Below, in pieces: positions 1 through 64,000 of a stretch of 64,000 bases of DNA (positions are counted from its first letter, which is position 1; every line of letters starts with the position of its first letter). Source of the DNA: Laspinema palackyanum D2c. GTDB taxonomy: Bacteria > Cyanobacteriota > Cyanobacteriia > Cyanobacteriales > Laspinemataceae. Position numbers and translations under genes: made by a program. Location of the stretch: positions 1 to 64,000 of the forward strand of contig NZ_JAMXFD010000016.1 of assembly GCF_025370875.1 (NCBI RefSeq), read 5' to 3'. A model generated the notes under the pieces. It searched no databases. It was not told the DNA's origin and was given only the letters and a program-made list of their open reading frames with translations.

Positions 1-54
1 CCCTGCCACTTGTGGTGAGCCTTCACTTATGGTTTCCTATCTCAGGGAGTAGGG

Positions 55-2091
55 TCAAAAATGAGCGAACCGTAAGTTATAATCGTCACTCAACGGTAAG
101 ATAAACCCCTCGTTCAGGGCAGGCTTTAAGGTGAGAGCAGTTTCTCGGGCTGACGTTTCAGCAATGATCGCTAAAGTTGTCAAGTCAAATTGGTTGCCAA
201 TACAAGCCGCTAACTCTAAAATTGTTTGGGTTTCTGGGGGCAGCTTGTGCAGTTTGGCAGCCATCAAGTCTACTACATTATCGGCGATGGGTTGCCCTTG
301 AATCTGCTGGATATTCCATTGCCAGATTCTGCCGTTATAATCAAATCTCAGCCATCCTTCTCCATATAAAGTCTTTAAAAACTCGGTGAGGAAAAATGGG
401 TTGCCACCCGTTTTGCTTTCAACTAATTCAGCGAGGGGTTGCACTTGTTGCGGCCTTTGATACAGGGTATCGGCGAGTAATTGCGTCACATCAGAGAGTG
501 CTAAGGGTTTGAGGGAAATTTCCAGAACCCTTGCCTGAGTTTTTTTAATGGCTTCTACCGTCAGCATTAGGGGATGGGTAGCGCTGACTTCGTTATCCCG
601 ATATGCGCCGATTAAAAATAAGCATTGACTCTCTGGGGCCGTCATTATCAGTTCAATCAGTTGTAATGAGGCGCTATCCGCCCATTGCAAATCGTCTAAG
701 AAGATTGCAAGGGGATGCTCGGGTTGAGTAAAGACTTTGATAAAATTTTGAAAAGCCAGATTAAAGCGGTTTTGGGCTTCCACTGGGGACAGTTCGGGAA
801 TGGGGGATTGAGTGCCGAGAATGGTTGCGAGTTCGGGGATGACTTCAATAATCACAGGGGCGTTTACCCCCAAGGCTTTTTGGAGTTTTTCCCGCCATTG
901 GGCGATTTGGGAATCGGTTTCCGTCAGGAATTGTTTAATTAAAGAGCGAAAGGCTTGGATGAGGGAGGCATAGGGAATATTCCGGTGAAATTGATCGAAT
1001 TTTCCCGCAATAAAATAGCCTTTTCCCCGAGTAATTGGTTTATAAATCTCTTGGACTAAAGCGGTTTTTCCGATACCCGAATATCCTGAAACAAGGGTTA
1101 TTTTAGTTGAGTTAAATTCTGGATCGTCAGGAGGGGAGGTAACGCTTTTAAATGCTTCGATAAGGGTTGCCACTTCTTGTTCTCGTCCATAAAGTTTTTG
1201 AGGGATTTGGAGTCGCTCAGAAATATCCTGTATCCCGAGAGGAAACAACGCGATTTTTCCCTTTCTCTGCAATGAATCCCAGCATTGTTGCAGGTCAGCT
1301 TTTAATCCTGATGCAGATTTATAGCGGTCTTCAGCATTTTTAGCAACTAATTTGAGGATGATTTGCGAGAGTGCTTGGGGAATTTTGGAGTTGATTTGAT
1401 AGGGTGGAGTCGGAGGTTTAGCAAGATGGGAATGCACCAATTCTAAAGGGTCCTGGGCGAGAAAGGGAAGGCTGCCGGTCAGCAGTTCATAGAAGGTAAT
1501 ACCGAGGGAGTAAAAGTCGGTACGATAGTCTACACTCCGATTCATCCGTCCGGTTTGCTCCGGGGAAATATATGCAAGGGTTCCTTCTAATAAGTTGGGA
1601 TTACGAAAGGTAGAAATTTCTTGAGATAGGACCGTGGAAAGGCCAAAGTCAATGAGTTTAATTGTTTGGGTGGTGGGATTGAATAGGATGTTTGACGGAT
1701 TAATATCTTTATGGATAATATGGTTTTGATGTAGATAGCCTAATATTTCGACTATCTCAATGGCAAGGGGAAGAAAGTCAGTCGGGGACAAGGGGGCAAG
1801 GTTGAGTTGGTGGAGGTTCTGCCCACCGAAATCTTCTAAAGAGATACACCAGCGATTGTTCAGTGTTTCGATATGATAGGCATCAATGATGCCTGGATGA
1901 TGCAAGTTATGAGTGAGTTCGTATTCCCGTTTAAATTGGGCAATGCGTTCGGGGGATGGATAAGTATCTTGGAGGAGTTTGAGGATGACGCTTTGTCCGT
2001 CGGTTTGCCGGAGAACTCGGTAAATCAAGGAGTTCCCGCTTTCATAGAGGGTTTCAGTAATTTGATACGCTTCACTAAAAAAATTTTTCAT
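55..2091 (-). CDS. Serine/threonine protein kinase-AAA ATPase, C-terminally truncated
   Basis: The first ~270 residues are a Hanks-type kinase. The catalytic loop HKDINPSN, the DFG motif (LIDFGLS) and the APE-like segment AYISPEQTGRMN are visible, and a glycine-poor ATP loop precedes VILKLL. After a linker, the segment from about residue 300 is the AAA/MalT-type NTPase of large cyanobacterial multi-sensor kinases, with Walker A GYSGIGKTAL and Walker B LAIFLDDLQWAD. Such proteins normally run to 1700-2000 residues, with GAF and histidine kinase modules after a conserved RFAHDRVQQAAY-type segment. Here the frame ends with TGA immediately after RFAHF, and none of the three minus-strand frames in positions 1-54 restores that motif. 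The gene is therefore probably a truncated remnant, although the kinase and ATPase halves are intact. It lies downstream of the borosin operon on the same strand, separated by a strong hairpin. Confidence 0.85.
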   Translation of the reverse strand: MKNFFSEAYQITETLYESGNSLIYRVLRQTDGQSVILKLLQDTYPSPERIAQFKREYELTHNLHHPGIIDAYHIETLNNRWCISLEDFGGQNLHQLNLAPLSPTDFLPLAIEIVEILGYLHQNHIIHKDINPSNILFNPTTQTIKLIDFGLSTVLSQEISTFRNPNLLEGTLAYISPEQTGRMNRSVDYRTDFYSLGITFYELLTGSLPFLAQDPLELVHSHLAKPPTPPYQINSKIPQALSQIILKLVAKNAEDRYKSASGLKADLQQCWDSLQRKGKIALFPLGIQDISERLQIPQKLYGREQEVATLIEAFKSVTSPPDDPEFNSTKITLVSGYSGIGKTALVQEIYKPITRGKGYFIAGKFDQFHRNIPYASLIQAFRSLIKQFLTETDSQIAQWREKLQKALGVNAPVIIEVIPELATILGTQSPIPELSPVEAQNRFNLAFQNFIKVFTQPEHPLAIFLDDLQWADSASLQLIELIMTAPESQCLFLIGAYRDNEVSATHPLMLTVEAIKKTQARVLEISLKPLALSDVTQLLADTLYQRPQQVQPLAELVESKTGGNPFFLTEFLKTLYGEGWLRFDYNGRIWQWNIQQIQGQPIADNVVDLMAAKLHKLPPETQTILELAACIGNQFDLTTLAIIAETSARETALTLKPALNEGFILPLSDDYNLRFAHF

Positions 2092-2126
2092 TTTTTTTGC
2101 TTTCTACTGCTTAAACTTTAAAAGCT

Positions 2127-2166
2127 CAAATGTGAATAGCTGGATCCTTCCAGCTATTCACATTTG
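2127..2166 (-). terminator. Perfect 18-bp stem hairpin between borosin operon and kinase gene
   Basis: Arms 2127-2144 and 2149-2166 are exact reverse complements with a 4-nt loop. It lies downstream of the precursor gene and upstream of the kinase gene, both on the minus strand. The minus-strand sequence after the stem is only moderately T-rich, so it may be a terminator, an attenuator or a processing site. Confidence 0.5.
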
Positions 2167-2190
2167 CAAATTCCCCTTCAACTTGAAGGA

Positions 2191-2328
2191 ATGAGTGGGG
2201 AACGAGTTATAATAGCGGAATTAGCTACTCATAGGTCGCCTTTAACCCAACTCCTTAAGGGTGACAAATATACAGACGTTAGTAAAGCCTGGGCCGATAG
2301 GGCTATAGCCTTAAGAAGCTCGGGCTAA
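2191..2328 (+). CDS. Candidate small protein, 45 residues, unrecognised
   Basis: An ATG frame of 45 codons runs from 2191 to the TAA at 2326. It starts MSGERVIIAEL and ends KAWADRAIALRSSG. The composition is protein-like, with alternating hydrophobic and charged residues, and the frame remains open upstream of the ATG to about 2140. A GAAGGA sequence touches the ATG, too close for an ideal ribosome binding site. I do not recognise the family. It could be the C-terminal remnant of a decayed gene or a chance frame. Confidence 0.22.
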   Translation: MSGERVIIAELATHRSPLTQLLKGDKYTDVSKAWADRAIALRSSG

Positions 2329-2418
2329 ATAAAAAACAGAACTTTAACAACCGGATGGGTATGATTCGGTTTTTGTTGGTTTTACATTTTCAGATGAGTG
2401 GATAACCCTTGCTTTTGC

Positions 2419-2739
2419 TTATTCCTCGGAGGGTTGGGACTCGGGAGCATCGGTATAGGGTGGTGCATCGGAGGGTTGGGAGTCGGGAGCATCGGGATAG
2501 GGTGGTGCATCTGGATCTGGTAAGGGATCGGGTCCGGGATCGGTCACAATCACCGCTATCGGGGAACGGCCCCCAGCAAACAGGGCCTCAATTTGGGCCT
2601 GATCGCCACTAGAAAGGGCTGCTGTTTCCAGGTCGGATAAACCGGCTGCCTCTAGAATTCCTCGGGAATGTTTGGCAAATGCCACTTGAGTTTTAGGGTT
2701 GATCGCCAACTTAGTCAAGAATTCCACTGCATTACTCAT
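2419..2739 (-). CDS. Split-borosin RiPP precursor peptide (SonA-like leader)
   Basis: This 106-residue protein has three parts. Residues 1-56 are predicted helical: EFLTKLA at 6-12, a central helix, the turn AAGLSDLE at 31-38, then SSGD at 43-46. This is the LigA-like fold of borosin-binding domains and lines up without gaps with my recollection of the Shewanella precursor SonA. Residues about 58-72 (RSPIAVIVTDPGPDP) form a short hydrophobic beta-prone segment followed by Gly/Asp/Pro, exactly where SonA carries its N-methylated core. Residues 73-106 are Asp/Pro/Ser-rich and include two copies of a 14-residue unit (DAPPYxDAPxSQPS). AGAGGTAG lies 7 nt before the ATG. Its partner is the methyltransferase at 4569-5345. 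The alternative is a stand-alone LigA-fold protein, but that would not explain the core or the neighbour. Confidence 0.85.
   Translation of the reverse strand: MSNAVEFLTKLAINPKTQVAFAKHSRGILEAAGLSDLETAALSSGDQAQIEALFAGGRSPIAVIVTDPGPDPLPDPDAPPYPDAPDSQPSDAPPYTDAPESQPSEE
2428..2511. repeat. Two perfect-register 42-bp tandem repeats inside the precursor gene
   Basis: Units 2428-2469 and 2470-2511 differ at only two positions. They encode the duplicated 14-residue tail unit of the precursor peptide. The near-identity implies a recent in-frame duplication. Confidence 0.9.
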
Positions 2740-2781
2740 TGTTTCTACCTCTTGAGTTTATTTCTAATTCCAGGACTGTTC

Positions 2782-3423
2782 TTATTCTCTCTCAAATTCC
2801 AGTTCCTCTACTTGTACATTTGATCGTAACATGGTGGTCTCTAAGTGGGACACCTGAGTAGACTTCAGGGCCTCAATCGGGAGGGTTGGATCGAGTTCGA
2901 TCGCTCGCATTAAGCAGTCCCAAGCCTTTTTGTACTGATCCATCAAAGCGTAGATCACGCTGAGGTAGGCATGGGACCAAGCGTATTCAGGAATCAGATC
3001 AATGGACCGTTTAAAATGCTTTGCAGCCCTCTCATTGAGTCCTAAATAGCGAAGTACCCTGCCCCGATGAGCGATCGCCCAAGCGTAGTTGGGATTTAAT
3101 TTGATGGCTTTAGTAAACGCCTCAACTGCGTCTTTATAGCTACCCATATAAAAGTAAGTCTCACCCTGATGAGCCAATGCCCAAGAGTAGTTAGGATGGT
3201 GGTGAATTGCCTCCTCGAAATCATTGATCGCCTGAAGATAGTTGCCTATCTCATAGTAGCTTTTCCCTCAATGACCCAATGCCCAATAATTTTTGGGATC
3301 CTCATCGATCGCTTGCGTAAAGTAAATGATCGCTTCTCTAGGATGTCCCATTAAGCGACAAGTTTCCGCTTGATGGAGAAGTTGCGAGACTTTAGTAGGA
3401 TGACGTTTTATCGGATCGCTCAT
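2782..3423 (-). pseudogene. TPR protein with in-frame TGA, second TPR gene of borosin operon
   Basis: From ATG 3421-3423 the frame encodes MSDPIKRHPTKVSQLLHQAE and then TPR units. An in-frame TGA at 3268-3270 interrupts it after ...YWALGH. Reading continues in the same frame without any shift (GKSYYEIGNYLQAI...), giving at least three more TPRs and ending at 2782. The stop sits where TPR consensus and the sister gene have Arg (AHRG), so a single CGA-to-TGA transition explains it. A shorter product of 131 residues could restart at the internal ATG 3175-3177. The gene lies 42 bp upstream of the precursor on the same strand. Either it is a recent pseudogene, it is translated in two pieces, or the base call is wrong. 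Confidence 0.75.
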
Positions 3424-3653
3424 TGAACAGATACCTGCTTGGTTTGAGGATAGGTTAATTTCCGTCTTTATTCAAGTTAATTGAGGCCAATTAACTTGAA
3501 ATTTCTAAGAATTTGATTGAAGTTATAAACGGTTAAAATGATAGAATATTAGTCCTATTCATGCAACGGTGCGATGAAGCAGGCTTTAGCAATAATCCGC
3601 TCGGCAAAGCTTATCGAGATTCCCTCCTATTTTTATAACAGCTTTTAGACTTT

Positions 3654-4544
3654 TTAATGTTCTGGTTCCTCTGGGTTAGAAGGCGTCGATAAAGGTAGAA
3701 TTTCAACCGTTGTTGGACGGTTGGCAGTTTTTCCGATTAAGGCTTGAAAGCAAGAATTTTCCCCCAAGTCATGCCACACCGGGTCGTGATGCACTAGCTC
3801 GATCGCCTCCTCCTCAAGTGGAATAGCCTGTTCCAAATGGCTAAAGGCTAGGTCCTTCTCTCCTTCGAGGGCAGCCAAAGCTGCCAATCTATAGAGAACG
3901 ATACCACAGGCAGGGGAATTTACTCTATTTCTTAAAGCAATCTTCGCAGTTTCAATCTCGTTGCCTGCCTTGATGAGTCCTTTCCAAGCAGCCTTGGCTA
4001 CCGCTTGACAGTAGAGTGCTTGATAGTCATGAGGATCCTGTTCCAATGCTTCTTCACAACAGGCGATCGCCTCGGCATATTTTCCCTGATAATAAAACAT
4101 CAGTCCCCGCTTGCTGCGCCAAGTCGGATAGAGGCTGGGTTCGAGGGCGATCGCCCGGTCAAATTCCTGCAATCCTTCAGCATAGCGATAGGTGAGTTCA
4201 TAGATCAAGCAGCGATAGGCGATCGCCCAGGCATAGTTCGGTTCAAGGGCGATCGCTTGATTGAAATCCCCTAAAGCCTCGTCATAGCGATATAATTTTC
4301 GATACACTGCCCCGCGATGAGCATAATTCCAAGCCGTCGGATTGAGTTCCACCGCCCGATTGAAATCTACCAGGGCTTCGGAATATCGTTTCATCAAACA
4401 ATAAGTTTCCCCTCGGTGGGCGATCGCCCAAGCATACTCAGAATTCAGGGCGATCGCCTTGGTAAAATAGGCGATCGCTTCATCATATTGTCCCTGTTGC
4501 CGAGCAGTTTCCCCTTGCTGTGCTAGTCGTCGGTCATTTGTCAT
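3654..4544 (-). CDS. Tetratricopeptide-repeat protein, borosin operon
   Basis: This 296-residue protein has five or six TPR units from about residue 8 to 195, each with the pattern A..Y..A.....AI.LNP.YAWAIAHRG. Typical TPR positions (W/L4, G8, Y11, A20, F24, A27, P32) are conserved. The last 25 residues before the Ser/Pro/Glu-rich tail carry the DPVWHDLGENSCFQALIG motif common at the C terminus of cyanobacterial TPR proteins. There is no signal peptide or membrane segment, so it is a cytoplasmic scaffold. Its start codon lies inside a heptamer repeat only 24 bp after the methyltransferase stop. The TPRs probably mediate protein-protein contacts in the RiPP pathway; what they bind is unknown. 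Confidence 0.85.
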   Translation of the reverse strand: MTNDRRLAQQGETARQQGQYDEAIAYFTKAIALNSEYAWAIAHRGETYCLMKRYSEALVDFNRAVELNPTAWNYAHRGAVYRKLYRYDEALGDFNQAIALEPNYAWAIAYRCLIYELTYRYAEGLQEFDRAIALEPSLYPTWRSKRGLMFYYQGKYAEAIACCEEALEQDPHDYQALYCQAVAKAAWKGLIKAGNEIETAKIALRNRVNSPACGIVLYRLAALAALEGEKDLAFSHLEQAIPLEEEAIELVHHDPVWHDLGENSCFQALIGKTANRPTTVEILPLSTPSNPEEPEH

Positions 4545-4582
4545 TTGTCATTGGTCCATTGTCCATTGTCATTTGTCCATTC
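4534..4582. repeat. Heptamer repeat (TCATTTG/TCCATTG, 7 units) across two gene ends
   Basis: Seven consecutive 7-bp units (4534-4540, 4541-4547 and so on to 4576-4582) vary between TCATTTG, TCATTGG, TCCATTG and TCCATTC. The tract contains the start codon of the TPR gene (4542-4544) and the stop codon of the methyltransferase (4569-4571). It resembles the short tandemly repeated repetitive sequences of filamentous cyanobacteria. Confidence 0.9.
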
Positions 4583-5345
4583 CTAAGCGTACCATCATCT
4601 CTTGATCCACAGGTGCAGGACCGAGGGGCGGTACATACAACGTAGAAACCGTTGTTACCTTGGCTGGCGGCAGAGAATGCAAGGGAATGCGATTGATTAC
4701 CGGCTGACACACTGGGTAATAAACCGCTGCCTCATAGATCACCACTTGATGATCCGCCGGATAATCCTGTTGTAACACTTCTGCTAATACCTTTAACCCC
4801 CGTTTCTCAGACCCCTCTTGATAAAATCCCCGATTGCCAATGAGCGCAACTTGCCATAAAATCAAGTGAGAATTGGGGTCGAATTTGCGCTGCCGGATTA
4901 AAAAGTCTGTAGCTTCAAAACTCTGGCAGCCACCTTTTCCCGGGTCGATGCCCAGATCGGCAAATAAACAATCCTCCGCAGAAATTCCGGGTAACATTTG
5001 AGCAGCGTAACCTTCGCGCCTTGCCTGGGCGATCGCCATGAGTGCCGGGTCCGCAAATACCCCCGGATGGCCGTAAAATACGGCACAGATGTTCCCCCCT
5101 GAGCGCACCGCCTCCATCATGCGATCGACCATTTCCCCGTAAGTTTGCCTGCGGCGATCGCAGTTGGTGTTATAGGGCAATGCTTCAGCCGTGGGATTCA
5201 GAGTTTCTAACCATTTCGCCGTCACGGGGTCGGCGACCGCAAACAACAGTTTATCCGCCTGTTTAATCCAGGCTTGAGCCGCTAATGTGAGATGCCCTCC
5301 CAGTTGAATCTCCGTTCCTACAATTATTAATGAACCCCGTTGCAA
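4569..5345 (-). CDS. Split borosin peptide alpha-N-methyltransferase (SonM/OphMA family)
   Basis: This 258-residue tetrapyrrole-methylase-fold enzyme would transfer methyl groups from SAM to backbone amides of the precursor core. The N-terminal strand is SLIIVGTEIQLGGH (5-18). RRRQTY (64-69) and FYGHPGVF (90-97) follow, then LPGISAEDCLFADLGIDPG (118-136) and QSFEATDFL (141-149). By alignment to OphMA from memory, the catalytic Arg72, Tyr76 and Tyr98 correspond to R65, Y69 and Y91, and Y58 lies near the position of Tyr66. Ordinary cobalamin or RsmI methylases lack the ADLGIDPG...SFEATD block. The protein ends at LGMDK with no fused core, so its substrate must be supplied in trans, as in split borosins. 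It is the first gene of its operon. Confidence 0.9.
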   Translation of the reverse strand: MQRGSLIIVGTEIQLGGHLTLAAQAWIKQADKLLFAVADPVTAKWLETLNPTAEALPYNTNCDRRRQTYGEMVDRMMEAVRSGGNICAVFYGHPGVFADPALMAIAQARREGYAAQMLPGISAEDCLFADLGIDPGKGGCQSFEATDFLIRQRKFDPNSHLILWQVALIGNRGFYQEGSEKRGLKVLAEVLQQDYPADHQVVIYEAAVYYPVCQPVINRIPLHSLPPAKVTTVSTLYVPPLGPAPVDQEMMVRLGMDK

Positions 5346-5406
5346 AGTATATCTCCTAAATTCTTATTTCATGAGTTACTCAAAAAGATAGCACATTTAG
5401 GGCTTT

Positions 5407-5451
5407 AAAAAACAAAAGGTGAATTGTGAGCCATGCTACTCACAATTCACC
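5407..5451 (-). terminator. Rho-independent terminator of the pentapeptide-repeat gene
   Basis: Arms 5418-5430 and 5439-5451 form a perfect 13-bp stem with an 8-nt loop. On the minus strand the stem is followed by TTTTGTTTTTT. It separates the pentapeptide gene from the borosin operon, which must therefore have its own promoter in 5346-5406. Confidence 0.85.
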
Positions 5452-5474
5452 CCCATAACTGAGCCGATCGCCGG

Positions 5475-6269
5475 TTACTGCATCCCCGGACGGGGAAGGG
5501 CCAAACCGCTACCGCCTCCGGGATAAGCCCCGGGGTGACCAAAGGGAATATACGCCATCCCCGCCTGATGCATCCCCGAGTTGCGATCGCCAGACATTCC
5601 CATGCCACTGCCATAGAGTCCGATCGCACCATCCAGCTTGGCATGAGCCAAATTTGCGCCTCCCAGGTTCGCCCCTGTGAGATTCGCCCCACTGAGATTG
5701 GCATTAAACAAATTGGCATTTCTGAGATCCGCCCCATTGAGATTGGCATCTCGCAAATCCGCATCCACCAACCGGGTATCACTCAAATCCCCATTGGTCA
5801 AATTTGCCTCCACCAATTGTGCATTCCCCAAATTCGCCCCCGCACATTGCACCCCACTGAGATTGGCATGATTGAGGATAGCCCCAATCAGATTCGCGCC
5901 TTTGAAATCCACACCGCTGAGATTTGCATCAGTGAAATTTGTATTCACGCAATTGGCAAAGGTCAAATCGGCCCCACTGAGGTTGGCATGATTCAGCTTC
6001 GCCTCAAACAGGTTCATCCCCTTGCCATCCAACCCACTCAGATCCGAGTGGGTGAGGTTGGCATCGACTAAGTTGGCAAAACTCAAATCAGCCCCACTCA
6101 AGTTGGCATGACTGAGATTGGTTTGATTGAGATTGGCAAACAGTAATTTAGCACCACTTAAGTCTGCTTTATTCAGATTAAAACGACCCAGGTTTGCTTC
6201 ATTGAGGATGCCTCCCTGACACTGCTTGGTTTCGAGTAACCGTTTGATGTGGGCATTATTAGCAGCCAT
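5475..6269 (-). CDS. Pentapeptide-repeat protein with Gly/Met/Pro-rich tail
   Basis: This 264-residue protein has about 38 consecutive A(D/N)LXX pentapeptides from residue ~23 to 212 (for example HANLSGADLSFANL). They should fold as a right-handed quadrilateral beta-helix. Residues 1-20 (MAANNAHIKRLLETKQCQGG) are the typical cyanobacterial N-terminal cap. The last ~50 residues are unusual: low complexity, rich in Gly, Met and Pro (GSGMGMSGDRNSG...PGAYPGGGSG). There is no signal peptide or membrane segment. The cellular role is unknown; some family members bind DNA gyrase, but nothing here shows that. It is monocistronic, with its own terminator. Confidence 0.9.
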   Translation of the reverse strand: MAANNAHIKRLLETKQCQGGILNEANLGRFNLNKADLSGAKLLFANLNQTNLSHANLSGADLSFANLVDANLTHSDLSGLDGKGMNLFEAKLNHANLSGADLTFANCVNTNFTDANLSGVDFKGANLIGAILNHANLSGVQCAGANLGNAQLVEANLTNGDLSDTRLVDADLRDANLNGADLRNANLFNANLSGANLTGANLGGANLAHAKLDGAIGLYGSGMGMSGDRNSGMHQAGMAYIPFGHPGAYPGGGSGLALPRPGMQ

Positions 6270-6360
6270 ATAGTTTTTAAGGGATAGATGATTTTCTGAT
6301 GGAAAATTATTCTTCTCATCTTACTCCCCTGGGTGGGAGATGGGGAGATGGGGAGATGGG

Positions 6361-6400
6361 GGATGAAGGATGAAGGATGAAGGATGAAGGATGAAGGATG
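6361..6400. repeat. GGATGAA heptamer tract (5.7 units)
   Basis: Five perfect GGATGAA units and a partial sixth lie just upstream of the pentapeptide gene (start 6269). They are preceded by GGGGAGAT repeats. This is the second heptamer tract in the window. Confidence 0.9.
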
Positions 6401-6414
6401 GGGGAGACTGTTCA

Positions 6415-6436
6415 TAGTAACGACTGAACGTTACTA
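6415..6436. repeat. TAGTAACG...CGTTACTA hairpin repeat
   Basis: The 8-bp arms 6415-6422 and 6429-6436 form a small palindrome. A related element with taacgact/agtcgtta arms lies near 20653-20670. Both contain the 'GTAACGACTTCAGTCGTTAC'-like repeat common between genes in filamentous cyanobacteria. Confidence 0.55.
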
Positions 6437-6475
6437 CGAACTTGGGTTTTTAGGAATTGTGATGGAGTGGTGACT

Positions 6476-7327
6476 TTAAATCAGATTTAACTTCATGCCT
6501 TCTCTGGCTAGGAAGGCATCGGGGAATTCGGCTTGGATTTGAGATTCTACATTAGCTAGAAACTCATCATCATGAGAGGGGTCGTGATGAAAAATGACTA
6601 AATGCTTGACTCCAGCGGCTTTGGCGATTTTGATGCCTTCTTTCCAGGTGGAGTGGCCCCAGCCTATTTTAGGGGTGACGGGGTGATAGTATTCTTCATC
6701 GGTGTAGGTGGCGTCGTAGATGAAGATATCAGCATTTCGGGCCAGAGAGAGGACATTTTCATCGAGGCGATCGGGATAATGTTCGGTATCGGTACAGTAA
6801 ACTGCGGTATGTCCTCCCCAGGTGACGCGATACCCGAGGGCTTCACTGGGATGATTCAGATGGGCGGTTTCAATGGTGATATCATCAATGGTGACTACAT
6901 CCCCGGGGTGTAAGTCGTAGAATTTCAACTCAGACCTCATGCCTTGAAGCGGAATGGGAAAGTTGGGATGCAGCATTTGGTCCGAGAGGCGCTGTTTCAT
7001 GGTTGCACCATTGGGAGCAACGGCACCGTAAACATGAAAGAGATTGCCGGGGATAAACGCGGGGACGAAGAAGGGGAAGCCTTGAATGTGGTCCCAGTGG
7101 GAGTGGGAAAAAAACAGATGCGCCTCCACGGGCATCTGGGGCATTAAACTGGTGCCGAGGAGTCGCAAGCCGGTCCCGCCATCGAAAATCAGGCGTTTAC
7201 CAGCGACGCGCATTTCCACACAGGAGGTATTGCCACCATAGTGAACGGTTTCTTTTCCGGGTGTGGCAACGCTGCCGCGCACGCCCCAGAAGTTGATAAA
7301 AAACGCAGAGTCCAGGCTGGTTTCCAT
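6476..7327 (-). CDS. MBL-fold metallo-hydrolase (cyclic phosphodiesterase/PhnP-like)
   Basis: This 283-residue metallo-beta-lactamase fold enzyme begins FWGVRGSVATPG, a motif typical of the PhnP/cyclic-nucleotide phosphodiesterase branch. The metal ligands are visible: HSHWDHIQG for the first site, a later HLNHPSEALGYR, the aspartate in YCTDTEHY, and the distal histidine in LVIFHHDPSHDD. YHPVTPKIGWGHSTW is characteristic of bacterial members that sit beside GAF or cyclase proteins. There is no signal peptide, so it is cytoplasmic. The substrate cannot be assigned; hydrolysis of a cyclic nucleotide or phosphodiester is the family expectation. Confidence 0.88.
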   Translation of the reverse strand: METSLDSAFFINFWGVRGSVATPGKETVHYGGNTSCVEMRVAGKRLIFDGGTGLRLLGTSLMPQMPVEAHLFFSHSHWDHIQGFPFFVPAFIPGNLFHVYGAVAPNGATMKQRLSDQMLHPNFPIPLQGMRSELKFYDLHPGDVVTIDDITIETAHLNHPSEALGYRVTWGGHTAVYCTDTEHYPDRLDENVLSLARNADIFIYDATYTDEEYYHPVTPKIGWGHSTWKEGIKIAKAAGVKHLVIFHHDPSHDDEFLANVESQIQAEFPDAFLAREGMKLNLI

Positions 7328-7401
7328 AGAGACTATCCGATCGCAAGGCGGTGGGGTGGGTTTAGGGTAATCAGCAAAGGCGGGGTTTAGGGTAATTCCG
7401 C

Positions 7402-7791
7402 CTAAACGAGGCTAAAGGTATGCAATTCTTCATACCGTCGAACTTCCAACAGACGGTTTTGCTCATCAACCAGAACCACCCGAGGCGAATATGTTGTAAC
7501 TTCTTCCGGGGTGAATTGTCCATAGGTCATAATAATCAGGCGATCGCCCGGTGCACCCAGACGCGCTGCGGCCCCATTGAGTTCGATCGCCCCAGACTTC
7601 CCAGGGGCCTCAATCGCATAAGTGATTAACCGTTCTCCGTTAGATTTGTTGACAACTTGCACCTGCTCGTAAGGCAAGATACCGGCTGCCTCCATTAAGG
7701 TTTGATCAATACTAATGCTTCCCACATAATTCAAATTAGCATCAGTGAGCGTGCAGTTATGGATTTTTGCTAAGAGAAGAGTTCGCTGCAT
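7402..7791 (-). CDS. panD: Aspartate 1-decarboxylase
   Basis: This 129-residue pyruvoyl enzyme makes beta-alanine from L-aspartate for pantothenate and CoA synthesis. It begins [20 protein letters not shown]. The self-cleavage site is YVGSISID (Gly24-Ser25), where the serine becomes the pyruvoyl group of the alpha chain. The catalytic Tyr region ([11 protein letters not shown]), the NGAAARLG loop and [11 protein letters not shown] are all conserved. The length is normal for the family. It ends 74 bp upstream of the MBL hydrolase start on the same strand, so the two may be cotranscribed. Confidence 0.95.
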
Positions 7792-7964
7792 GATCCGGAG
7801 TCGTTTCTAAGGAGGTTAGGGACTTTCTGCCTCAATGTTAGAACATCAGGACCGGAAAACCCAGAAAGTTCGGGGTAGCTTTGCGATCGCGACAGATTGC
7901 AGGGGGTCCAACGGGATGGATGCGAGGCAACATCCGGCGGGGGATCAATCCCATCAGACGAGCA

Positions 7965-8004
7965 GCCACATCCGACGGGGGTTTAAACCCCCGCCGGATG
8001 TGGC
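7965..8004. repeat. 40-bp near-perfect palindrome
   Basis: Arms 7965-7984 and 7985-8004 are 20 bp each with one mismatch and no loop; the centre is GTTTAAAC. A partial copy of the arm lies at about 7931-7942. It sits between ppa (ends 8038) and panD and could form a cruciform or act as a REP-like element. Confidence 0.8.
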
Positions 8005-8037
8005 TTAACTCAGGGTGTCGTTCCACTCAGTCTCTAT

Positions 8038-8553
8038 TTAGCCTTTTTGACCGGCCTTAACGCACTTCTCAACTAGAGGCATCACCTTCTCTACATCATG
8101 CCAGCCGAGAATTTCAGTTTTCTTCTTTTCCAGATTTTTGTAGGTTCTGAAAAATTCAGCAATTTCCTCTAATCGATGAGGGGCGATATCTTTCAGGGAC
8201 TTGACATGAGCATAGCGGGGGTCTTTGTCCGGAACGCAGAGAATTTTTTCATCCGGGTCCCCCCCGTCAATCATTTCTAAAAACCCCACGGGACGGGCGG
8301 CAATTACACAACCGGGAAAAGTGGGTTCATCCATAATCACCATGCCATCGAGGGGGTCTCCATCCTCAGCCAAGGTATTCGGGATGAAGCCATAATCGAA
8401 GGGATACTGCACCGAGGCATACAGGACGCGATCGAGGGCCAAAGCGCCTAACTCTTTATCAAATTCATACTTATTCTTGCTTCCGCCTGCGATTTCAATT
8501 AAGACGTTAATCAGACCAGGTTTCGGTTGGGCTGGAATCTTCGTTAAATCCAC
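8038..8553 (-). CDS. ppa: Inorganic pyrophosphatase, family I
   Basis: This 171-residue soluble enzyme hydrolyses pyrophosphate to two phosphates and drives biosynthetic reactions forward. Family I motifs are complete: the substrate-binding [12 protein letters not shown], then [20 protein letters not shown] with the metal-binding aspartates, and [14 protein letters not shown]. The C-terminal [17 protein letters not shown] is typical of bacterial forms. AAGGAG lies about 7-12 nt upstream of the ATG. The length matches the family. Confidence 0.96.
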
Positions 8554-8895
8554 AATAACTCCTTGGATGGCGAGGGTTGTTTTTACCTACCCGAATCTTG
8601 TCGATTCAGCAGGGTTAAATTGGGGTCAGCCCAGGGTCTTCAACGCCGTCGCTCAGATGGGCGATCGGCCTGTTTCACCCGGGGAGAGTCCGTCAGCCAT
8701 CGTACCAGAAACCTTGAACCCACAAACCATCGGTTTGCGGTTTGTAATTGGGCGGAAGCTTGCCAGAGGAGAGTATCGGTCCGGGGTTACCGTCAAGATT
8801 AGAAACCGGGTTTTTGGTCCAAATTGGCTGCTGATGAGCAGAGATTTGGTTAAAAACCCGGTTTCTGGTCCCTGGGGGATATTAAGGCGCTAGGG
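8554..8895. other. Intergenic region with GAAACCGGG inverted repeat
   Basis: No convincing gene. It holds the ppa promoter side and, at 8801-8815/8852-8866, a perfect 15-bp inverted repeat (AGAAACCGGGTTTTT) enclosing a 36-nt loop. Confidence 0.6.
8801..8866. repeat. AGAAACCGGGTTTTT inverted repeat
   Basis: Arms 8801-8815 and 8852-8866 are exact reverse complements. They belong to the same palindrome family seen at 17855-18093, 22956-23023 and 55987-56054. Confidence 0.85.
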
Positions 8896-9087
8896 TCACC
8901 TCCTCACCCCGCTGAGGGGATAGGATGGGGGGGACGGCAGGTTCGGGAGACGATTCGCGGAAAAAGTCCCGATCGCCAGGAGGGGGAGCAAGAGAGTCAG
9001 TAAGGCGATCGCCGCACCGAATAAATTGGATAAAGTATTTTGGGGAAAGGGTTCAGAAGACCGGGCAGAAGGACTACCGGATTCCAT
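8896..9087 (-). CDS. Small single-pass membrane protein, hypothetical
   Basis: This 63-residue frame has a polar N-terminal part (MESGSPSARSSEPFPQN), one clear transmembrane helix of about 20 residues (LFGAAIALLTLLLPLLAIGT), and a Pro/Ser-rich tail. The pattern NLxGAAIALLTL resembles small cyanobacterial membrane proteins I have seen, but I cannot name it. No clear ribosome binding site precedes the ATG. It is divergent from recN. It could be a chance frame, but the clean hydrophobic segment argues for a real gene. Confidence 0.45.
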   Translation of the reverse strand: MESGSPSARSSEPFPQNTLSNLFGAAIALLTLLLPLLAIGTFSANRLPNLPSPPSYPLSGVRR

Positions 9088-9326
9088 AAAGAAAACTATT
9101 GAATTTTTTTAAAGTGTCGCCGTGAAATCAATCTAACCAAAAGCTCTCGCACGGAGCCTCTATCATCAGTATTAAATATTTTTCGCGGTAAGATTGTCAT
9201 CAAGCAAACAATCTGGGATATTTCTATTGTACTCAACATCCTGGAAATTGACCGGATCCCTGACCTTCCACAAGAAGGCTCGGCTTTTCCCCTGTATAGT
9301 TCAGTTCCACAAGGATAAGAATTGCC

Positions 9327-11138
9327 ATGTTGCTGTCCCTGCGGATAGAAAATTTTGCCTTAATTGACTGCTTAGATCTGGACTTTGGGAGGGGTCTCAA
9401 CGTCCTAACTGGGGAAACGGGGGCGGGAAAATCCATTATTCTGGATGCCCTGGATGCAGTGTTGGGGGGCAAATGTACGGGAAGGGCTATCCGCACGGGA
9501 ACCGGGCGATCGCTGATTGAGGCCACCTTTGAACTGGAACCCCCGGTGGCGGCTTATGTCCGAGACCAAGAAATTGAGCTATTAGACGGCACTCTCCTAG
9601 TCGTGAGTCGGGAACTCGTCTTCGGGAAAGGAGGAACTATGCGGAGCCGATCGCGGTTAAATGGGGTGTTAGTCAATCGGCAACTCATGGAACAACTGCG
9701 CGATCGCCTGGTGGAAATCACCGCCCAAGGTCAAACGGTCCAACTGGGACAACCCACCCGGCAGCGCGATTGGCTGGATGCTTTTGCCGGTCCCGAGGTT
9801 TTGGCCCTCCGCCAAGGGGTGGTGACTCGCTATGCCGAAGCGAATGCCGCCCGACAAGCGTTAGAACAGAGTCGGCAATCAGAACAACAGCGCTTACAAC
9901 GGATTGATTTACTGGATTACCAAGTCAAAGAGCTCTCGGAAGCAAATCTCAACGAAGCGGACGAATTAGAGCAACTGGAACAGGAACGGCAGCGCCTCTC
10001 CCATGTGGTGGAACTCCAGGAACAGAGCGATCGCGTCTATCAATCCCTTTATCAACAGAATGATGGGTCCTTGGCGGCGGCGGACCTGTTGGGAGAAGTG
10101 GAACAAACCCTGCGGGATATGGTTGCTTATGACCCGGAATTGCAAGGGGTCCTGGATGTGGTCAACGATGCCTTAGCCTTGGCGATCGAGGCGGGACGGC
10201 AGATGAGTAGCTACAGTTCCAGTTTAGAATCTGATCCCGACCGATTGGGGGAGGTGGAACAACGGATTGGCCAACTGAAGCAAATTTGCCGGAAGTACGG
10301 GCCCAACCTGAGTGCCGCGATCGCCTACTTCCATCGCATCGAAGCAGAACTAGAAGAACTCACCCAAGCCGATCGCGCAGTCGAGGTCCTAGAACGCCGC
10401 TATCAAGCCTGCCAAGCCGAACTGATTCAAACCTGTGAAGAATTAACCCATCTGCGGCGCACCGCTGCCTTGCGGCTAGAACAACGCCTGATTGAAGAAC
10501 TCAAACCCCTGGCGATGGATAATGTCCAGTTTCAGGTACAGATTGAACCCGTAGCGCCCAGCAGTACCGGCAGCGATCGCATCATTTTCCTGTTTAGTCC
10601 CAATCCTGGGGAACCCTTGCAACCCGTAGCCGAAATCGCCTCTGGGGGGGAAATGAGCCGGTTTTTGCTGGCCCTGCAATCCTGTTTCGTGCAGGTGGAT
10701 AGTGCCGCCACCCTTGTTTTTGATGAAATTGATGCCGGAGTCTCCGGACGAGTTGCCGGGGCGATCGCTCAAAAACTCCACCAACTCTCCCAGGGTCAAC
10801 AGGTGTTATTTGTCACCCATCAACCGATTGTGGCAGCAATGGCCGATTTTCATTTTCGGGTGAATAAACAAGTCATTGGCAGTTCCGAAGAAACCCCCCA
10901 GGCGACAGGTCCTCAACTCGAAACCGCCAACTCCCCCGGGAACGGGTCCACCCTGCCTGCGCCGATTGCACCAGAAGAACGCACCGTAGTTCGGGTAACA
11001 GCACTGGACAGTGAACAACGACGAGAAGAATTGGCGCAACTAGCTGGGGGACAAGGAGCATCCGAGGCGATCGCCTGGGCGCAATCTCTGCTCAACCAAG
11101 CCGCCTCCGTCCGACAAATTCAAACCCGCAGTTCTTAA
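9327..11138 (+). CDS. recN: DNA repair protein RecN
   Basis: This 603-residue SMC-like ATPase supports recombinational repair of double-strand breaks. The N-terminal half-domain starts MLLSLRIENFALIDCLDLDF, with Walker A GETGAGKSII. A long coiled coil (residues ~155-380) follows. The C-terminal half has the ABC signature ASGGEMSRF, Walker B TLVFDEIDAGVSG and the H-loop VTHQP. Residues ~515-555 are a Pro/Ser/Thr-rich insertion between FRVNKQ and RTVVRVTALD, which is longer than in Escherichia coli but plausible for cyanobacteria. AAGGA lies upstream of the ATG. It is monocistronic. Confidence 0.95.
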   Translation: MLLSLRIENFALIDCLDLDFGRGLNVLTGETGAGKSIILDALDAVLGGKCTGRAIRTGTGRSLIEATFELEPPVAAYVRDQEIELLDGTLLVVSRELVFGKGGTMRSRSRLNGVLVNRQLMEQLRDRLVEITAQGQTVQLGQPTRQRDWLDAFAGPEVLALRQGVVTRYAEANAARQALEQSRQSEQQRLQRIDLLDYQVKELSEANLNEADELEQLEQERQRLSHVVELQEQSDRVYQSLYQQNDGSLAAADLLGEVEQTLRDMVAYDPELQGVLDVVNDALALAIEAGRQMSSYSSSLESDPDRLGEVEQRIGQLKQICRKYGPNLSAAIAYFHRIEAELEELTQADRAVEVLERRYQACQAELIQTCEELTHLRRTAALRLEQRLIEELKPLAMDNVQFQVQIEPVAPSSTGSDRIIFLFSPNPGEPLQPVAEIASGGEMSRFLLALQSCFVQVDSAATLVFDEIDAGVSGRVAGAIAQKLHQLSQGQQVLFVTHQPIVAAMADFHFRVNKQVIGSSEETPQATGPQLETANSPGNGSTLPAPIAPEERTVVRVTALDSEQRREELAQLAGGQGASEAIAWAQSLLNQAASVRQIQTRSS

Positions 11139-11832
11139 ACACTCCCTGGATTTTTTCCCAAATTGGACCGCTAGAAACCAAAGAGACGGAACCGGATATA
11201 ATAACCGTCTGTAATCCGTTCCCGCGAGGAATCATCACCGTGATACCTAGGGCCTGTAAAATTCAAAATCTGGGTTCCCAATTTGCCAAAAAATGTTACA
11301 ACTAGAAAAGCGAATTTCACACGTTATGACGGGCTGACCGTTGGACCGAGTAACGCTTTTGCACAGGATCACCATTGCTCGTCAAAAATGCTACAACAAC
11401 GAGGCGCTTTCAAGAATCGCCTTACTGTTCAATCCCCTCGGTTAATCTGCCCTCAAGCCTGATCCAACCCTAATAATCCATTGAACATTTATCAAAAATT
11501 TTTGAAAAAAGGTGGAAACAGTAGAAAGGGTCACATTGAATTTCAGCAGGTAGTGTCAGAATCTCCTTAGCGTTCTCCCTCTGACTTTCGTCCAAACTCG
11601 ATGCGGACATCCCAGAGGACCCCAAAAAACCGCCCAAGGAGGGCTGAAAGGAAGCGATCGAAAATTAATTCCAAAATGTCTAATTATTTATGGACAGAGT
11701 AAACTTAAAGAGATAGTTATCCGGATCTGCTAGGCTTTGTACAACAAATCCGCGACCGCGTTCTCGGCAGGACACTCACATAATCCAAGAAATTCGCTGA
11801 CTCCTGGTCTGAAGTAAAGAGTTATAGATCTT
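11139..11832. other. Long intergenic region upstream of the adenylyl cyclase
   Basis: No gene, tRNA or recognised small RNA is seen in these 694 bp. It probably holds the recN 3' end and the promoter and long leader of the cyclase gene. Confidence 0.5.
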
Positions 11833-14505
11833 ATGACAGCTGCATCTCCAAATCCAAAGGCTTGGGACCATAACAATAGTAGTGCTGGTGCCGTGATTGA
11901 TGTGACCCCTCAAATCGTTGACGGCGGCAAGCCCGATCCTCAACGGTCCACATCTGCATCGGTAAGCGAACCCGAATCTAGCCCTGCAAATAACAGTGGC
12001 GGTGGGGGGTCTTTAGTTCAGTCCAAGGGGACCTTCACCAGCTTTCTCGCCCCCCTCAACAAAGACAGCTTCACCCAGGTTGTCAAAGATGTGGAAGGGA
12101 AGCTCGAAGTGGTCAATCAAACCCTGTCGATGCTCGACAGCCTCCTCGATTCCCAAGGGTTTGACTCGATTCTCGATGAAATGTTGCGTTCCATCACCCT
12201 AAAAACCGGGGAACTCCTCGGCGCGGACCGCACCACGATATTTTTATTAGATGAAGAAAAGAACGAACTCTGGTCCATCATCGCCAAAGGTGCAGGGGGT
12301 AAGGCATTAGAGATTAGGATTCCAGCGGATAAGGGAATTGCTGGGGAAGTCGCTACGTTTAAGAAAGTCGTTAATATTCCCTTTGATTTCTTTGACGATT
12401 CCCGTTCCGGTGCAGCTAAGGAACAGTTCAAGAAAACCGGCTACCGCACCTATACCATGCTCTGTCTGCCCCTGTTGAACGAACAAGGGGCATTAGTTGC
12501 GGTGGTTCAGTTACTCAATAAGTTAAAAAAAATCCATGATGCGGACGCTGAATTGTCCGAACGGATTAATGCCAAAGGCTTTACGGAAGAAGATGAGCGG
12601 GTATTTGAAGAGTTTGCTCCCTCAATTCGCCTGATTCTTGAATCCTCAAAGTCTTTCTATAAAGCAACTCAGCGGCAACGTGCCGCAGCAGCGCTCATGG
12701 CAGCGACCCAATCTTTGAGCAAGAGTAGCCTCGATCTGGAAGAAACCTTGAAAAAGGTGATGGATGAGGCGAAACAACTGATGAACGCCGATCGCAGCAC
12801 CCTATGGCTGATTGACCGGGATAAAAATGACCTCTGGACCAAGATCCCGATCGGTCCGAGAGGCGAGTTAAAGGAAATCCGCATTCCAATGGGAGTCGGC
12901 TATGCCGGGACCGTAGGGAAAACTGGAGAACCCCTAAATATCCCCTTTGATTTGTATGATCATCCTGGGTGCGAAACCAGTAAGCGGGTGGATCAACAAA
13001 GCGGGTATCGGACTTGCAGTTTATTATGTATGCCGGTATTCAACGCGGATGGGGAACTGATTGGGGTGACCCAGTTGGTGAACAAGAAAAAACAAGGGGA
13101 TCATCCCCCCTACGAACCGGCCCAATGGCCGGAAGCCCCTGATTGTTGGAAAGCCAGTTTCAATCGGTCCGATCAGGAGTTTATGCAGGCGTTTAATACC
13201 CAAGCGGGAGTGGCGTTGCAAAATGCCAAACTCTTTGCCACGGTCAAGCAGCAAGAGCAAATGCAACGGGATATTTTGCGAAGCTTGAGCAATGGGGTGA
13301 TTTCCACGGATAAGGCCGGAAATGCGATCGCCGCTAATGATAGTGCCCGTCAATTGCTCGGTCTGGAACCGAGCGATCGCATCGAAGGCAAATCCGTTCG
13401 AGACTTGATCCAAATTAAAGATGGGGACTTTTCTAAGTGGTTTGATGCGGCATTGACGGCCAAAGATGATAAATCTCGTCAGCAGTATTATCCCGATCAA
13501 ACCCTGGTTGCCAAAGACGACAAAGAGCAACACAGCATTAACTTGTCGATTAACTCCATTGCCGATGCCTCGGACCGTACCAATGTTTATGGTGCCCTGG
13601 TGGTCATGGAAGATATCAGCGATGAGAAACGACTCAAGAGCACCATGTATCGTTACATGACCCAGGAAGTGGCTGAACAGTTACTGGCCTCTGGGGACAC
13701 CGGGTTAGGTGGCAAACGCAAGGAAGTCTCGGTCTTGTTCTCGGATATCCGCAGCTATACCACCCTCACCGAAGGCATGGAAGCGGAAGATGTGGTGATC
13801 ATGCTCAATGAATATTTTGAGTCGATGGTCGATGCGGTATTTCAGTACAAGGGGACCCTGGATAAATATATCGGGGATGCGATCATGGCCGTGTTTGGGT
13901 CTCCTCTCCCCCTCAAGGACCATGCCTGGTGTGCGGTCCAAACGGCGGTAGAAATGCGGCGGCGGTTGATTGAGTTTAACAACCATCGCACCGCTGCCGG
14001 TAAGCAAATCCTGAAAATTGGGATTGGGATCCACTCTGATGAAGTGGTCAGTGGGAATATCGGGTCCAGCAAACGGATGGAATTGACCTCCATTGGAGAT
14101 GGGGTTAACCTCGGGTCTCGGTTAGAAGGCACGAGCAAAATGTATGGGACGGATATCGTGATCAGTGAAAAAACATACAGTCCTTGTGCCGACAAGGTTT
14201 ATGTTCGGGAGTTGGACTTTATTACCGTAAAAGGGAAAAGCGAACCCGTCAAAATTTATGAATTGGTCGGATTGCGATCGGACCCAATTTCTGACCACAA
14301 TATGCAAATTATCGAATCCTACACGAAGGGACGGGAATTTTATCTGTCTCGGCAATTTGCTAAAGCTCTCCAAGAGTTTGGTAAAGTGTTGGAACTTGAT
14401 AAGAATAATAAGGCGGCATCCTTACAGATGGATCGGTGTCAACATTTTGTGGTGGAACCCCCACCGGATGACTGGAATGGGGTCTGGAATCTCACCGAAA
14501 AGTAG
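11833..14505 (+). CDS. GAF-GAF-PAS class III adenylyl cyclase (CyaB-like)
   Basis: This 890-residue protein starts with a ~90-residue disordered region. Two GAF domains (~100-280 and ~290-470) follow, each with a DRTT/DRSTLWLID core. Next are a PAS domain (~485-600), a class III cyclase domain (~620-815) and a short TPR-like C terminus. Metal-binding aspartates are D638 (FSDIRSYT) and D682 (GDAIMAVFG), and the adenine-selecting lysine is K747 (SSKRMELTSIGDG). The layout matches Anabaena CyaB1/CyaB2, in which GAF domains bind cAMP and activate the cyclase; that property is inferred here. It is followed 121 bp later by a degenerate second copy of its cyclase-TPR part. Confidence 0.92.
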   Translation: MTAASPNPKAWDHNNSSAGAVIDVTPQIVDGGKPDPQRSTSASVSEPESSPANNSGGGGSLVQSKGTFTSFLAPLNKDSFTQVVKDVEGKLEVVNQTLSMLDSLLDSQGFDSILDEMLRSITLKTGELLGADRTTIFLLDEEKNELWSIIAKGAGGKALEIRIPADKGIAGEVATFKKVVNIPFDFFDDSRSGAAKEQFKKTGYRTYTMLCLPLLNEQGALVAVVQLLNKLKKIHDADAELSERINAKGFTEEDERVFEEFAPSIRLILESSKSFYKATQRQRAAAALMAATQSLSKSSLDLEETLKKVMDEAKQLMNADRSTLWLIDRDKNDLWTKIPIGPRGELKEIRIPMGVGYAGTVGKTGEPLNIPFDLYDHPGCETSKRVDQQSGYRTCSLLCMPVFNADGELIGVTQLVNKKKQGDHPPYEPAQWPEAPDCWKASFNRSDQEFMQAFNTQAGVALQNAKLFATVKQQEQMQRDILRSLSNGVISTDKAGNAIAANDSARQLLGLEPSDRIEGKSVRDLIQIKDGDFSKWFDAALTAKDDKSRQQYYPDQTLVAKDDKEQHSINLSINSIADASDRTNVYGALVVMEDISDEKRLKSTMYRYMTQEVAEQLLASGDTGLGGKRKEVSVLFSDIRSYTTLTEGMEAEDVVIMLNEYFESMVDAVFQYKGTLDKYIGDAIMAVFGSPLPLKDHAWCAVQTAVEMRRRLIEFNNHRTAAGKQILKIGIGIHSDEVVSGNIGSSKRMELTSIGDGVNLGSRLEGTSKMYGTDIVISEKTYSPCADKVYVRELDFITVKGKSEPVKIYELVGLRSDPISDHNMQIIESYTKGREFYLSRQFAKALQEFGKVLELDKNNKAASLQMDRCQHFVVEPPPDDWNGVWNLTEK

Positions 14506-14626
14506 TATCCTAAACAGAGCAAGGGTACAAGCTAGAATTCAGGAGTCAGAATCCTGCTTTGGCATCGTTCTTACTCCTGATTGCTTGAAGAAAGATGGAA
14601 TCGGTAGTTGACAATGTGTATGGAAT

Positions 14627-15469
14627 ATGGTAAATTCTAGCGGCGATCGCCAAGAAGTTTCAGTCTTATTCTCTGAAATTTCCGGCTATAGTAGCTTGAC
14701 GGAAAATTTAGAAGCCTCCGAGGTCGCCCGTCTGCTTCAAGACTATTTTGAGTCAATGCTGGAGGCTGTAAATCAGTACAGGCAGAATCATGAGCAGCAA
14801 ATAGAAGTGGCTTGTATTGGCAATGGTCTAATTGTCGTTTTTGGTGCACCCCAGTTCCTAGAAAATCATGGGTGGATGGCATTGCAAACGGCGATCGCCA
14901 TGCACAAAAAACTCGATGAATTTAATCATCATCGCCAAGAGAAAAATCAACCCGTGATTCAGATGGGGATTGGAATTAATTCCGATTGGACTATTAGCAA
15001 TAATATTGCGGAAAATAAGTCCCTGCAATTTAGTGCCGTAGGCGATGGTGTCAATCTGGGCAATCTCCTCCAAGGGGTGAGCAATCAATATGGTTGCAAT
15101 ATTGTCTTGGGAGAAAACACTTATCGCGCCTGCGAGGAGCGCATTTGGGCCCGAGAACTCGACCGAATTCGGATGCGATCAAACTATCCCCCAGTGGCGT
15201 TATATCAATATCTAGGACTCAAAGGAGAAGCGATTTCCGACGAGAGTAAAAAGGTGATGGAGCACTATGACCTTGGGCGGCAATATTATCTCAGTCGCAA
15301 GTTTGCGATCGCAATGGGAGAATTTGCCACCGTCTTGGAAATCAACAGCCACGATCGCGCCGCCCGGTTGCATCTAAAGCGCTGCCAGCGATTGCTCAAA
15401 GAACCCCCTACAGAAGAGTGGGATGGGTCCTGGGTTGCTAAGAAATCTTGGGAACTGGCGGAACATTAG
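14627..15469 (+). CDS. Degenerate cyclase-TPR paralogue, probably catalytically dead
   Basis: This 280-residue protein is colinear with the cyclase domain plus TPR-like tail of the upstream cyclase, including QEVSVLFSEISGYSSLTE, GDGVNLGNLLQG and the ending RCQRLLKEPPTEEWDGSW. Both metal-binding aspartates are lost: D-to-E at residue 17 (FSEI) and D-to-N at residue 66 (IGNGLIVVFG). The KRME purine-binding segment has become KSLQ. There is no GAF or PAS input. It probably arose by local duplication and either decays or acts as a regulatory pseudocyclase that heterodimerises with the active cyclase. The frame is fully open, which favours retention under selection. Confidence 0.88.
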   Translation: MVNSSGDRQEVSVLFSEISGYSSLTENLEASEVARLLQDYFESMLEAVNQYRQNHEQQIEVACIGNGLIVVFGAPQFLENHGWMALQTAIAMHKKLDEFNHHRQEKNQPVIQMGIGINSDWTISNNIAENKSLQFSAVGDGVNLGNLLQGVSNQYGCNIVLGENTYRACEERIWARELDRIRMRSNYPPVALYQYLGLKGEAISDESKKVMEHYDLGRQYYLSRKFAIAMGEFATVLEINSHDRAARLHLKRCQRLLKEPPTEEWDGSWVAKKSWELAEH

Positions 15470-15739
15470 CAGCAAAACAACAAAACAATGGCATCCTGTT
15501 TTTGAATCAGTGGGTTTCGACGGAATAGGGATGAGCGTTCTTGCCATCGGATGCTCTACAACCGTGCAGTTCGTTCTTAAATCTCCCCGGGAGTTCCGTC
15601 GTTATACCCGCGAAAGATTTCAGGCGACTGCAACCTGGACTTCCTCATCCCGCAGACTTAGATCCCGAGGCAGTTCTGAGCAGACCGCGACGGAATTGTT
15701 ACAATAGTTAACATGGTTCCGTAAGTGGGTCTCGAATAC

Positions 15740-17848
15740 ATGGATACAAAGACCGTTTCTCCTCCTTCCGTCAAATTTCAGCCCGATACCGTTTTGGAAC
15801 AATCTCCCGGTTTATCCCCCTTTCCCGAACGGGTCAACAATCCCCCAGTTACCCTGGATATCGATTCCGCCGCCACCGAACTGGTCCCCCTCAAATCCGG
15901 TGCACCGTACTCAGACAGCAATGCGCTGTTGTACGACCCCGTTGCCATCACCGAACTTTATCGCGATCGGCCCTTTCTAGTCTGGGGGCGCAGATTTGCA
16001 ATTTTGTGGCCCCTACTCACCCTCGCCTTTGGCATTTGGCGGGATAAAAAATTCGGTCGCGTCAAACAAAACGAACGCAAACGCGCCGAAAAACTGCGAA
16101 TCACCCTGACGAAGTTAGGGCCGGCATTCATTAAAGTCGGACAGGCCCTCTCCACCCGCCCCGACCTAGTGCCACCCCTGTATTTAGAAGAACTCGCCAA
16201 ACTCCAGGACCAGCTACCCCCCTTTCCCAACGAACTCGCCTACCAATTTATCGAAGAAGAACTCGGGGATCAGCCCTCCGCCATCTATGCCGAAATCACC
16301 CCTGACCCCGTAGCTGCCGCCTCCCTCGGCCAAGTTTACAAAGGTAAACTCAAAACCGGCGAAACCGTCGCCATCAAAGTCCAACGCCCTGGACTCGCCG
16401 AAAGCATGGGACTCGATGTCTATGTCTTACGGCAACTGGCAATCTGGGTGCAAAAAAATGTCAAACAAGTTCGCAGCGACTTAGTAGCCATCATGGACGA
16501 GTTCGGCACTCGCATCTATGAAGAAATGGACTACAACAAAGAAGGAGAAAACGCCGAACGCTTTGCCCAACTCTACGGCCATCTTAAAGATATATACGTC
16601 CCCAAAATTTACTGGAAATATACCGGACGTCGAGTTCTCACAATGGAGTGGATCAACGGCACCAAACTCACCCAAATCCCCGCCCTCACCGCCCAAGGCA
16701 TCGACGCCAAATACCTGATTGAAGTCGGGGTGCAATGTTCCTTGCGCCAATTGCTTGAACATGGGTTTTTCCATGCTGACCCTCACCCCGGCAACCTCCT
16801 CGCCACCGAAGATGGGAAACTCGCCTATCTCGACTTTGGCATGATGAGTGAGGTCAAACCCTATCAAAGATATGGACTCATTCAAGCGGTCGTCCATCTC
16901 GTGAACCGTGACTTTGAAGGACTCGCCAAAGATTACGTTAAACTGGAATTTCTCACTCCAGAAACCGACCTCACACCGATTATCCCGGCCCTCGCCAACG
17001 TTTTTAATAATGCCCTCGGTGCCAGCGTTGCCGAACTCAACTTTAAGAGCATTACCGACCAACTGTCGGAAATCATGTACGAGTACCCCTTCCGGGTCCC
17101 CGCCTATTATGCCTTAATTATTCGCTCCTTAGTTACCTTAGAAGGGATTGCGATTAATGTTGATCCGAATTTTAAAGTTCTGAGTAAAGCCTATCCTTAT
17201 GTGGCTAAACGCCTATTAACCGACCCTTCCCCAGAATTGCGCGGGTCATTGAGAGACCTGCTGTTTAAAGATGGGGACTTCCGGTGGAACCGATTAGAAA
17301 ACCTATTGAGAAATGCCAAAGAAAGTGATGAGTATGACCTGTCCCAGGGATTAAATCAAGCCTTAGAATTTCTGTTTTCCGAACGGGGAGAATTCATCCG
17401 CGATCGCCTCGTCGAAGAATTAGTCAAAAGTCTAGATCATCTCTCTCGCGACGCCTTCAGTAATGCCACCTCCGTCCTCCGAGAATGGGTCGGCTGGAAA
17501 GGAAATAAACCCACTTCAGCCATCACCAGTGGTGATCAAGAGAAAATGGAGCGAATTAAACGAATTTGGGCAATTGTCCAAGAAACCCCCGGATTCAATA
17601 CTACCGAATTCGTCCAAAAACTTGCCCCCTTCCTCATCAAACCCGAAACCCAACGCATGGGTCAAAAAATAGCCGGGGATTTAGCCCAAAGAATGTTAGC
17701 CCGCCTAATTCGGGAAGTTCTCCTCAAAGAAGAACCCACCAATGGCAATGGGAAAACATCCTATCCCACCCATCCTCAACAACAATTACCTCCCTCCCGT
17801 ACCAATGGAAAAGTTATTACTTATCCCAATGTGACAGTGAGGAAATAG
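15740..17848 (+). CDS. ABC1/AarF/UbiB-family atypical kinase
   Basis: This 702-residue member of the ABC1 (UbiB) protein-kinase-like family is linked to quinone and tocopherol metabolism in bacteria and plastids. Family motifs are present: KLGPAFIKVGQALSTRPDL (the KxGQ motif), AAASLGQVYKGKL (the alanine-rich nucleotide loop), VAIKVQRPG, and the catalytic HADPHPGNLL with YLDFGMM. Residues 1-95 are a variable cyanobacterial extension, and a hydrophobic segment lies around 90. The C-terminal ~60 residues are Pro/Gln-rich. I chose ATG 15740; an in-frame GTG at 15725 would add five residues. The substrate is not evident from the sequence. Confidence 0.92.
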   Translation: MDTKTVSPPSVKFQPDTVLEQSPGLSPFPERVNNPPVTLDIDSAATELVPLKSGAPYSDSNALLYDPVAITELYRDRPFLVWGRRFAILWPLLTLAFGIWRDKKFGRVKQNERKRAEKLRITLTKLGPAFIKVGQALSTRPDLVPPLYLEELAKLQDQLPPFPNELAYQFIEEELGDQPSAIYAEITPDPVAAASLGQVYKGKLKTGETVAIKVQRPGLAESMGLDVYVLRQLAIWVQKNVKQVRSDLVAIMDEFGTRIYEEMDYNKEGENAERFAQLYGHLKDIYVPKIYWKYTGRRVLTMEWINGTKLTQIPALTAQGIDAKYLIEVGVQCSLRQLLEHGFFHADPHPGNLLATEDGKLAYLDFGMMSEVKPYQRYGLIQAVVHLVNRDFEGLAKDYVKLEFLTPETDLTPIIPALANVFNNALGASVAELNFKSITDQLSEIMYEYPFRVPAYYALIIRSLVTLEGIAINVDPNFKVLSKAYPYVAKRLLTDPSPELRGSLRDLLFKDGDFRWNRLENLLRNAKESDEYDLSQGLNQALEFLFSERGEFIRDRLVEELVKSLDHLSRDAFSNATSVLREWVGWKGNKPTSAITSGDQEKMERIKRIWAIVQETPGFNTTEFVQKLAPFLIKPETQRMGQKIAGDLAQRMLARLIREVLLKEEPTNGNGKTSYPTHPQQQLPPSRTNGKVITYPNVTVRK

Positions 17849-17854
17849 AGGGGC

Positions 17855-18093
17855 AGAAACCGGGTTTCTTTCCTAAATTTTTGTTAGGAAGCAAAAGTTA
17901 TCGCAGAAACCCGGTTTCTAGCTTAACTCGGGGGTTAGAAACCGGGTTTCTTTCCTAAATTTTTGTTAGGAAGCAAAAGTTATCGCAGAAACCCGGTTTC
18001 TAGCTTAACTCGGGGGTCAGAAACCGGGTTTCTTTCCTAAATTTTTGTGAGGAAGCAAAAGTGATCGCAGAAACCCGGTTTCTAGCCTAACTC
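17855..18093. repeat. 82-bp tandem repeat, three units, with nested palindromes
   Basis: Units begin at 17855, 17937 and 18019 (period 82 bp); the third is slightly diverged and shorter. Each unit contains AGAAACCGGGTTTCT, a ttcctaa/ttaggaa mini-hairpin and then AGAAACCCGGTTTCT, so it can fold as a long hairpin. It lies between the convergent ABC1 kinase and Uma2 genes. Confidence 0.92.
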
Positions 18094-18098
18094 TGTCC

Positions 18099-18743
18099 TT
18101 ATCCTTGCACCTCTTCCCAAAACCAATTGCACACCTCAGTATTATCCGCCTCTCGACTCCGCTGCAACCCCTCCTCTAGCAACGACATCTCCAAACCCGG
18201 TAACAACTTCGACTCTCGAATCCGTTGACTCCCATTGGGTGCAATCATCTCAAACGCAATGATCGGGGCATTTTGAACATCAACCACCCAATATTCCCGC
18301 ACTCCTAACTCCTCATACAACAGTCGCTTAATTCCTAAATCATCTGCCAGAGAAGTCACCGCAATTTCAATCGCTAAATCGGGAGGGAGGTTTTTATCTA
18401 AATCCACCGCCGAACTCCCTTTTGGAGATGACTTTACCCGATCGCCGATATAATAAGACAGGTCCGGTTGGCACTCGTTTTTACGCGATTGCCGGTAAGT
18501 GCAATTAACCTGGACTCTCATGGGTATGCCTTTTGTCATTCCCCATAAATTAACTAAAAGGGCAAGGATTCCATTATCTTCAGCATGATTCCACCCCACT
18601 GCTGACATTTCTATTCTCCCTTGTCCGTTGTAGTAGTAGCCCTTAGATTTTTCATAGTCTGCATTTTCAAGGGTGTCGATATATTCCTCCCAGGTGGCAG
18701 TCACCCAGACATCGGTGGAAAACTCTGTTTTGAGTAAATTCAT
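18099..18743 (-). CDS. Uma2-family endonuclease (DUF820)
   Basis: This 214-residue PD-(D/E)XK-fold protein belongs to a family expanded in cyanobacteria. Visible features are WEEYIDTLENADY near the N terminus, GRIEMSAVGWNHAED, and the nuclease core QPDLSYYIGD...PPDLAIEIAVTSLADD with the catalytic D and ExA/ExE-type positions, then LYEELGVREYWVVD. I chose the ATG at 18741-18743 because CAGGT lies 8-12 nt upstream; an upstream in-frame ATG at 18806 would add 21 residues. The biological role of the family is unknown. It is followed on the opposite strand by the 82-bp repeat array. Confidence 0.9.
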   Translation of the reverse strand: MNLLKTEFSTDVWVTATWEEYIDTLENADYEKSKGYYYNGQGRIEMSAVGWNHAEDNGILALLVNLWGMTKGIPMRVQVNCTYRQSRKNECQPDLSYYIGDRVKSSPKGSSAVDLDKNLPPDLAIEIAVTSLADDLGIKRLLYEELGVREYWVVDVQNAPIIAFEMIAPNGSQRIRESKLLPGLEMSLLEEGLQRSREADNTEVCNWFWEEVQG

Positions 18744-18906
18744 AACATTTACCTGCGGTGTTATAGCATTGTTTGGCTCCAGCCTTAATTTAGCTTGGAT
18801 TTTCAAAATCTGTGAAAGTCCTGTAGAGCATCAGGGTAAAAATATCAAATGTATCTTTTGCTGGAATTATAGCAGACGTTCAAAGATGGAAACCGTTAAT
18901 TTTTGT

Positions 18907-18937
18907 AAAAAAAAAAGGACAAGGCACTGCCCTGTCC
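18907..18937 (-). terminator. Rho-independent terminator of the FAD oxidoreductase gene
   Basis: On the minus strand, GGACAGGGC and GCCTTGTCC form a 9-bp stem (one G-T pair) with a 3-nt loop. A run of ten or more T follows. It lies 26 bp after the stop at 18963. Confidence 0.9.
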
Positions 18938-18962
18938 CAAAGGTAATAACGGGTTACTTTGA

Positions 18963-20525
18963 TTAGGCGATCGCCGATTCAAATTGTTGCAATTGAGCCA
19001 GATCCGGGGCCGAGTTTTTTCCGAAAATGGTCGGTAATTCCCCCACCTTAACCAGCACCTCTCGCACCTCTTGATTAGAAATATCCGCCAGGTTTCGATT
19101 ACTTAACAGGGCTAAAGTTGCCGCAATGCCTAACCCATGACCCACTGCCGCATTGTATTCCACAATTCGTCCCGCAGCGGAAGCAAACCCCTCAAATCCA
19201 GAGGCAGGACTGACAACGGCTAAATTCTGCACCGAGTTCAGTTGTGCGTGACGGATGCCGACATTAAAAATTGGCTTACTAAACATGGTACTGACAAACC
19301 CATTGGCGAGGGCTTTATCGCCAATGCCAGGAATCCCTCCGCGCACATCAAAATGATAGGCAAAGGTTGCCAATGCCTCAGATTTGGGAACGCCCCCGGC
19401 TAACATTTCAGCACCACTTAAAGGCTCGATCGCCTCGGTGATATTTCCCGCGTGTCGGATGTACAATTCCGATGCAGGCGTTACCTTTTTGGCCCCAATA
19501 CTCTTAAACCATTGCTCAACAAATTTCATCTCCTCCAGCATTGCCGGAGTCGGTTTCCCGCCATTGTTTGCCAGCGTCTCTGCTTCGCTGCCGGTAACCG
19601 CAATCATCAACGCATTCCAAGAGAGGCGATCGCCGGATAAAATCGCCACATTTCCTCGGTCTAAAATTGCCCCACTGTCATACAGGGATAACTTTTTACC
19701 TCGGAACGAATGATAGGCGATGGATAACGCATTACAGCGAATATCAATATAATCTTTCCCCGCCCACAAAGTTTTTAAATTTCCGTGGGAATCTACCAAC
19801 TCCTGCCGCAATGATTCAGCTTTGCGCTCATCAAATCCAGCCGCAGACTTGAGGAAATTCTGAGCTTCCGTATCTGCCAAATTTCTGAAGCGTTTCAGAT
19901 AAGCTAATTCTATCTCTTTGAGGCGCTGAATACTCAATCCTTCGGTTTCAAACACCAAGGTCACCGGCAGTTCAGAATCCGGTAAGCCAAAAGTTCCAAA
20001 TCCTTGAGACTTTTTCGCCCCTGCCGCTTGTGCGAGTTCCGCATTCACGGTAGAATCAATAAATTGCTTTGCTGTATAGGTTTCACCGCGACTGGTAAGA
20101 ATACTGGTCAAATTGGGTCCAGATTTAACCACCGAGGCGATTTTAACCTCACTGAGAATCGCCACCCCTGCTTCCCGAAGCATCTCTTTCAAAGCGCGAT
20201 CGCCCTTTTCAGGGTCAAGAGCAATTTGCACCACTCCCGCCCGTTTTAAAAACTCTTGATACAGGGCAGAAGGCGCACCGAATGTATCCAGATTCAGAGA
20301 GGTTTGAAGCTGCCGATCAATTTGAGTGCGATCGAGATAAGATAATTTCCCTCGGATTAAATGACCCCCAATGCCTTCTCCAGCATTTGCCTTAGACATT
20401 AACAACATCTTGGGATACTTTTTCGTCTGACGGCGATACTCTCGCGCTGCCGCTACCATCGCTAAAACCCCGGGTACTTCATCCCCAAATCCGATGATAT
20501 CGTAATACCGTTCTGCTTTATTCAT
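18963..20525 (-). CDS. FAD-dependent oxidoreductase (FAD_oxidored family)
   Basis: This 520-residue flavoprotein begins AERYYDIIGFGDEVPGVLA, a modified Rossmann dinucleotide-binding segment (GxGxxxxG variant). The internal GEGIGGHLIRGKLSYLDR, the FIDSTVNAELA segment (typical of FAD oxidoreductases with the IDAT/IDST motif), and GFEGFASAAGRIVEYNAAVGHGLGIA near the C terminus follow. The last glycine-rich stretch resembles the FAD-contacting end of PF12831 proteins. There is no signal peptide. The substrate is unknown. I chose ATG 20523-20525 because the alternative upstream ATG only adds seven residues before the conserved fold. Confidence 0.85.
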   Translation of the reverse strand: MNKAERYYDIIGFGDEVPGVLAMVAAAREYRRQTKKYPKMLLMSKANAGEGIGGHLIRGKLSYLDRTQIDRQLQTSLNLDTFGAPSALYQEFLKRAGVVQIALDPEKGDRALKEMLREAGVAILSEVKIASVVKSGPNLTSILTSRGETYTAKQFIDSTVNAELAQAAGAKKSQGFGTFGLPDSELPVTLVFETEGLSIQRLKEIELAYLKRFRNLADTEAQNFLKSAAGFDERKAESLRQELVDSHGNLKTLWAGKDYIDIRCNALSIAYHSFRGKKLSLYDSGAILDRGNVAILSGDRLSWNALMIAVTGSEAETLANNGGKPTPAMLEEMKFVEQWFKSIGAKKVTPASELYIRHAGNITEAIEPLSGAEMLAGGVPKSEALATFAYHFDVRGGIPGIGDKALANGFVSTMFSKPIFNVGIRHAQLNSVQNLAVVSPASGFEGFASAAGRIVEYNAAVGHGLGIAATLALLSNRNLADISNQEVREVLVKVGELPTIFGKNSAPDLAQLQQFESAIA

Positions 20526-20789
20526 AATGTGCGCTCTTGATCGCAAAGATTGGTAAACGCCGGTACAACCCGACAGAGATTATTCCCTATACCTTTGCTA
20601 ACGCTGTTCATCCGGAGGCACTGAACCCCAAGAAAATCCCTCTTTTTTTCGTAGTAACGACTTCAGTCGTTATCCCCTCCCCAACCCAATCCCCACCCCC
20701 CTAAAACCCCACGATCATAATCCTCACCGTCAATCTGACCCCAAATTTCGTTAAAGTTAAAAGCAGTAACCTCTTTAGGAGATTTCAGG

Positions 20790-21473
20790 ATGTCAGCTCA
20801 ACTCCTCCTTGTCGATGATGAACCCGGATTACGGGAAGCGGTGCAAGCCTATCTGGAAGATGAAGGATTTTCCGTGCAGGTGGCGAGTAATGCCAATGAT
20901 GGATGGGATTTGCTGCAACAGCAACATCCCGATTTAGTGATTACGGACTTGATGATGCCTCAAGTTGATGGATTTGAATTTCTCAAACGGATGAGAGAAG
21001 ACCCCCGGTTTAAAGTAATGCCTGTGGTTTTTTTAACCGCTAGAGGGATGACAGGCGATCGCATCCAAGGCTATCAAGCCGGTTGTGATGCCTACCTCTC
21101 CAAACCCTTTGACCCCGATGAATTAGTGGCGATCGTCCGTAACCTGTTAGATCGTCGCGCCGCTGCGAGTGGGGAAGGAGAAGCCCCAGATTTAGCCTCC
21201 TTAGCGCGGGAAATTGGTGAAATTAAGTCTATGTTATCGGGACGGCATTCCATCGCCCAAACCCCACCCCCGATCAAAATTGACCTGACCCCGCGCGAAC
21301 AAAGTGTTTTGGATTTAGTCGCCAAGGGACTGATGAACAAGGAAATCGCCCGCAATCTCGATACCAGTGTTCGCAATGTCGAAAAATATGTCAGCCGCTT
21401 ATTTAGCAAAACCGGCACCAACAGCCGAACGGAGTTAGTGCGGTATGCGCTGGAACATGGGTTGACCGAATAG
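20790..21473 (+). CDS. Response regulator, REC-LuxR (NarL family, Ycf29-like)
   Basis: This 227-residue DNA-binding response regulator has a receiver domain at residues 1-125, with the acidic pair D9-D10 (LLLVDDEP), phosphoacceptor D53 (VITDLMMPQ), the T/S of VVFLTARG and the lysine in YLSKPFDP. A linker leads to a LuxR/GerE helix-turn-helix at ~165-225 (LTPREQSVLDLVAKGLMNKEIARNL). This arrangement matches the cyanobacterial/plastid Ycf29-type regulators. TTTAGGAGATTTCAGG upstream supplies a ribosome binding site. No cognate kinase is adjacent, so its signal is unknown. Confidence 0.93.
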   Translation: MSAQLLLVDDEPGLREAVQAYLEDEGFSVQVASNANDGWDLLQQQHPDLVITDLMMPQVDGFEFLKRMREDPRFKVMPVVFLTARGMTGDRIQGYQAGCDAYLSKPFDPDELVAIVRNLLDRRAAASGEGEAPDLASLAREIGEIKSMLSGRHSIAQTPPPIKIDLTPREQSVLDLVAKGLMNKEIARNLDTSVRNVEKYVSRLFSKTGTNSRTELVRYALEHGLTE

Positions 21474-21655
21474 GGACCGATGGCTCGTTGCGGGTGATTG
21501 ACTTCAACCTGTTGAATCATCCTCCGCGATCGGCAAATGATTAAGAAAAGTTACATTTCTTTAAAAATTGGTCATATTTTCTCATTTTGGAGAAAATTTT
21601 TGCTAACGTTTGACCCATTACTTGAACAAACAATAAGAAAAAAGACCTAAAACTT

Positions 21656-21769
21656 ATGAGAGTTGCAAAAATTTCCTCACCTTTGGGACAAGTCTTAATG
21701 ATGGCAGCGTTAATGATTTTGATGAGTCTGGGGACAATGGCTGTTGTTGTTTTAGCCGGTGGTGTCTGA
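21656..21769 (+). CDS. 37-residue single-pass membrane protein, hypothetical
   Basis: ATG 21656 to TGA 21767 encodes a very short protein. A basic N terminus (MRVAKISSPLGQ) is followed by about 24 hydrophobic residues (VLMMAALMILMSLGTMAVVV...) and ends AGGV. The size and design are those of small cyanobacterial thylakoid or plasma-membrane subunits, but it matches none of the photosystem or cytochrome b6f small subunits I know. A hairpin with arms 21770-21779/21786-21795 directly follows the stop, which supports a real transcription unit. Confidence 0.55.
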   Translation: MRVAKISSPLGQVLMMAALMILMSLGTMAVVVLAGGV

Positions 21770-21795
21770 GGCAGAAAACATGAGGGTTCTCTGCC
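21770..21795 (+). terminator. Hairpin immediately after the 37-residue gene
   Basis: GGCAGAAAAC and GTTCTCTGCC form a 10-bp stem with one mismatch and a short loop, starting right after the TGA. The following sequence is only partly T-rich (CTTCTTTTG). Confidence 0.45.
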
Positions 21796-21816
21796 TGGGT
21801 GCTTCTTTTGATTGGA

Positions 21817-22560
21817 TCACAGACGTAAGAGCAAATTAGAGCCGTGGGTATCGGTGCCACAGGTATGGAATAATCCGTGGGTGGCACCTAACTCATAAAC
21901 TTTGGCGGTTTGCTTGGGACTGGGTTTCCAGGGGTTAGGGTTTTTGTAGGCATAATAGGTTTCGATGCCATCAATGCCCAAATCGGCGGCTTCGGGAATC
22001 AGGTCCTCGGGCGATCGCTTGGCATACCGCGCCGGGTGAGCTAAAACTGCCAATCCTCCGGCAGATTGAATGGCATGAATGACCTGGGAGGCTTGATAAT
22101 GGGGACCCTTGACCGTGTGACCTTCCAGATACGGTTGCATCCGAGGATGTTCTGGATTGAAGGCATATCCCAGAATATGGACCTCCGTATCCAGGAGACC
22201 CGCATTAATTTCGACCCCAGTCCAGAGTTGGGGGGCTTGAGGCAGTTCCGCAACGGTTCTGTCACTTTGATATAAATTGGAATGGTCGATCCACCATTCA
22301 TCCAACCAGCGTTGAGCGGCATAGTAGCCTTTGACACTGTGATGATCCGTAATTGCCAGCCCTTTGAGACCAATGCAGATAGCTTGTTCCATCACTTCTT
22401 CCGGGCGTAACTTGCCATCGGAACAGACGGTATGGAGATGAAAATTATAAGTAGTCGGGCAACTATCAGGGTTGATCGCCTGAAACACGCGACCTAGCGC
22501 CGCTTTGTTCTGTGCGACGGGCTGAGTTGAAATAGACTGTTGAGAGACTAAGAGCGTCAT
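21817..22560 (-). CDS. PHP-domain phosphoesterase
   Basis: This 247-residue PHP-superfamily metal-dependent phosphoesterase resembles the RNase AM/3',5'-nucleotide phosphatase group. Metal ligands appear in the expected order: FHLHTVCSDG (HxH plus D), AITDHHSVKGY, GVEINAG (Glu), LAHPARY and CGTDTHGSN. The cyanobacterial form has an extra PHP insert (WLDEWWIDHSNLYQSDRT). I chose ATG 22558-22560 because GAGGTAGTT stands immediately upstream; an upstream in-frame ATG at 22632 lacks such a site. Substrate assignment needs biochemistry; nucleotide or RNA 5'-processing is the family expectation. Confidence 0.88.
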   Translation of the reverse strand: MTLLVSQQSISTQPVAQNKAALGRVFQAINPDSCPTTYNFHLHTVCSDGKLRPEEVMEQAICIGLKGLAITDHHSVKGYYAAQRWLDEWWIDHSNLYQSDRTVAELPQAPQLWTGVEINAGLLDTEVHILGYAFNPEHPRMQPYLEGHTVKGPHYQASQVIHAIQSAGGLAVLAHPARYAKRSPEDLIPEAADLGIDGIETYYAYKNPNPWKPSPKQTAKVYELGATHGLFHTCGTDTHGSNLLLRL

Positions 22561-22955
22561 AACTACCTCATAAATTGGGGAGTGTTCGGGTTGAACATCA
22601 ACACACCCTGAAAAGGCGAGGGTTGACGGCAAAACGTCACCTTCGGCAAGTTCATCTCGACGTCGGCATCAAGGGTCGGCGATCGGAAGGGAAGGGCGAT
22701 ATAGTCCTGAACCCGTAGCACTCGCAACGAACGTTTAGAATTTAGAAGTCGATCTTGACGAGCGCGAGAATTTTCTTTACATATTTTAACAGTCCGAATC
22801 AAGTGCTCACCAAAAAATTAAAAAAATATTAACTATGCCGGGGAAAAGCCAGAATTATCAATCGACTATTAACAACGGGTGATTGATTAAACCTCAAACA
22901 TTCAAGCCAAATCCCTGGGGTTAGAACGGTCCAATAGGTATAAATTCAGGGGACA

Positions 22956-23023
22956 AGAAACCGGGGTTTCAGGCCCTAATTTGTGGCAAATTGGCCTAAC
23001 TTTTCTCAAAAAACCGGGTTTCT
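22956..23023. repeat. AGAAACCGGGGTTTC inverted repeat
   Basis: AGAAACCGGGGTTTC (22956-22970) is paired with AAACCGGGTTTCT (23011-23023). It is a diverged member of the GAAACCGGGTTTC repeat family. Confidence 0.75.
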
Positions 23024-23157
23024 AACCGATATTCTTCGTAAAAACCCGCACCCTCAAGGGTGGGAAAAAAGCGGACGAAGCCCCAGAAGCGCCGGTTCAA
23101 GAGAAAACTAGGTTTTGACAACTGAATTTGGGATGACCTAAACCGGAGAAACTCCAC

Positions 23158-23186
23158 AAAAATAACCAAGCTAGGGGCTTGGTTAT
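23158..23186 (-). terminator. Rho-independent terminator downstream of hetZ
   Basis: On the minus strand, ATAACCAAGC and GCTTGGTTAT form a 10-bp perfect stem with a 5-nt loop, followed by TTTTTG. It lies about 190 bp after the hetZ stop, so the mRNA has a long 3' region. Confidence 0.8.
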
Positions 23187-23378
23187 CCAGGGAATATGCT
23201 CGGGGAGTCGAGGGACCGGCTCCCTATTGAACCTAAAACGGGGCTGAGAAATTTGGAAGGGGGGGGAAACAGAGGCGGCAGTCGGAGGGTGTCTGCCGGT
23301 CCCCCACCTGTGAATTGAGCGATCGCTCGTGAACAGAGACCGATGATTCGGGAACCTAGTAGTAATTAGCACAGGGAA

Positions 23379-24653
23379 TTACTTCTCCTGAGATTCAGTA
23401 TTACGAGATTGCCACGCTTTTTCCAGAAGTGCCGACCACCGCTTTTGGACCTGTTTGGGAGTACATTTAATCTCTTGGGCGATTTCAGCGTCGCTGGCTC
23501 CAGAGCGCTTCAGTTTGAGAAGCTGTTGCTGTTCTTCCGAGAGGTCACCGAGGAAATTATCCCACTGTTGCAAGGGCATTCCCAAATTTTGATCCAAGTC
23601 CGCACCGAGCCATTGATGGACCAGTTTCCAATGTCCAGAGCGAGCAAACTTTTCAACGTGATACTTGAACCGTTGTTGTAGGTAATCCCGCTGACGTGCG
23701 CTCAGACCGAGGATTTCGTCGATTTCCGGAGCTGCCAAATCTTGCAGTTTCAGGACTAAATAATCGATACAGTCCGATTGACCTTGAGACTCCAGATATT
23801 GAATCAACTCAGCAATCACGCGATCGCGCAACACGGCCTCGGCTGGGTCCACCATCTCGGCAATCATTTTTTCCCGAACCTGCTGTGCCGCATAAGAGCG
23901 ACTTTGAACCTCAGCATCTTCACCCTTGGGAAACTCGATCGCCTGTTCAATATCCACCAGCGTTTCCGGGGGTTGACCTTGGGCGAACCCTTGAGCACGC
24001 AGCACAATCAGTTGTTGATTGTAGCGACCTGGGAGGGTAATCCGACGCTTGGCGTAATGTTCGGTAAACGCCATATACTCTGCCAGTTCTAACTGAGTCC
24101 GAGGGGTGTAGGTTAGGGGCATTTCATGTTCGCGACGGAAGGCACGCAGCACCTCGATATAGAACCCTTGCAAGAAATCTTCGATTAAGGTGTATCGCGC
24201 TTGGAAGCTCAGACGAGAGTGCAGGTGAGCCACATGACGGTAAACCATCGAGCTGAGTTGAGCATGGAGGTCCACCCGACCTTGCCGAGAACCGAGCTTG
24301 TAGTAGTGGAGAGACTTTTGTAAGCGATGGCGAGCTAGAGTAATCTGCCAGGAGCGAACTTCACCCGAATTTTGAATCCGATTGCTTTTCCGGCAAATCC
24401 GCTCAACCTCTTTGGCAATCCGTAGGGCCACTTCTTGGGCGCTTTTTGAGCCGCTTTTCAGCTTTTGGCTAAGTTCATCGAGGATTTGCTCGCTCAACTG
24501 TTCCGTGTCCATTCCCAGTATGAAGATGGGTTCTTCGGTGGTGTCTCCAGGTTGGCTCTCCACTTGAGGAGTGCCTGCGGTCATTTGCGGAGTAGCAGGA
24601 ACTTGAGCATCGTTTTTCCGGGAATTGGACGAATTGGCTAGTTTAACGTTCAT
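23379..24653 (-). CDS. hetZ: HetZ-family heterocyst/patterning regulator
   Basis: This 424-residue protein matches HetZ, the DNA-binding differentiation regulator of filamentous cyanobacteria. A variable ~55-residue N terminus precedes EVALRIAKEVERICRKSNRI. Then come GRVDLHAQLSSMVYR, the central FLQGFYIEVLRAFRREHEMP, LAEYMAFTEHYAKRRITLPGR and LRAQGFAQGQPPETLVD. The C-terminal half has a sigma-like helix-turn-helix (EIDEILGLSARQRDYLQQRFKYH) and a second HTH-like segment (SDAEIAQEIKCTPKQVQKRW). A purine-rich CCGAGG lies upstream of the ATG. In Anabaena, HetZ acts with HetR and PatU3; neither is in this window. The upstream 650-bp region is gene-free, consistent with complex regulation. Confidence 0.88.
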   Translation of the reverse strand: MNVKLANSSNSRKNDAQVPATPQMTAGTPQVESQPGDTTEEPIFILGMDTEQLSEQILDELSQKLKSGSKSAQEVALRIAKEVERICRKSNRIQNSGEVRSWQITLARHRLQKSLHYYKLGSRQGRVDLHAQLSSMVYRHVAHLHSRLSFQARYTLIEDFLQGFYIEVLRAFRREHEMPLTYTPRTQLELAEYMAFTEHYAKRRITLPGRYNQQLIVLRAQGFAQGQPPETLVDIEQAIEFPKGEDAEVQSRSYAAQQVREKMIAEMVDPAEAVLRDRVIAELIQYLESQGQSDCIDYLVLKLQDLAAPEIDEILGLSARQRDYLQQRFKYHVEKFARSGHWKLVHQWLGADLDQNLGMPLQQWDNFLGDLSEEQQQLLKLKRSGASDAEIAQEIKCTPKQVQKRWSALLEKAWQSRNTESQEK

Positions 24654-25195
24654 GAGTTTTGCCTCGGGTAACGCACCGGACTAAAGAACCGTAGACATTG
24701 AGGGAAAGGAAGAGAGGGTCGCTTGTCGGTTGAGCCTCTTGCTCTCGTTCCCTGCGCTGTCTACATTTAGACTGTCCCAAGATTGAGCGGACTTTGGTGG
24801 TCAGTAGATCCCTCTTTCTAAACCGGCATACTGCTGTAACGGGACAGGATGCGCCACTGTCTGTTCTTTTCCGGTTGCGATCGGCCAATGGCTAAGGTTT
24901 TACGGGTGGACGGTCGAGAAAGTGGTTGATTCCACCCACTCCGCATTGACAACTGGCACATGGGTATCATTTAAAACTTGGATATCAAATCTCCGTGATC
25001 CTCTTCGTTTGGGAACGCGGTTCATCCGGATCCAACGGTGGGCAATGTTTAAAAGATCACCCCTCGGGATGGTTAGGGGTGGGGGGATATAGGGCCTCTG
25101 CTAGAAGAGTGAATTGCTTTTAAAAACTGTGGGGTTGGCTAGAGTTGCGATCGCCTATCCTCCAACAAGGTTGAGAGCGTCCGTTGTAGGGTGCT

Positions 25196-25225
25196 AAAAA
25201 AAACCCGCCTGCGATCGCAGACAGG
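25196..25225 (-). terminator. Rho-independent terminator of the YrdC/YciO-like gene
   Basis: On the minus strand, CCTGTCTG and CAGGCGGG pair (two G-T pairs) around a CGATCG loop and are followed by eight T. A HIP1 palindrome forms the loop. Confidence 0.75.
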
Positions 25226-25245
25226 TCAAGAATTCAAGTTTTTTT

Positions 25246-25300
25246 AGCCCGCCCAGGTGGGCTTTGTCCATATAGCTCCACCCTTGAGGGTGCGAGGCGC
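25246..25300. repeat. AGCCCGCC...GGTGGGCT repeat with CACCCTTGAGGGTG
   Basis: A hairpin (AGCCCGCCCAGGTGGGCT) is followed by TATAGCTCCACCCTTGAGGGTG. A related element occurs at 31019-31102, and the CACCC(T)CAAGGGTG core also occurs near 23051, so this is a dispersed intergenic repeat. Confidence 0.7.
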
Positions 25301-25304
25301 TTGT

Positions 25305-25940
25305 TCAAATCACATTAGCAACCAGTTCAGCCCCTAACCCCTCCCGCACGATCGCCGGTTCATTGTCGGTTAAATCCAGAATGGTCGAGACTTGATATCC
25401 AGGCTCTTCCCCGGTATCAATAATCACATCCACCAGTTTTTCCACTTCGTCAAACAACTCCGCCTTACCGATGAAACCATTGTGTTCTAAATAACTTGGT
25501 AGAGGCGCTGAAGTCGAAATAATCGGATTTCCCAGTGCCTCAAGTAAATCTAAGCACACCCGACTATCTGGAACCCGGATACCTGTGGTTTTCCGTTTGG
25601 GGTCCATCACCAGCTTCGGCACCAGCTTCGTTGCCGGGAGTAAAAAGGTGTAGGGTCCTGGAATCAGGCGCTTGATAATGCGATAGGCTGAATCGGTGAC
25701 GGTGGCGTAGGCCGCAATATTGGATAATGAAGGACACAGAAAGGTTAACGGCTTATCATTCGAGAGTCGCTTAATCTGCCTAACTCGTTCGATCGCCCCT
25801 TTAACGGTAATATCACAGCCGATCGCATAAACCGTATCTGTGGGGTAAAGCATGACTGCACCTTTTTGCAGTGCATCCACCACTTCTTCAATTTTGCGAA
25901 CTTGGGGGGTTTCCGGATGAATTTCGTATAGAGTTGCCAT
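25305..25940 (-). CDS. Sua5/YciO/YrdC-family protein (threonylcarbamoyl-AMP synthase-like)
   Basis: This 211-residue protein has the YrdC fold. It starts with KGAVMLYPTDTVYAIGCDI (the PTDTVYG-type motif) and then has IKRLSNDKPLTFLC (KxR-SxxxP type), IPGPYTFLLPAT and TGIRVPDSRVC. The terminal STILDLTDNEPAIVREGLG matches the usual S(T/S)IVD segment. TsaC/Sua5 enzymes make threonylcarbamoyl-AMP for the tRNA t6A modification; the short YciO branch may not, and this sequence reads closer to YciO. It is divergent from larC (82-bp gap), so the promoters share that gap. Confidence 0.9.
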   Translation of the reverse strand: MATLYEIHPETPQVRKIEEVVDALQKGAVMLYPTDTVYAIGCDITVKGAIERVRQIKRLSNDKPLTFLCPSLSNIAAYATVTDSAYRIIKRLIPGPYTFLLPATKLVPKLVMDPKRKTTGIRVPDSRVCLDLLEALGNPIISTSAPLPSYLEHNGFIGKAELFDEVEKLVDVIIDTGEEPGYQVSTILDLTDNEPAIVREGLGAELVANVI

Positions 25941-26022
25941 AATCGGTGAATTGAAATGTGAAAATTAACTGGGACTGGATTGCCCATGAATCTGGGCTCT
26001 TGACTATTTATTGTGCGGATTG

Positions 26023-27351
26023 ATGAAAAAAATTGCCTATCTTCAATGTCCCACCGGCATTGCTGGTGATATGTTCCTTGGCGCACTGGTGAGTGCGGGG
26101 GTTCCGTTTGATTATCTCAGGGAGCAACTCGACTGCCTCGGTATTGGTCCGGAATACCAACTCAGGCAAGAATGGGTGCACCGCAACACCCAGCAGGCGA
26201 TGAAAATTCATGTTGATCTGGTTGAGACTGTTGCTCAGTCTAATCCAGATCCGGGCGATCGCCACCCTCATCACCCCCATGAACATGAGCATCATCATCA
26301 TCCCCATGAGCATGAGCATGAACATCATCATGAGCATGAACACAAACATCATCACAGTCATCCCGCGACGCGCCACTTACCCGAAATCGAGACGCTGATT
26401 CAAGGGGCGCAGTTACCGAAACGGGCTGAAACCTGGAGTTTGCAAGTATTTCGGACTTTAGCGGTTGCCGAAGGGGCGGTTCATGGGATTGCGCCGGAAC
26501 AGGTGCATTTTCATGAAGTAGGTGCAACCGATGCGATCGTGGATATTGTCGGGACTTGCTTGGGATTAGATTGGTTAGGAATTGAGCAACTGTATTGTTC
26601 ACCCTTGCCTACGGGAGGGGGTACAGTATGGGCAGCACATGGCAGATTGCCGGTGCCCGTGCCTGCGGTCCTGTCGTTATTCCAATCGCGGCAGGTGCCA
26701 GTTTATAGTAATGGGATTGAGAAAGAATTAGTTACTCCAACTGGTGCGGCGATCGCAGTCACCCTCGCCACTGCCTTTGGGAATCCGCCTCCGATGAGGA
26801 TTGAGCAAATTGGATTAGGTGCGGGTTCTCGGGATTTGCCCATTCCCAATATCCTGCGCCTGTGGGTTGGGGAATTAACCCCTAATCCGCCAGAATCGAC
26901 GGTTACCGAGACTATTTCAGTCCTAGAAACGCAAATTGATGATGCCAATCCCCAGGCGATCGCCTATACCTTAGAGCGATTATTTGCAGCAGGTGCATTG
27001 GATGCCTTTACGGAGGCAATATCTATGAAAAAATCCCGAACCGGCATCTTGCTGACGGTGATTTGTCATCTTGAACAACAAAAAGCCTGTGAAGCGGTAA
27101 TATTTCGGGAAACGCCTACCTTGGGGATTCGGATTTCGACCCAACAGCGATCGATTTTGCATCGGGAACTCCAGACCGTTTCCACTCCATTCGGGGAAGT
27201 GCGGGTCAAGGTTGCCACGGATAGTCAGGGGAGGATTATGAATGTGCAACCGGAGTATGAGGATTGCGCTAACATTGGGCGATCGCAGAATATCCCCTGG
27301 CAAGAAGTTCATCGCCAAGGATTGCAGGCATGGTATAGAAAATTAGAATAA
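26023..27351 (+). CDS. larC: Nickel-pincer cofactor synthesis protein LarC (DUF111)
   Basis: This 442-residue LarC-family protein inserts nickel into the pyridinium-bisthiocarboxylate precursor of the lactate racemase cofactor. It begins KKIAYLQCPTGIAGDMFLGAL, the family N-terminal motif. Residues ~80-115 are extremely histidine- and glutamate-rich (many HEHEHHH units), a likely nickel store. HFHEVGATDAIVDIVG, SPLPTGGGTVWAAHGRLPVPVPA and ELVTPTGAA follow, then a ferredoxin-like C-terminal domain (LETQIDDANPQAIAYTLERL). ATG 26023 was chosen over an in-frame upstream TTG. LarB, LarE and LarA are not in the window. Confidence 0.92.
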   Translation: MKKIAYLQCPTGIAGDMFLGALVSAGVPFDYLREQLDCLGIGPEYQLRQEWVHRNTQQAMKIHVDLVETVAQSNPDPGDRHPHHPHEHEHHHHPHEHEHEHHHEHEHKHHHSHPATRHLPEIETLIQGAQLPKRAETWSLQVFRTLAVAEGAVHGIAPEQVHFHEVGATDAIVDIVGTCLGLDWLGIEQLYCSPLPTGGGTVWAAHGRLPVPVPAVLSLFQSRQVPVYSNGIEKELVTPTGAAIAVTLATAFGNPPPMRIEQIGLGAGSRDLPIPNILRLWVGELTPNPPESTVTETISVLETQIDDANPQAIAYTLERLFAAGALDAFTEAISMKKSRTGILLTVICHLEQQKACEAVIFRETPTLGIRISTQQRSILHRELQTVSTPFGEVRVKVATDSQGRIMNVQPEYEDCANIGRSQNIPWQEVHRQGLQAWYRKLE

Positions 27352-27409
27352 GTGGGGAGGACAATGCGGTGCCGTTTCTCTATGCTTCAAATCATGGGAT
27401 GAAACTTAA

Positions 27410-28204
27410 ATGAAAGTATTTGAAATCCCCGGACATCAAGTGATTTGGGGAGATGTTATCGATGCTTTAGAAACCGGGATTGAAGATAACAGTATTAATT
27501 TAATTTTTGCCGACCCTCCCTATAATATCGGCAAAATTTTCAATGGCAAAAAAGAACAGTGGAAAGGTGATGAGGCTTATTTAGGCTGGTGCTATCAATG
27601 GCTAGAATTATGTTTTCGTAAGCTCACAACCACCGGGACATTATATTTGATGTCTGCTACACAATATATGCCTCATCTGGATATTTACCTGCAAAAAAGA
27701 TTAACCATTTTATCCCGGATTATTTGGCATTATGATAGTTCGGGAATGCAAGCGAAAAAACACTTTGGCTCATTGTATGAACCGATTTTATTTGCCGTTA
27801 AAAATCCTAAATTTTATACATTTAATGCCGATGAAATTCGGATTGAAGCCAAGACGGGCGCAGTCCGAAAACTGATAGATTATCGAAAAAGGGAACCGGC
27901 TCCTTATTGTACGACCAAAATCCCAGGAAATGTTTGGTATATTCCGCGAGTGAGATACAGAATGCCGGAATATCGAAAACATCCGACGCAAAAGCCGGAA
28001 GCGTTACTCGAACGAATTATCAAAGCTAGTAGCAATCCGGGTGATTTGGTATTAGATTTATTTGCTGGAAGCTTTACCACCGCAGCCGTTTCTCAGCGAT
28101 TAGAGCGAAAATCAATTAGTATTGAACGAGAATATGAGTATGTAGAAATTGGATTGAATCGCTTGGGAATAAACCTGAATCATCCTGAATTAAAACCAGA
28201 TTGA
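27410..28204 (+). CDS. Orphan adenine-specific DNA methyltransferase, YhdJ-like
   Basis: This 264-residue amino-methyltransferase (N6_N4_Mtase) has the catalytic motif IV FADPPYNIGK near the N terminus. The SAM-binding motif I (LVLDLFAGSFTTAA) lies near the C terminus, giving the beta-class order. The middle (IIWHYDSSGMQAKKHFGSLYEP, then TFNADEIRIEAKTGAVRKLIDYRK, then PGNVWYIPRVRYRMPEY...HPTQKPEALL) closely follows E. coli YhdJ from memory. YhdJ modifies the second A of ATGCAT, so that site is the prediction here. No restriction endonuclease lies nearby, so it is a solitary enzyme. Confidence 0.9.
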   Translation: MKVFEIPGHQVIWGDVIDALETGIEDNSINLIFADPPYNIGKIFNGKKEQWKGDEAYLGWCYQWLELCFRKLTTTGTLYLMSATQYMPHLDIYLQKRLTILSRIIWHYDSSGMQAKKHFGSLYEPILFAVKNPKFYTFNADEIRIEAKTGAVRKLIDYRKREPAPYCTTKIPGNVWYIPRVRYRMPEYRKHPTQKPEALLERIIKASSNPGDLVLDLFAGSFTTAAVSQRLERKSISIEREYEYVEIGLNRLGINLNHPELKPD

Positions 28205-28228
28205 TTTGGGATAATTTGAGCGCTTTGA

Positions 28229-28708
28229 TTATTCTAAAGATTTAAGCATCCAAACGGAATGACTTTGATAGCCTAATTTTTGATAGAGATTTAAGGCGGG
28301 GGGATTATTGAGGAAGACTTGTAAACCCATCTGCCGATCGCCTCGTTCCCTGGCCCAATTTTCAGCATATTCCATTAATGCTGAACCCAATCCTCGGCGA
28401 CGGTGTTCTGGTGCAACATAGAGCACAAAAATATGAGCGTGCCGATCGCCTTTAACCTGATCCACTGCATTTCCTAACCACAAACAACCCACGGGTTCAG
28501 AATTATCAGCCGATTCCACCCACCATAATGGCGTTTCCTCGGCAAAATATTGGTCAACGGTTTGGCCTAAATGGGAAAAGTCATGGTCTGGGTAAAGTTC
28601 CTGATAGGTTAACTTCAAGAACTTTACCAGTAAGTAGCGATCGCGGGATGAACCAACCCGCAGGTGATATCCCGGAATCAGTTCCAGAGTTGCCGGTTTG
28701 CTATGCAA
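28229..28708 (-). CDS. GNAT-family N-acetyltransferase
   Basis: This 159-residue acetyltransferase has the GNAT fold. The acetyl-CoA pyrophosphate loop is visible as VAPEHRRRGLGSALMEYAENWARERG (motif A, R/QxxGxG/A). LFVLYV-type beta4 precedes it, and NNPPALNLYQKLGYQ (motif B) follows. The substrate is unknown. It starts 7 bp after the stop of the small membrane protein at 28715-28969, so the two are probably cotranscribed. Confidence 0.9.
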   Translation of the reverse strand: MHSKPATLELIPGYHLRVGSSRDRYLLVKFLKLTYQELYPDHDFSHLGQTVDQYFAEETPLWWVESADNSEPVGCLWLGNAVDQVKGDRHAHIFVLYVAPEHRRRGLGSALMEYAENWARERGDRQMGLQVFLNNPPALNLYQKLGYQSHSVWMLKSLE

Positions 28709-28714
28709 ATTCCC

Positions 28715-28969
28715 CTAACTCTCTTGATTGAAAAACAGTGTATCTTCCGGTAACCCTTTAATCAAATGGGATAGAGAGGGAGGCAGTTCGGCAACGTTGG
28801 GGAAGGAGATACTAGAGAGGCGATCGGCAGGTTGCACTTGTTCTTCGATGGGTGCGGGGGCCATCATATCAGCAGGTAAGAAAATCCGCGCACTGACGGC
28901 GACTAATGCGACTAAAAAGACTAGGAAAATGAAGAAGGGCAAAATTTGCGATCGGATGATTGACATCAT
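28715..28969 (-). CDS. Small membrane protein, hypothetical
   Basis: This 84-residue protein has one N-terminal transmembrane helix (PFFIFLVFLVALVAVSARIF) and a ~55-residue C-terminal tail rich in Pro, Ser and acidic residues (APAPIEEQVQPADRLSS...). I start it at the double ATG 28964-28969 just before the helix; the longer frame to 29083 adds a poorly protein-like stretch. The family is unrecognised, though single-pass proteins with such tails are common in cyanobacteria. It probably forms an operon with the downstream GNAT gene. Confidence 0.65.
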   Translation of the reverse strand: MMSIIRSQILPFFIFLVFLVALVAVSARIFLPADMMAPAPIEEQVQPADRLSSISFPNVAELPPSLSHLIKGLPEDTLFFNQES

Positions 28970-29118
28970 TGGGGTAAAAGATAGGACGATGTAACTGCGG
29001 GCATGAAGATTGAGCGGGCTGCACCCTTTTTGAGGGGTTACTTTGATTATTATCTCACGATTTGCTAGGGGATGACCAGACAAAGGGTGGGGGAGGAATC
29101 CTCACCCTTTGTTGGGTA

Positions 29119-30918
29119 CTAATCGCGATCGCTTCCGGGACGAGGCATCAGTAAGGCATTCGACTTATTCAGTTGTCGCAACCACATCCATCCACCAACC
29201 CCGACAATTAGGGAAATCCACCCGATCGCCGGTTGTAAGAGTAAGAACCCTCCCGTGGTTAACAAAAACCCAAACAGCAGTAAAATCCCTGCTGCTACTC
29301 GTTGTAGATCCAGACTCAAATTCTGGGCGGGTTCTAATCCGGTACTGGCGCGTTGCTTTGTCCAACCGGGTCCCCCGGGACGAACCCGGCGATAGAATTC
29401 ATTGAGGGTTGCTTCGGTTTCTGGTTTGGTTGCAAATAAAGCAATCACCCATAAGATGGTAACGCTGGCAGTGATGAACATCAGGCGTAACCCAAAGTCA
29501 GCGATGGTTAACGCCGGGACCAAACTGGTGACAGAACCAATGATGAAACTGCCGAGAATGGCGGTAAGTTCGGCCGCCGCATTCACGCGCCACCAGAACC
29601 AGCGTAAGATTAAGACTAAACCTGAGCCGGTGCCGATGGCAATCACGAGACGAAACACGGTGGCAACGTCAGAAGCAACAAAGGCGGCGATCGCGCCAAT
29701 TGCGGTTACCAATACCGACGATAACCGCCCAATGAATACTAATTCGGTTTGAGTTGCTGAGGGTTTGATAAAACGCAAATACAGGTCATTGGTGATAAAC
29801 GAAGCCCCCCAGTTAATGGAGGTAGACACCGTACTCATAAACGCTGCAATCAACGATGCTACGACTAACCCCAGCATCGCAGGCGGCAGGAAGTCTAACA
29901 TTAATTTCGGGTAGCCTAATTCTTTATCTTGTAAATCGGGATACAGCACGAGGGCAGCTAATGCCACTAAAATCCAAGGCCAAGTCCGAATCACATAGTG
30001 CATGATATTGAACAACCATGCAGCTTTTTCTGCCTCGGTTTCGTTTTTCGCCGCCGCAAAGCGCTGAACAAATTCCCCACCGCCATCACTCCGCCGCCAG
30101 GACCACCATTGAATCGCAATATAAGCCAGAAAGGTACTGGCGGTAATCCCTGCGGTTTGGCTGAATTGAATGAAGGCATTACCTTCCCCACCAAAGCTTA
30201 GGGGTAACAAGGACAAAATATCTTTGTCAGAAACTAGAGGGACTTGCCGAACCAGTTCTTGAATGCCCCCAACGCTATTTACGGCAAAAATTGCCACCAC
30301 GATCGCCCCAAATAAGGCGAGGAAAAATTGGAAGAAGTCCGTGGCAACGACGCCCCACAATCCCGCTAATCCGGCGTAGATTAACACGAAGATGCTAACG
30401 CCAATTACACTAATCAGTTTGAGGGTATTTTCTCCGGCATCAATGCCGAGACTTTGCCAAATTCCCAAGGCATCCACCACTTTTACCATTGCCAGCATGG
30501 CATAGCCGATGCCGATGCAGTTCATAGGAACGGCAAAGATAAAGGCCTTGACACCGCGCAAAACCGCTGCCATATTGCCGCCATAGCGGATTTCCGTAAG
30601 TTCTGCATCGGTGATGACTTCCGATCGCCGCCACATCCGGGCAAAGATGTACACCATGATGATATGGGAAATGCCAAAGGTCCACCATTCCCAGTTTCCC
30701 GCAATACCTCGGTTACCAACGATGCCGGTAATGTAGAGAGGGGTATCAATGGAGAAGGTGGTGGCAGCCATACTGGTTCCGGCTAACCACCAAGGTAGCG
30801 ATCGCCCGGATACAAAGAATTCGGCCAGATTCTTGGAGCCTTTTCGGGATAGATATAACCCCACTGCCATTGTGGCAACGAGATAAAACAAGACAATTAA
30901 CCAGTCTATGAGTGTCAT
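29119..30918 (-). CDS. Sodium:solute symporter (SSS family)
   Basis: This 599-residue polytopic membrane protein has about 13-14 hydrophobic helices. It begins IDWLIVLFYLVATMAVGLYLSRK. FVSGRSLPWWLAGTSMAATTFSIDTPL is the family signature around the first discontinuous helix, where main-chain and hydroxyl groups bind Na+. The STSINWGASFITNDLYLRFIKP segment near residue 340 matches the Na2-site helix. Substrates of the family include proline, sugars and solutes such as urea; none can be assigned here. It is a single gene between the small membrane protein and argF. Confidence 0.9.
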   Translation of the reverse strand: MTLIDWLIVLFYLVATMAVGLYLSRKGSKNLAEFFVSGRSLPWWLAGTSMAATTFSIDTPLYITGIVGNRGIAGNWEWWTFGISHIIMVYIFARMWRRSEVITDAELTEIRYGGNMAAVLRGVKAFIFAVPMNCIGIGYAMLAMVKVVDALGIWQSLGIDAGENTLKLISVIGVSIFVLIYAGLAGLWGVVATDFFQFFLALFGAIVVAIFAVNSVGGIQELVRQVPLVSDKDILSLLPLSFGGEGNAFIQFSQTAGITASTFLAYIAIQWWSWRRSDGGGEFVQRFAAAKNETEAEKAAWLFNIMHYVIRTWPWILVALAALVLYPDLQDKELGYPKLMLDFLPPAMLGLVVASLIAAFMSTVSTSINWGASFITNDLYLRFIKPSATQTELVFIGRLSSVLVTAIGAIAAFVASDVATVFRLVIAIGTGSGLVLILRWFWWRVNAAAELTAILGSFIIGSVTSLVPALTIADFGLRLMFITASVTILWVIALFATKPETEATLNEFYRRVRPGGPGWTKQRASTGLEPAQNLSLDLQRVAAGILLLFGFLLTTGGFLLLQPAIGWISLIVGVGGWMWLRQLNKSNALLMPRPGSDRD

Positions 30919-31018
30919 TCTTTACTTATCAAAACCTAATCGCCAATCTTAACGCGCTGCATACCCCCATCCAGAAGGGCGATCGCATTCCATACCCGAA
31001 TCAATTCAGCATTCTCTT

Positions 31019-31102
31019 AGCCCGCCTTTGCGGGCTACCCTTCGGGAACCCGCGAGGGCGTCTACGTCCGTATAGCCGCACCCTTAAGGGTGTCGGGCTG
31101 TT
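31019..31102. repeat. AGCCCGCC-type dispersed repeat downstream of argF
   Basis: AGCCCGCCTTTGCGGGCT forms a hairpin and is followed by GTATAGCCGCACCCTTAAGGGTG, matching the element at 25246-25300. It may also serve as the argF terminator. Confidence 0.7.
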
Positions 31103-31107
31103 TCCCG

Positions 31108-32028
31108 CTAAATTGCCCCGAGTACGCTTGCCAACAGCGCTTTTTGGGCGTGCATTCGATTTTCGGCTTGATCCCAAACACGGGATGCCGCCCCTTCGAT
31201 CGCCCCATCGGTGATTTCTTCACCGCGATGAGCGGGTAAGCAGTGCAAAATAATAGCACTTCCATCGGCATGATTAAACAACTCTTCATTCACCTGGTAC
31301 GGCTGAAATAGGGGAATCCGGGTTCTGGCTTCTTCCTCTTGCCCCATACTCGCCCAAACGTCGGTATAGAGCACTTGTGCACCTTTCACCGCCTGGATGG
31401 GGTCATGGGTGATTAAGATTTCACTTTTGCCTTGGGCGATTTTCTTGGCTTGTTCGACAATCTCGGCAGCCGGTTCAAATTGTGCCGGGGTGGCGATGCG
31501 GATATTCATGCCAACCATTGCCCCTGCCAGGAGGAGGGAGTGGGCGACATTATTGCCATCGCCTAGATAGGTGAGGGTGACATCTTCGAGTTGTCCGAAA
31601 CATTCGCCCACGGTCATGATATCGGCTAAGGCTTGACAGGGATGTTCGCGATCGCTCAAGGCATTAATCACCGGCATTTCGGCATAGTGAGCAAAGGTTT
31701 CTAGGTCCGCCTGATCAAAGGTCCGAATTGCGACAACATCCAAATATCGGTCTAACACCCGCGCTGTGTCCGGTAAGGGTTCCCCCCGACTCACCTGGGT
31801 GACATTGGGATTTAAGTCAATCACTTGGCCCCCCAGTTGGTACATGGCTACAGTAAAGCTGACCCGAGTCCGAGTTGAGGCTTTGGAAAAGAGCAACCCC
31901 AGCACTTTTTCACATCGGGGGGTGAGGGTTCCGGCTTTCATCTGCGTCGCGAGATCCAGCAGTTGATGCAGTTCTTCAACGCTGAGATCAGCAACGCTGA
32001 GTAGATCTCGTCCTGTTAATGTCGCCAT
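31108..32028 (-). CDS. argF: Ornithine carbamoyltransferase
   Basis: This 306-residue enzyme condenses carbamoyl phosphate and ornithine to citrulline in arginine synthesis. The carbamoyl-phosphate loop SKASTRTRVSF, the HPCQALAD motif, the ornithine-binding region including NNVAHS and DVWASMGQE, and the HCLPAHRGEEI signature are all intact. AAGGAG precedes the ATG by about 6 nt. The length is normal. It functions as a cytoplasmic trimer in other organisms. It is monocistronic here. Confidence 0.96.
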   Translation of the reverse strand: MATLTGRDLLSVADLSVEELHQLLDLATQMKAGTLTPRCEKVLGLLFSKASTRTRVSFTVAMYQLGGQVIDLNPNVTQVSRGEPLPDTARVLDRYLDVVAIRTFDQADLETFAHYAEMPVINALSDREHPCQALADIMTVGECFGQLEDVTLTYLGDGNNVAHSLLLAGAMVGMNIRIATPAQFEPAAEIVEQAKKIAQGKSEILITHDPIQAVKGAQVLYTDVWASMGQEEEARTRIPLFQPYQVNEELFNHADGSAIILHCLPAHRGEEITDGAIEGAASRVWDQAENRMHAQKALLASVLGAI

Positions 32029-32435
32029 AGTTCTCCTTTCTCCTGATTGTTTCGTTCTCTCTTATGGTTTGGCTTGGGGTTGTTGTCTGAGGGATTCAGA
32101 CCCCACCACCCTCATGGGATTGCTTGTCCTAAAACAGTACCAGATTCACGCCCTGGCGATCGCTACGGTTTCTCCACGACGGTTGACAATTGATGACAAT
32201 TCCCAATGATGTCCCAAAACTTGCCTCTATCTTCTCGATACTTTAGGTGGTAATTTGACAAGAGAACGTTAAATTTTGGTTTGTTTTACACAACAATTTA
32301 GGATTTTACTGTATTTTTTATAAGCCAACAAAATACTATTAAATTATTTTAAAAATATTTGAAGGCAATCAATCTTTTTCCGTTTTAATAGCAAATTTTT
32401 ATTAGAAAAATCTACCCAGATTTATTAAATATTAT
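32029..32435. other. AT-rich intergenic region upstream of the nuclease remnant
   Basis: These 407 bp are strongly AT-rich after 32250 and hold no gene. They separate argF (divergent) from the truncated DUF2887 gene, whose missing N-terminal half is not found here. Confidence 0.5.
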
Positions 32436-33008
32436 TTGGAAATGTTTATAATAAAACTATCATTCGGGTTCCAGTCAAAAAATCGCCAATATCAACGGTT
32501 TCTGAGAAGCGACTCCCCGGAAGAGTCCCCACTATTAGTCCAACTTTATCTGGATGAACTACAAGACCCTCCGACTCCCTCCTTGGGATTGGGAATGGTT
32601 ACCTTGGTGGTTGAGGAACGCCAAACGGCGATCGACAAAGCACACCAATTAATCCAGCAAGCAAAGCAGCAGCTTGTGGATGAAGGACTCAAGCAAAAAG
32701 TTGTAGGATTAATAGAGACCATCATGGTCTATAAGCTCACGGATTTGACAACTCAGGAGATTGAAGCCATGTTTGGATTAGACGAGTTGAAACAGACGCG
32801 GTATTTCCAAGAAGTCGCCGCGCAAGCGGAGGAAAAAGGCAAGCTCAAAGGTAAGCTCGAAGGCAAGGTGGAATCGGTCCCTAATCTATTGGAAATGGGG
32901 TTGACTGTACAACAAATTGCATTGGCCTTACAATTAGACATTGAGCAAGTTCGGCAAGTCATCCAAGACTTATCGAATCCTGATAATCCTCCTCTGAGTC
33001 AGAGTTAA
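32436..33008 (+). pseudogene. DUF2887 (Rpn-like nuclease) fragment, N terminus missing
   Basis: The C-terminal half of a DUF2887/Rpn-type protein is recognisable. VQLYLDELQ, VVGLIETIMVYKLTDLTTQEIEAMFGLDELKQTRYFQEV, a Lys/Glu-rich stretch and a short HTH-like tail (GLTVQQIALALQLDIEQVRQVI) are present. Full-length relatives are ~270-300 residues and begin with the PD-(D/E)XK catalytic segment. That segment is absent, and the first ~20 residues here look random. I treat it as a remnant. An adjacent fragment repeats its last third. Confidence 0.7.
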
Positions 33009-33031
33009 AACCCGTTTTAAGCGGTATTGTC

Positions 33032-33055
33032 GGGGCTTTTTTTAGGAAAAGCCCC
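33032..33055 (+). terminator. GGGGCTTTT...AAAAGCCCC hairpin
   Basis: Arms 33032-33040 and 33047-33055 form a 9-bp perfect stem. It lies between the two DUF2887 fragments and may be a terminator or part of the duplicated unit. Confidence 0.45.
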
Positions 33056-33091
33056 AGCCATATTCATTGAACAAGTCAGGAGATTAAAGCC

Positions 33092-33343
33092 ATGTTTGGA
33101 TTAGACGAGTTGAAACAGACGCGGTATTTTCAAGAAGTCGCAGCGGAAGCCAAGGAAAAAGGCAAGCTCAAAGGTCAGATCGAAGGTAAGCTCGAAGGTA
33201 AGCTGGAATCGGTCCCTAAGCTCTTGCAAATGGGGCTGACTGTACAACAACTTGCATTGGCATTAGAATTGGATGTTGAGCAAGTTCGGCAAGTAATCCC
33301 AGACTTATCGAATTCTGATAAGACTCCTGAGAGTCAGGCGTAG
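33092..33343 (+). pseudogene. Tandem duplicate of the DUF2887 C-terminal segment
   Basis: Eighty-three codons starting MFGLDELKQTRYFQEVAAEA repeat the end of the preceding fragment. The first ~40 bp are nearly identical, and the tail ends VEQVRQVIPDLSNSD. The internal KLEGKLEG repeat has an extra copy. It has no catalytic domain. It probably arose by local duplication of the 3' end of the neighbouring remnant. Confidence 0.75.
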
Positions 33344-33405
33344 AGGGAGGGAAAAGTTATCAGGAATCAGGCAAGTCCAGATGAATGAAAGAATCATGAC
33401 TGGGA

Positions 33406-33819
33406 ATGAAATCGGAGAATAAAATTAGGACAAATTTGCTGAATATTCAGGTGCAAAAACCCGCTCAAACGAGTTGGAATAAAATTAATTTGACTGTTCT
33501 GATTTCCGAACAGTCAGAAGGGGGATATCAGGCAACTGTGCTGGGTTTGTCCGATTGCCAAGGGTCGGGATTGACTAAAGAAGAGGCGATCGCTAATCTC
33601 AATCAAGCCCTTAGCACTCGCCTAGAAACCACGGAAATAGCTTCTTTACAAATTGTCAATCCCAACGCGGAGCATCCTTGGATGAAGTTGGCGGGAAAAT
33701 ACAAAGATGATCCAGACTTTGATGAAGTGCTGAAAGATATTGAGGCGTTCCGTCAAGAAATTGATGCAGAAATGGAAGATTATTATCGTCAACTGGATGC
33801 GGAGGAATCAGGCAAATGA
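33406..33819 (+). CDS. HicB-like antitoxin of a PIN-type toxin-antitoxin pair
   Basis: This 137-residue protein has a HicB-like core (LTVLISEQSEGGYQATVLGLSDCQGSG, then LTKEEAIANLNQAL) at ~25-70. The acidic helical C terminus (FDEVLKDIEAFRQEIDAEMEDYYRQL) probably wraps the toxin. It overlaps the PIN gene by 4 bp (ATGA), the classical arrangement for antitoxin-toxin operons. HicB domains usually pair with HicA rather than PIN, so this is a hybrid pair, known in cyanobacteria. The exact target is unknown. Confidence 0.85.
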   Translation: MKSENKIRTNLLNIQVQKPAQTSWNKINLTVLISEQSEGGYQATVLGLSDCQGSGLTKEEAIANLNQALSTRLETTEIASLQIVNPNAEHPWMKLAGKYKDDPDFDEVLKDIEAFRQEIDAEMEDYYRQLDAEESGK

Positions 33820-34247
33820 CGTTATGGGTATTTGATACGGATTGTCTCTCTCTTTTACAACGCGGACATCCACACATTAATCAGCGCATTCAGCAGGTTG
33901 ATCCTGAACACTTAGCCGTTACAATTGTGACGGTGGAAGAACAACTGTATGGACGACTCAATCGAATTCGCCGATCGCCCACCGGAGATGCGCTGATTTT
34001 AGCCTACGCCAAACTCCGGGAAACGGTAGAGGATTTCAATCAGCTCAATCTCCTTGATTTCGATCGCCCTGGGTTGACGCAATACCAGGAGTTCAGACAG
34101 CAACGAATCCGGATCGGGGCGCAAGACTTGAAAATTGGGGCAGTCGCCCTCTCCCTCAGTGCAATTCTAGTCACCCGCAACCATCGGGATTTTGAACAAA
34201 TCCCAAGGTTGCAGTGGGAAGATTGGACGATCGCCCCAGAAGCGTGA
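33816..34247 (+). CDS. PIN-domain ribonuclease toxin (VapC-like)
   Basis: This 143-residue PIN nuclease begins WVFDTDCLSLLQRGHP with the first acidic pair (D7, D9). It has the conserved glutamate in VTVEEQLYGRL and RIGAQDLKIGAVALSLSAILVTRNHRDF near the C terminus, with the third aspartate and the NxxDF motif. Such toxins cut RNA in a metal-dependent way. It is translationally coupled to the upstream antitoxin. It converges with the acetate-CoA ligase gene. Confidence 0.92.
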   Translation: MTLWVFDTDCLSLLQRGHPHINQRIQQVDPEHLAVTIVTVEEQLYGRLNRIRRSPTGDALILAYAKLRETVEDFNQLNLLDFDRPGLTQYQEFRQQRIRIGAQDLKIGAVALSLSAILVTRNHRDFEQIPRLQWEDWTIAPEA

Positions 34248-34290
34248 GAAGGGGTACGCTCAGTTTCCCGATCGCACCCACTCCCCTTGA

Positions 34291-37047
34291 CTACAACTCC
34301 ATCTCAGCGCGAATCACATCTTCATCCCGTTTCAAGCTGAAACCAACTTTCTGAGACAGGTGCTGCATCGCCCCATTATCTGGCAGAATATCAGCGGTAA
34401 TCCGCACCAGTTTCTCACTTCGTCCCACTTCAACCAACTGTTGCAACAGTTTCGTTCCTAACCCTAACCCTTGATACGGGTCGGCAATCAGTAATCCAAA
34501 TTCCCCTTCATTGGAACCGTGCAACTTCGTGAGACGACCGAATCCGAGGATTTGGTGTTCGCCGGTTTCGGGATCTCGGTAATCTGCCACCAGTGCCATT
34601 TCGCGATCGTAATCGATAAAGCAAATCCGGGCTAACCGTTCGTGAGAAATCCGGCGACTGAGTTTAAGCAAGTGGAAGTACCGGAAATAGACCGAGCTAT
34701 CGCTCAAAGACTCATGAAACTTAACCACCAACGGTTCATCTTCCGGACGAATCGGACGAATTCTCACCGGCGTGCCATTCTTCATCGACCACATCGTAAT
34801 ATACTGGGTCGGATAAGGCCGAATCGCTGGACGAGGTAACTCATCGGGATTGCTATCAGGTTCGTGCAGGACCACCCTGGCATCCAAGGCGATAATCTGT
34901 TCGGGAGATACCAGCAATGGATTAATATCCGTCTCTTTAATCCAAGGTTGTTCGACGATTAACTGGCTAAATCTCACCATCAATTGCTCGATCGCCCCGA
35001 TATCCACCGGGTCCCGTCCCCGAATCCCCTGCAAGGCTTTGTATATTTTCGTCTGTTCCATCATCCGCCTTGCCAGGGTGGTATTCAAGGGCGGTAACCC
35101 CAGGGCTCGGTCTTTAAACACTTCCACCAACTGTCCCCCGGTACCAAAGAGTAAAACCGGGCCAAATTGCGGGTCGATACTGCTGCCCACAATTAGCTCA
35201 TATCCGTCTAATTTAATCATCGGTTGGACAGTGACCCCTTGGAAATATTCCGCCCCGGCTTTTTCAGCCACCGAGGTTTCGATCGCCCGATAAGCATTTC
35301 CCACCGCTTCAGGACTGCCTAAATTGAGCTTCACCCCCCCAACATCGGTTTTATGGGTAATCGTTTCCGAATACAGTTTGAGGACGATGGGATAGCCGAT
35401 TTGATTGGCGTATGCGACTGCTTCTGATTCACTGGTGGCAATGCGAGTTTCCACCGTGGGAATACCATAAGCGGCGAATACCTGTTTCGATTCAAACTCC
35501 GTCAACAGGTTGCGTCCCTCTTTCCGCGCCTGGGTAATAATTTTTTCCACCAAAGCGCGATCGGGTGTATTTTGGTCATCATCCTTGGGCAGGACCGGCG
35601 TCTCATACAAAGCGCGGAGGTTGTAGGTATAGCGCCACATATAATTAAACAACCGCGCCGCTGTATCCGGATAGGGAAAGGTGGGGATATTGGCTTGATT
35701 AAGCCACTTCGCCCCTTCTAGGACATCTTCTCCGCCCATCCAACTGGCCAAAATTGGTTTATCTTTGATTTTGGCGTAGGGTTCCAGTTGTTTGGCGGTT
35801 TCCGTGGGGTCCGTCATGGCTTGCGGGGTTAAAATCACCAACAATCCATCACTATTCGGGTCTTTTGCTGCCTTCTCTAGGGTTTTGGCATAGCGACTGG
35901 GTTCCGCATCCCCTAAGATGTCGATCGGGTTGCTGCGACTCCAATGGGTGGGTAAAAACTCATCCAGTTCTGAAATGGTTTCTGGGGCGAGTTCGGTGAG
36001 TTGTCCCCCTTCGGTAATCAGGGCATCGGTGGCAATCACCCCGGGACCTCCGGCATTGGTGAGGATGGTTAAATGGGGTCCTTTGGGGCGCGGTTGTTTG
36101 GCGAGGACCTCCGACATATAGAAAACGTATGAGATATTGTTGACGCGCAATACTCCCGTCCGTCGGAAGGCGGCATCGAGCACTTCGTCACTGCCGGTTA
36201 AGGTGCCGGTATGGGAGGCGGCAGCTTTGGCGGCTGCTTCGGTATGTCCAACTTTGATGACAATAATCGGTTTGCTGAGGGCTACTTCCCGGGCAGCAGA
36301 GAGGAACGATCGCGCATTGCCGATGGATTCCATGTAGATAACGATGCTTTGGGTGTTGGGGTCATCCCCGAGGTAGTAGATTAAATCCCCCCAACCCACA
36401 TCCAGCATGGAACCAATGGACATAAAGGCGCTAAAGCCGACATTTTCCCGCAAACTCCAATCCAGAATGGCGGTACATAATGCCCCACTTTGGCTGATAA
36501 AGCCGACATTCCCGGGTTTGGCCATTTTGGTGGCAAAGGTGGCATTGAGTCCAGAGAGGGGACTCATCACTCCGAGGCAGTTGGGTCCGATAATCTGCAT
36601 TTTACCCCGACGGGCTTCGGCGAGGATTTGCCGTTCCAGTTCGATTCCCCCCCGGCCAATTTCTTTGAACCCCGCAGAGATGATAATCGCCCCAGGAATG
36701 CCAACCGCGACGCATTCGCGAATGATCCCCGGAACTGTGGGGGCGGGGGTGACGATGATTACCAAGTCTACAGGGTCGGGCACGGCGGAAATGCTGGGAT
36801 AGGCTTTGATCCCCAGCACGTTATCCCGCTTGGGATTGACGGGAAAGACTGCCCCACCAAAGGGACTGGCAATTAAATTAGATAAAATGGTTCGTCCCAC
36901 ACTACCGAGGCGATCGGTTGCACCGATTACGGCAACATTTTTGGGTTTAAAAATGGCATCCAGGGGTTGACGTTCGTAACGCAGGAAGTCTTGTTTAGAG
37001 ACGCTGCCCTGGGTTTGGTCTGGGTTGGTTGCGATTGGCTTTTGCAT
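34291..37047 (-). CDS. ADP-forming acetate-CoA ligase fused to GNAT acetyltransferase
   Basis: This 918-residue protein carries a CoA-binding domain ([16 protein letters not shown]), succinyl-CoA-ligase-like domains with the phosphohistidine region ([11 protein letters not shown]), and an ATP-grasp domain from ~490 ([27 protein letters not shown]). A C-terminal GNAT domain (~745-918, [18 protein letters not shown]) follows. The ligase half converts acetyl-CoA, ADP and phosphate to acetate, CoA and ATP in archaeal relatives; the GNAT-fused bacterial forms (Pat-like) can acetylate proteins instead. The phosphate-accepting His appears present, so both activities are possible. It stands downstream of pflAB on the same strand. 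Confidence 0.9.
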
Positions 37048-37669
37048 CGCTGGATTTTCCTTAAATATAATCTTCTAAATGGATTGATTCCAGACGCGAC
37101 CCTATCTTTCTGAGTAAAAAAGCTTAGAGTTACTTACCCCTAGCCTACCCAGTCCTGTACGCTTTTTCGGGAAAAAGTAACAATCCTTTTAGAATTGTGC
37201 AGTCACCTCGTTCTCAATTGCGTCAGGCATAGAGTCCCATCTTTCCCACCTTAACGAAATTAACTGATGCTTGTCGGTGAGTTGAGATACTCTACGGGGC
37301 GATCGCCTCTTAAATTCGCCTGCTGTCAGCAACCAGGGGACGCTCGCAAGTGAGACCCCCCTTTTGTCAGGAAAGCTTGAATATTCAGTCATTCGCCGGT
37401 TATCCACTCTAATTTTCTCCCGGCTAGGGCAATAGATACTGTTTTCAACCCCTGGGACAAGAAAGCCGGTTTTTGCCTTGTTCTGGGGTGTTTACAGGGC
37501 AATCGGTTTTCACCAACTCAGTTAGTCTTCCCCTGTACCAAGTCCTAGGGCATCAGGACAGCATTCGAGAACCCCCGCTTGGGATTTCTACCGCTACCTT
37601 GCTGCTGATTGCCCTAAATCTTGTTCAGAACGCCGGTATCTAACCGCTGCAGTACCTGCCTCCTGTGGT
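37048..37669. other. Intergenic region between pflA and the ligase gene
   Basis: No supported gene in 622 bp. A 72-codon minus-strand frame (37189-37407) has an unconvincing composition. A degenerate GAAAGCCGGTTTTT element lies near 37460. Confidence 0.45.
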
Positions 37670-38452
37670 TTACTGCACCGGCAACCCATAACTTCTAAAA
37701 ATTTCCATCACCGCTTCAATTTGTTCGGGGGTGGGGGGTTCGGTATTTTTCAGTTCATACTCATACCCCAACTGTTCCCACTTGTATTCTCCCATTTGAT
37801 GAAAGGGCAACACTTCCACTTTTTCCACGTTGGTTAAGGTGGACACAAACTGGGCGAGTCCTTCCACATTCTCCCGGTTATCCGTGAGGTGGGGCACTAA
37901 AACAAACCGAATCCAAGCCGGTTTATTAATCTCCTTGAGATATTCCGCAAATTTCAGGGTGGGTTCCAGAGAAACCTTGGTCACTTTTTCATACAGCGCC
38001 CGATTATAGGATTTAATATCCAGCAGCACTAAATCTACATAATCCAACACGGGTTTGGCAGCATTTAATTGGACATAACCAGAGGTATCTAGGACGGTAT
38101 GAATGTCTAATTCTTTACACCGACGGAAGATTTCCCGAACGAATTCCGGTTGCATCAACGGTTCGCCCCCCGTCACTGTCACTCCTCCTCCGGAAAAGCG
38201 CATATAGGAGCGATATTTTTGCACCTCTTCAATCAGTTCATCCACGCTGACGACTTTCCCTTCTTCGATATGTCGGCAATCGGGATTATGGCAGTACAGA
38301 CAGCGCAGGGGACAGCCTTGGGTGAAAATTACAAACCGAATTCCCGGACCATCGACGGTGCCACAACTTTCGACGGAATGGATGGCCCCGACGGATTGAA
38401 AGGCTCGAACTGCGGGAGGTGTAGCGGTGGGATTGGCTGTTCTCTCTAGCAT
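37670..38452 (-). CDS. pflA: Pyruvate formate-lyase-activating enzyme
   Basis: This 260-residue radical-SAM enzyme makes the glycyl radical on PflB under anoxia. The cluster motif is CPLRCLYC (CX3CX2C), preceded by SCGTVDGPGIRFVIFTQG. VTGGEPLMQ and LLDIKSYN are typical of PflA. The first ~17 residues are an extension. No Shine-Dalgarno sequence precedes the ATG. It lies 99 bp downstream of pflB in the same orientation. Confidence 0.95.
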   Translation of the reverse strand: MLERTANPTATPPAVRAFQSVGAIHSVESCGTVDGPGIRFVIFTQGCPLRCLYCHNPDCRHIEEGKVVSVDELIEEVQKYRSYMRFSGGGVTVTGGEPLMQPEFVREIFRRCKELDIHTVLDTSGYVQLNAAKPVLDYVDLVLLDIKSYNRALYEKVTKVSLEPTLKFAEYLKEINKPAWIRFVLVPHLTDNRENVEGLAQFVSTLTNVEKVEVLPFHQMGEYKWEQLGYEYELKNTEPPTPEQIEAVMEIFRSYGLPVQ

Positions 38453-38503
38453 TTTTAAAGGTGAAAATAAACGGAATGCGGAATATTCATCTTAACATCC
38501 TAC

Positions 38504-38543
38504 AAACTACAAAGGTGAGCTAGAAGGCCCACCTTTGTAGTTT
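38504..38543. terminator. Perfect 14-bp hairpin between pflB and pflA
   Basis: Arms AAACTACAAAGGTG (38504-38517) and its exact complement (38530-38543) enclose a 12-nt loop. It could partly terminate pflB transcripts and set the pflB:pflA ratio. Confidence 0.65.
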
Positions 38544-38551
38544 TGGAAATG

Positions 38552-40840
38552 TTAGATGCGTTCGTGGAAGGTTCGGTTAATCACATCTAACTGTTGTTCG
38601 CGGGTTAGTTTAATGAAGTTGACGGCATAACCCGAGACCCGAATGGTGAGTTGCGGATATTTTTCCGGGTGATCCATCGCATCAATCAAGGTTTCGCGAT
38701 CCAAGACGTTGATGTTAATGTGATGACCTTGATCATGGAAGTACCCATCTAAAATTCCCACTAGGTTGGTGAGCCGATCGCCTTCGGTTTTTCCTAATGC
38801 TTTCGGAACGATGGAGAAGGTGTAGGAAATCCCATCTTGGGCGTGTTCATAAGGCAGCTTCGCCACGGAAGATAAGGCTGCGATCGCCCCTTTGGTATCT
38901 CGTCCATGCATCGGGTTTGCACCCGGTGCAAAGGGTTCCCCAGCTTTCCGTCCATCGGGGGTATTTCCGGTTTTTTTGCCATACACCACATTGGAAGTAA
39001 TGGTGAGGACAGATTGCGTGGGCACCGCATTCCGATAGGTTTTATGTTTGCGGATCTTGTTCATGAAGTTTTCAACGAGATCGGCGGCAATTTCATCTAC
39101 GCGATCGTCGTTGTTCCCATATTTGGGATAGTCGCCTTCAATCTGATAATCCACAATTAAGCCGCGCTCGTTCCGGATGGCTTTGACTTTGGCATATTTA
39201 ATCGCCGCCAGGGAGTCGGCTACCACGGAGAGTCCGGCAACGCCACAGGCAAGGGTCCGATAAATATCGCGATCGTGCAAGGCGGCTTCAATCCGCTCAT
39301 AGCAATATTTATCATGCATATAATGGATCACATTCAAGGTGTTGACGTACAGTTTTGCCAACCAATCCAGGAAGCGATCGAATTTCGCCACCACATCCTC
39401 GTAATCCAAATCGTCTCCCATCACTGGGGCAAATTCCGGTCCAATTTGTTCTCCGGATGTTTCGTCTTTACCCCCATTAATGGCGTAAAGCAAGGCTTTG
39501 GCCAGGTTGGCCCGCGCCCCGAAGAACTGCATTTGCTTGCCAATTCGCATGGCGCTGACGCAGCAGGCAATGCCGTAATCGTCGCCATAAGTGGGCCGCA
39601 TTAAGTCATCGTTTTCATACTGGGTGGAACAGGTATCGATGGAAACTTTCGCACAATAGCGTTTGAAGTTTTCCGGTAACCGTTCGGACCACAGAATAGT
39701 TAAGTTGGGTTCCGGCGCTGCGCCTAGGTTATATAAGGTATGCAGGAAGCGGAAGCTGGTGCGAGTAACCAAAGGACGTCCATCTTCACTCATCCCCCCG
39801 ATACATTCTGTCACCCAGGTGGGATCGCCCGAAAACAGTTGATTGTAATCCGGGGTCCGCAGGAAGCGCACCATCCGCAGTTTCATGACGAAATCATCGA
39901 TGATTTCTTGGGCGTCGGTTTCGGTGAGGGTACCGTTTTTCAAGTCGCGCTCAAAGTAGATGTCTAGGAAGGTAGACACCCGTCCCAGGGACATGGCAGC
40001 ACCATTCTGTTCTTTAACGGCAGCCAAATAGCCTAAGTAGGTCCATTGGACGGCTTCTTGGGCGGTGTTCGCGGGTCGTCCCAGGTCAAATCCATACCCT
40101 GCACCCATTTCTTTGAGTTCTTGCAAGGCGCGAATTTGTTCGTTGACTTCTTCCCGCAGTTGGATCACGGGTTCAGTGATCGCATCAAACTCTAAGGATT
40201 CTAGCTGATGTTTCTTGTCCGCAATCAGACGGTTGACGCCATAAAGTGCGACGCGCCGATAGTCCCCAATAATTCGTCCCCGTCCATAAGCATCGGGCAA
40301 TCCGGTGATGATCCCGGAATGTCGGGCCGCCCGCATTTCCCGGGTATAGCCATCAAATACGCCGTCGTTATGTGTTTTACGATACTGGCTGAAGATTTTT
40401 TCGGTTTCCGGGTCGAGTTTATACCCGTAGGCTTCTAACCCCGCTTTGACGATGCGAATTCCTCCGTAAGGCATGATCGCCCGTTTCAGGGGTTTATCGG
40501 TTTGTAGTCCGACGATCCGTTCTAATTCGCGATCGATGTAACCCGGACCGTAGGCTGTAATCGATGCCGGAATCTTGGTTTCCGCATCTAATACACCCTT
40601 GCTCCGTTCTTCTTTCATCAGTTCGGTGACTTTCTTCCAGAGGGTTGTGGTGCGTTCTGTCGCCTCGGCTAAGAAGGTCTCATCTCCCTGATAAGGGTTG
40701 TAATTTTTTTGGATAAAATCCCGGACGTCAATTTCTTTACCCCATTTGCCAGTCACGAAGCCTTGCCATCCCTCGCTAATGACGTTTTGTTGGCCTGTTA
40801 ATTCGGTCGGTTGGGGAGATTTTACTGAAGTGGAAACCAT
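38552..40840 (-). CDS. pflB: Formate C-acetyltransferase (pyruvate formate-lyase)
   Basis: This 762-residue glycyl-radical enzyme splits pyruvate with CoA to acetyl-CoA and formate during fermentation. The catalytic cysteine pair is in [13 protein letters not shown], and the glycyl radical site is RVSGYAV (Gly737) near the C terminus. [23 protein letters not shown] and [18 protein letters not shown] are typical substrate-pocket segments. The length matches E. coli PflB. GAGGTAA lies about 12-18 nt before the ATG. The promoter carries two direct repeats (40881-40894 and 40911-40924). Confidence 0.96.
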
Positions 40841-41189
40841 AAGTTATATTACCTCGAATCGGTAAACCGTTTTGCTTGTTTTCTATCCACTTTTTTAATA
40901 TAGCACACGATTCTATCCACTTTTCGGTTTTGAAATTTTTTTTATAAAAAATAAAGAAATCCCTGGGGGCAGGATGGGGGTCCGATGAGCTGGAATCGTT
41001 GCTGGGGGGTGGGTTTACCCCGGCGACTGCCGAGGCTGCCAGAATTGTCAAGGAGCTGTTGAAATATCTATAGATTTTCTTTGGAATTGTTTAAGATTTA
41101 TAGGGGGGGGAAGGCAAAAAATATGGTGTTTGAACGTTGCTTTTTTGGGAAGATTAAGGTATAATCACAAAACCCCGGGTTTAAGGTTT
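40841..41189. other. pflB promoter region
   Basis: These 349 bp hold the pflB upstream region with the direct repeats at 40881-40924. An unusual G-run tract also lies at about 41101-41108. No gene is supported. Confidence 0.5.
40881..40924 (-). promoter_or_regulatory. Two 14-bp direct repeats around the pflB promoter
   Basis: TTCTATCCACTTTT occurs at 40881-40894 and again at 40911-40924, 30 bp apart, about three helical turns. On the coding strand, the extended -10-like TGCTATATT lies between them. The arrangement fits a repressor or activator binding in phase on one DNA face. It is 41-84 nt upstream of the pflB ATG. Confidence 0.55.
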
Positions 41190-41609
41190 TCATCCAACCG
41201 GAGATTCTCCCGAGGGACAGTGAGTTTGCTGCCCGGTTTCTAGTTCGGTGAAAAATTGCGATCGCATCGCCTCATTTGCGATCGCAACTTCAAAAGCATT
41301 GCGAGTCTATCGGGCAATACAGTCCAGGGATAAGCGGCGATCGCTGACTAACCGTTCCATCTCTTGGGTTAAATTCAGCCCAGACCCGGTGCGATCGTCA
41401 AAATTGACCGTCACCTTCACCCCTGCCTCATCTAGGGCGAGAATCGGGTGATTTTGATAGGAGGAGACGTTGCCCAGGGGTTCATTAGAGGGGGGACACA
41501 TTTCTACGACTACGCCGCGCTCTAACAAAAGATTCACCACCTCTGGACTCTGCAACGGCAGAGGTCCCGTGACTGATTTGCCTGCTGCCAGCGATCGCGA
41601 CAGCCGCAT
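41190..41609 (-). pseudogene. Adenosine deaminase-family remnant
   Basis: Residues from VVNLLLERGVVVEMCPPSNE through HPILALDEAGVKVTVNFDDRTGSGLNLTQEMERLV match the C-terminal third of adenosine deaminase (ECPTSN, HP and the TDDP metal-binding segment). The metal-binding TDDP has become FDDR. An in-frame TAG at 41307-41309 interrupts it, yet the same frame continues as TRNAFEVAIANEAMRSQFF to 41190, as expected for the true C terminus. The N-terminal two thirds, including the HxH metal site, are missing. This is a decayed gene. Confidence 0.85.
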
Positions 41610-42607
41610 TGATGCTGGCGGGACCGTCCATTAACATCCGATGCGGTTCCCACTCTCCCATCAGGGTGGGGTACGACTCTGGTAATTGACAGTGGATCTA
41701 TCTTGAACTCTATGCTAACACTTCTGGGAAATTTCTGACTCCCTTCTATACTGATCTGACCTTTTCCCTTGTTTTTATCCTATCTTAAAAATGGGCGATG
41801 TGAGGCGATCGCCCGGTGGTTACTTCCCCCTACTAGCCAATCCTGCCTGACCTTCTGGCATCAATAGACTCTTTTTTTCAAAAAAACCTCTTTTTTCACA
41901 CAAAAAGATGCCTTTGCTAAGTTTAGCAAAAAACGGGTTCACGCACAAGTTTTTTGATTAATTTATGTAACGAATGTTATTGTTCCTTGTTATTTTTCAG
42001 AGAGATTTCGTGAGAACCCTTGCAAAATTTTCCGCCTAACAGTAGCTACATAGCAGATGGGTATTGCCCTTGAATCGCCTTGGGAAAAACCCCGGGAAAA
42101 TCCGGACGGTTGTAAGGGAACCGAGGGCCTAACCTAAACCGCAATTTCGTAATATTTTGTAATTGTTTTAAGGTATTAAGTCGCTTATGATAAACTTGAA
42201 GACCTTCGCCAAAACCCTGCAACTTAAACCGCAGAGCCGGTAATCTCCTAAACTGTAGAACGTCGGAATCTGCCTCAATCCTACCCCCCATCAATCAGAA
42301 AGGGGGAACTACATTAAGCCCAGGGTGTAGACGCTTTCAGCGAGGTAACCCTCTTGGGATGAGACTCCCCGCAAACAGACCGAACAATCAAGTGTTAGGA
42401 GAGCCGTTCACCTCCCTAATCTGTTAGGGCCAGAAGCACAGGCTTAACATCCGGATCAGAATAAATCGGTAGATTTTTTAAACGCCGACAACTCAAAAAG
42501 TTTACCAACCCAATAGTTGCTAATGTAGCCCGGTTAGCGCACAACCTAAACGCAACTCCAGTCACGACAACACAATTGATTGCCATAGAAAGAACGAGGA
42601 CCAACAA
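41610..42607. other. Long gene-free region upstream of pckA
   Basis: Nearly 1 kb with no supported gene. It holds a near loopless inverted repeat TTTGCTAA/TTAGCAAA (41913-41930) in a T/A-rich stretch. The pckA promoter and leader lie at the right end. Confidence 0.5.
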
Positions 42608-44365
42608 ATGAGCGTTCAAAACTACAACACATCCCCAAAACCAAATATGGAAGAAGCAACCCGGTCCAGCCGCAATACTTATCAAGACGTAGCCGCATTT
42701 AAGACCATTAAGAATACCTTGGCATATAACCAAGCCCTCACCACCATGAAAGAAACCCTAACCTTAGAACATGACCAAACCCCCAAAACTTACGGACTAG
42801 AAGCCCTAGGGATGAAAAACCTCGGCCATGTCTATCGCAACCTCGCGATTCCGACCTTGGTCGAACACGCCTTAGCCCGGGCAGAAGCCATCCTCGCCGA
42901 CAATGGCGCACTTTGTATTAATACCGGAAAATATACCGGACGGTCTCCTAATGATAAATTTATCGTAGATGAACCGAACATCCGGGACGAAATCCACTGG
43001 AACAAACTCAACGTTCCAATTTCCGAACAGAACTTCAAACGCCTCTATCGGCAAGTGCTCTCCTACGTCCAGGGTCGAGATCTTTATCTGTTTGATGGGT
43101 ATGTCGGGTGCGACCCGAACTACCGAGTCGGCGTGAGAATCATCAACCAATACGCCTCACAGAATTTATTCGCCCATCAACTCTTCATTCGGGCAACCGA
43201 GGAAGAACTCGCCAACCATCAAGCTGATTTCACCGTGATCGCGGTTCCCGGTTTACAAGGTGACCCGGAAATCAATGGCATCAACTCCGAAGCCTTTATC
43301 GTCGTCAACTTTTCTCAAAAAATCGTCATTATCGGCGGTTCTAAATATTCCGGGGAGATCAAAAAATCTGTATTCTCCTTGATGAACTACTTTATGACCA
43401 AGCGGAACGTCCTGCCGATGCACTGTTCGGCCAACATGGATGACAAGGGCAATACCGCCTTATTCTTCGGACTCTCCGGTACAGGTAAAACCACCATTTC
43501 TGCCGATCCAACCCGTCGGTTAATTGGCGATGATGAACATGGTTGGTCAGAAGACGGCGTTTTTAACTTTGAAGGCGGATGTTATGCAAAAACGATCGCC
43601 TTGTCCAAAGAAAACGAACCGCAAATCTGGGATGCGATTCGCTTTGGTGCCTTGATGGAAAACGTCGTCCTCGATCCCGTCACTCGTCATCCCGACTATA
43701 ATGATGGTCGTTTGACCGAAAATACCCGGGTTGCCTATCCCATCGACTATATTCCCAATGTAGTCCTTCCCAGTGTTGGCGGACATCCAACAGCGGTGAT
43801 TTTCCTTTCAGCAGATGCCTTTGGCGTCTTACCTCCGATCGCCAAACTGACGAACCGGCAGGCGATGTATTACTTCATGTCCGGCTATACCAGCAAACTC
43901 GCCGGAACAGAACGAGGAATTACCGAACCCGAAGCCACCTTCTCCGCCTGTTTCGGAAAACCCTTCCTGCCTCTGTCAGCCACCGTGTATGCAGAAATGC
44001 TCGGTGAACGCCTGCGGAAACATAATTCTACCGCCTCCGTATATCTCGTCAATACCGGATGGTCTGGTGGTCCTTATGGCGTCGGCAGCCGGATTCAAAT
44101 TAAATATACCCGGGCAATGGTATCAGCAGCCCTAAGTGGCGAACTCGATCACGTCACCTATCATCCTCATCCCATCTTCAAAATGTTGATTCCCCAATCC
44201 GTTTCCGGCGTACCCAGTGAGATTCTCGATCCGCGCAATACCTGGGCGGATAAAGAGGCTTACGATCGCCAAGCTAAAGAACTAGCCCGACGGTTTGTGG
44301 ATAACTTCAAACGCTTTACCACCGCCAGTCAGGAGATTATCGACGCCGGTCCTAGCTTTGAATAA
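42608..44365 (+). CDS. pckA: Phosphoenolpyruvate carboxykinase (ATP)
   Basis: This 585-residue enzyme interconverts oxaloacetate plus ATP with phosphoenolpyruvate, CO2 and ADP. The kinase-1a P-loop is GLSGTGKTTIS, followed by the kinase-2 region RLIGDDEHGW and FEGGCYAK. CINTGKYTGRSPNDKFIVDE and LPMHCSANMD are typical of the ATP-dependent class. The N terminus is about 40 residues longer than in E. coli, which is common in cyanobacteria. It is the first of two plus-strand central-carbon genes, followed 300 bp later by gap1. Confidence 0.96.
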   Translation: MSVQNYNTSPKPNMEEATRSSRNTYQDVAAFKTIKNTLAYNQALTTMKETLTLEHDQTPKTYGLEALGMKNLGHVYRNLAIPTLVEHALARAEAILADNGALCINTGKYTGRSPNDKFIVDEPNIRDEIHWNKLNVPISEQNFKRLYRQVLSYVQGRDLYLFDGYVGCDPNYRVGVRIINQYASQNLFAHQLFIRATEEELANHQADFTVIAVPGLQGDPEINGINSEAFIVVNFSQKIVIIGGSKYSGEIKKSVFSLMNYFMTKRNVLPMHCSANMDDKGNTALFFGLSGTGKTTISADPTRRLIGDDEHGWSEDGVFNFEGGCYAKTIALSKENEPQIWDAIRFGALMENVVLDPVTRHPDYNDGRLTENTRVAYPIDYIPNVVLPSVGGHPTAVIFLSADAFGVLPPIAKLTNRQAMYYFMSGYTSKLAGTERGITEPEATFSACFGKPFLPLSATVYAEMLGERLRKHNSTASVYLVNTGWSGGPYGVGSRIQIKYTRAMVSAALSGELDHVTYHPHPIFKMLIPQSVSGVPSEILDPRNTWADKEAYDRQAKELARRFVDNFKRFTTASQEIIDAGPSFE

Positions 44366-45694
<1,329 letters not shown>

Positions 45695-45725
45695 GTCTAT
45701 AGCCGGTTGATTCGGTGTTTTGATT

Positions 45726-45759
45726 AAAAAAGGGCGATCCGTTGCGATCGCCCTTTTTT
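45726..45759 (+). terminator. Rho-independent terminator of gap1
   Basis: AAAAAAGGGCGATC (45726-45739) pairs perfectly with GATCGCCCTTTTTT (45746-45759), followed by more T. A HIP1 palindrome contributes to the stem. Confidence 0.92.
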
Positions 45760-46743
45760 AATTGTTCCATACTCCTCCACCGAGTAAAGCGAGGTGTCTG
45801 TATCTTGATTACAAGGGCTTATCCCCCAAGTCTTGGACGCTGTGGGACCAACCGATGAAATGCTCGGGAACTTTTATCGAGGGTCCGACGTATATCATCT
45901 GACATTCAGGGCTGGAGCAAATGTAGTTGTACTTTACCACAAATTGTACTACATTGTTCCTCTTTTTTTCGTGAAGGTATAGTTCATAAAATCGGGGTGG
46001 TGAGGTAAGGGTTTGGGTAAAAACCCGCTTTCTTAGCTGTTGTGTGGGGGGTCAGCATGGGGTAATTTACTCGCCGTATTATAACATATTGGGGTCAAAA
46101 GTTATTAAAATTTTAGTGTTTTTTTCAATTAAACCGGGATGGAATTGATTGGGCGAGGGTTTCAACTTAAACCTCCACCTAGAAAGGCCCTAGATCCGTA
46201 AAAATACTGAAGCCAGTAGTTGATTCAGCGCTTTAGAATGAAGGTGGAGGGTTATAGGGTTGCAATTATCCTGGAGTCTCTGGGGGGTGGGTCTCAAATT
46301 ATGTACAAAATTCGTCACTTTGTTGATACACAAGTGAGGGAAGGAGGGTTCATACTAGAAGGGATACCCTCTACTTTCACAGGATCCGCTAATCCGGATC
46401 CCCAGGATGGCGAATGGGCCCTGACTCGATGAAGTTTTTCACCACGGGATTGAAAGTTCTGCCAAAACTTCAAACCGGAACAGCGTCAGATAGGGGTTAT
46501 GGGAGAATTGACACCCCTAGAAGGAGGAGATCTACACCGCAGTTAGGTTAAAAGGGCAGAGTCTAGCTATATCTTGAGTTGTAAATTCTAAATTTCGTAT
46601 TGACGATCTCAATAATTATTGGCATAAAAGAGAGGTTAGGTTTTATTACCCGTATTAAAGTAGGCTGGACAATCTTCCCCTAGGGGAAGTGGGTGTTAGG
46701 GGCGATCGCGATTATTTGATTAGATGAAGGGAGCTTCCGTATT
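45760..46743. other. Long intergenic region upstream of the DUF928 gene
   Basis: No supported gene in ~980 bp. A 70-codon frame at 46220-46432 has no recognisable features. GAAGGGAG near 46726 is the ribosome binding site region of the next gene. Confidence 0.5.
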
Positions 46744-47538
46744 ATGCTTTGGAACAAATCGTTAAAACAAGTTACCACATTTTCAGTGGCGGTATGTTTA
46801 GGACTGGTGATGAGTCCGGGCCTGAATTTGCAGGCGAAGGCTCAAACTGAACCCGATTCCCTCTCTGCAACGACTGCTGGTCCCTGGTTACTCAGTCAAT
46901 CATTCACGCCTCCCGATCGCGGTGCGCCCCAACGGACCGCAGAAGGCGGCACCAGAGGCTGTGGAACCTATCAAGCGGGCCAAAAACCTTTGACGGCATT
47001 AACTCCGGGTGATGCCATGCCCTTGACTTTGGCCGAGCATCCCACGTTGTACTGGTATGTCCCCACATCAGGCCCCCAAACCTTAGAGTTTGAATTGGTC
47101 GAGGGGGATAATGAGGAGAATGTGGTTTACCAAGCCAAAATCCAAATTCCCCAAGGGGGGATTATTAGTCACAGTTTACCTGTGAATGATGCGACCACCC
47201 TGGATCCGGGGAAAAGTTATCATTGGTACTTAAAAATGGTCTGCGATGCGAACGATCGCACCGGGGATATTGTCGTCGATGGCTGGATCGAACGAGTGGA
47301 ACCCGATGAAACCATCGCCTTAGAACTCAAAAATGCCAGAACCCCAAGTAACCGGGTTTCCATCTATGCTCGGGAAGGGATTTGGCATGATGCTCTGAGC
47401 ATTCTGGCTCAAATGCGCCGGGATAATCCCGAGGATACCGTCCTATTTGCCCGGTGGCACCAGTTTCTTAATTCTGTAGAATTGGGGGACTTCGCAACAG
47501 AACCCCTTGTAGATGCGACTCAAATCAGTCAGGAGTAA
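46744..47538 (+). CDS. DUF928 exported protein
   Basis: This 264-residue cyanobacterial protein begins with a signal peptide (basic MLWNKSLKQV, hydrophobic core TFSVAVCLGLVMS, cleavage probably after QAKAQ). The DUF928 core follows: DRGAPQRTAEGGTRGC, LTALTPGD, TLYWYVPTSGPQTLEFEL and SYHWYLKMVCD. A helical C-terminal part (YAREGIWHDALSILAQMRRDNPED) ends it. The family is unknown biochemically and often sits beside CHAT/TPS and CHASE2 genes, as here. It ends within 5 bp of the next start codon, which implies cotranscription. Confidence 0.9.
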   Translation: MLWNKSLKQVTTFSVAVCLGLVMSPGLNLQAKAQTEPDSLSATTAGPWLLSQSFTPPDRGAPQRTAEGGTRGCGTYQAGQKPLTALTPGDAMPLTLAEHPTLYWYVPTSGPQTLEFELVEGDNEENVVYQAKIQIPQGGIISHSLPVNDATTLDPGKSYHWYLKMVCDANDRTGDIVVDGWIERVEPDETIALELKNARTPSNRVSIYAREGIWHDALSILAQMRRDNPEDTVLFARWHQFLNSVELGDFATEPLVDATQISQE

Positions 47539-47542
47539 GGGC

Positions 47543-50500
47543 ATGAAGTCATCATGGGTAATTGGCCCAAGTACCCTATTGGCCGTAGTTTGTTGGTGGG
47601 GCATTTTCCTAGAAGCGGGACGAACTCAATCGATGATTCCCGCTGTGGATGGAACCGGGACCCAAGTTACCCATGATGGCGATCGCTTTGATATCCAGGG
47701 GGGCAGTCGCTCCGGCGATGGCTCCAATCTCTTCCACAGTTTCGATCGCTTTGGTTTAGAAGCCGGTCAAACTGCAAACTTTCTGGCAAATCCCGACATC
47801 CAGAATATCTTCACTCGGGTTGTCGGGGGCAACCCTTCTCTAATTCAGGGTCTGCTGCAAGTCAGCGGCAGCCACTCCAATCTATATTTAATCAACCCCG
47901 CAGGCATCCTCTTCGGTCCTACCGCTCAGTTAAACCTCACGGGGTCCTTTTTTGCTACCACGGCGAACTCGCTCGGATTTAACTCAGGAGCGAGTTTTGA
48001 TGTATTGGGGACCTCTTCCTATCACAGCCTTACCGGGTCCCCCAATCAGTTTGATTTTACTCAATCTCAGGCCGGGAGTATTGTCAATGCCGGAGATTTG
48101 ACCGTGGAGTTTGGGGAAAATATTACCCTGATGGGGGGCAGCGTCCTCAATACGGGAACCTTAACTGCTCCCGGGGGCAATATTATCATCGCCAGTGTCC
48201 CCGGACCCCATCGCGTCCGGTTGTCTCAGGAAGGAATGCTGCTGAGTCTGGAATTGGAGGCGATCGCCCCAAACACCGAGACGGGAATTTCTCCCCTACA
48301 ATTACCCCAACTGCTCACGGAAGGAAATCTCACTCAGGGACACGCCCGAGGTGCGGCAGTGAATCCCGATGGAACAATTACCCTCAGTGGTTCCAATTTA
48401 TCCTGGTCCCCCGATCCGGGAACCACCCTTGTCAGCGGTGAGATTTCTGTTGCCGATGGGGTGCAAACTGGGGGGACCGTCACGATTTTAGGGGAAAAAA
48501 TTGGGGCGATCGCCTCAACCCTTGATGCTTCTGGGGGCAATGGCGGAGGCGAAGTCTATCTGGGTGGCGATTTCCAAGGCGGGAGTCGATTGCCCACTGC
48601 CGATCGCACCTTAATCAGTCCCGATTCCACCATCCGAGTGGATGCCCTGAATACCGGGAATGGGGGACGCGCCATTGTCTGGAGCGATCGCGTCACCGGA
48701 TTCTATGGCAATATTAGCGCAAGGGGAGGGTCTACCCCCTTGGCTCCCTCCCAAAATGGCGGATTTGTAGAAGTTTCAGGCAAAGAACACCTGATTTTTG
48801 AAGGCATCGTTGATGTCAGTGCCACCCACGGAAATTCCGGAACCCTGCTCCTCGACCCCTTGAATATTATCATTTCTAATGATGAGGATAATCCACCCAA
48901 TATCGCGGAGTTTCTGCCGAATATTTTATCCGATGAATTTGCCGGGGAACCCATTACAATTTCGGCCCAAACGCTTCAAAATCAAATCGGCAATATCATC
49001 CTAGAAGCGACTAATAATATTGAGATTGCCAATGGTGTTTCCCTCGAATTTGTCCCCGGGGAAGCCATTGTATTTCGGGCGGATGCGGACAACGAAGGAA
49101 CTGGCGCTTTTTTGATGAATGCATCCAGCCAAATCCTCGCTCAAGGGCGAGATATTAATATTTTTGGAGCGAATATCACGGTTACCACCATCGATACCTC
49201 CGCAGAAGGGAATGGGGGAAATATCTCCCTCACCAGTAGCAATGGCAATATTGAAGCGCGTCAGCTAATTTCCCAGTCTACAGGTGCGGGGACGGGGGGA
49301 GATATTACCCTGAGTGCCGGAGGACCCGGGGCGATCACTATCCAAACGGGCAACGCGAGTTTAGATGCGTCTTCGGCATCTGGAGATGGGGGAACCATCA
49401 CCCTAACGACTCAAACCGGGGATATTACCACAGGAGAGATGATCTCCAAATCTGATGGGGAAGGAACGGCTGGGGATATTATCGTGAGTGCGGGAGGGAC
49501 CGGGGCGATCGATATCGGTACAGGAAACGGAATTTTAGATGCGTCTTCGGCATCTGGGGATGGGGGAAGCATCACCCTAACCACTGAAACCGGGAATATT
49601 ACAACCCGCACGATCCTTGCCAACTCCGATGGGGAGGGAACTGGAGGAGAGATTACTTTAAATGCCCGAGGGGATGGAAACATCATTATTCAAACTGGAA
49701 ATGCCAGCATTGATGCGTCTTCGGCATCGGGAGATGGGGGGATAATCGAACTGAATACCGAGGGCGGAAATATCACCACCCAGGACTTGTCCACGAATTC
49801 TAATGCGACCCCTGGAACCATAAACTTGGATGCCAGCACGGGAACCCTGCGCTTGCAAGGCAACATCAACACAAATAATCTGAATGTGAGAGCCGATGCG
49901 ATTGAGGTAACGGGCAACAGTTCCGCAACCGGGCGCGGGCGATTGGTCATAGAACCGGGTTCGGCAGGTAGAAATGTGGCGATCGCACCGACGGACAATA
50001 ATCTAGCCAATGGCACATTGATTTTACGGGATAATCTGCTGAATGCTCTCACAAATGGCTTTAGCTCGATTATCATTGGTAGACCCGATAGTACGGGAGA
50101 CGTAACTTTATATAATGGATTTAACTTTAATGCGCCGGTAACGATCGCCGGTGGCGAGACGCTCACAGGTCCGAACCAAGATACCACCTGGACTCTCACC
50201 GGCCCTGGCCGAGGCACTCTTAGCGGCTATCCCAACGGCATGAGGTTTGAAAATATTGAAAACTTGACCGGAGGCAGTGCCAGTGATACGTTCGCCTTTC
50301 TCGATGGGGCACGGTTTGGCCGTATTGATGGAGCAGCCGGGAGCGATGGCCTAGATTATTCCAATTATACCGGAGAAGTTACCGTAGATCTCCCCCAGAA
50401 TATCGCCACGGGGACAAGCGGTGCATTCAACATTGAAAATGTGACCCTGCCAGATCCGGAAGAACCTGAACCCGCTCCATCCCCGGAAGAGGGGGAAAAC

Positions 50501-52351
50501 TTGTTTGCTCCAGTTATCAAACCCGCCCCGAAAATTGACCCCCTGCCACTACCGCCTTCGGCACAGAGTACATCAGAACCGGAGACTGGTGAGGCAAGTA
50601 ATCCAACCGCTCCGGAACCCGACATCAGTGAGTCCAGTCCCGTAGCAGAACCAGCCCCCATTCCGGTAGCAGAACCAGCCCCCAGTCCCGTAGCAGAGCC
50701 AGCCCCCATTCCCGTAGCAGAGCCAGCCCCCATTCCCGTAGCAGAACCGGCCCCCATTCCCGTAGCAGAACCAGCCCCCAGTCCCGTAGCAGAACCGGCC
50801 CCCATTCCCGTAGCAGAACCGGCCCCCATTCCCGTAGCAGAACCGGCCCCAGTGGTGGAACCCGAGCAGATTCCTATGGTGGGAGAACCGGGGATTCAGG
50901 GTGGGTCGAGCTTACCTGTACCGCCGATCGCCACTCCAGTTCCGGCAGAGCCCGCGCTCATGAATGTTCCCTCCTTGACCGAAACGGGCTATCCTTGGAC
51001 CCCCTCCCTGGGCGATCGGTTTATGGGGTCCCCGGGACTCGAACAAAGGAATGAACAGGCTGTTTCCGATGTTTTAAGTGAACCGCCCATTCTCCAGTTG
51101 GACAATCGCCGTGACCTCGATAGCCTGCTAGATTCGGGTCAAATAGAACAGGCGATTGAAATGGGCGATCGCGCTTTTAGTGAGGACTTTAAGGAATATT
51201 TAGGGCAGACTATTAATCTGCCTTATTTATCCTTTGAGACCATCCAGAACAAACTTCGGGATATGGAAACCCTGACGGGTAAAAATGCCGGTCTGATTTA
51301 TGTCTTTTCTCGAAATGAGCAATTAGATTTAGTCTTAATCCCTCCCGTTGGCAAACCGATTTACAAAAGTGTTCCTGAAGCCAACCAAGCCGTTCTGTTG
51401 CAGGAAGTGCAGCGCTTGCAGGGAGAGATTGGTAATGTATCCAGACGGCGCACCACCAGTTATTTAGCCCCGGCCCAGCAACTCTATCAATGGATCATTG
51501 CCCCCTTAGAACCGGACCTCAAACGGTTGGGAATTGAGACGACCATTTTTAGTATGGATGCGGGATTGCGGATGCTGCCCATTGCCGCATTACATGATGG
51601 GGAGCAGTTTTTAGTCGAAAAATACAGCATCACCTTAATTCCCAGTCTGTATTTAACCGATGCTCGTTATAGCAACTGGAAAAGTACCGAAGTCTTAGCA
51701 ATGGGATTGTCAGAATTTTCTGACCAATATCCGTTACCCGCAGTACCGGTGGAAATTGACACCATTGTGAATCAATTATGGCCCGGTGCAGCCTTCTTAA
51801 ACGAAGCCGTCACCTTGGATAAATTGCAAGAACTGCGCGGACAAGAACCGTTCGGGATCATTCACCTAGCGACCCACGGCCAATTTAACTCAGGGGCACG
51901 AGATAACTCCTATTTGCAGCTATGGGGGGAAAAATTACACCTAGATCGGATGCAGCAGTTAAAATGGAACGATCCGCCCGTAGAATTGTTAGTGCTGTCC
52001 GCCTGTCGCACGGCGATCGGAGATTTAGAGGCCGAATTTGGCTTTGCTGGATTAGCCGTGCAAGCCGGGGTTAAATCAGCCGTAGCGAGTCTTTGGTACG
52101 CCAATGATGCGGGGACCTTGGGACTGATGAGCGAGTTTTACCAAAACTTGCGATCGGCCCCGATTAAGGCAGAGGCGTTGAGGAGAGCACAAATCGCCAT
52201 GATTGGCGGGACCGTGCATCTGGAAAATGGGGCCTTGGTAGGGTCGTTCGGAAACGTAGAACTCCCACCGGAGCTTTCGCGCCTCGGGAATCGCGAGTTA
52301 AGACACCCCTATTATTGGGCTGGCTTTACCATGATTGGCAGTCCCTGGTAG
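47543..52351 (+). CDS. Two-partner-secretion domain protein fused to a CHAT caspase-like protease
   Basis: The start ATG 47543 is preceded by AGGAG. The 1602-residue protein has an N-terminal hydrophobic signal. A haemagglutination/TPS domain follows at ~35-300 (IPAVDGTGTQVTHDG, ...SNLYLINPAGILFGPTAQL), then beta-helix repeats to ~950 with DASSASGDGG units. After a Pro/Ala-rich linker of nine PVAEPAPx repeats comes a CHAT domain at ~1230-1600. The caspase-type dyad is His1445 (HLATHGQF) and Cys1488 (LSACRTA). This combines a secretion signal with an intact protease dyad. The TpsB pore is not in the window. It is followed by a CHASE2 kinase, suggesting a signalling partnership. Its substrates are unknown. 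Confidence 0.88.
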   Translation: MKSSWVIGPSTLLAVVCWWGIFLEAGRTQSMIPAVDGTGTQVTHDGDRFDIQGGSRSGDGSNLFHSFDRFGLEAGQTANFLANPDIQNIFTRVVGGNPSLIQGLLQVSGSHSNLYLINPAGILFGPTAQLNLTGSFFATTANSLGFNSGASFDVLGTSSYHSLTGSPNQFDFTQSQAGSIVNAGDLTVEFGENITLMGGSVLNTGTLTAPGGNIIIASVPGPHRVRLSQEGMLLSLELEAIAPNTETGISPLQLPQLLTEGNLTQGHARGAAVNPDGTITLSGSNLSWSPDPGTTLVSGEISVADGVQTGGTVTILGEKIGAIASTLDASGGNGGGEVYLGGDFQGGSRLPTADRTLISPDSTIRVDALNTGNGGRAIVWSDRVTGFYGNISARGGSTPLAPSQNGGFVEVSGKEHLIFEGIVDVSATHGNSGTLLLDPLNIIISNDEDNPPNIAEFLPNILSDEFAGEPITISAQTLQNQIGNIILEATNNIEIANGVSLEFVPGEAIVFRADADNEGTGAFLMNASSQILAQGRDINIFGANITVTTIDTSAEGNGGNISLTSSNGNIEARQLISQSTGAGTGGDITLSAGGPGAITIQTGNASLDASSASGDGGTITLTTQTGDITTGEMISKSDGEGTAGDIIVSAGGTGAIDIGTGNGILDASSASGDGGSITLTTETGNITTRTILANSDGEGTGGEITLNARGDGNIIIQTGNASIDASSASGDGGIIELNTEGGNITTQDLSTNSNATPGTINLDASTGTLRLQGNINTNNLNVRADAIEVTGNSSATGRGRLVIEPGSAGRNVAIAPTDNNLANGTLILRDNLLNALTNGFSSIIIGRPDSTGDVTLYNGFNFNAPVTIAGGETLTGPNQDTTWTLTGPGRGTLSGYPNGMRFENIENLTGGSASDTFAFLDGARFGRIDGAAGSDGLDYSNYTGEVTVDLPQNIATGTSGAFNIENVTLPDPEEPEPAPSPEEGENLFAPVIKPAPKIDPLPLPPSAQSTSEPETGEASNPTAPEPDISESSPVAEPAPIPVAEPAPSPVAEPAPIPVAEPAPIPVAEPAPIPVAEPAPSPVAEPAPIPVAEPAPIPVAEPAPVVEPEQIPMVGEPGIQGGSSLPVPPIATPVPAEPALMNVPSLTETGYPWTPSLGDRFMGSPGLEQRNEQAVSDVLSEPPILQLDNRRDLDSLLDSGQIEQAIEMGDRAFSEDFKEYLGQTINLPYLSFETIQNKLRDMETLTGKNAGLIYVFSRNEQLDLVLIPPVGKPIYKSVPEANQAVLLQEVQRLQGEIGNVSRRRTTSYLAPAQQLYQWIIAPLEPDLKRLGIETTIFSMDAGLRMLPIAALHDGEQFLVEKYSITLIPSLYLTDARYSNWKSTEVLAMGLSEFSDQYPLPAVPVEIDTIVNQLWPGAAFLNEAVTLDKLQELRGQEPFGIIHLATHGQFNSGARDNSYLQLWGEKLHLDRMQQLKWNDPPVELLVLSACRTAIGDLEAEFGFAGLAVQAGVKSAVASLWYANDAGTLGLMSEFYQNLRSAPIKAEALRRAQIAMIGGTVHLENGALVGSFGNVELPPELSRLGNRELRHPYYWAGFTMIGSPW
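50639..50854. repeat. Nine 24-bp tandem repeats coding PVAEPAP(I/S)
   Basis: Period 24 bp, encoding an eight-residue PVAEPAPx linker unit repeated nine times. Third-position differences are few, suggesting recent expansion; the copy number is likely to vary between strains. Confidence 0.92.
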
Positions 52352-52392
52352 TAATTAAGAATTAGGAATTGAGGATTAAACTTCTCGGCGGT

Positions 52393-52427
52393 CTTAATTC
52401 TTAATTCTTAATTCTTAATTCTTAATT
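52393..52427. repeat. Five CTTAATT heptamers next to the CHASE2 kinase start
   Basis: Five perfect 7-bp units end 2 bp before the ATG at 52430. An upstream complementary tract (aattaag...) at 52353-52378 could pair with it. The tract occupies the ribosome binding site region. Confidence 0.92.
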
Positions 52428-52429
52428 CT

Positions 52430-54616
52430 ATGTGGGCCAAGGTTAAGCTAAAAATTTGGGAATGGCGCAGAGTGTCAATCCTCGCACCGACGGTAGCGGG
52501 ATTGACGATTTTGCTGAGAATGAGCGGGTTATTACAGGCACTGGAATTATCAACCCTGGATTTATTATTTCAACTTCGGCCTGTGCAGCCCCCAGACCCC
52601 CGGATTTTGATTATTGGAATTAATGAAAATGATTTGACTACGTTGGGAACCTGGCCGATCCCGGATCAGATCCTGGCGGAATTACTAGAGAAAATTAAGG
52701 CCCAGGAACCGAAAGCGATCGGCTTAGATATCTATCGGGATTTGCCGGTAGGACCGGGCAATGAAGAATTAAAAAGGGTGTTTGAGACGACACCGAATTT
52801 AATTGGAATTCGCAAAGTGGTGGGGAATCAACAGCAAGCAGAGATTGCACCCTCCCCCATTCTTAATGGCCTTGATCAGGTGGGGGCGAATGATTTTCCC
52901 TGGGATATGGATAATAAAATTCGTCGTGGGTTTTTATATTTGAACGATGAAGAGGGAACACTCGTCTTTAGCTTGGCATTTAAGTTGGCGATGATTTATC
53001 TGGAGGGCGAAGGGATTGCCCCCCAGATGAAAGACGAGGTTCGCATCGAATTAGGAAAAGCAGTATTTTCCCCCTTTAGTGCTTATGATGGGGGTTATGT
53101 CCGCGCATCCGATGAAGGATATCAAATTTTGTTAAATTATCGCGGACCCCAGGGGAGTTTTGAAAGTATCTCTTTGATGGATGTGTTAGAAAATCGAATT
53201 CCCCCGGATTTAATGCGCGATCGCATCGTGTTAATTGGTTCGACAGCCATCAGTCTGAAAGATTTTTCCTTAACGCCTTATAGTAATACCTTATCGGGCA
53301 TTCCGGAAGCGATGGCCGGGATAGAAATTCATGCCAATCTGACCAGTCATCTGATTGCAGCGGCCCTAGAGGGTGAATCGACGATTCATACCGCATCCGA
53401 GGGAGTAGAATGGCTGTGGATTTTTCTGTGGGGGGTCGTTGGGGCTGGATTTACCTGTCAGTGGCGAGATATTAAAGGGTTGCCCTATATCTCTTTTCCC
53501 CGGACTGGGGTGATGATTTCCCTGGCCAGCTTAGTGTTAATCGTAACGGTTTATAGTGCGTTTAGGCTCTGTTGGTGGATTCCCCTGGTTCCGCCGTTGT
53601 TAGCGTTAATCGGGTCAGCGATCGCCACAATTGGTTATACGCTTTTGGAAAACCTCCAGTTGTCCTATAAACAAATTGAAGAGTATTCCCGCACCTTAGA
53701 GGTGAAAGTCGAACAGCGAACCGTGGAGTTACGAGATAAAAATCAACAGCTTAAACTCACCCTCAAACAGTTAAAAGCGGCTCAAAAACAAATGATTGCC
53801 CAGGAAAAATTGGCTTCTTTGGGATCCCTGGCCGCAGGCATTGCTCATGAAATTAGAAATCCCCTCAATTTCGTCAATAACTTTGCTTCGATTTCCGTGG
53901 ATTTAACCGAAGAACTGATAGAAGAACTGGATAATCCTCGGGAGAATTTAGAAGACTTAGATGTAGAATACCTGAATGAGACCTTGACCGACTTAAAAGA
54001 TAGCGTGGTGGATATCAAACAGCATGGAGAAAGAATAGAAAAAATTGTTGAGGGAATGCTGCTGCTATCTCAGGCCGAACGAGGTCAGCGATCGCGGGTC
54101 AATCTTCATGCGATCTTAAGTGAGGCCATCGAGTTGGCCTACCACAGTTACCAGAATAAAGACACCAATTTTTCGATTGCGATCGAAACCGATTATGATG
54201 AAGCAATCAGTGAGATCTATATTGTACCCCAGGATATGAGCCGTGCCTTTCTGAATCTCGTCAATAATGCCTGTTACGCCCTGTATGAGAAATACCAAGC
54301 TGATCCCGATGGATATCGTCCTACCCTCACAGTAAAAACCCGTACAAGCAGCGATCGCCCCACCGAATCGGCCAGGGATCCCTGGGTAGAAATCCGGATC
54401 CGAGATAATGGTCCTGGGATTCCCGAGGACATCCTGGATCAAATCTTTAATCCCTTTTTTACCACCAAACCTACGGGAGAAGGCACGGGTTTGGGTTTAT
54501 CTCTAACCTATGAAACCATCGTGGGACAGCATGGCGGACAGCTAGAGGTCAATAGCCACCTCGGAGAACATACTGAATTTATGATCATCTTACCCCAAAC
54601 CAACCCCTCTAACTAA
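52430..54616 (+). CDS. CHASE2-domain sensor histidine kinase
   Basis: This 728-residue membrane kinase has an N-terminal transmembrane helix (~18-40). A CHASE2 sensor lies between residues ~50 and ~325 (DPRILIIGINENDLTTLGTWP... and MRDRIVLIGSTAISLKD). Three transmembrane helices follow at ~335-410, then a coiled coil, a HisKA domain with the phosphoacceptor H473 (IAHEIRNPLNFVNNF), and a HATPase_c domain with N-box NLVNNACYAL, DNGPGIP, and GTGLGLSL. CHASE2 faces outside the cytoplasm and senses an unknown signal. It overlaps a probable operon with the CHAT protein and the receiver-kinase. Confidence 0.93.
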   Translation: MWAKVKLKIWEWRRVSILAPTVAGLTILLRMSGLLQALELSTLDLLFQLRPVQPPDPRILIIGINENDLTTLGTWPIPDQILAELLEKIKAQEPKAIGLDIYRDLPVGPGNEELKRVFETTPNLIGIRKVVGNQQQAEIAPSPILNGLDQVGANDFPWDMDNKIRRGFLYLNDEEGTLVFSLAFKLAMIYLEGEGIAPQMKDEVRIELGKAVFSPFSAYDGGYVRASDEGYQILLNYRGPQGSFESISLMDVLENRIPPDLMRDRIVLIGSTAISLKDFSLTPYSNTLSGIPEAMAGIEIHANLTSHLIAAALEGESTIHTASEGVEWLWIFLWGVVGAGFTCQWRDIKGLPYISFPRTGVMISLASLVLIVTVYSAFRLCWWIPLVPPLLALIGSAIATIGYTLLENLQLSYKQIEEYSRTLEVKVEQRTVELRDKNQQLKLTLKQLKAAQKQMIAQEKLASLGSLAAGIAHEIRNPLNFVNNFASISVDLTEELIEELDNPRENLEDLDVEYLNETLTDLKDSVVDIKQHGERIEKIVEGMLLLSQAERGQRSRVNLHAILSEAIELAYHSYQNKDTNFSIAIETDYDEAISEIYIVPQDMSRAFLNLVNNACYALYEKYQADPDGYRPTLTVKTRTSSDRPTESARDPWVEIRIRDNGPGIPEDILDQIFNPFFTTKPTGEGTGLGLSLTYETIVGQHGGQLEVNSHLGEHTEFMIILPQTNPSN

Positions 54617-54658
54617 CCCCTTCAATTCCCCCTATAACCCCTATAATCGGAGTAAGCT

Positions 54659-55909
54659 ATGCCACCCAAAATTTTATTTGTAGATGATGAACCTTCATTT
54701 GAGAAATTAATTAGAAGGCAATTTCGCAAGCAAATTCGGTCCGAACAATATGAATTTATATTTGCCGGTAATGGAGTGGAAGCCCTGGAAGCCTTACAAT
54801 CTGATGCCGAAATTCGGGTGACCATCACCGATATTAATATGCCCCAAATGAATGGCCTAACCTTACTGGAAAAAATCCGCGAACTCGATTCCAGCATTGA
54901 AACTGTGGTCGTGTCCGCCTACAGCGATATGAAAAATATTAGAACCGCCATGAATCGGGGGGCTTTTGACTTTCTGACTAAACCCATCGATTTTGAAGAC
55001 TTAGAAATTACCATCAACCGAGCCTTAAGTGAAGTCCAAAAACTCAGGGAAGACCGTAAAAAATTATTGGATGCTCAAACTCAAATGATCCAAAATGAAA
55101 AAATGACCGCCTTGGGTCAATTAGTGGCGGGGGTAGCCCATGAAATTAATAACCCCGTGGGTTTTATTGCGAGCAATATTGAAATTGCCGAAGATTACAT
55201 GAACGGACTCATCGAACTGATCCAGTCTTATCAGGGCAAGTTTCCCGAACCCGGAGAAGATATTGCTGAGAAAATTCACGAAATCGACTTAGAATATATT
55301 GTGAATGATGTTCCCGAAGTGATTGCCTCCATGAAAGAGGGCAGTGAGCGCATCTGTTATTTGAGTAATTCATTACGCACCTTTTCCCGGTCCGATACGA
55401 CCACGAAAATTCCCTTTAATATTCATGATGGCATCGATAGCACTCTGTTAATTTTAAAACATCGATTAAAATCCAGTGAAGTCAGACCCTCTATTGAAGT
55501 AAAAAAAGACTATGCAGAATTGTCGCCCGTGATTTGCTATCCGGGACAACTGAATCAGGTGTTTATGAATTTAATTGCCAATGCCATTGATGCCCTAGAT
55601 GAGGCCAGCGTCGGACGGGATTGGGCCGAAATGATGAAGAACCAGCCCAATATTATCAGCATTCGCACTTACCCGATTGAGGGCGATCAGGTGGCGATTT
55701 CGATTGCTGATAACGGTCCGGGGATGAGTGAGGAAGTAATGGCCCGAGTTTTTGAATACTTATATACCACCAAACCCGTCGGTACCGGCACCGGCCTAGG
55801 ATTATATATCAGTCATCAAATTATCGCCGACAATCATGGGGGACAATTACGTTGTGTGAGTGCCCCAGGACAGGGAGCAGAATTTATTATTGAAATCCCG
55901 ATGAAATAG
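54659..55909 (+). CDS. Response regulator-histidine kinase hybrid
   Basis: This 416-residue cytoplasmic protein has a receiver domain at 1-120 (ILFVDDEP, phosphoacceptor D58 in TITDINMPQ, K108 in FLTKPID). A linker is followed by HisKA with H161 (GVAHEINNPVGF) and HATPase_c with NLIANAID, IADNGPGMS and GTGTGLGLYI. It is 42 bp after the CHASE2 kinase, so it is the probable phosphorelay partner. There is no DNA-binding output domain, so the final target lies elsewhere. Confidence 0.93.
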   Translation: MPPKILFVDDEPSFEKLIRRQFRKQIRSEQYEFIFAGNGVEALEALQSDAEIRVTITDINMPQMNGLTLLEKIRELDSSIETVVVSAYSDMKNIRTAMNRGAFDFLTKPIDFEDLEITINRALSEVQKLREDRKKLLDAQTQMIQNEKMTALGQLVAGVAHEINNPVGFIASNIEIAEDYMNGLIELIQSYQGKFPEPGEDIAEKIHEIDLEYIVNDVPEVIASMKEGSERICYLSNSLRTFSRSDTTTKIPFNIHDGIDSTLLILKHRLKSSEVRPSIEVKKDYAELSPVICYPGQLNQVFMNLIANAIDALDEASVGRDWAEMMKNQPNIISIRTYPIEGDQVAISIADNGPGMSEEVMARVFEYLYTTKPVGTGTGLGLYISHQIIADNHGGQLRCVSAPGQGAEFIIEIPMK

Positions 55910-55986
55910 GGTGCCTCGCGCTCCCTCCCTTCCATCCTGACTATAGGGACAAGGCACTCCCTTGTCCTCCCACCCCAGTATTGCTT

Positions 55987-56054
55987 AGAAACCGGGTTTC
56001 TTCACCAAATCTATAGCAATTAGCAGCATTTCTGGGGCAGAAACCCGGTTTTTT
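55987..56054. repeat. AGAAACCGGGTTTCT inverted repeat
   Basis: AGAAACCGGGTTTCTT (from 55987) and AGAAACCCGGTTTTT (to 56053) face each other about 40 bp apart. Same family as the 82-bp array. Confidence 0.85.
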
Positions 56055-56462
56055 GTCCTGGCATGGAATCCGCTACTGCCGTTCTAGGCGATCGCTGGGA
56101 TGAGATGGCCTCCCCTCAATTAGACAATCCCTGTTATTGGGCGATCGCAAGGCGGGCATTTTCTGACCTGGGGTGAATCAATAGCAGGGATTATCTTTCT
56201 CCGAATCGGTCCGGTCCGACGATTCCCTAAATCGTACAGGGGTTGACCCCGGTGACAATACCCTGACCAAATGCGCAGGAAAGCCCGGTTTTGTGATTGA
56301 AATCACAGACCCCGATCCGGATGATGTTAAATTTTAACTAAAGCTCAAATCAAAAGAGGTGTTGTCCATAAAAGTTCACAAACTTAGGCCAAAAAATATC
56401 AAATAACGCCTACTCTCTGGTTAGGGAAATCATAAAAAGGGCCAATTTGTTAATTGTTTAAA

Positions 56463-56492
56463 TTATTTTACAATAAAACAATTGTAAAATAA
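56463..56492. promoter_or_regulatory. Dyad TTATTTTACAAT/ATTGTAAAATAA upstream of the dynamin operon
   Basis: A 12-bp perfect inverted repeat with a 6-nt spacer lies in an AT-rich stretch, about 210 bp before the first gene. The size and symmetry suit a dimeric regulator. Confidence 0.4.
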
Positions 56493-56699
56493 AATTCTAA
56501 AAATGGGGTAAAATATTTAATTGAAATTGAAGGAGGTAAGTGAGTTAAATGTTTTCACGCTATATCCCCTTTATGAGGACAATGAACTTGCCAGGAGTGA
56601 GGAGTCAGGCGTACAATAGAAGCGGAAAAAGTGGCCTAATTGGGAGTAAACTTTTTCAACCAAGGGTGGGAACTCATTGTATAGAGAGGGTGAAGGGAG

Positions 56700-57029
56700 A
56701 TGAATGACAAACGTAACCCAGACAAGGAACTCGCAGAGCGAGAACGAGAAATTGCGGAGCGAGAGCGATCGCTACGACTGCGGGAAATGGAGATGGAGCT
56801 ATACAAAGCAGAACCTCCCCTGTATCAAACCATTAAAGAGGAACCTGTTGAATCGAAGCGGCAACGCTGGGGAAGACAACTCAAGCGGGTAGGAAAGTAT
56901 GCCCTGGTTGTGGTTCTCGTTTTCACTGCTGTCCGGGTGGGAACGATGCTGGCGAGTGCGGTGATTGTTGGGGCGATCGCTTGGGTAGGTTACAAACTTT
57001 TTTTTGACTCAGATAAACCCAATAAATAG
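56700..57029 (+). CDS. Coiled-coil/transmembrane protein, dynamin-operon leader
   Basis: This 109-residue protein has a highly charged N-terminal helix (EREREIAERERSLRLREMEMEL, at 14-35), a basic stretch (ESKRQRWGRQLKRVGKY), and two adjacent hydrophobic segments (~67-102) that probably form a hairpin in the membrane. GAAGGGAG stands directly before the ATG. It ends 11 bp before the first dynamin gene, so it is likely cotranscribed. It may be a membrane anchor or adaptor for the dynamins; the family is unrecognised. Confidence 0.8.
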   Translation: MNDKRNPDKELAEREREIAERERSLRLREMEMELYKAEPPLYQTIKEEPVESKRQRWGRQLKRVGKYALVVVLVFTAVRVGTMLASAVIVGAIAWVGYKLFFDSDKPNK

Positions 57030-57040
57030 AGAGAAGACCA

Positions 57041-59125
57041 ATGGTTTATAAAATGGAAGCCGCAAGTTTTATTAACAATTTGGAGCGTGTGGCTCAAGTC
57101 CGATTTGAGGTGGCTGCCTGTCTGGATCGGATGGTTGATTTGTTAGAAACTGACGAATCCCAGGGGGAGGAAACCTCTGGAAAACTGGGATTACAAAGCA
57201 ACATCACGGATCTGACCCTCGGCACAAAGAATTTACGGCAGGGGGTGTTTAGACTGCTGGTTCTGGGCGACATGAAGCGGGGAAAAAGCACCTTCTTGAA
57301 TGCTTTAATTGGAGAGAAACTATTACCGGCAGATGTGAATCCCTGTACAGCCTTGCTCACGGTGTTACGCTACGGAAAACAGAAAACGGTGACGGTTTAT
57401 TTCAAAGAGGGCAAACCCCCGGAACGTTTAGATTTTCCTACCTTCAAGCAGCGTTATACCATTAATCCAGACGAAGCCAAGACCCTAGAACAGGAGAAAA
57501 AGTTAGCCTTTCCCGAGGTGAACTATGCGGTGGTTGAATATCCCTTAGCATTACTGGAAAAGGGTATTGAAATTGTAGACAGTCCGGGCCTGAATGATAC
57601 GGAAGCACGGAATGAAATGTCTCTGAATTATATTAATAACTGTCATGGAATTTTGTTTGTCCTCCGTGCGGGTCAGCCGGTGACTTTGGAGGAGCGCCGC
57701 TATTTGGATAATTATATCAAAGGGCGCGGATTAACAGTTTTTTTCTTGATTAATGCTTGGGATGAAATTAGCAAGGGACTAATTGACCCTGATAACGTGG
57801 AAGAACTCCAAGAAGCGCAGGAAAAACTGCGGCAGGTATTTCATAGCAATTTGGCTGACTATTGCCAGGTGGAGGGCTATGATCTGTATCCTGAACGAGT
57901 GTTTGAAATTTCTTCACTCCAGGCATTGCGGCGACGAGTGAAAGACCCGAATCAATCCTTAGAAGGGACGGGATTTCCGGAGTTTATGGGGGCGATTAAT
58001 CAGTTTTTGACGGAAGAAAGAGCGGTAGCTCAAATGCGGCAAGCGCGAACTTTAGCGCGTCAGAGTACCGATCGCCTACGGGAGGCGATCGCCCGTCGGA
58101 TTCCTTTACTCGATCGCGATGTTAACGAATTGAAAGCGCGGATTTCCTCCGTAGAACCGGAATTCGAGAAACTCAATGACATCCGCGATCGCTTCTCTGA
58201 TGAAATTAGAAGCGTCCGGGATCAGAAAGCGCGGGGGATTTCCGAGTCATTGCGCGCCTACATTCTCAATCTGGGCAGTACCTTTGAAGCCGATTTCTCC
58301 CCGTACCAACCGGATTTAGGCTTTTTTGAATCCTTAAACCAAGGGAAACGAGAAGCGTTTAATGACGCATTTAAACAGGCATTTGAACAATACCTGAATG
58401 ATAAAATAACCGCATGGGAAAAAACCGCAAACCAAGAAATGCAGGAAGCTTTTACCCAACTTGCCAAGCGAGCATCCGAGTATGGTTCAGCCTATAGTCG
58501 CATCACCCAGGCGATGACTGACAAATTAATCGGGCAACAAATTTATACCCGCAGCGATTTTAATTCAGAAGACAATTCTCCCACCTGGGCGAGTTGGGCA
58601 ATGGGATTAGTTTCCCTGGCAACGGGTAACATCGCAGGCGTCTTTTTAGCAAGTGCGGGATTCGACTGGAAAAACATTCTTGTTAACTCTCTATCGGTGA
58701 TTGGTATCTATAGCTTTTTAGCCATTTTTTCGATTCCGGTGCTGTTAACTGGACCCCTGGGCATCCTGCTGGTGGGATTAGGCGTGGGTGCATTGCAAGC
58801 AGAACAAGGTCGCAAAGAATTGATTAAGGCAACGAAAAAAGAGCTGATTAAATATCTGCCCCAAATCGCAGAAGAACAGGGTAAAGTCATTCATCAAGCG
58901 ATCACAGAGTGTTTTGATACTTATGATTGTGAAGTGATGAACCGGCTGAATGATGATATTAAATCTCGTCGGATGGAATTAGATAATTTGCTCCAACAAA
59001 AACAGTCCAGAGAAATTAATCGAGACAGTGAGTTAAAGCGTCTGCAAAAACTAGAGGCAGACTTTATCTCAGAATGCCGGACGGTTAACCGGGTTTATGA
59101 GTCCTTAATCTCATACAATGGCTGA
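57041..59125 (+). CDS. Bacterial dynamin-like protein (BDLP), paralogue A
   Basis: This 694-residue GTPase matches the Nostoc punctiforme BDLP family, which tubulates membranes. The GTPase has G1 GDMKRGKST (76-84), G3 DSPGLNDTEARN and G4-like NAWDEI. A long helical neck and trunk follow, interrupted near residue ~540-610 by the hydrophobic paddle (SWAMGLVSLATGNIAGVFLA... PVLLTGPLGILLVGLGVG) that inserts in the lipid bilayer. A C-terminal coiled coil completes the trunk. The size (~693) equals the crystallised protein. It is followed 115 bp later by a paralogue, which suggests hetero-oligomers. Confidence 0.95.
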   Translation: MVYKMEAASFINNLERVAQVRFEVAACLDRMVDLLETDESQGEETSGKLGLQSNITDLTLGTKNLRQGVFRLLVLGDMKRGKSTFLNALIGEKLLPADVNPCTALLTVLRYGKQKTVTVYFKEGKPPERLDFPTFKQRYTINPDEAKTLEQEKKLAFPEVNYAVVEYPLALLEKGIEIVDSPGLNDTEARNEMSLNYINNCHGILFVLRAGQPVTLEERRYLDNYIKGRGLTVFFLINAWDEISKGLIDPDNVEELQEAQEKLRQVFHSNLADYCQVEGYDLYPERVFEISSLQALRRRVKDPNQSLEGTGFPEFMGAINQFLTEERAVAQMRQARTLARQSTDRLREAIARRIPLLDRDVNELKARISSVEPEFEKLNDIRDRFSDEIRSVRDQKARGISESLRAYILNLGSTFEADFSPYQPDLGFFESLNQGKREAFNDAFKQAFEQYLNDKITAWEKTANQEMQEAFTQLAKRASEYGSAYSRITQAMTDKLIGQQIYTRSDFNSEDNSPTWASWAMGLVSLATGNIAGVFLASAGFDWKNILVNSLSVIGIYSFLAIFSIPVLLTGPLGILLVGLGVGALQAEQGRKELIKATKKELIKYLPQIAEEQGKVIHQAITECFDTYDCEVMNRLNDDIKSRRMELDNLLQQKQSREINRDSELKRLQKLEADFISECRTVNRVYESLISYNG

Positions 59126-59240
59126 AATGGCATCAGAGTGGTTGCAAGTTTTTTGTTCGGGTCTGGTTTGGAGGCCTGAACCGGAAACAACAGAAGTACA
59201 ATCGTGTCAACTTTATTGATGGATATTACCCTAAATCAGC

Positions 59241-61319
59241 ATGAGCTATAAAATGGAAACAAAAAGTTTTTTGACTAATTTAGAGCGGGTCGCAGAAGTG
59301 CGAGCAGATGTGGCTAATGCGTTCAGCAAGATAGCCGAAATTTTGCAAGAATCTGAAACATCAGGGGCGAAAAAATCTGGGCAATTGGGCTTAGAGCGCG
59401 AAATAGAAGATACGCAAAAAGCCAGCAAAAATTTACGGCATGGGGTCTTTCGGCTGCTGGTTTTGGGAGATATGAAGCGGGGAAAAAGCACTTTTCTCAA
59501 TGCGTTAATTGGAGAGAATATTTTACCCAGTGATGTCAACCCTTGTACTGCCCTGCTGACGGTGTTGCGCTACGGACCGGAAAAGAAGGTAACGGTCTAT
59601 TTTAAGGATGGAAAAAGCCCCCAAGAGCTAGATTTTAAAAGTTTTAAGCAGAACTACACCATCCCTCCCTCGGAAGCGAAACAACTGGAACAGAACCAGC
59701 AACAAGCGTTTCCCGATGTAGACTATGCAGTGTTAGAGTACCCGCTATCGCTACTGCAAAAAGGGGTGGAAATTGTTGATAGTCCAGGGCTGAATGATAC
59801 GGAATCTCGAAATGAATTGTCCCTGGGGTATATTAACAATTGCCATGCAATTTTATTTGTGATGAGGGCATCACAACCTTGCACCCTGGGAGAACGCCGC
59901 TATCTGGAGAATTATATTAAGGGTCGGGGATTGAGTGTGTTTTTCCTGATTAATGCTTGGGATCAGGTGCGGGAGAGTTTAATTGACCCGGATGATGAGG
60001 AAGAATTGCAGGATTCTGAGACGCGATTGCGGCAAGTTTTTAAGGCGAATTTGGCAGAATATTGTGTGGTGGATGGGCATGATATTTATGAGGAGCGGGT
60101 GTTTGAAATTTCAGCGATTCAAGCGTTGAGACGACGGATTAAGGATGCAGTGGCTTCGTTAGAGGGAACGGGATTCCCCAGTTTTTTGGGGGCGTTGAAT
60201 GCGTTTTTAACCCAGGAACGGGCGGTTTCTGAATTGCGGCAGGCGCGAACTTTAGCACGTCAAACCTCCACGCGAGTGCGCGAGGCGATCGCCCGCCGGA
60301 TTCCGTTACTGGATGGGGATGTGAATGAGTTAAAACAGCGGATTAGTTCGGTTGAACCGGAGTTTAAAGCTTTAACGAATATTCGCGATCGCTTCAAGGA
60401 TGAAATCAAACAGGTCCGAGATAACAAAGCGCGGGCGATCGCTGATTCATTCCGCACTTATGTCCTCAACTTAGGCAATACCTTTGAAAGTGATTTCTTA
60501 ACCTATCAACCGGATATCAAATTTGGAGATTTTATCGATAAAGGCAAACGAGAGAACTTTGAAGCCCGGTTTCGGCAGGCATTTGAGCAGTACATTAATG
60601 ATAAATTATCCGCTTGGAGCCTCACCGCCGAACAAGAGATGAATGGGGCGTTCATTCAATTAGCCAAAAGTGCCTCACAGTACGGGTCCGACTACACCAA
60701 AGTCACCACTAAAATTACCGAAAAACTCACCGGACAACAAATCCATGCCGGTAGCAACAGTTTACCGGAAGATAGCTCTCCCGCCTGGGCAAATTGGGCA
60801 ATGGGATTAGTTTCATTAGCTACAGGAAATCTAGCAGGAGCCGCCCTCATGGGAGCCGGTTTCGACTGGAAAAATATCCTGTTAAATATGGTAGCCGTGA
60901 TTGGAATTAGTGCGGCGATTTCCACCGTGTTTGGGGTTATTTTAGGGCCAATTACTTTAGCACTGGTGGGATTAGGCGTGGGGTTATTTCAGGCCGATCG
61001 CGCTCGCTTAGAAGTGGTCAAAGTGACTAAAAAAGAACTGGTCAAATATCTGCCCCAAGTCGCTGATCAACAGTGGCAGCCGATTCACGATGCGGTTAAA
61101 GAGTGTTTTGATGCTTATGACCGGGAGGTAACTCAACGCATTGATGATGATATCAAATCTCGCCAAGCGGAATTAGATAATTTGCTGGCACAAAAGCAAT
61201 CCCATGAAATTAATCGGAGCAGTGAATTAGAACGACTCAGAAAGTTAGAGTCTGATGTCAGTTTGGAGGCGCGAAATATTGAGACAGAATATCAGGATTT
61301 ACTGATTTCTGTAGGCTAA
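59241..61319 (+). CDS. Bacterial dynamin-like protein (BDLP), paralogue B
   Basis: This 692-residue paralogue of the preceding gene is the closer of the two to Nostoc punctiforme BDLP1 (GVFRLLVLGDMKRGKSTFLN, DSPGLNDTESRNELSLGYIN, MRASQPCTLGERRYLENYIKG, INAWDQVRESLIDPDD). The lipid-inserting paddle (ANWAMGLVSLATGNLAGAAL...GVILGPITLALVGLGVG) is present. The N terminus differs from paralogue A (KSFLTNLERVAEVRADVANA). Expected function: GTP-driven membrane remodelling or repair at the cytoplasmic or thylakoid membrane. A strong hairpin follows at 61365-61411. Confidence 0.96.
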   Translation: MSYKMETKSFLTNLERVAEVRADVANAFSKIAEILQESETSGAKKSGQLGLEREIEDTQKASKNLRHGVFRLLVLGDMKRGKSTFLNALIGENILPSDVNPCTALLTVLRYGPEKKVTVYFKDGKSPQELDFKSFKQNYTIPPSEAKQLEQNQQQAFPDVDYAVLEYPLSLLQKGVEIVDSPGLNDTESRNELSLGYINNCHAILFVMRASQPCTLGERRYLENYIKGRGLSVFFLINAWDQVRESLIDPDDEEELQDSETRLRQVFKANLAEYCVVDGHDIYEERVFEISAIQALRRRIKDAVASLEGTGFPSFLGALNAFLTQERAVSELRQARTLARQTSTRVREAIARRIPLLDGDVNELKQRISSVEPEFKALTNIRDRFKDEIKQVRDNKARAIADSFRTYVLNLGNTFESDFLTYQPDIKFGDFIDKGKRENFEARFRQAFEQYINDKLSAWSLTAEQEMNGAFIQLAKSASQYGSDYTKVTTKITEKLTGQQIHAGSNSLPEDSSPAWANWAMGLVSLATGNLAGAALMGAGFDWKNILLNMVAVIGISAAISTVFGVILGPITLALVGLGVGLFQADRARLEVVKVTKKELVKYLPQVADQQWQPIHDAVKECFDAYDREVTQRIDDDIKSRQAELDNLLAQKQSHEINRSSELERLRKLESDVSLEARNIETEYQDLLISVG

Positions 61320-61364
61320 ACTATAGCGTAACTTTCAATCATTCAGACCATTCAATCTATGCAA

Positions 61365-61411
61365 TGGGAGGGTTTCGCTCCCTTACCCGATTAGGGAGCG
61401 AGACCCTCCCA
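61365..61411. repeat. 19-bp stem hairpin (GGGAGGGTTTCGCTCCC) between dynamin genes
   Basis: Arms 61365-61383 and 61393-61411 pair with one mismatch and a 9-nt loop. It resembles a dispersed cyanobacterial repeat and may attenuate transcription into the third dynamin gene. Confidence 0.8.
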
Positions 61412-61545
61412 CTGCTTTGAATAAGGGTCTAATTCATTGAGGGTTACTCCATGAGGTTGTTTCCGCCCTTGCCTACGCCGTAAGCGGGGGAAGTCAGCAC
61501 CCAAGTCTATCCTGTTAATTGACAGTTTTACACCGAGGCAAAAAG

Positions 61546-63216
61546 ATGCAGCAGGAAGTTTATCAAGATGTAGTCAGGAATATCAGGGCAGCATTAGGGG
61601 CATTAGAATTGGATAAAAGTTTACCCCTGTATCAAGATAGCCTGACAATTTGCGAAGCGTTGGAAAATCCCGTCTTTCGGATTGCGGTTTTTGGGCCTTT
61701 TAATTATGGCAAATCTACTTTACTCAATGCTTTGCTGGGACAGCGCACTCTCCCGATTGATTTGATTCCGACAACGGGGGCTGCAATTCATGTTAGATAT
61801 GGGGAAGAACTGAGCGCTAAAATTACCTTAACTGATGGACAGGTAATGAGCGATCGCGGGACGGCTATCCTCAAGCAATATGCTATTTTAGACCAGGAGC
61901 GCCGGATGCGAAATGATGTTGCTGCGGTGGAGGTGTTCTGTCCTCATTCTTTTCTGCAAATTGGGGTAGAATTTTTGGATTTGCCCGGAACCAATGACCG
62001 GGAAGAACAGGATAATCTAGTCAGAAATCAACTATTAACGGCAGATTTGGTGGTGCAGGTACTTGATGCTCGTAAGTTGATGACCCTGGGAGAACGGGAA
62101 AATCTCCGGGATTGGCTGCTCGATCGCGGGATTGAAACGGTGGTGTTTGCGGTCAATTTTATGAATTTAATGGACCCAGACGACCAAAAAGAAGTGTCCA
62201 GTCGAATGCGGTTTGTGGCAGAAAGTTTTCGCTCTAATTTGCCTCCGGGGATTAGTAATTTGTATCGAGTTGATGCTTTACCCGCCCTGCGAGCCAGACT
62301 GAAAGGGGATGCGGCAGCAGCGCAGACTACGGGTCTGCCAATGTTTGAATCGGCGCTGCAAAGTATTGTGGCATTTCATCAAGAAAAAACTACTAATTGG
62401 TTGCCACGCTTAGAGGCGATCGCCTTTCAAATCTGCCAGTCTTTAACGGCAAAAATTCAAGGGTTGAACACTGATTTAGCCGTTATTGAAGAAAAACAGG
62501 CGAATAAAATTCAATTGCAACAAAAGGCGGAAAAACTGATTAAACAAGGGTTTGAGGGGAGCGTTTCTGATTTGCAAAGTAAGCTGTATTTACCGAATCT
62601 GTTAAAGCGATATGAACTGGAGGCGATCGCCGCACTGCAACAGGGTCAATTTCGCACCTGGGAAACCCAATCTTTTCAACCGGCGATGGTTAAACATCAA
62701 CAAGAAATTACCAGTTGGGTAAATAAATCTTGTGAGTTTTTCAACCACTCCCACCCCGGAACATTAACCCTAAAATTTCCTGACCCTCCCTCGGTCCCTG
62801 GTCCCCAAACTCCCTCGGCTCCTAAGTCGCCAAAACGTCCCACCGCTATCTCAGGGGACACTCCTTTGGATTGGCTATTAGAAAGTCCTGTGGGGAATAC
62901 GGTGGCTCGCAGTGCTTATTATATCCTGAATCGAATTATTGAACCCAATTCATCTACCCCCGCCACTCCTAGCACTCCGGGGAGTTCTCTTGATTTACAA
63001 ACGATCTATAAAAAAGCGGTGGAGGACTATCTGACGCGGTTCAGTGAAGCGGCTTTTTCAACCCTGCAAGACTATGAAAAAATAGCCTCGTCCGTGATGC
63101 GATTTCAACCCGTTAAGCCCTCCTCGGAGATGCTCACGAAGCACCATCAAATCCAGTTTTTGCAGAATGTATTGGAGGCGTTAACTCAGGATTTGCAGTC
63201 TTTGAAGGGGACTTAA
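61546..63216 (+). CDS. Dynamin-family GTPase, divergent third member
   Basis: This 556-residue dynamin-superfamily GTPase has G1 GPFNYGKSTLLNALLG (~49-64), G3 FLDLPGTNDREEQDN, and a G4-like FAVNFMNLMDPDD. A long coiled-coil trunk (IQGLNTDLAVIEEKQANK...) follows. The C-terminal half has a Pro-rich segment (PSVPGPQTPSAPKSPKRP) and a weakly hydrophobic stretch, but no paddle like that of the two BDLPs. It is only distantly related to them. I chose ATG 61546 with the upstream GGCAAAAAG; a TTG at 61519 would add nine residues. Confidence 0.88.
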   Translation: MQQEVYQDVVRNIRAALGALELDKSLPLYQDSLTICEALENPVFRIAVFGPFNYGKSTLLNALLGQRTLPIDLIPTTGAAIHVRYGEELSAKITLTDGQVMSDRGTAILKQYAILDQERRMRNDVAAVEVFCPHSFLQIGVEFLDLPGTNDREEQDNLVRNQLLTADLVVQVLDARKLMTLGERENLRDWLLDRGIETVVFAVNFMNLMDPDDQKEVSSRMRFVAESFRSNLPPGISNLYRVDALPALRARLKGDAAAAQTTGLPMFESALQSIVAFHQEKTTNWLPRLEAIAFQICQSLTAKIQGLNTDLAVIEEKQANKIQLQQKAEKLIKQGFEGSVSDLQSKLYLPNLLKRYELEAIAALQQGQFRTWETQSFQPAMVKHQQEITSWVNKSCEFFNHSHPGTLTLKFPDPPSVPGPQTPSAPKSPKRPTAISGDTPLDWLLESPVGNTVARSAYYILNRIIEPNSSTPATPSTPGSSLDLQTIYKKAVEDYLTRFSEAAFSTLQDYEKIASSVMRFQPVKPSSEMLTKHHQIQFLQNVLEALTQDLQSLKGT

Positions 63217-63295
63217 ATTGACTGGAGATTGAGGGAGTGTTGTTCGGATATGGGCTAACCCCGTTGGGGGAAATTCAAGTGAAGAGGTTTTGGAA

Positions 63296-63634
63296 ATGAT
63301 TGACCCTGTGGAAGCCAAGTTTCAGGCATTGGAAATGGATGCAGAATTAGCCAATCTGAAACAGATGAACCGGCGATCGCATCAGGAGGCGATCGCTCTT
63401 CGTCCGCAAGCACCTCCGCCACCTGTTAGCGATAAAATTGCTCGGTTTTACAAAATCCTCGGGCTGAACTCTAATGCTTCGCTGAAAGAGGTGAAACAAG
63501 CTTATCGAACTTTACTAAAAAAATGGCATCCTGATTTATTTTATGAAAATCCAGAAAAGCAACAAAAAGCTCAGGAAGTTATCCAAAAAATGAACGAAAT
63601 TTATAAAGAAATATGTGGTCAAATGGGGAAGTGA
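63296..63634 (+). CDS. J-domain protein, dynamin operon
   Basis: This 112-residue protein has an N-terminal helical/coiled segment (~1-35), a Pro-rich linker and a J domain (~50-110: FYKILGLNSNASLKEVKQAY, catalytic HPD in KKWHPDLF, then QQKAQEVIQKMNEIYKEI). J domains stimulate Hsp70 ATPase activity. There is no glycine-rich or zinc region, so it is a class C cochaperone. GAAGAGG precedes ATG 63296 (an in-frame TTG at 63290 is possible). It is the last gene after the third dynamin (79-bp gap) and is probably cotranscribed. Confidence 0.9.
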   Translation: MIDPVEAKFQALEMDAELANLKQMNRRSHQEAIALRPQAPPPPVSDKIARFYKILGLNSNASLKEVKQAYRTLLKKWHPDLFYENPEKQQKAQEVIQKMNEIYKEICGQMGK

Positions 63635-63810
63635 ATGCATTATTCACCCTTCCCCTGTTCAGAATTGATCAGATTTGGTACTCTGCCGAGTGGAGTGCAA
63701 CATCGAGTCAGGTTCTACCCCTCACGGGTTCGGAACATCTCCCCATAGAGGCATCCATCCGTTACACTCCAACTAGACTAATCTCTCATCACCTAATCAG
63801 TTTCCCTCTT

Positions 63811-63999
63811 CTACCACGGTAAGACTTCGCCATTGGCGTGCCAAAACGTACCCGAATTATCCAGAGTGAGATTATCAATTCGCTGAATGATACCATGCGC
63901 GGCTTCCCGGGTGGAAATTCCACTAAAATCCGTCATGCGGGTCTGAACTAACCCGGGATGTACAATCCCTACGGCAATTTTGCGCGGTTTTAAATCGAT
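63811..63999 (-). CDS. Short-chain dehydrogenase (SDR), 5' end outside the window
   Basis: Sixty-two codons of a minus-strand gene remain. They start (in-window) IDLKPRKIAVGIVHPGLVQT, which is the SDR beta6/PG motif, and end SGTFWHANGEVLPW followed by TAG at 63811-63813. This is the C-terminal third of a C-factor-like SDR oxidoreductase that ends with the G(T/S)FxxxxGxxLPW motif. The catalytic Tyr and the NAD(P) binding site lie beyond position 64000. It converges with the dynamin operon. Confidence 0.88.
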   Translation of the reverse strand: MDLKPRKIAVGIVHPGLVQTRMTDFSGISTREAAHGIIQRIDNLTLDNSGTFWHANGEVLPW

Positions 64000-64000
64000 C

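Follow-up and report, generated by a model that had tools for sequence, protein, structure and literature searches.

A split, type IV-like borosin module was found at the start of a contig of the cyanobacterium Laspinema palackyanum D2c (GCF_025370875.1, NZ_JAMXFD010000016.1), and we propose, with confidence that stands about midway, that it is coupled to its own sensor kinase, which would read the peptide made by the module. The window, i.e. the whole 64,000-nucleotide stretch analysed, covers positions 1-64,000 of the forward strand, and all module ORFs in it lie on the minus strand:

4569..5345, minus strand: split borosin α-N-methyltransferase (MT), 258 aa, TTG start, no fused core (PDB matches and R65/Y69/Y91)
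5353..5357, minus strand: AGGAG, Shine-Dalgarno-like, preceding the TTG start of MT (direct read)
3654..4544, minus strand: TPR1 protein, 296 aa, module-specific (Pfam/NCBIfam and own-genome search)
2782..3423, minus strand: TPR2 gene, with an in-frame TGA at 3268-3270 (ORFs and domain listing)
2419..2739, minus strand: precursor peptide, 106 aa (profile search and model)
2569..2739, minus strand: precursor residues 1-57, putative borosin-binding leader with five predicted helices (profile and model)
2542..2568, minus strand: predicted core (SPIAVIVT region) in precursor residues 58-66, placed where SonA has its core
2422..2541, minus strand: precursor residues 67-106, Asp/Pro-rich follower, DPGPDPLPDPD... 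with an acidic C-terminus (alignment, n = 12)
55..2091, minus strand: giant Ser/Thr kinase with an AAA_16 ATPase, N-terminal part (domain scans)

The initial annotation had drawn a split borosin operon from 2419 to 5345; the genes inside this interval stand, but the unit does not end there, as the kinase gene at 55-2091 follows the precursor. As of 2021, no split borosin pathway had been linked to a final natural product (PMC8429565). A split borosin that has a dedicated kinase and the mosaic pattern that a signal and its receptor would be expected to leave opens the question of function to direct testing, and strain-type signal reading, if true, would assign a biological role to split borosins and a RiPP-based recognition system to cyanobacteria. 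Of further significance are the precursor architecture, i.e. leader, short core and conserved DP follower, the TPR partners specific to the module, and the use of the kinase clade for finding RiPP clusters.

The methyltransferase and its precursor

Homology shows the 258-aa protein to be a split borosin enzyme, i.e. a backbone N-methyltransferase acting in trans, whose substrate is the 106-aa protein. All 25 PDB matches to MT at E ≤ 0.01 were borosin N-methyltransferases, with SonM the best (2e-63) and dbOphM/OphA next (OphA, 5e-56), placing the enzyme with these and not with the cobalamin-type methylases that had been raised as a counter-possibility. R65, Y69 and Y91 align with the active-site residues R67, Y71 and Y93 of SonM and are invariant in 20/20 aligned homologues, so these three of the borosin hallmarks reported in the initial annotation are borne out; Y58 exists as well, but the alignment with SonM, of which Y58 is an active-site residue, places a 4-residue gap immediately ahead. 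As had also been claimed, the enzyme carries no fused substrate: its 258-aa ORF terminates at a stop, and the precursor has its own ORF in the same direction, with a measured gap of 1.83 kb (claimed: 1.8 kb) from the MT stop to the precursor start.

A profile of 12 precursor homologues matched SonA chains alone (E about 1e-6 to 1e-5, none other <0.3), and in the precursor model the five leader helices superpose on SonA and the leader on OphMA residues ~320-379, in agreement with the borosin-binding leader read earlier. The precursor is therefore SonA-type by its sequence: five predicted helices form the borosin-binding leader, a short hydrophobic core comes next, and the DP-rich follower closes the chain. 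The alternative that this is not a borosin locus, i.e. that a tetrapyrrole-type methylase stands beside an unrelated LigA-like small protein, is largely refuted and keeps only a marginal probability, since MT matches SonM/OphA at 2e-63 to 1e-54 with active-site residues kept, and SonA is the only match of the precursor profile below E 0.3.

Mean pairwise identity among the precursors was 0.44 in the leader, 0.25 in the predicted core (58-66) and 0.81 in residues 67-78, so that of these three parts the core varied most. P68, D71, P72, P74, D75, P76 and D77 of the follower are invariant in 12/12 precursors, giving a conserved DPxPDPD motif. The acidic proline-rich follower at the precursor end was absent from the earlier description.

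As with SonM/SonA (type IV, Shewanella oneidensis MR-1), MT is free, ~260 aa long and homologous over nearly its whole length, and the small precursor, encoded apart, has a five-helix borosin-binding leader directly followed by a hydrophobic core (PMC8429565); unlike there, the precursor lies 1.8 kb off behind TPR genes, bears a DP-rich follower and is followed by a giant kinase. The first type IV pathways had ~75-residue precursors encoded adjacent to the enzyme (PMC8429565). Enzyme and precursor are also separate in split borosin types V-X, and about 160 residues beyond the core are described for type VIII in the consulted part of PMC11395268. The fused fungal borosins (OphMA, dbOphMA, MroMA) share the MT family and, as above, the leader fold of OphMA, whereas here enzyme and core are separate proteins. 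Judging from SonM/SonA, an MT dimer would bind the leader and draw the core through the active site, and SAM methyls would be placed N-to-C on at least one residue in the region of 60-66. We further propose that leader and follower would be cleaved off, which may yield an N-methylated, probably membrane-permeant peptide.

TPR proteins and a giant kinase as members of the module

The order MT, TPR, usually a second TPR, precursor and giant Ser/Thr kinase-ATPase was kept in 12/12 readable close-clade loci from 7 genera and 7 families, a count that excludes G365, G464 and the four genomes L042-L045. Nine of the 12 contain only TPR genes from MT to precursor and no gene from precursor to kinase (coding-strand ORFs of at least 90 aa); extra genes occur in the L030 and L032 loci, and a run of N interrupts L034. 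TPR gene(s) intervene between MT and precursor in all 12, while the divergent methyltransferases have no TPR genes alongside. In L042, L043 and L045, the precursor is adjacent to the enzyme. Of 119 relatives, 11 hold a close (at least 65%) methyltransferase, and precursor matches at E < 1e-20 occurred in these 11 and in no other; neither the precursor nor TPR1 has a close relative elsewhere in the D2c genome. Gene order and trees thus show that, in this MT clade, the unit regularly includes one TPR protein or two, and a giant kinase-ATPase drawn from a single clade. Among the ORFs scanned between MT and kinase, no protease or exporter was recognised. The literature searched yielded no borosin report with the word tetratricopeptide, within a scope that left aside the cluster tables, possibly listing such loci, of Imani 2022 and Cho 2022, reportedly the defining papers for split borosin types V-X.

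Two TPR proteins had been annotated between enzyme and precursor; TPR genes are indeed there, but the second does not read as one protein, being split by the TGA at 3268-3270 into 51 aa and 131 aa. The TPR2 ORF was found in 9 of 11 other loci (in L034 it enters the stretch of N) and is absent from L030 and L032. With a TPR1 query from another family, the window TPR1 was the best match in its own genome (2.8e-79), the nearest non-module match reaching 2e-12. General Pfam and NCBIfam listings gave TPR-type models for TPR1, none of them named for Rap/Rgg/PlcR. In RRNPPA systems (Rap, PlcR, AimR), a small peptide gene adjoins a TPR receptor. These are cytoplasmic peptide receptors in Firmicutes, according to the consulted section of PMC9765709; here, by contrast, the TPR proteins have no DNA-binding domain by Pfam, and a kinase is attached.

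The frame of the window kinase breaks right where the contig begins, and its C-terminal half is found at the end of another contig, C5 (GAF and SpoIIE in the G392 homologue). Nine complete module kinases have 1,763-2,251 aa, and five module kinases scanned for domains carry SpoIIE (L051, L050, L047), HisKA (L049) or AAA_35 (L052). An N-terminal Ser/Thr kinase and GAF, joined in L049 by a C-terminal histidine kinase, recall the cyanobacterial cbSTKIII dual Ser/Thr-His kinases such as HstK, whereas 3/5 module kinases scanned end in SpoIIE, and the portion consulted of PMC2176072 gives no RiPP link for cbSTKIII. In the kinase tree, which excludes the G468 kinase (its frame ends near a contig end) and has as outgroup only six other kinases (the own-genome C20 pair, C4 and three high-scoring search matches), one clade of 14/20 rows (100/100) comprised 11 module kinases and three others.

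Divergence among strains and a possible signalling role

Comparing four genomes of the same genus, we observed that the TPR genes, the precursor and kinase residues ~1-1195 form diverged types, while identity over the rest of the kinase is 93-96%. As control, a paralogous kinase from two of the four genomes was 89-97% identical throughout, with no such island. Between genomes, dS was 0.13-0.32 for upstream genes and 0.32-0.55 for MT, both of them conserved; between types, it was 0.58-1.78 for TPR1, 1.7 to saturated for the precursor and saturated for TPR2, versus 0.30, 0.13 and 0.18, respectively, for two strains of one type. Between G388 and G390, the MT dS (0.55) exceeded that of the block (0.09-0.30), therefore MT also recombines or drifts. 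A variable precursor and sensor half with a conserved output half is thus seen in four genomes (control: two), and the pattern may mix recombination and selection. With MT accounted for, the precursor and kinase residues 700-1190 gave a partial correlation of 0.40 (19/2000), a weak hint, and TPR1 and the same kinase region a correlation of 0.00 (G468 excluded from the matrices).

Recombination and gene conversion, acting on paralogous kinases and on other genes, could have produced such divergence in an ordinary split borosin locus whose kinase neighbour is of little import. Kinases of this type are common, with 18 matches in the D2c genome, and module and paralogue are 94-95% identical at the output end within G000 and G392 (38-68% outside it; output only 77% in G390), which gene conversion could explain. 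However, a kinase comes after the precursor in 12/12 loci, although only sister strains have upstream flanks in common, 11 of these kinases fall in a single clade, and the divergence of the kinase sensor half is paralleled by that of TPR1 and precursor, which lack close relatives elsewhere in the genome, so we regard this explanation as improbable. Queried with the window kinase, 8/11 genomes, each with 6-31 matches, ranked the module kinase first.

That the sensing half differs so sharply between related strains points to a possible role of the peptide as a cell signal. The layout resembles that of ComQXPA of Bacillus, in which, in the consulted part of PMC5385187, a modifying enzyme and a variable precursor accompany a kinase with a variable sensor and a conserved output half, ComX/ComP having the same variable and conserved parts; the modification and the kinase type differ, the modifying enzyme is conserved here whereas ComQ is variable, and we claim a likeness of layout only. 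With the kinase as sensor, its variable residues ~1-1195 would read the peptide signal in the cytoplasm, the TPR proteins may help or gate the sensing, and the conserved GAF-SpoIIE end would relay the signal, a task that in some genera would fall to a histidine kinase or a different output.

A metabolite with antagonistic or protective activity could also be the product, with TPR proteins and kinase needed to regulate, mature or guard against it, and an arms race of peptide and immunity behind the diversity. Toxin and immunity would explain the co-diversification equally well as signal and receptor, and some relatives carry tailoring-type genes: a P450 after MT (L032, L040), a SnoaL-like gene (L030), and, upstream of the MT pair in L035 with homologues in L036, an S8 peptidase, an FAD oxidoreductase and a sigma-70-type factor. 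Against this stand the nine bare loci of 12, a sensor/output kinase that at its size would be an odd immunity gene, and PADLOC matches that, in the one module kinase scanned, centre on the kinase domain; we hold the metabolite unlikely, though a serious contender.

Returning to the kinase as reader of the peptide, strains would bear distinct signal/sensor types at one locus. More broadly, and only tentatively, ribosomal, backbone-N-methylated borosin peptides may serve cyanobacteria as strain-type signals, with biosynthesis/sensor cassettes swapped onto a common kinase output and other RiPP chemistries sharing the chassis. Two of the three non-module kinases in the clade adjoin thiazole/oxazole-type RiPP genes, so on this tentative reading peptides of different chemistry could feed a single signalling chassis. 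MT fragments lie upstream of non-module kinases of the clade in G000 (C12) and G392.

The methyltransferase and its locus

A PDB sequence search with the 258-residue enzyme (hereafter MT) retrieved 25 distinct sequences at E ≤ 0.01, all of them borosin methyltransferases, headed by SonM constructs (from 2e-63) and followed by dbOphM, OphA and MroMA-type enzymes down to about 1e-54, which bears out the initial annotation's reading of MT as a borosin-type enzyme. MT falls in Pfam TP_methylase, a superfamily that includes the borosin enzymes as one branch, and every NCBIfam model scored far below its cut-off. It carries no fused core, as had been stated, and the proposed hallmarks R65, Y69 and Y91 are present, invariant in 20 of 20 homologues and aligned to SonM R67, Y71 and Y93, residues that PMC8429565 probed by mutation. 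On homology, MT is identified as a SonM-type enzyme and the 106-residue protein as a predicted SonA-type substrate.

The 7.03 Mb genome (G000) is assembled in 81 contigs, of which the window is the beginning of C16 (C16:1-64000), and the locus has the following transcription order:

4569-5345, minus strand: MT, 258-residue ORF, first
3654-4544, minus strand: first TPR gene (TPR1), 296-residue ORF, second
2782-3423, minus strand: second TPR gene (TPR2), interrupted by an in-frame TGA at 3268-3270, third
2419-2739, minus strand: precursor, 106-residue ORF, fourth
55-2091, minus strand: giant Ser/Thr kinase-ATPase, N-terminal 678 residues, last

The coordinates annotated initially are correct; the TPR2 stop, the Asp/Pro-rich precursor follower (residues 67-106) and the kinase had been missed. 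The TGA could be genuine or result from a miscalled base. Since the rest of the kinase was found at the end of contig C5 (that part 81% identical to the copy of the same-genus genome G392), the window copy is probably whole.

Conservation and distribution of the module

The order MT, TPR1, TPR2, precursor and kinase on one strand was kept in all 12 loci of the close MT clade, from seven genera and seven families, whose length allows the order to be followed; a thirteenth locus (G365) breaks off before that. TPR2 was found in 10 of the 12, a figure that includes the interrupted window copy and a copy containing a run of N, and is missing from G443 and G468; because of these two genomes and the window stop, it may be dispensable. 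TPR1 is shorter in L032 (223 residues), additional genes occur in L030 and L032, and upstream flanks are common only to the genus or sister strains. A TPR1 from another family, searched against G000, hit the window TPR1 (2.8e-79) and then the TPR2 pieces (9e-26 and 6e-19), with nothing else better than 2e-12. The window TPR1 had no BLAST match in the divergent loci L037, L039 and L042-L045, so the TPR coupling belongs to the close MT clade.

At E ≤ 1e-20, MT was detected in 9 of 388 genomes drawn from the whole class, 13 of 119 relatives and 4 of the 8 same-genus genomes, each count including G000 itself; relatives include Phormidium pseudopriestleyi FRX01 and Oscillatoria sp. HE19RPO. Precursor matches at E < 1e-20 occurred in 11 of the 119 relatives, exactly those with a close MT (at least 65% identity). 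G464 has a divergent MT and precursor pair (precursor match 5e-8), and G339, in which MT is a domain of a 739-residue ORF, gave no precursor match. Weak leader-only matches were also seen in genomes lacking MT. Leader-like proteins of 72-81 residues occur in three stretches of same-genus genomes (L068, L070, L073), and the sequence read in these stretches contains no borosin enzyme.

The module kinase is one of 18 kinase matches in G000. With the window kinase as query, the module kinase ranked first in 8 of 11 genomes, second in G390 and lower by score in G443, where the match covers part of the query; that of G468 was absent from the matches. In a 20-kinase tree, the 11 module kinases, two kinases beside thiazole/oxazole-type genes and one more formed a 100/100 clade, six others falling outside. 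All five module kinases scanned had Ser/Thr kinase, AAA_16 and GAF domains, plus SpoIIE (three), HisKA/HATPase (one) or AAA_35 (one).

Such a clade kinase also stands in a second RiPP locus of G000 (L075, C12:62500-77500), where it is preceded by two small leader-like peptides, of which one is a weak NHLP match (E 0.009) and the other gave no match, by a YcaO cyclodehydratase and by a P450; a 59-residue MT fragment lies upstream. The G392 equivalent lacks the peptide, YcaO and P450 genes, and directly upstream of this orphan kinase is an MT remnant (48 residues, 79% identical; L079, reverse-complement 10428-10571), probably together a decayed module. In G390 (C318), two small ORFs (no Pfam match for the one scanned), a YcaO gene split into two parts and also an amidohydrolase precede a clade kinase, and a search for an MT trace there found none.

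Divergence of the TPR-precursor-kinase block

Among the four same-genus genomes (G000, G388, G390, G392), dS calculated by Nei-Gojobori with our own script lay at 0.13-0.32 in two upstream genes and at 0.32-0.55 in MT. Between diverged versions (types) of the TPR-precursor-kinase block, it reached 1.29-1.78 for TPR1 (0.58 for the window-G392 pair), saturation for TPR2, 1.7 to saturation for the precursor and, in the N-terminal part of the kinase, 1.24-1.60. One type is common to G388 and G390, whose block genes (0.09-0.30) differ less than their MT (0.55). TPR1 of these two groups with another family (99/97) while the MT tree keeps the genus together (100/100), a conflict that points to exchange. 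A divergent block of this kind could equally be produced by an arms race in which peptide and protection are the two sides.

Kinase divergence is strong as far as residue ~1195, with blocks of the window copy falling to 29% identity; beyond that point, identity in window comparisons climbs to 89-99%. The pattern is not general to these kinases, since the C12 paralogue and its G392 counterpart, a control on two genomes, are 89-97% identical in every region. The conserved output end may be maintained by gene conversion, as module and paralogue output ends share 94-95% identity in G000 and likewise in G392, and the remainders 38-68%; the output ends of G390 stand at 77%. Conversion of that end would leave the divergence of TPR1, TPR2 and precursor unexplained.

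Across 11 genomes, precursor identities tracked kinase residues 700-1190 best of four sequences tested (r 0.89). Given MT, the partial rank correlation was 0.40 (19 of 2000 permutations as high), versus 0.24 for TPR1 (112), 0.17 for kinase 1-300 (231) and 0.05 for the output end (697); TPR1 against kinase 700-1190 gave 0.00 (922). With few, related genomes, the correlation is a hint only.

Proposed working and unusual loci

By analogy with SonM, which binds the leader as an enzyme dimer according to PMC11285071, an MT dimer would bind the precursor leader (residues 1-57) and, working from the N- towards the C-terminus, methylate hydrophobic residues around positions 60-66. A protease would then cut off leader and follower; none was recognised in the window's module, and S8 peptidases lie near L035 and L037, with a homologue in L036. 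The methylated peptide may need no exporter, because N-methylation favours permeability (PMC8429565), and the variable part of the kinase would sense it; the TPR proteins perhaps bind the acidic follower, which is a guess. The layout is that of ComQXPA, in which pre-ComX and the ComP N-terminus vary and the ComP C-terminus is conserved (PMC5385187), with no descent claimed.

Several relatives' loci differ in architecture. L038 (G464:C44) is a degenerate module, with MT in pieces, a TPR remnant and a following kinase 62% identical to the window kinase. SnoaL-like and cytochrome P450 genes accompany others, the former between precursor and kinase in L030, the latter downstream of MT in L032 (4704-5759) and L040 (499-1704). 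L035 and L036 have two tandem MTs and, upstream of them, an S8 peptidase together with a sigma-70-type factor and an FAD oxidoreductase (by Pfam scan in L035, as homologues in L036). A 739-residue ORF in L039 (5648-7867) has a borosin-like MT domain close to the N-terminal end, whereas its long C-terminal region lacks Pfam matches at E ≤ 0.001, possibly an unusual fused architecture. In a distant cyanobacterial group (L042-L045), MT is accompanied by a 682-705-residue protein on the opposite strand, which Pfam identifies in L042 as a sensor histidine kinase, and a 78-residue precursor adjoins MT in three of the four. In L037 (G464:C40, 790-6749), two PatG-like proteins (S8 peptidase, PatG_D, PatG_C) immediately precede a borosin-type precursor and MT, a possible cyanobactin/borosin hybrid.
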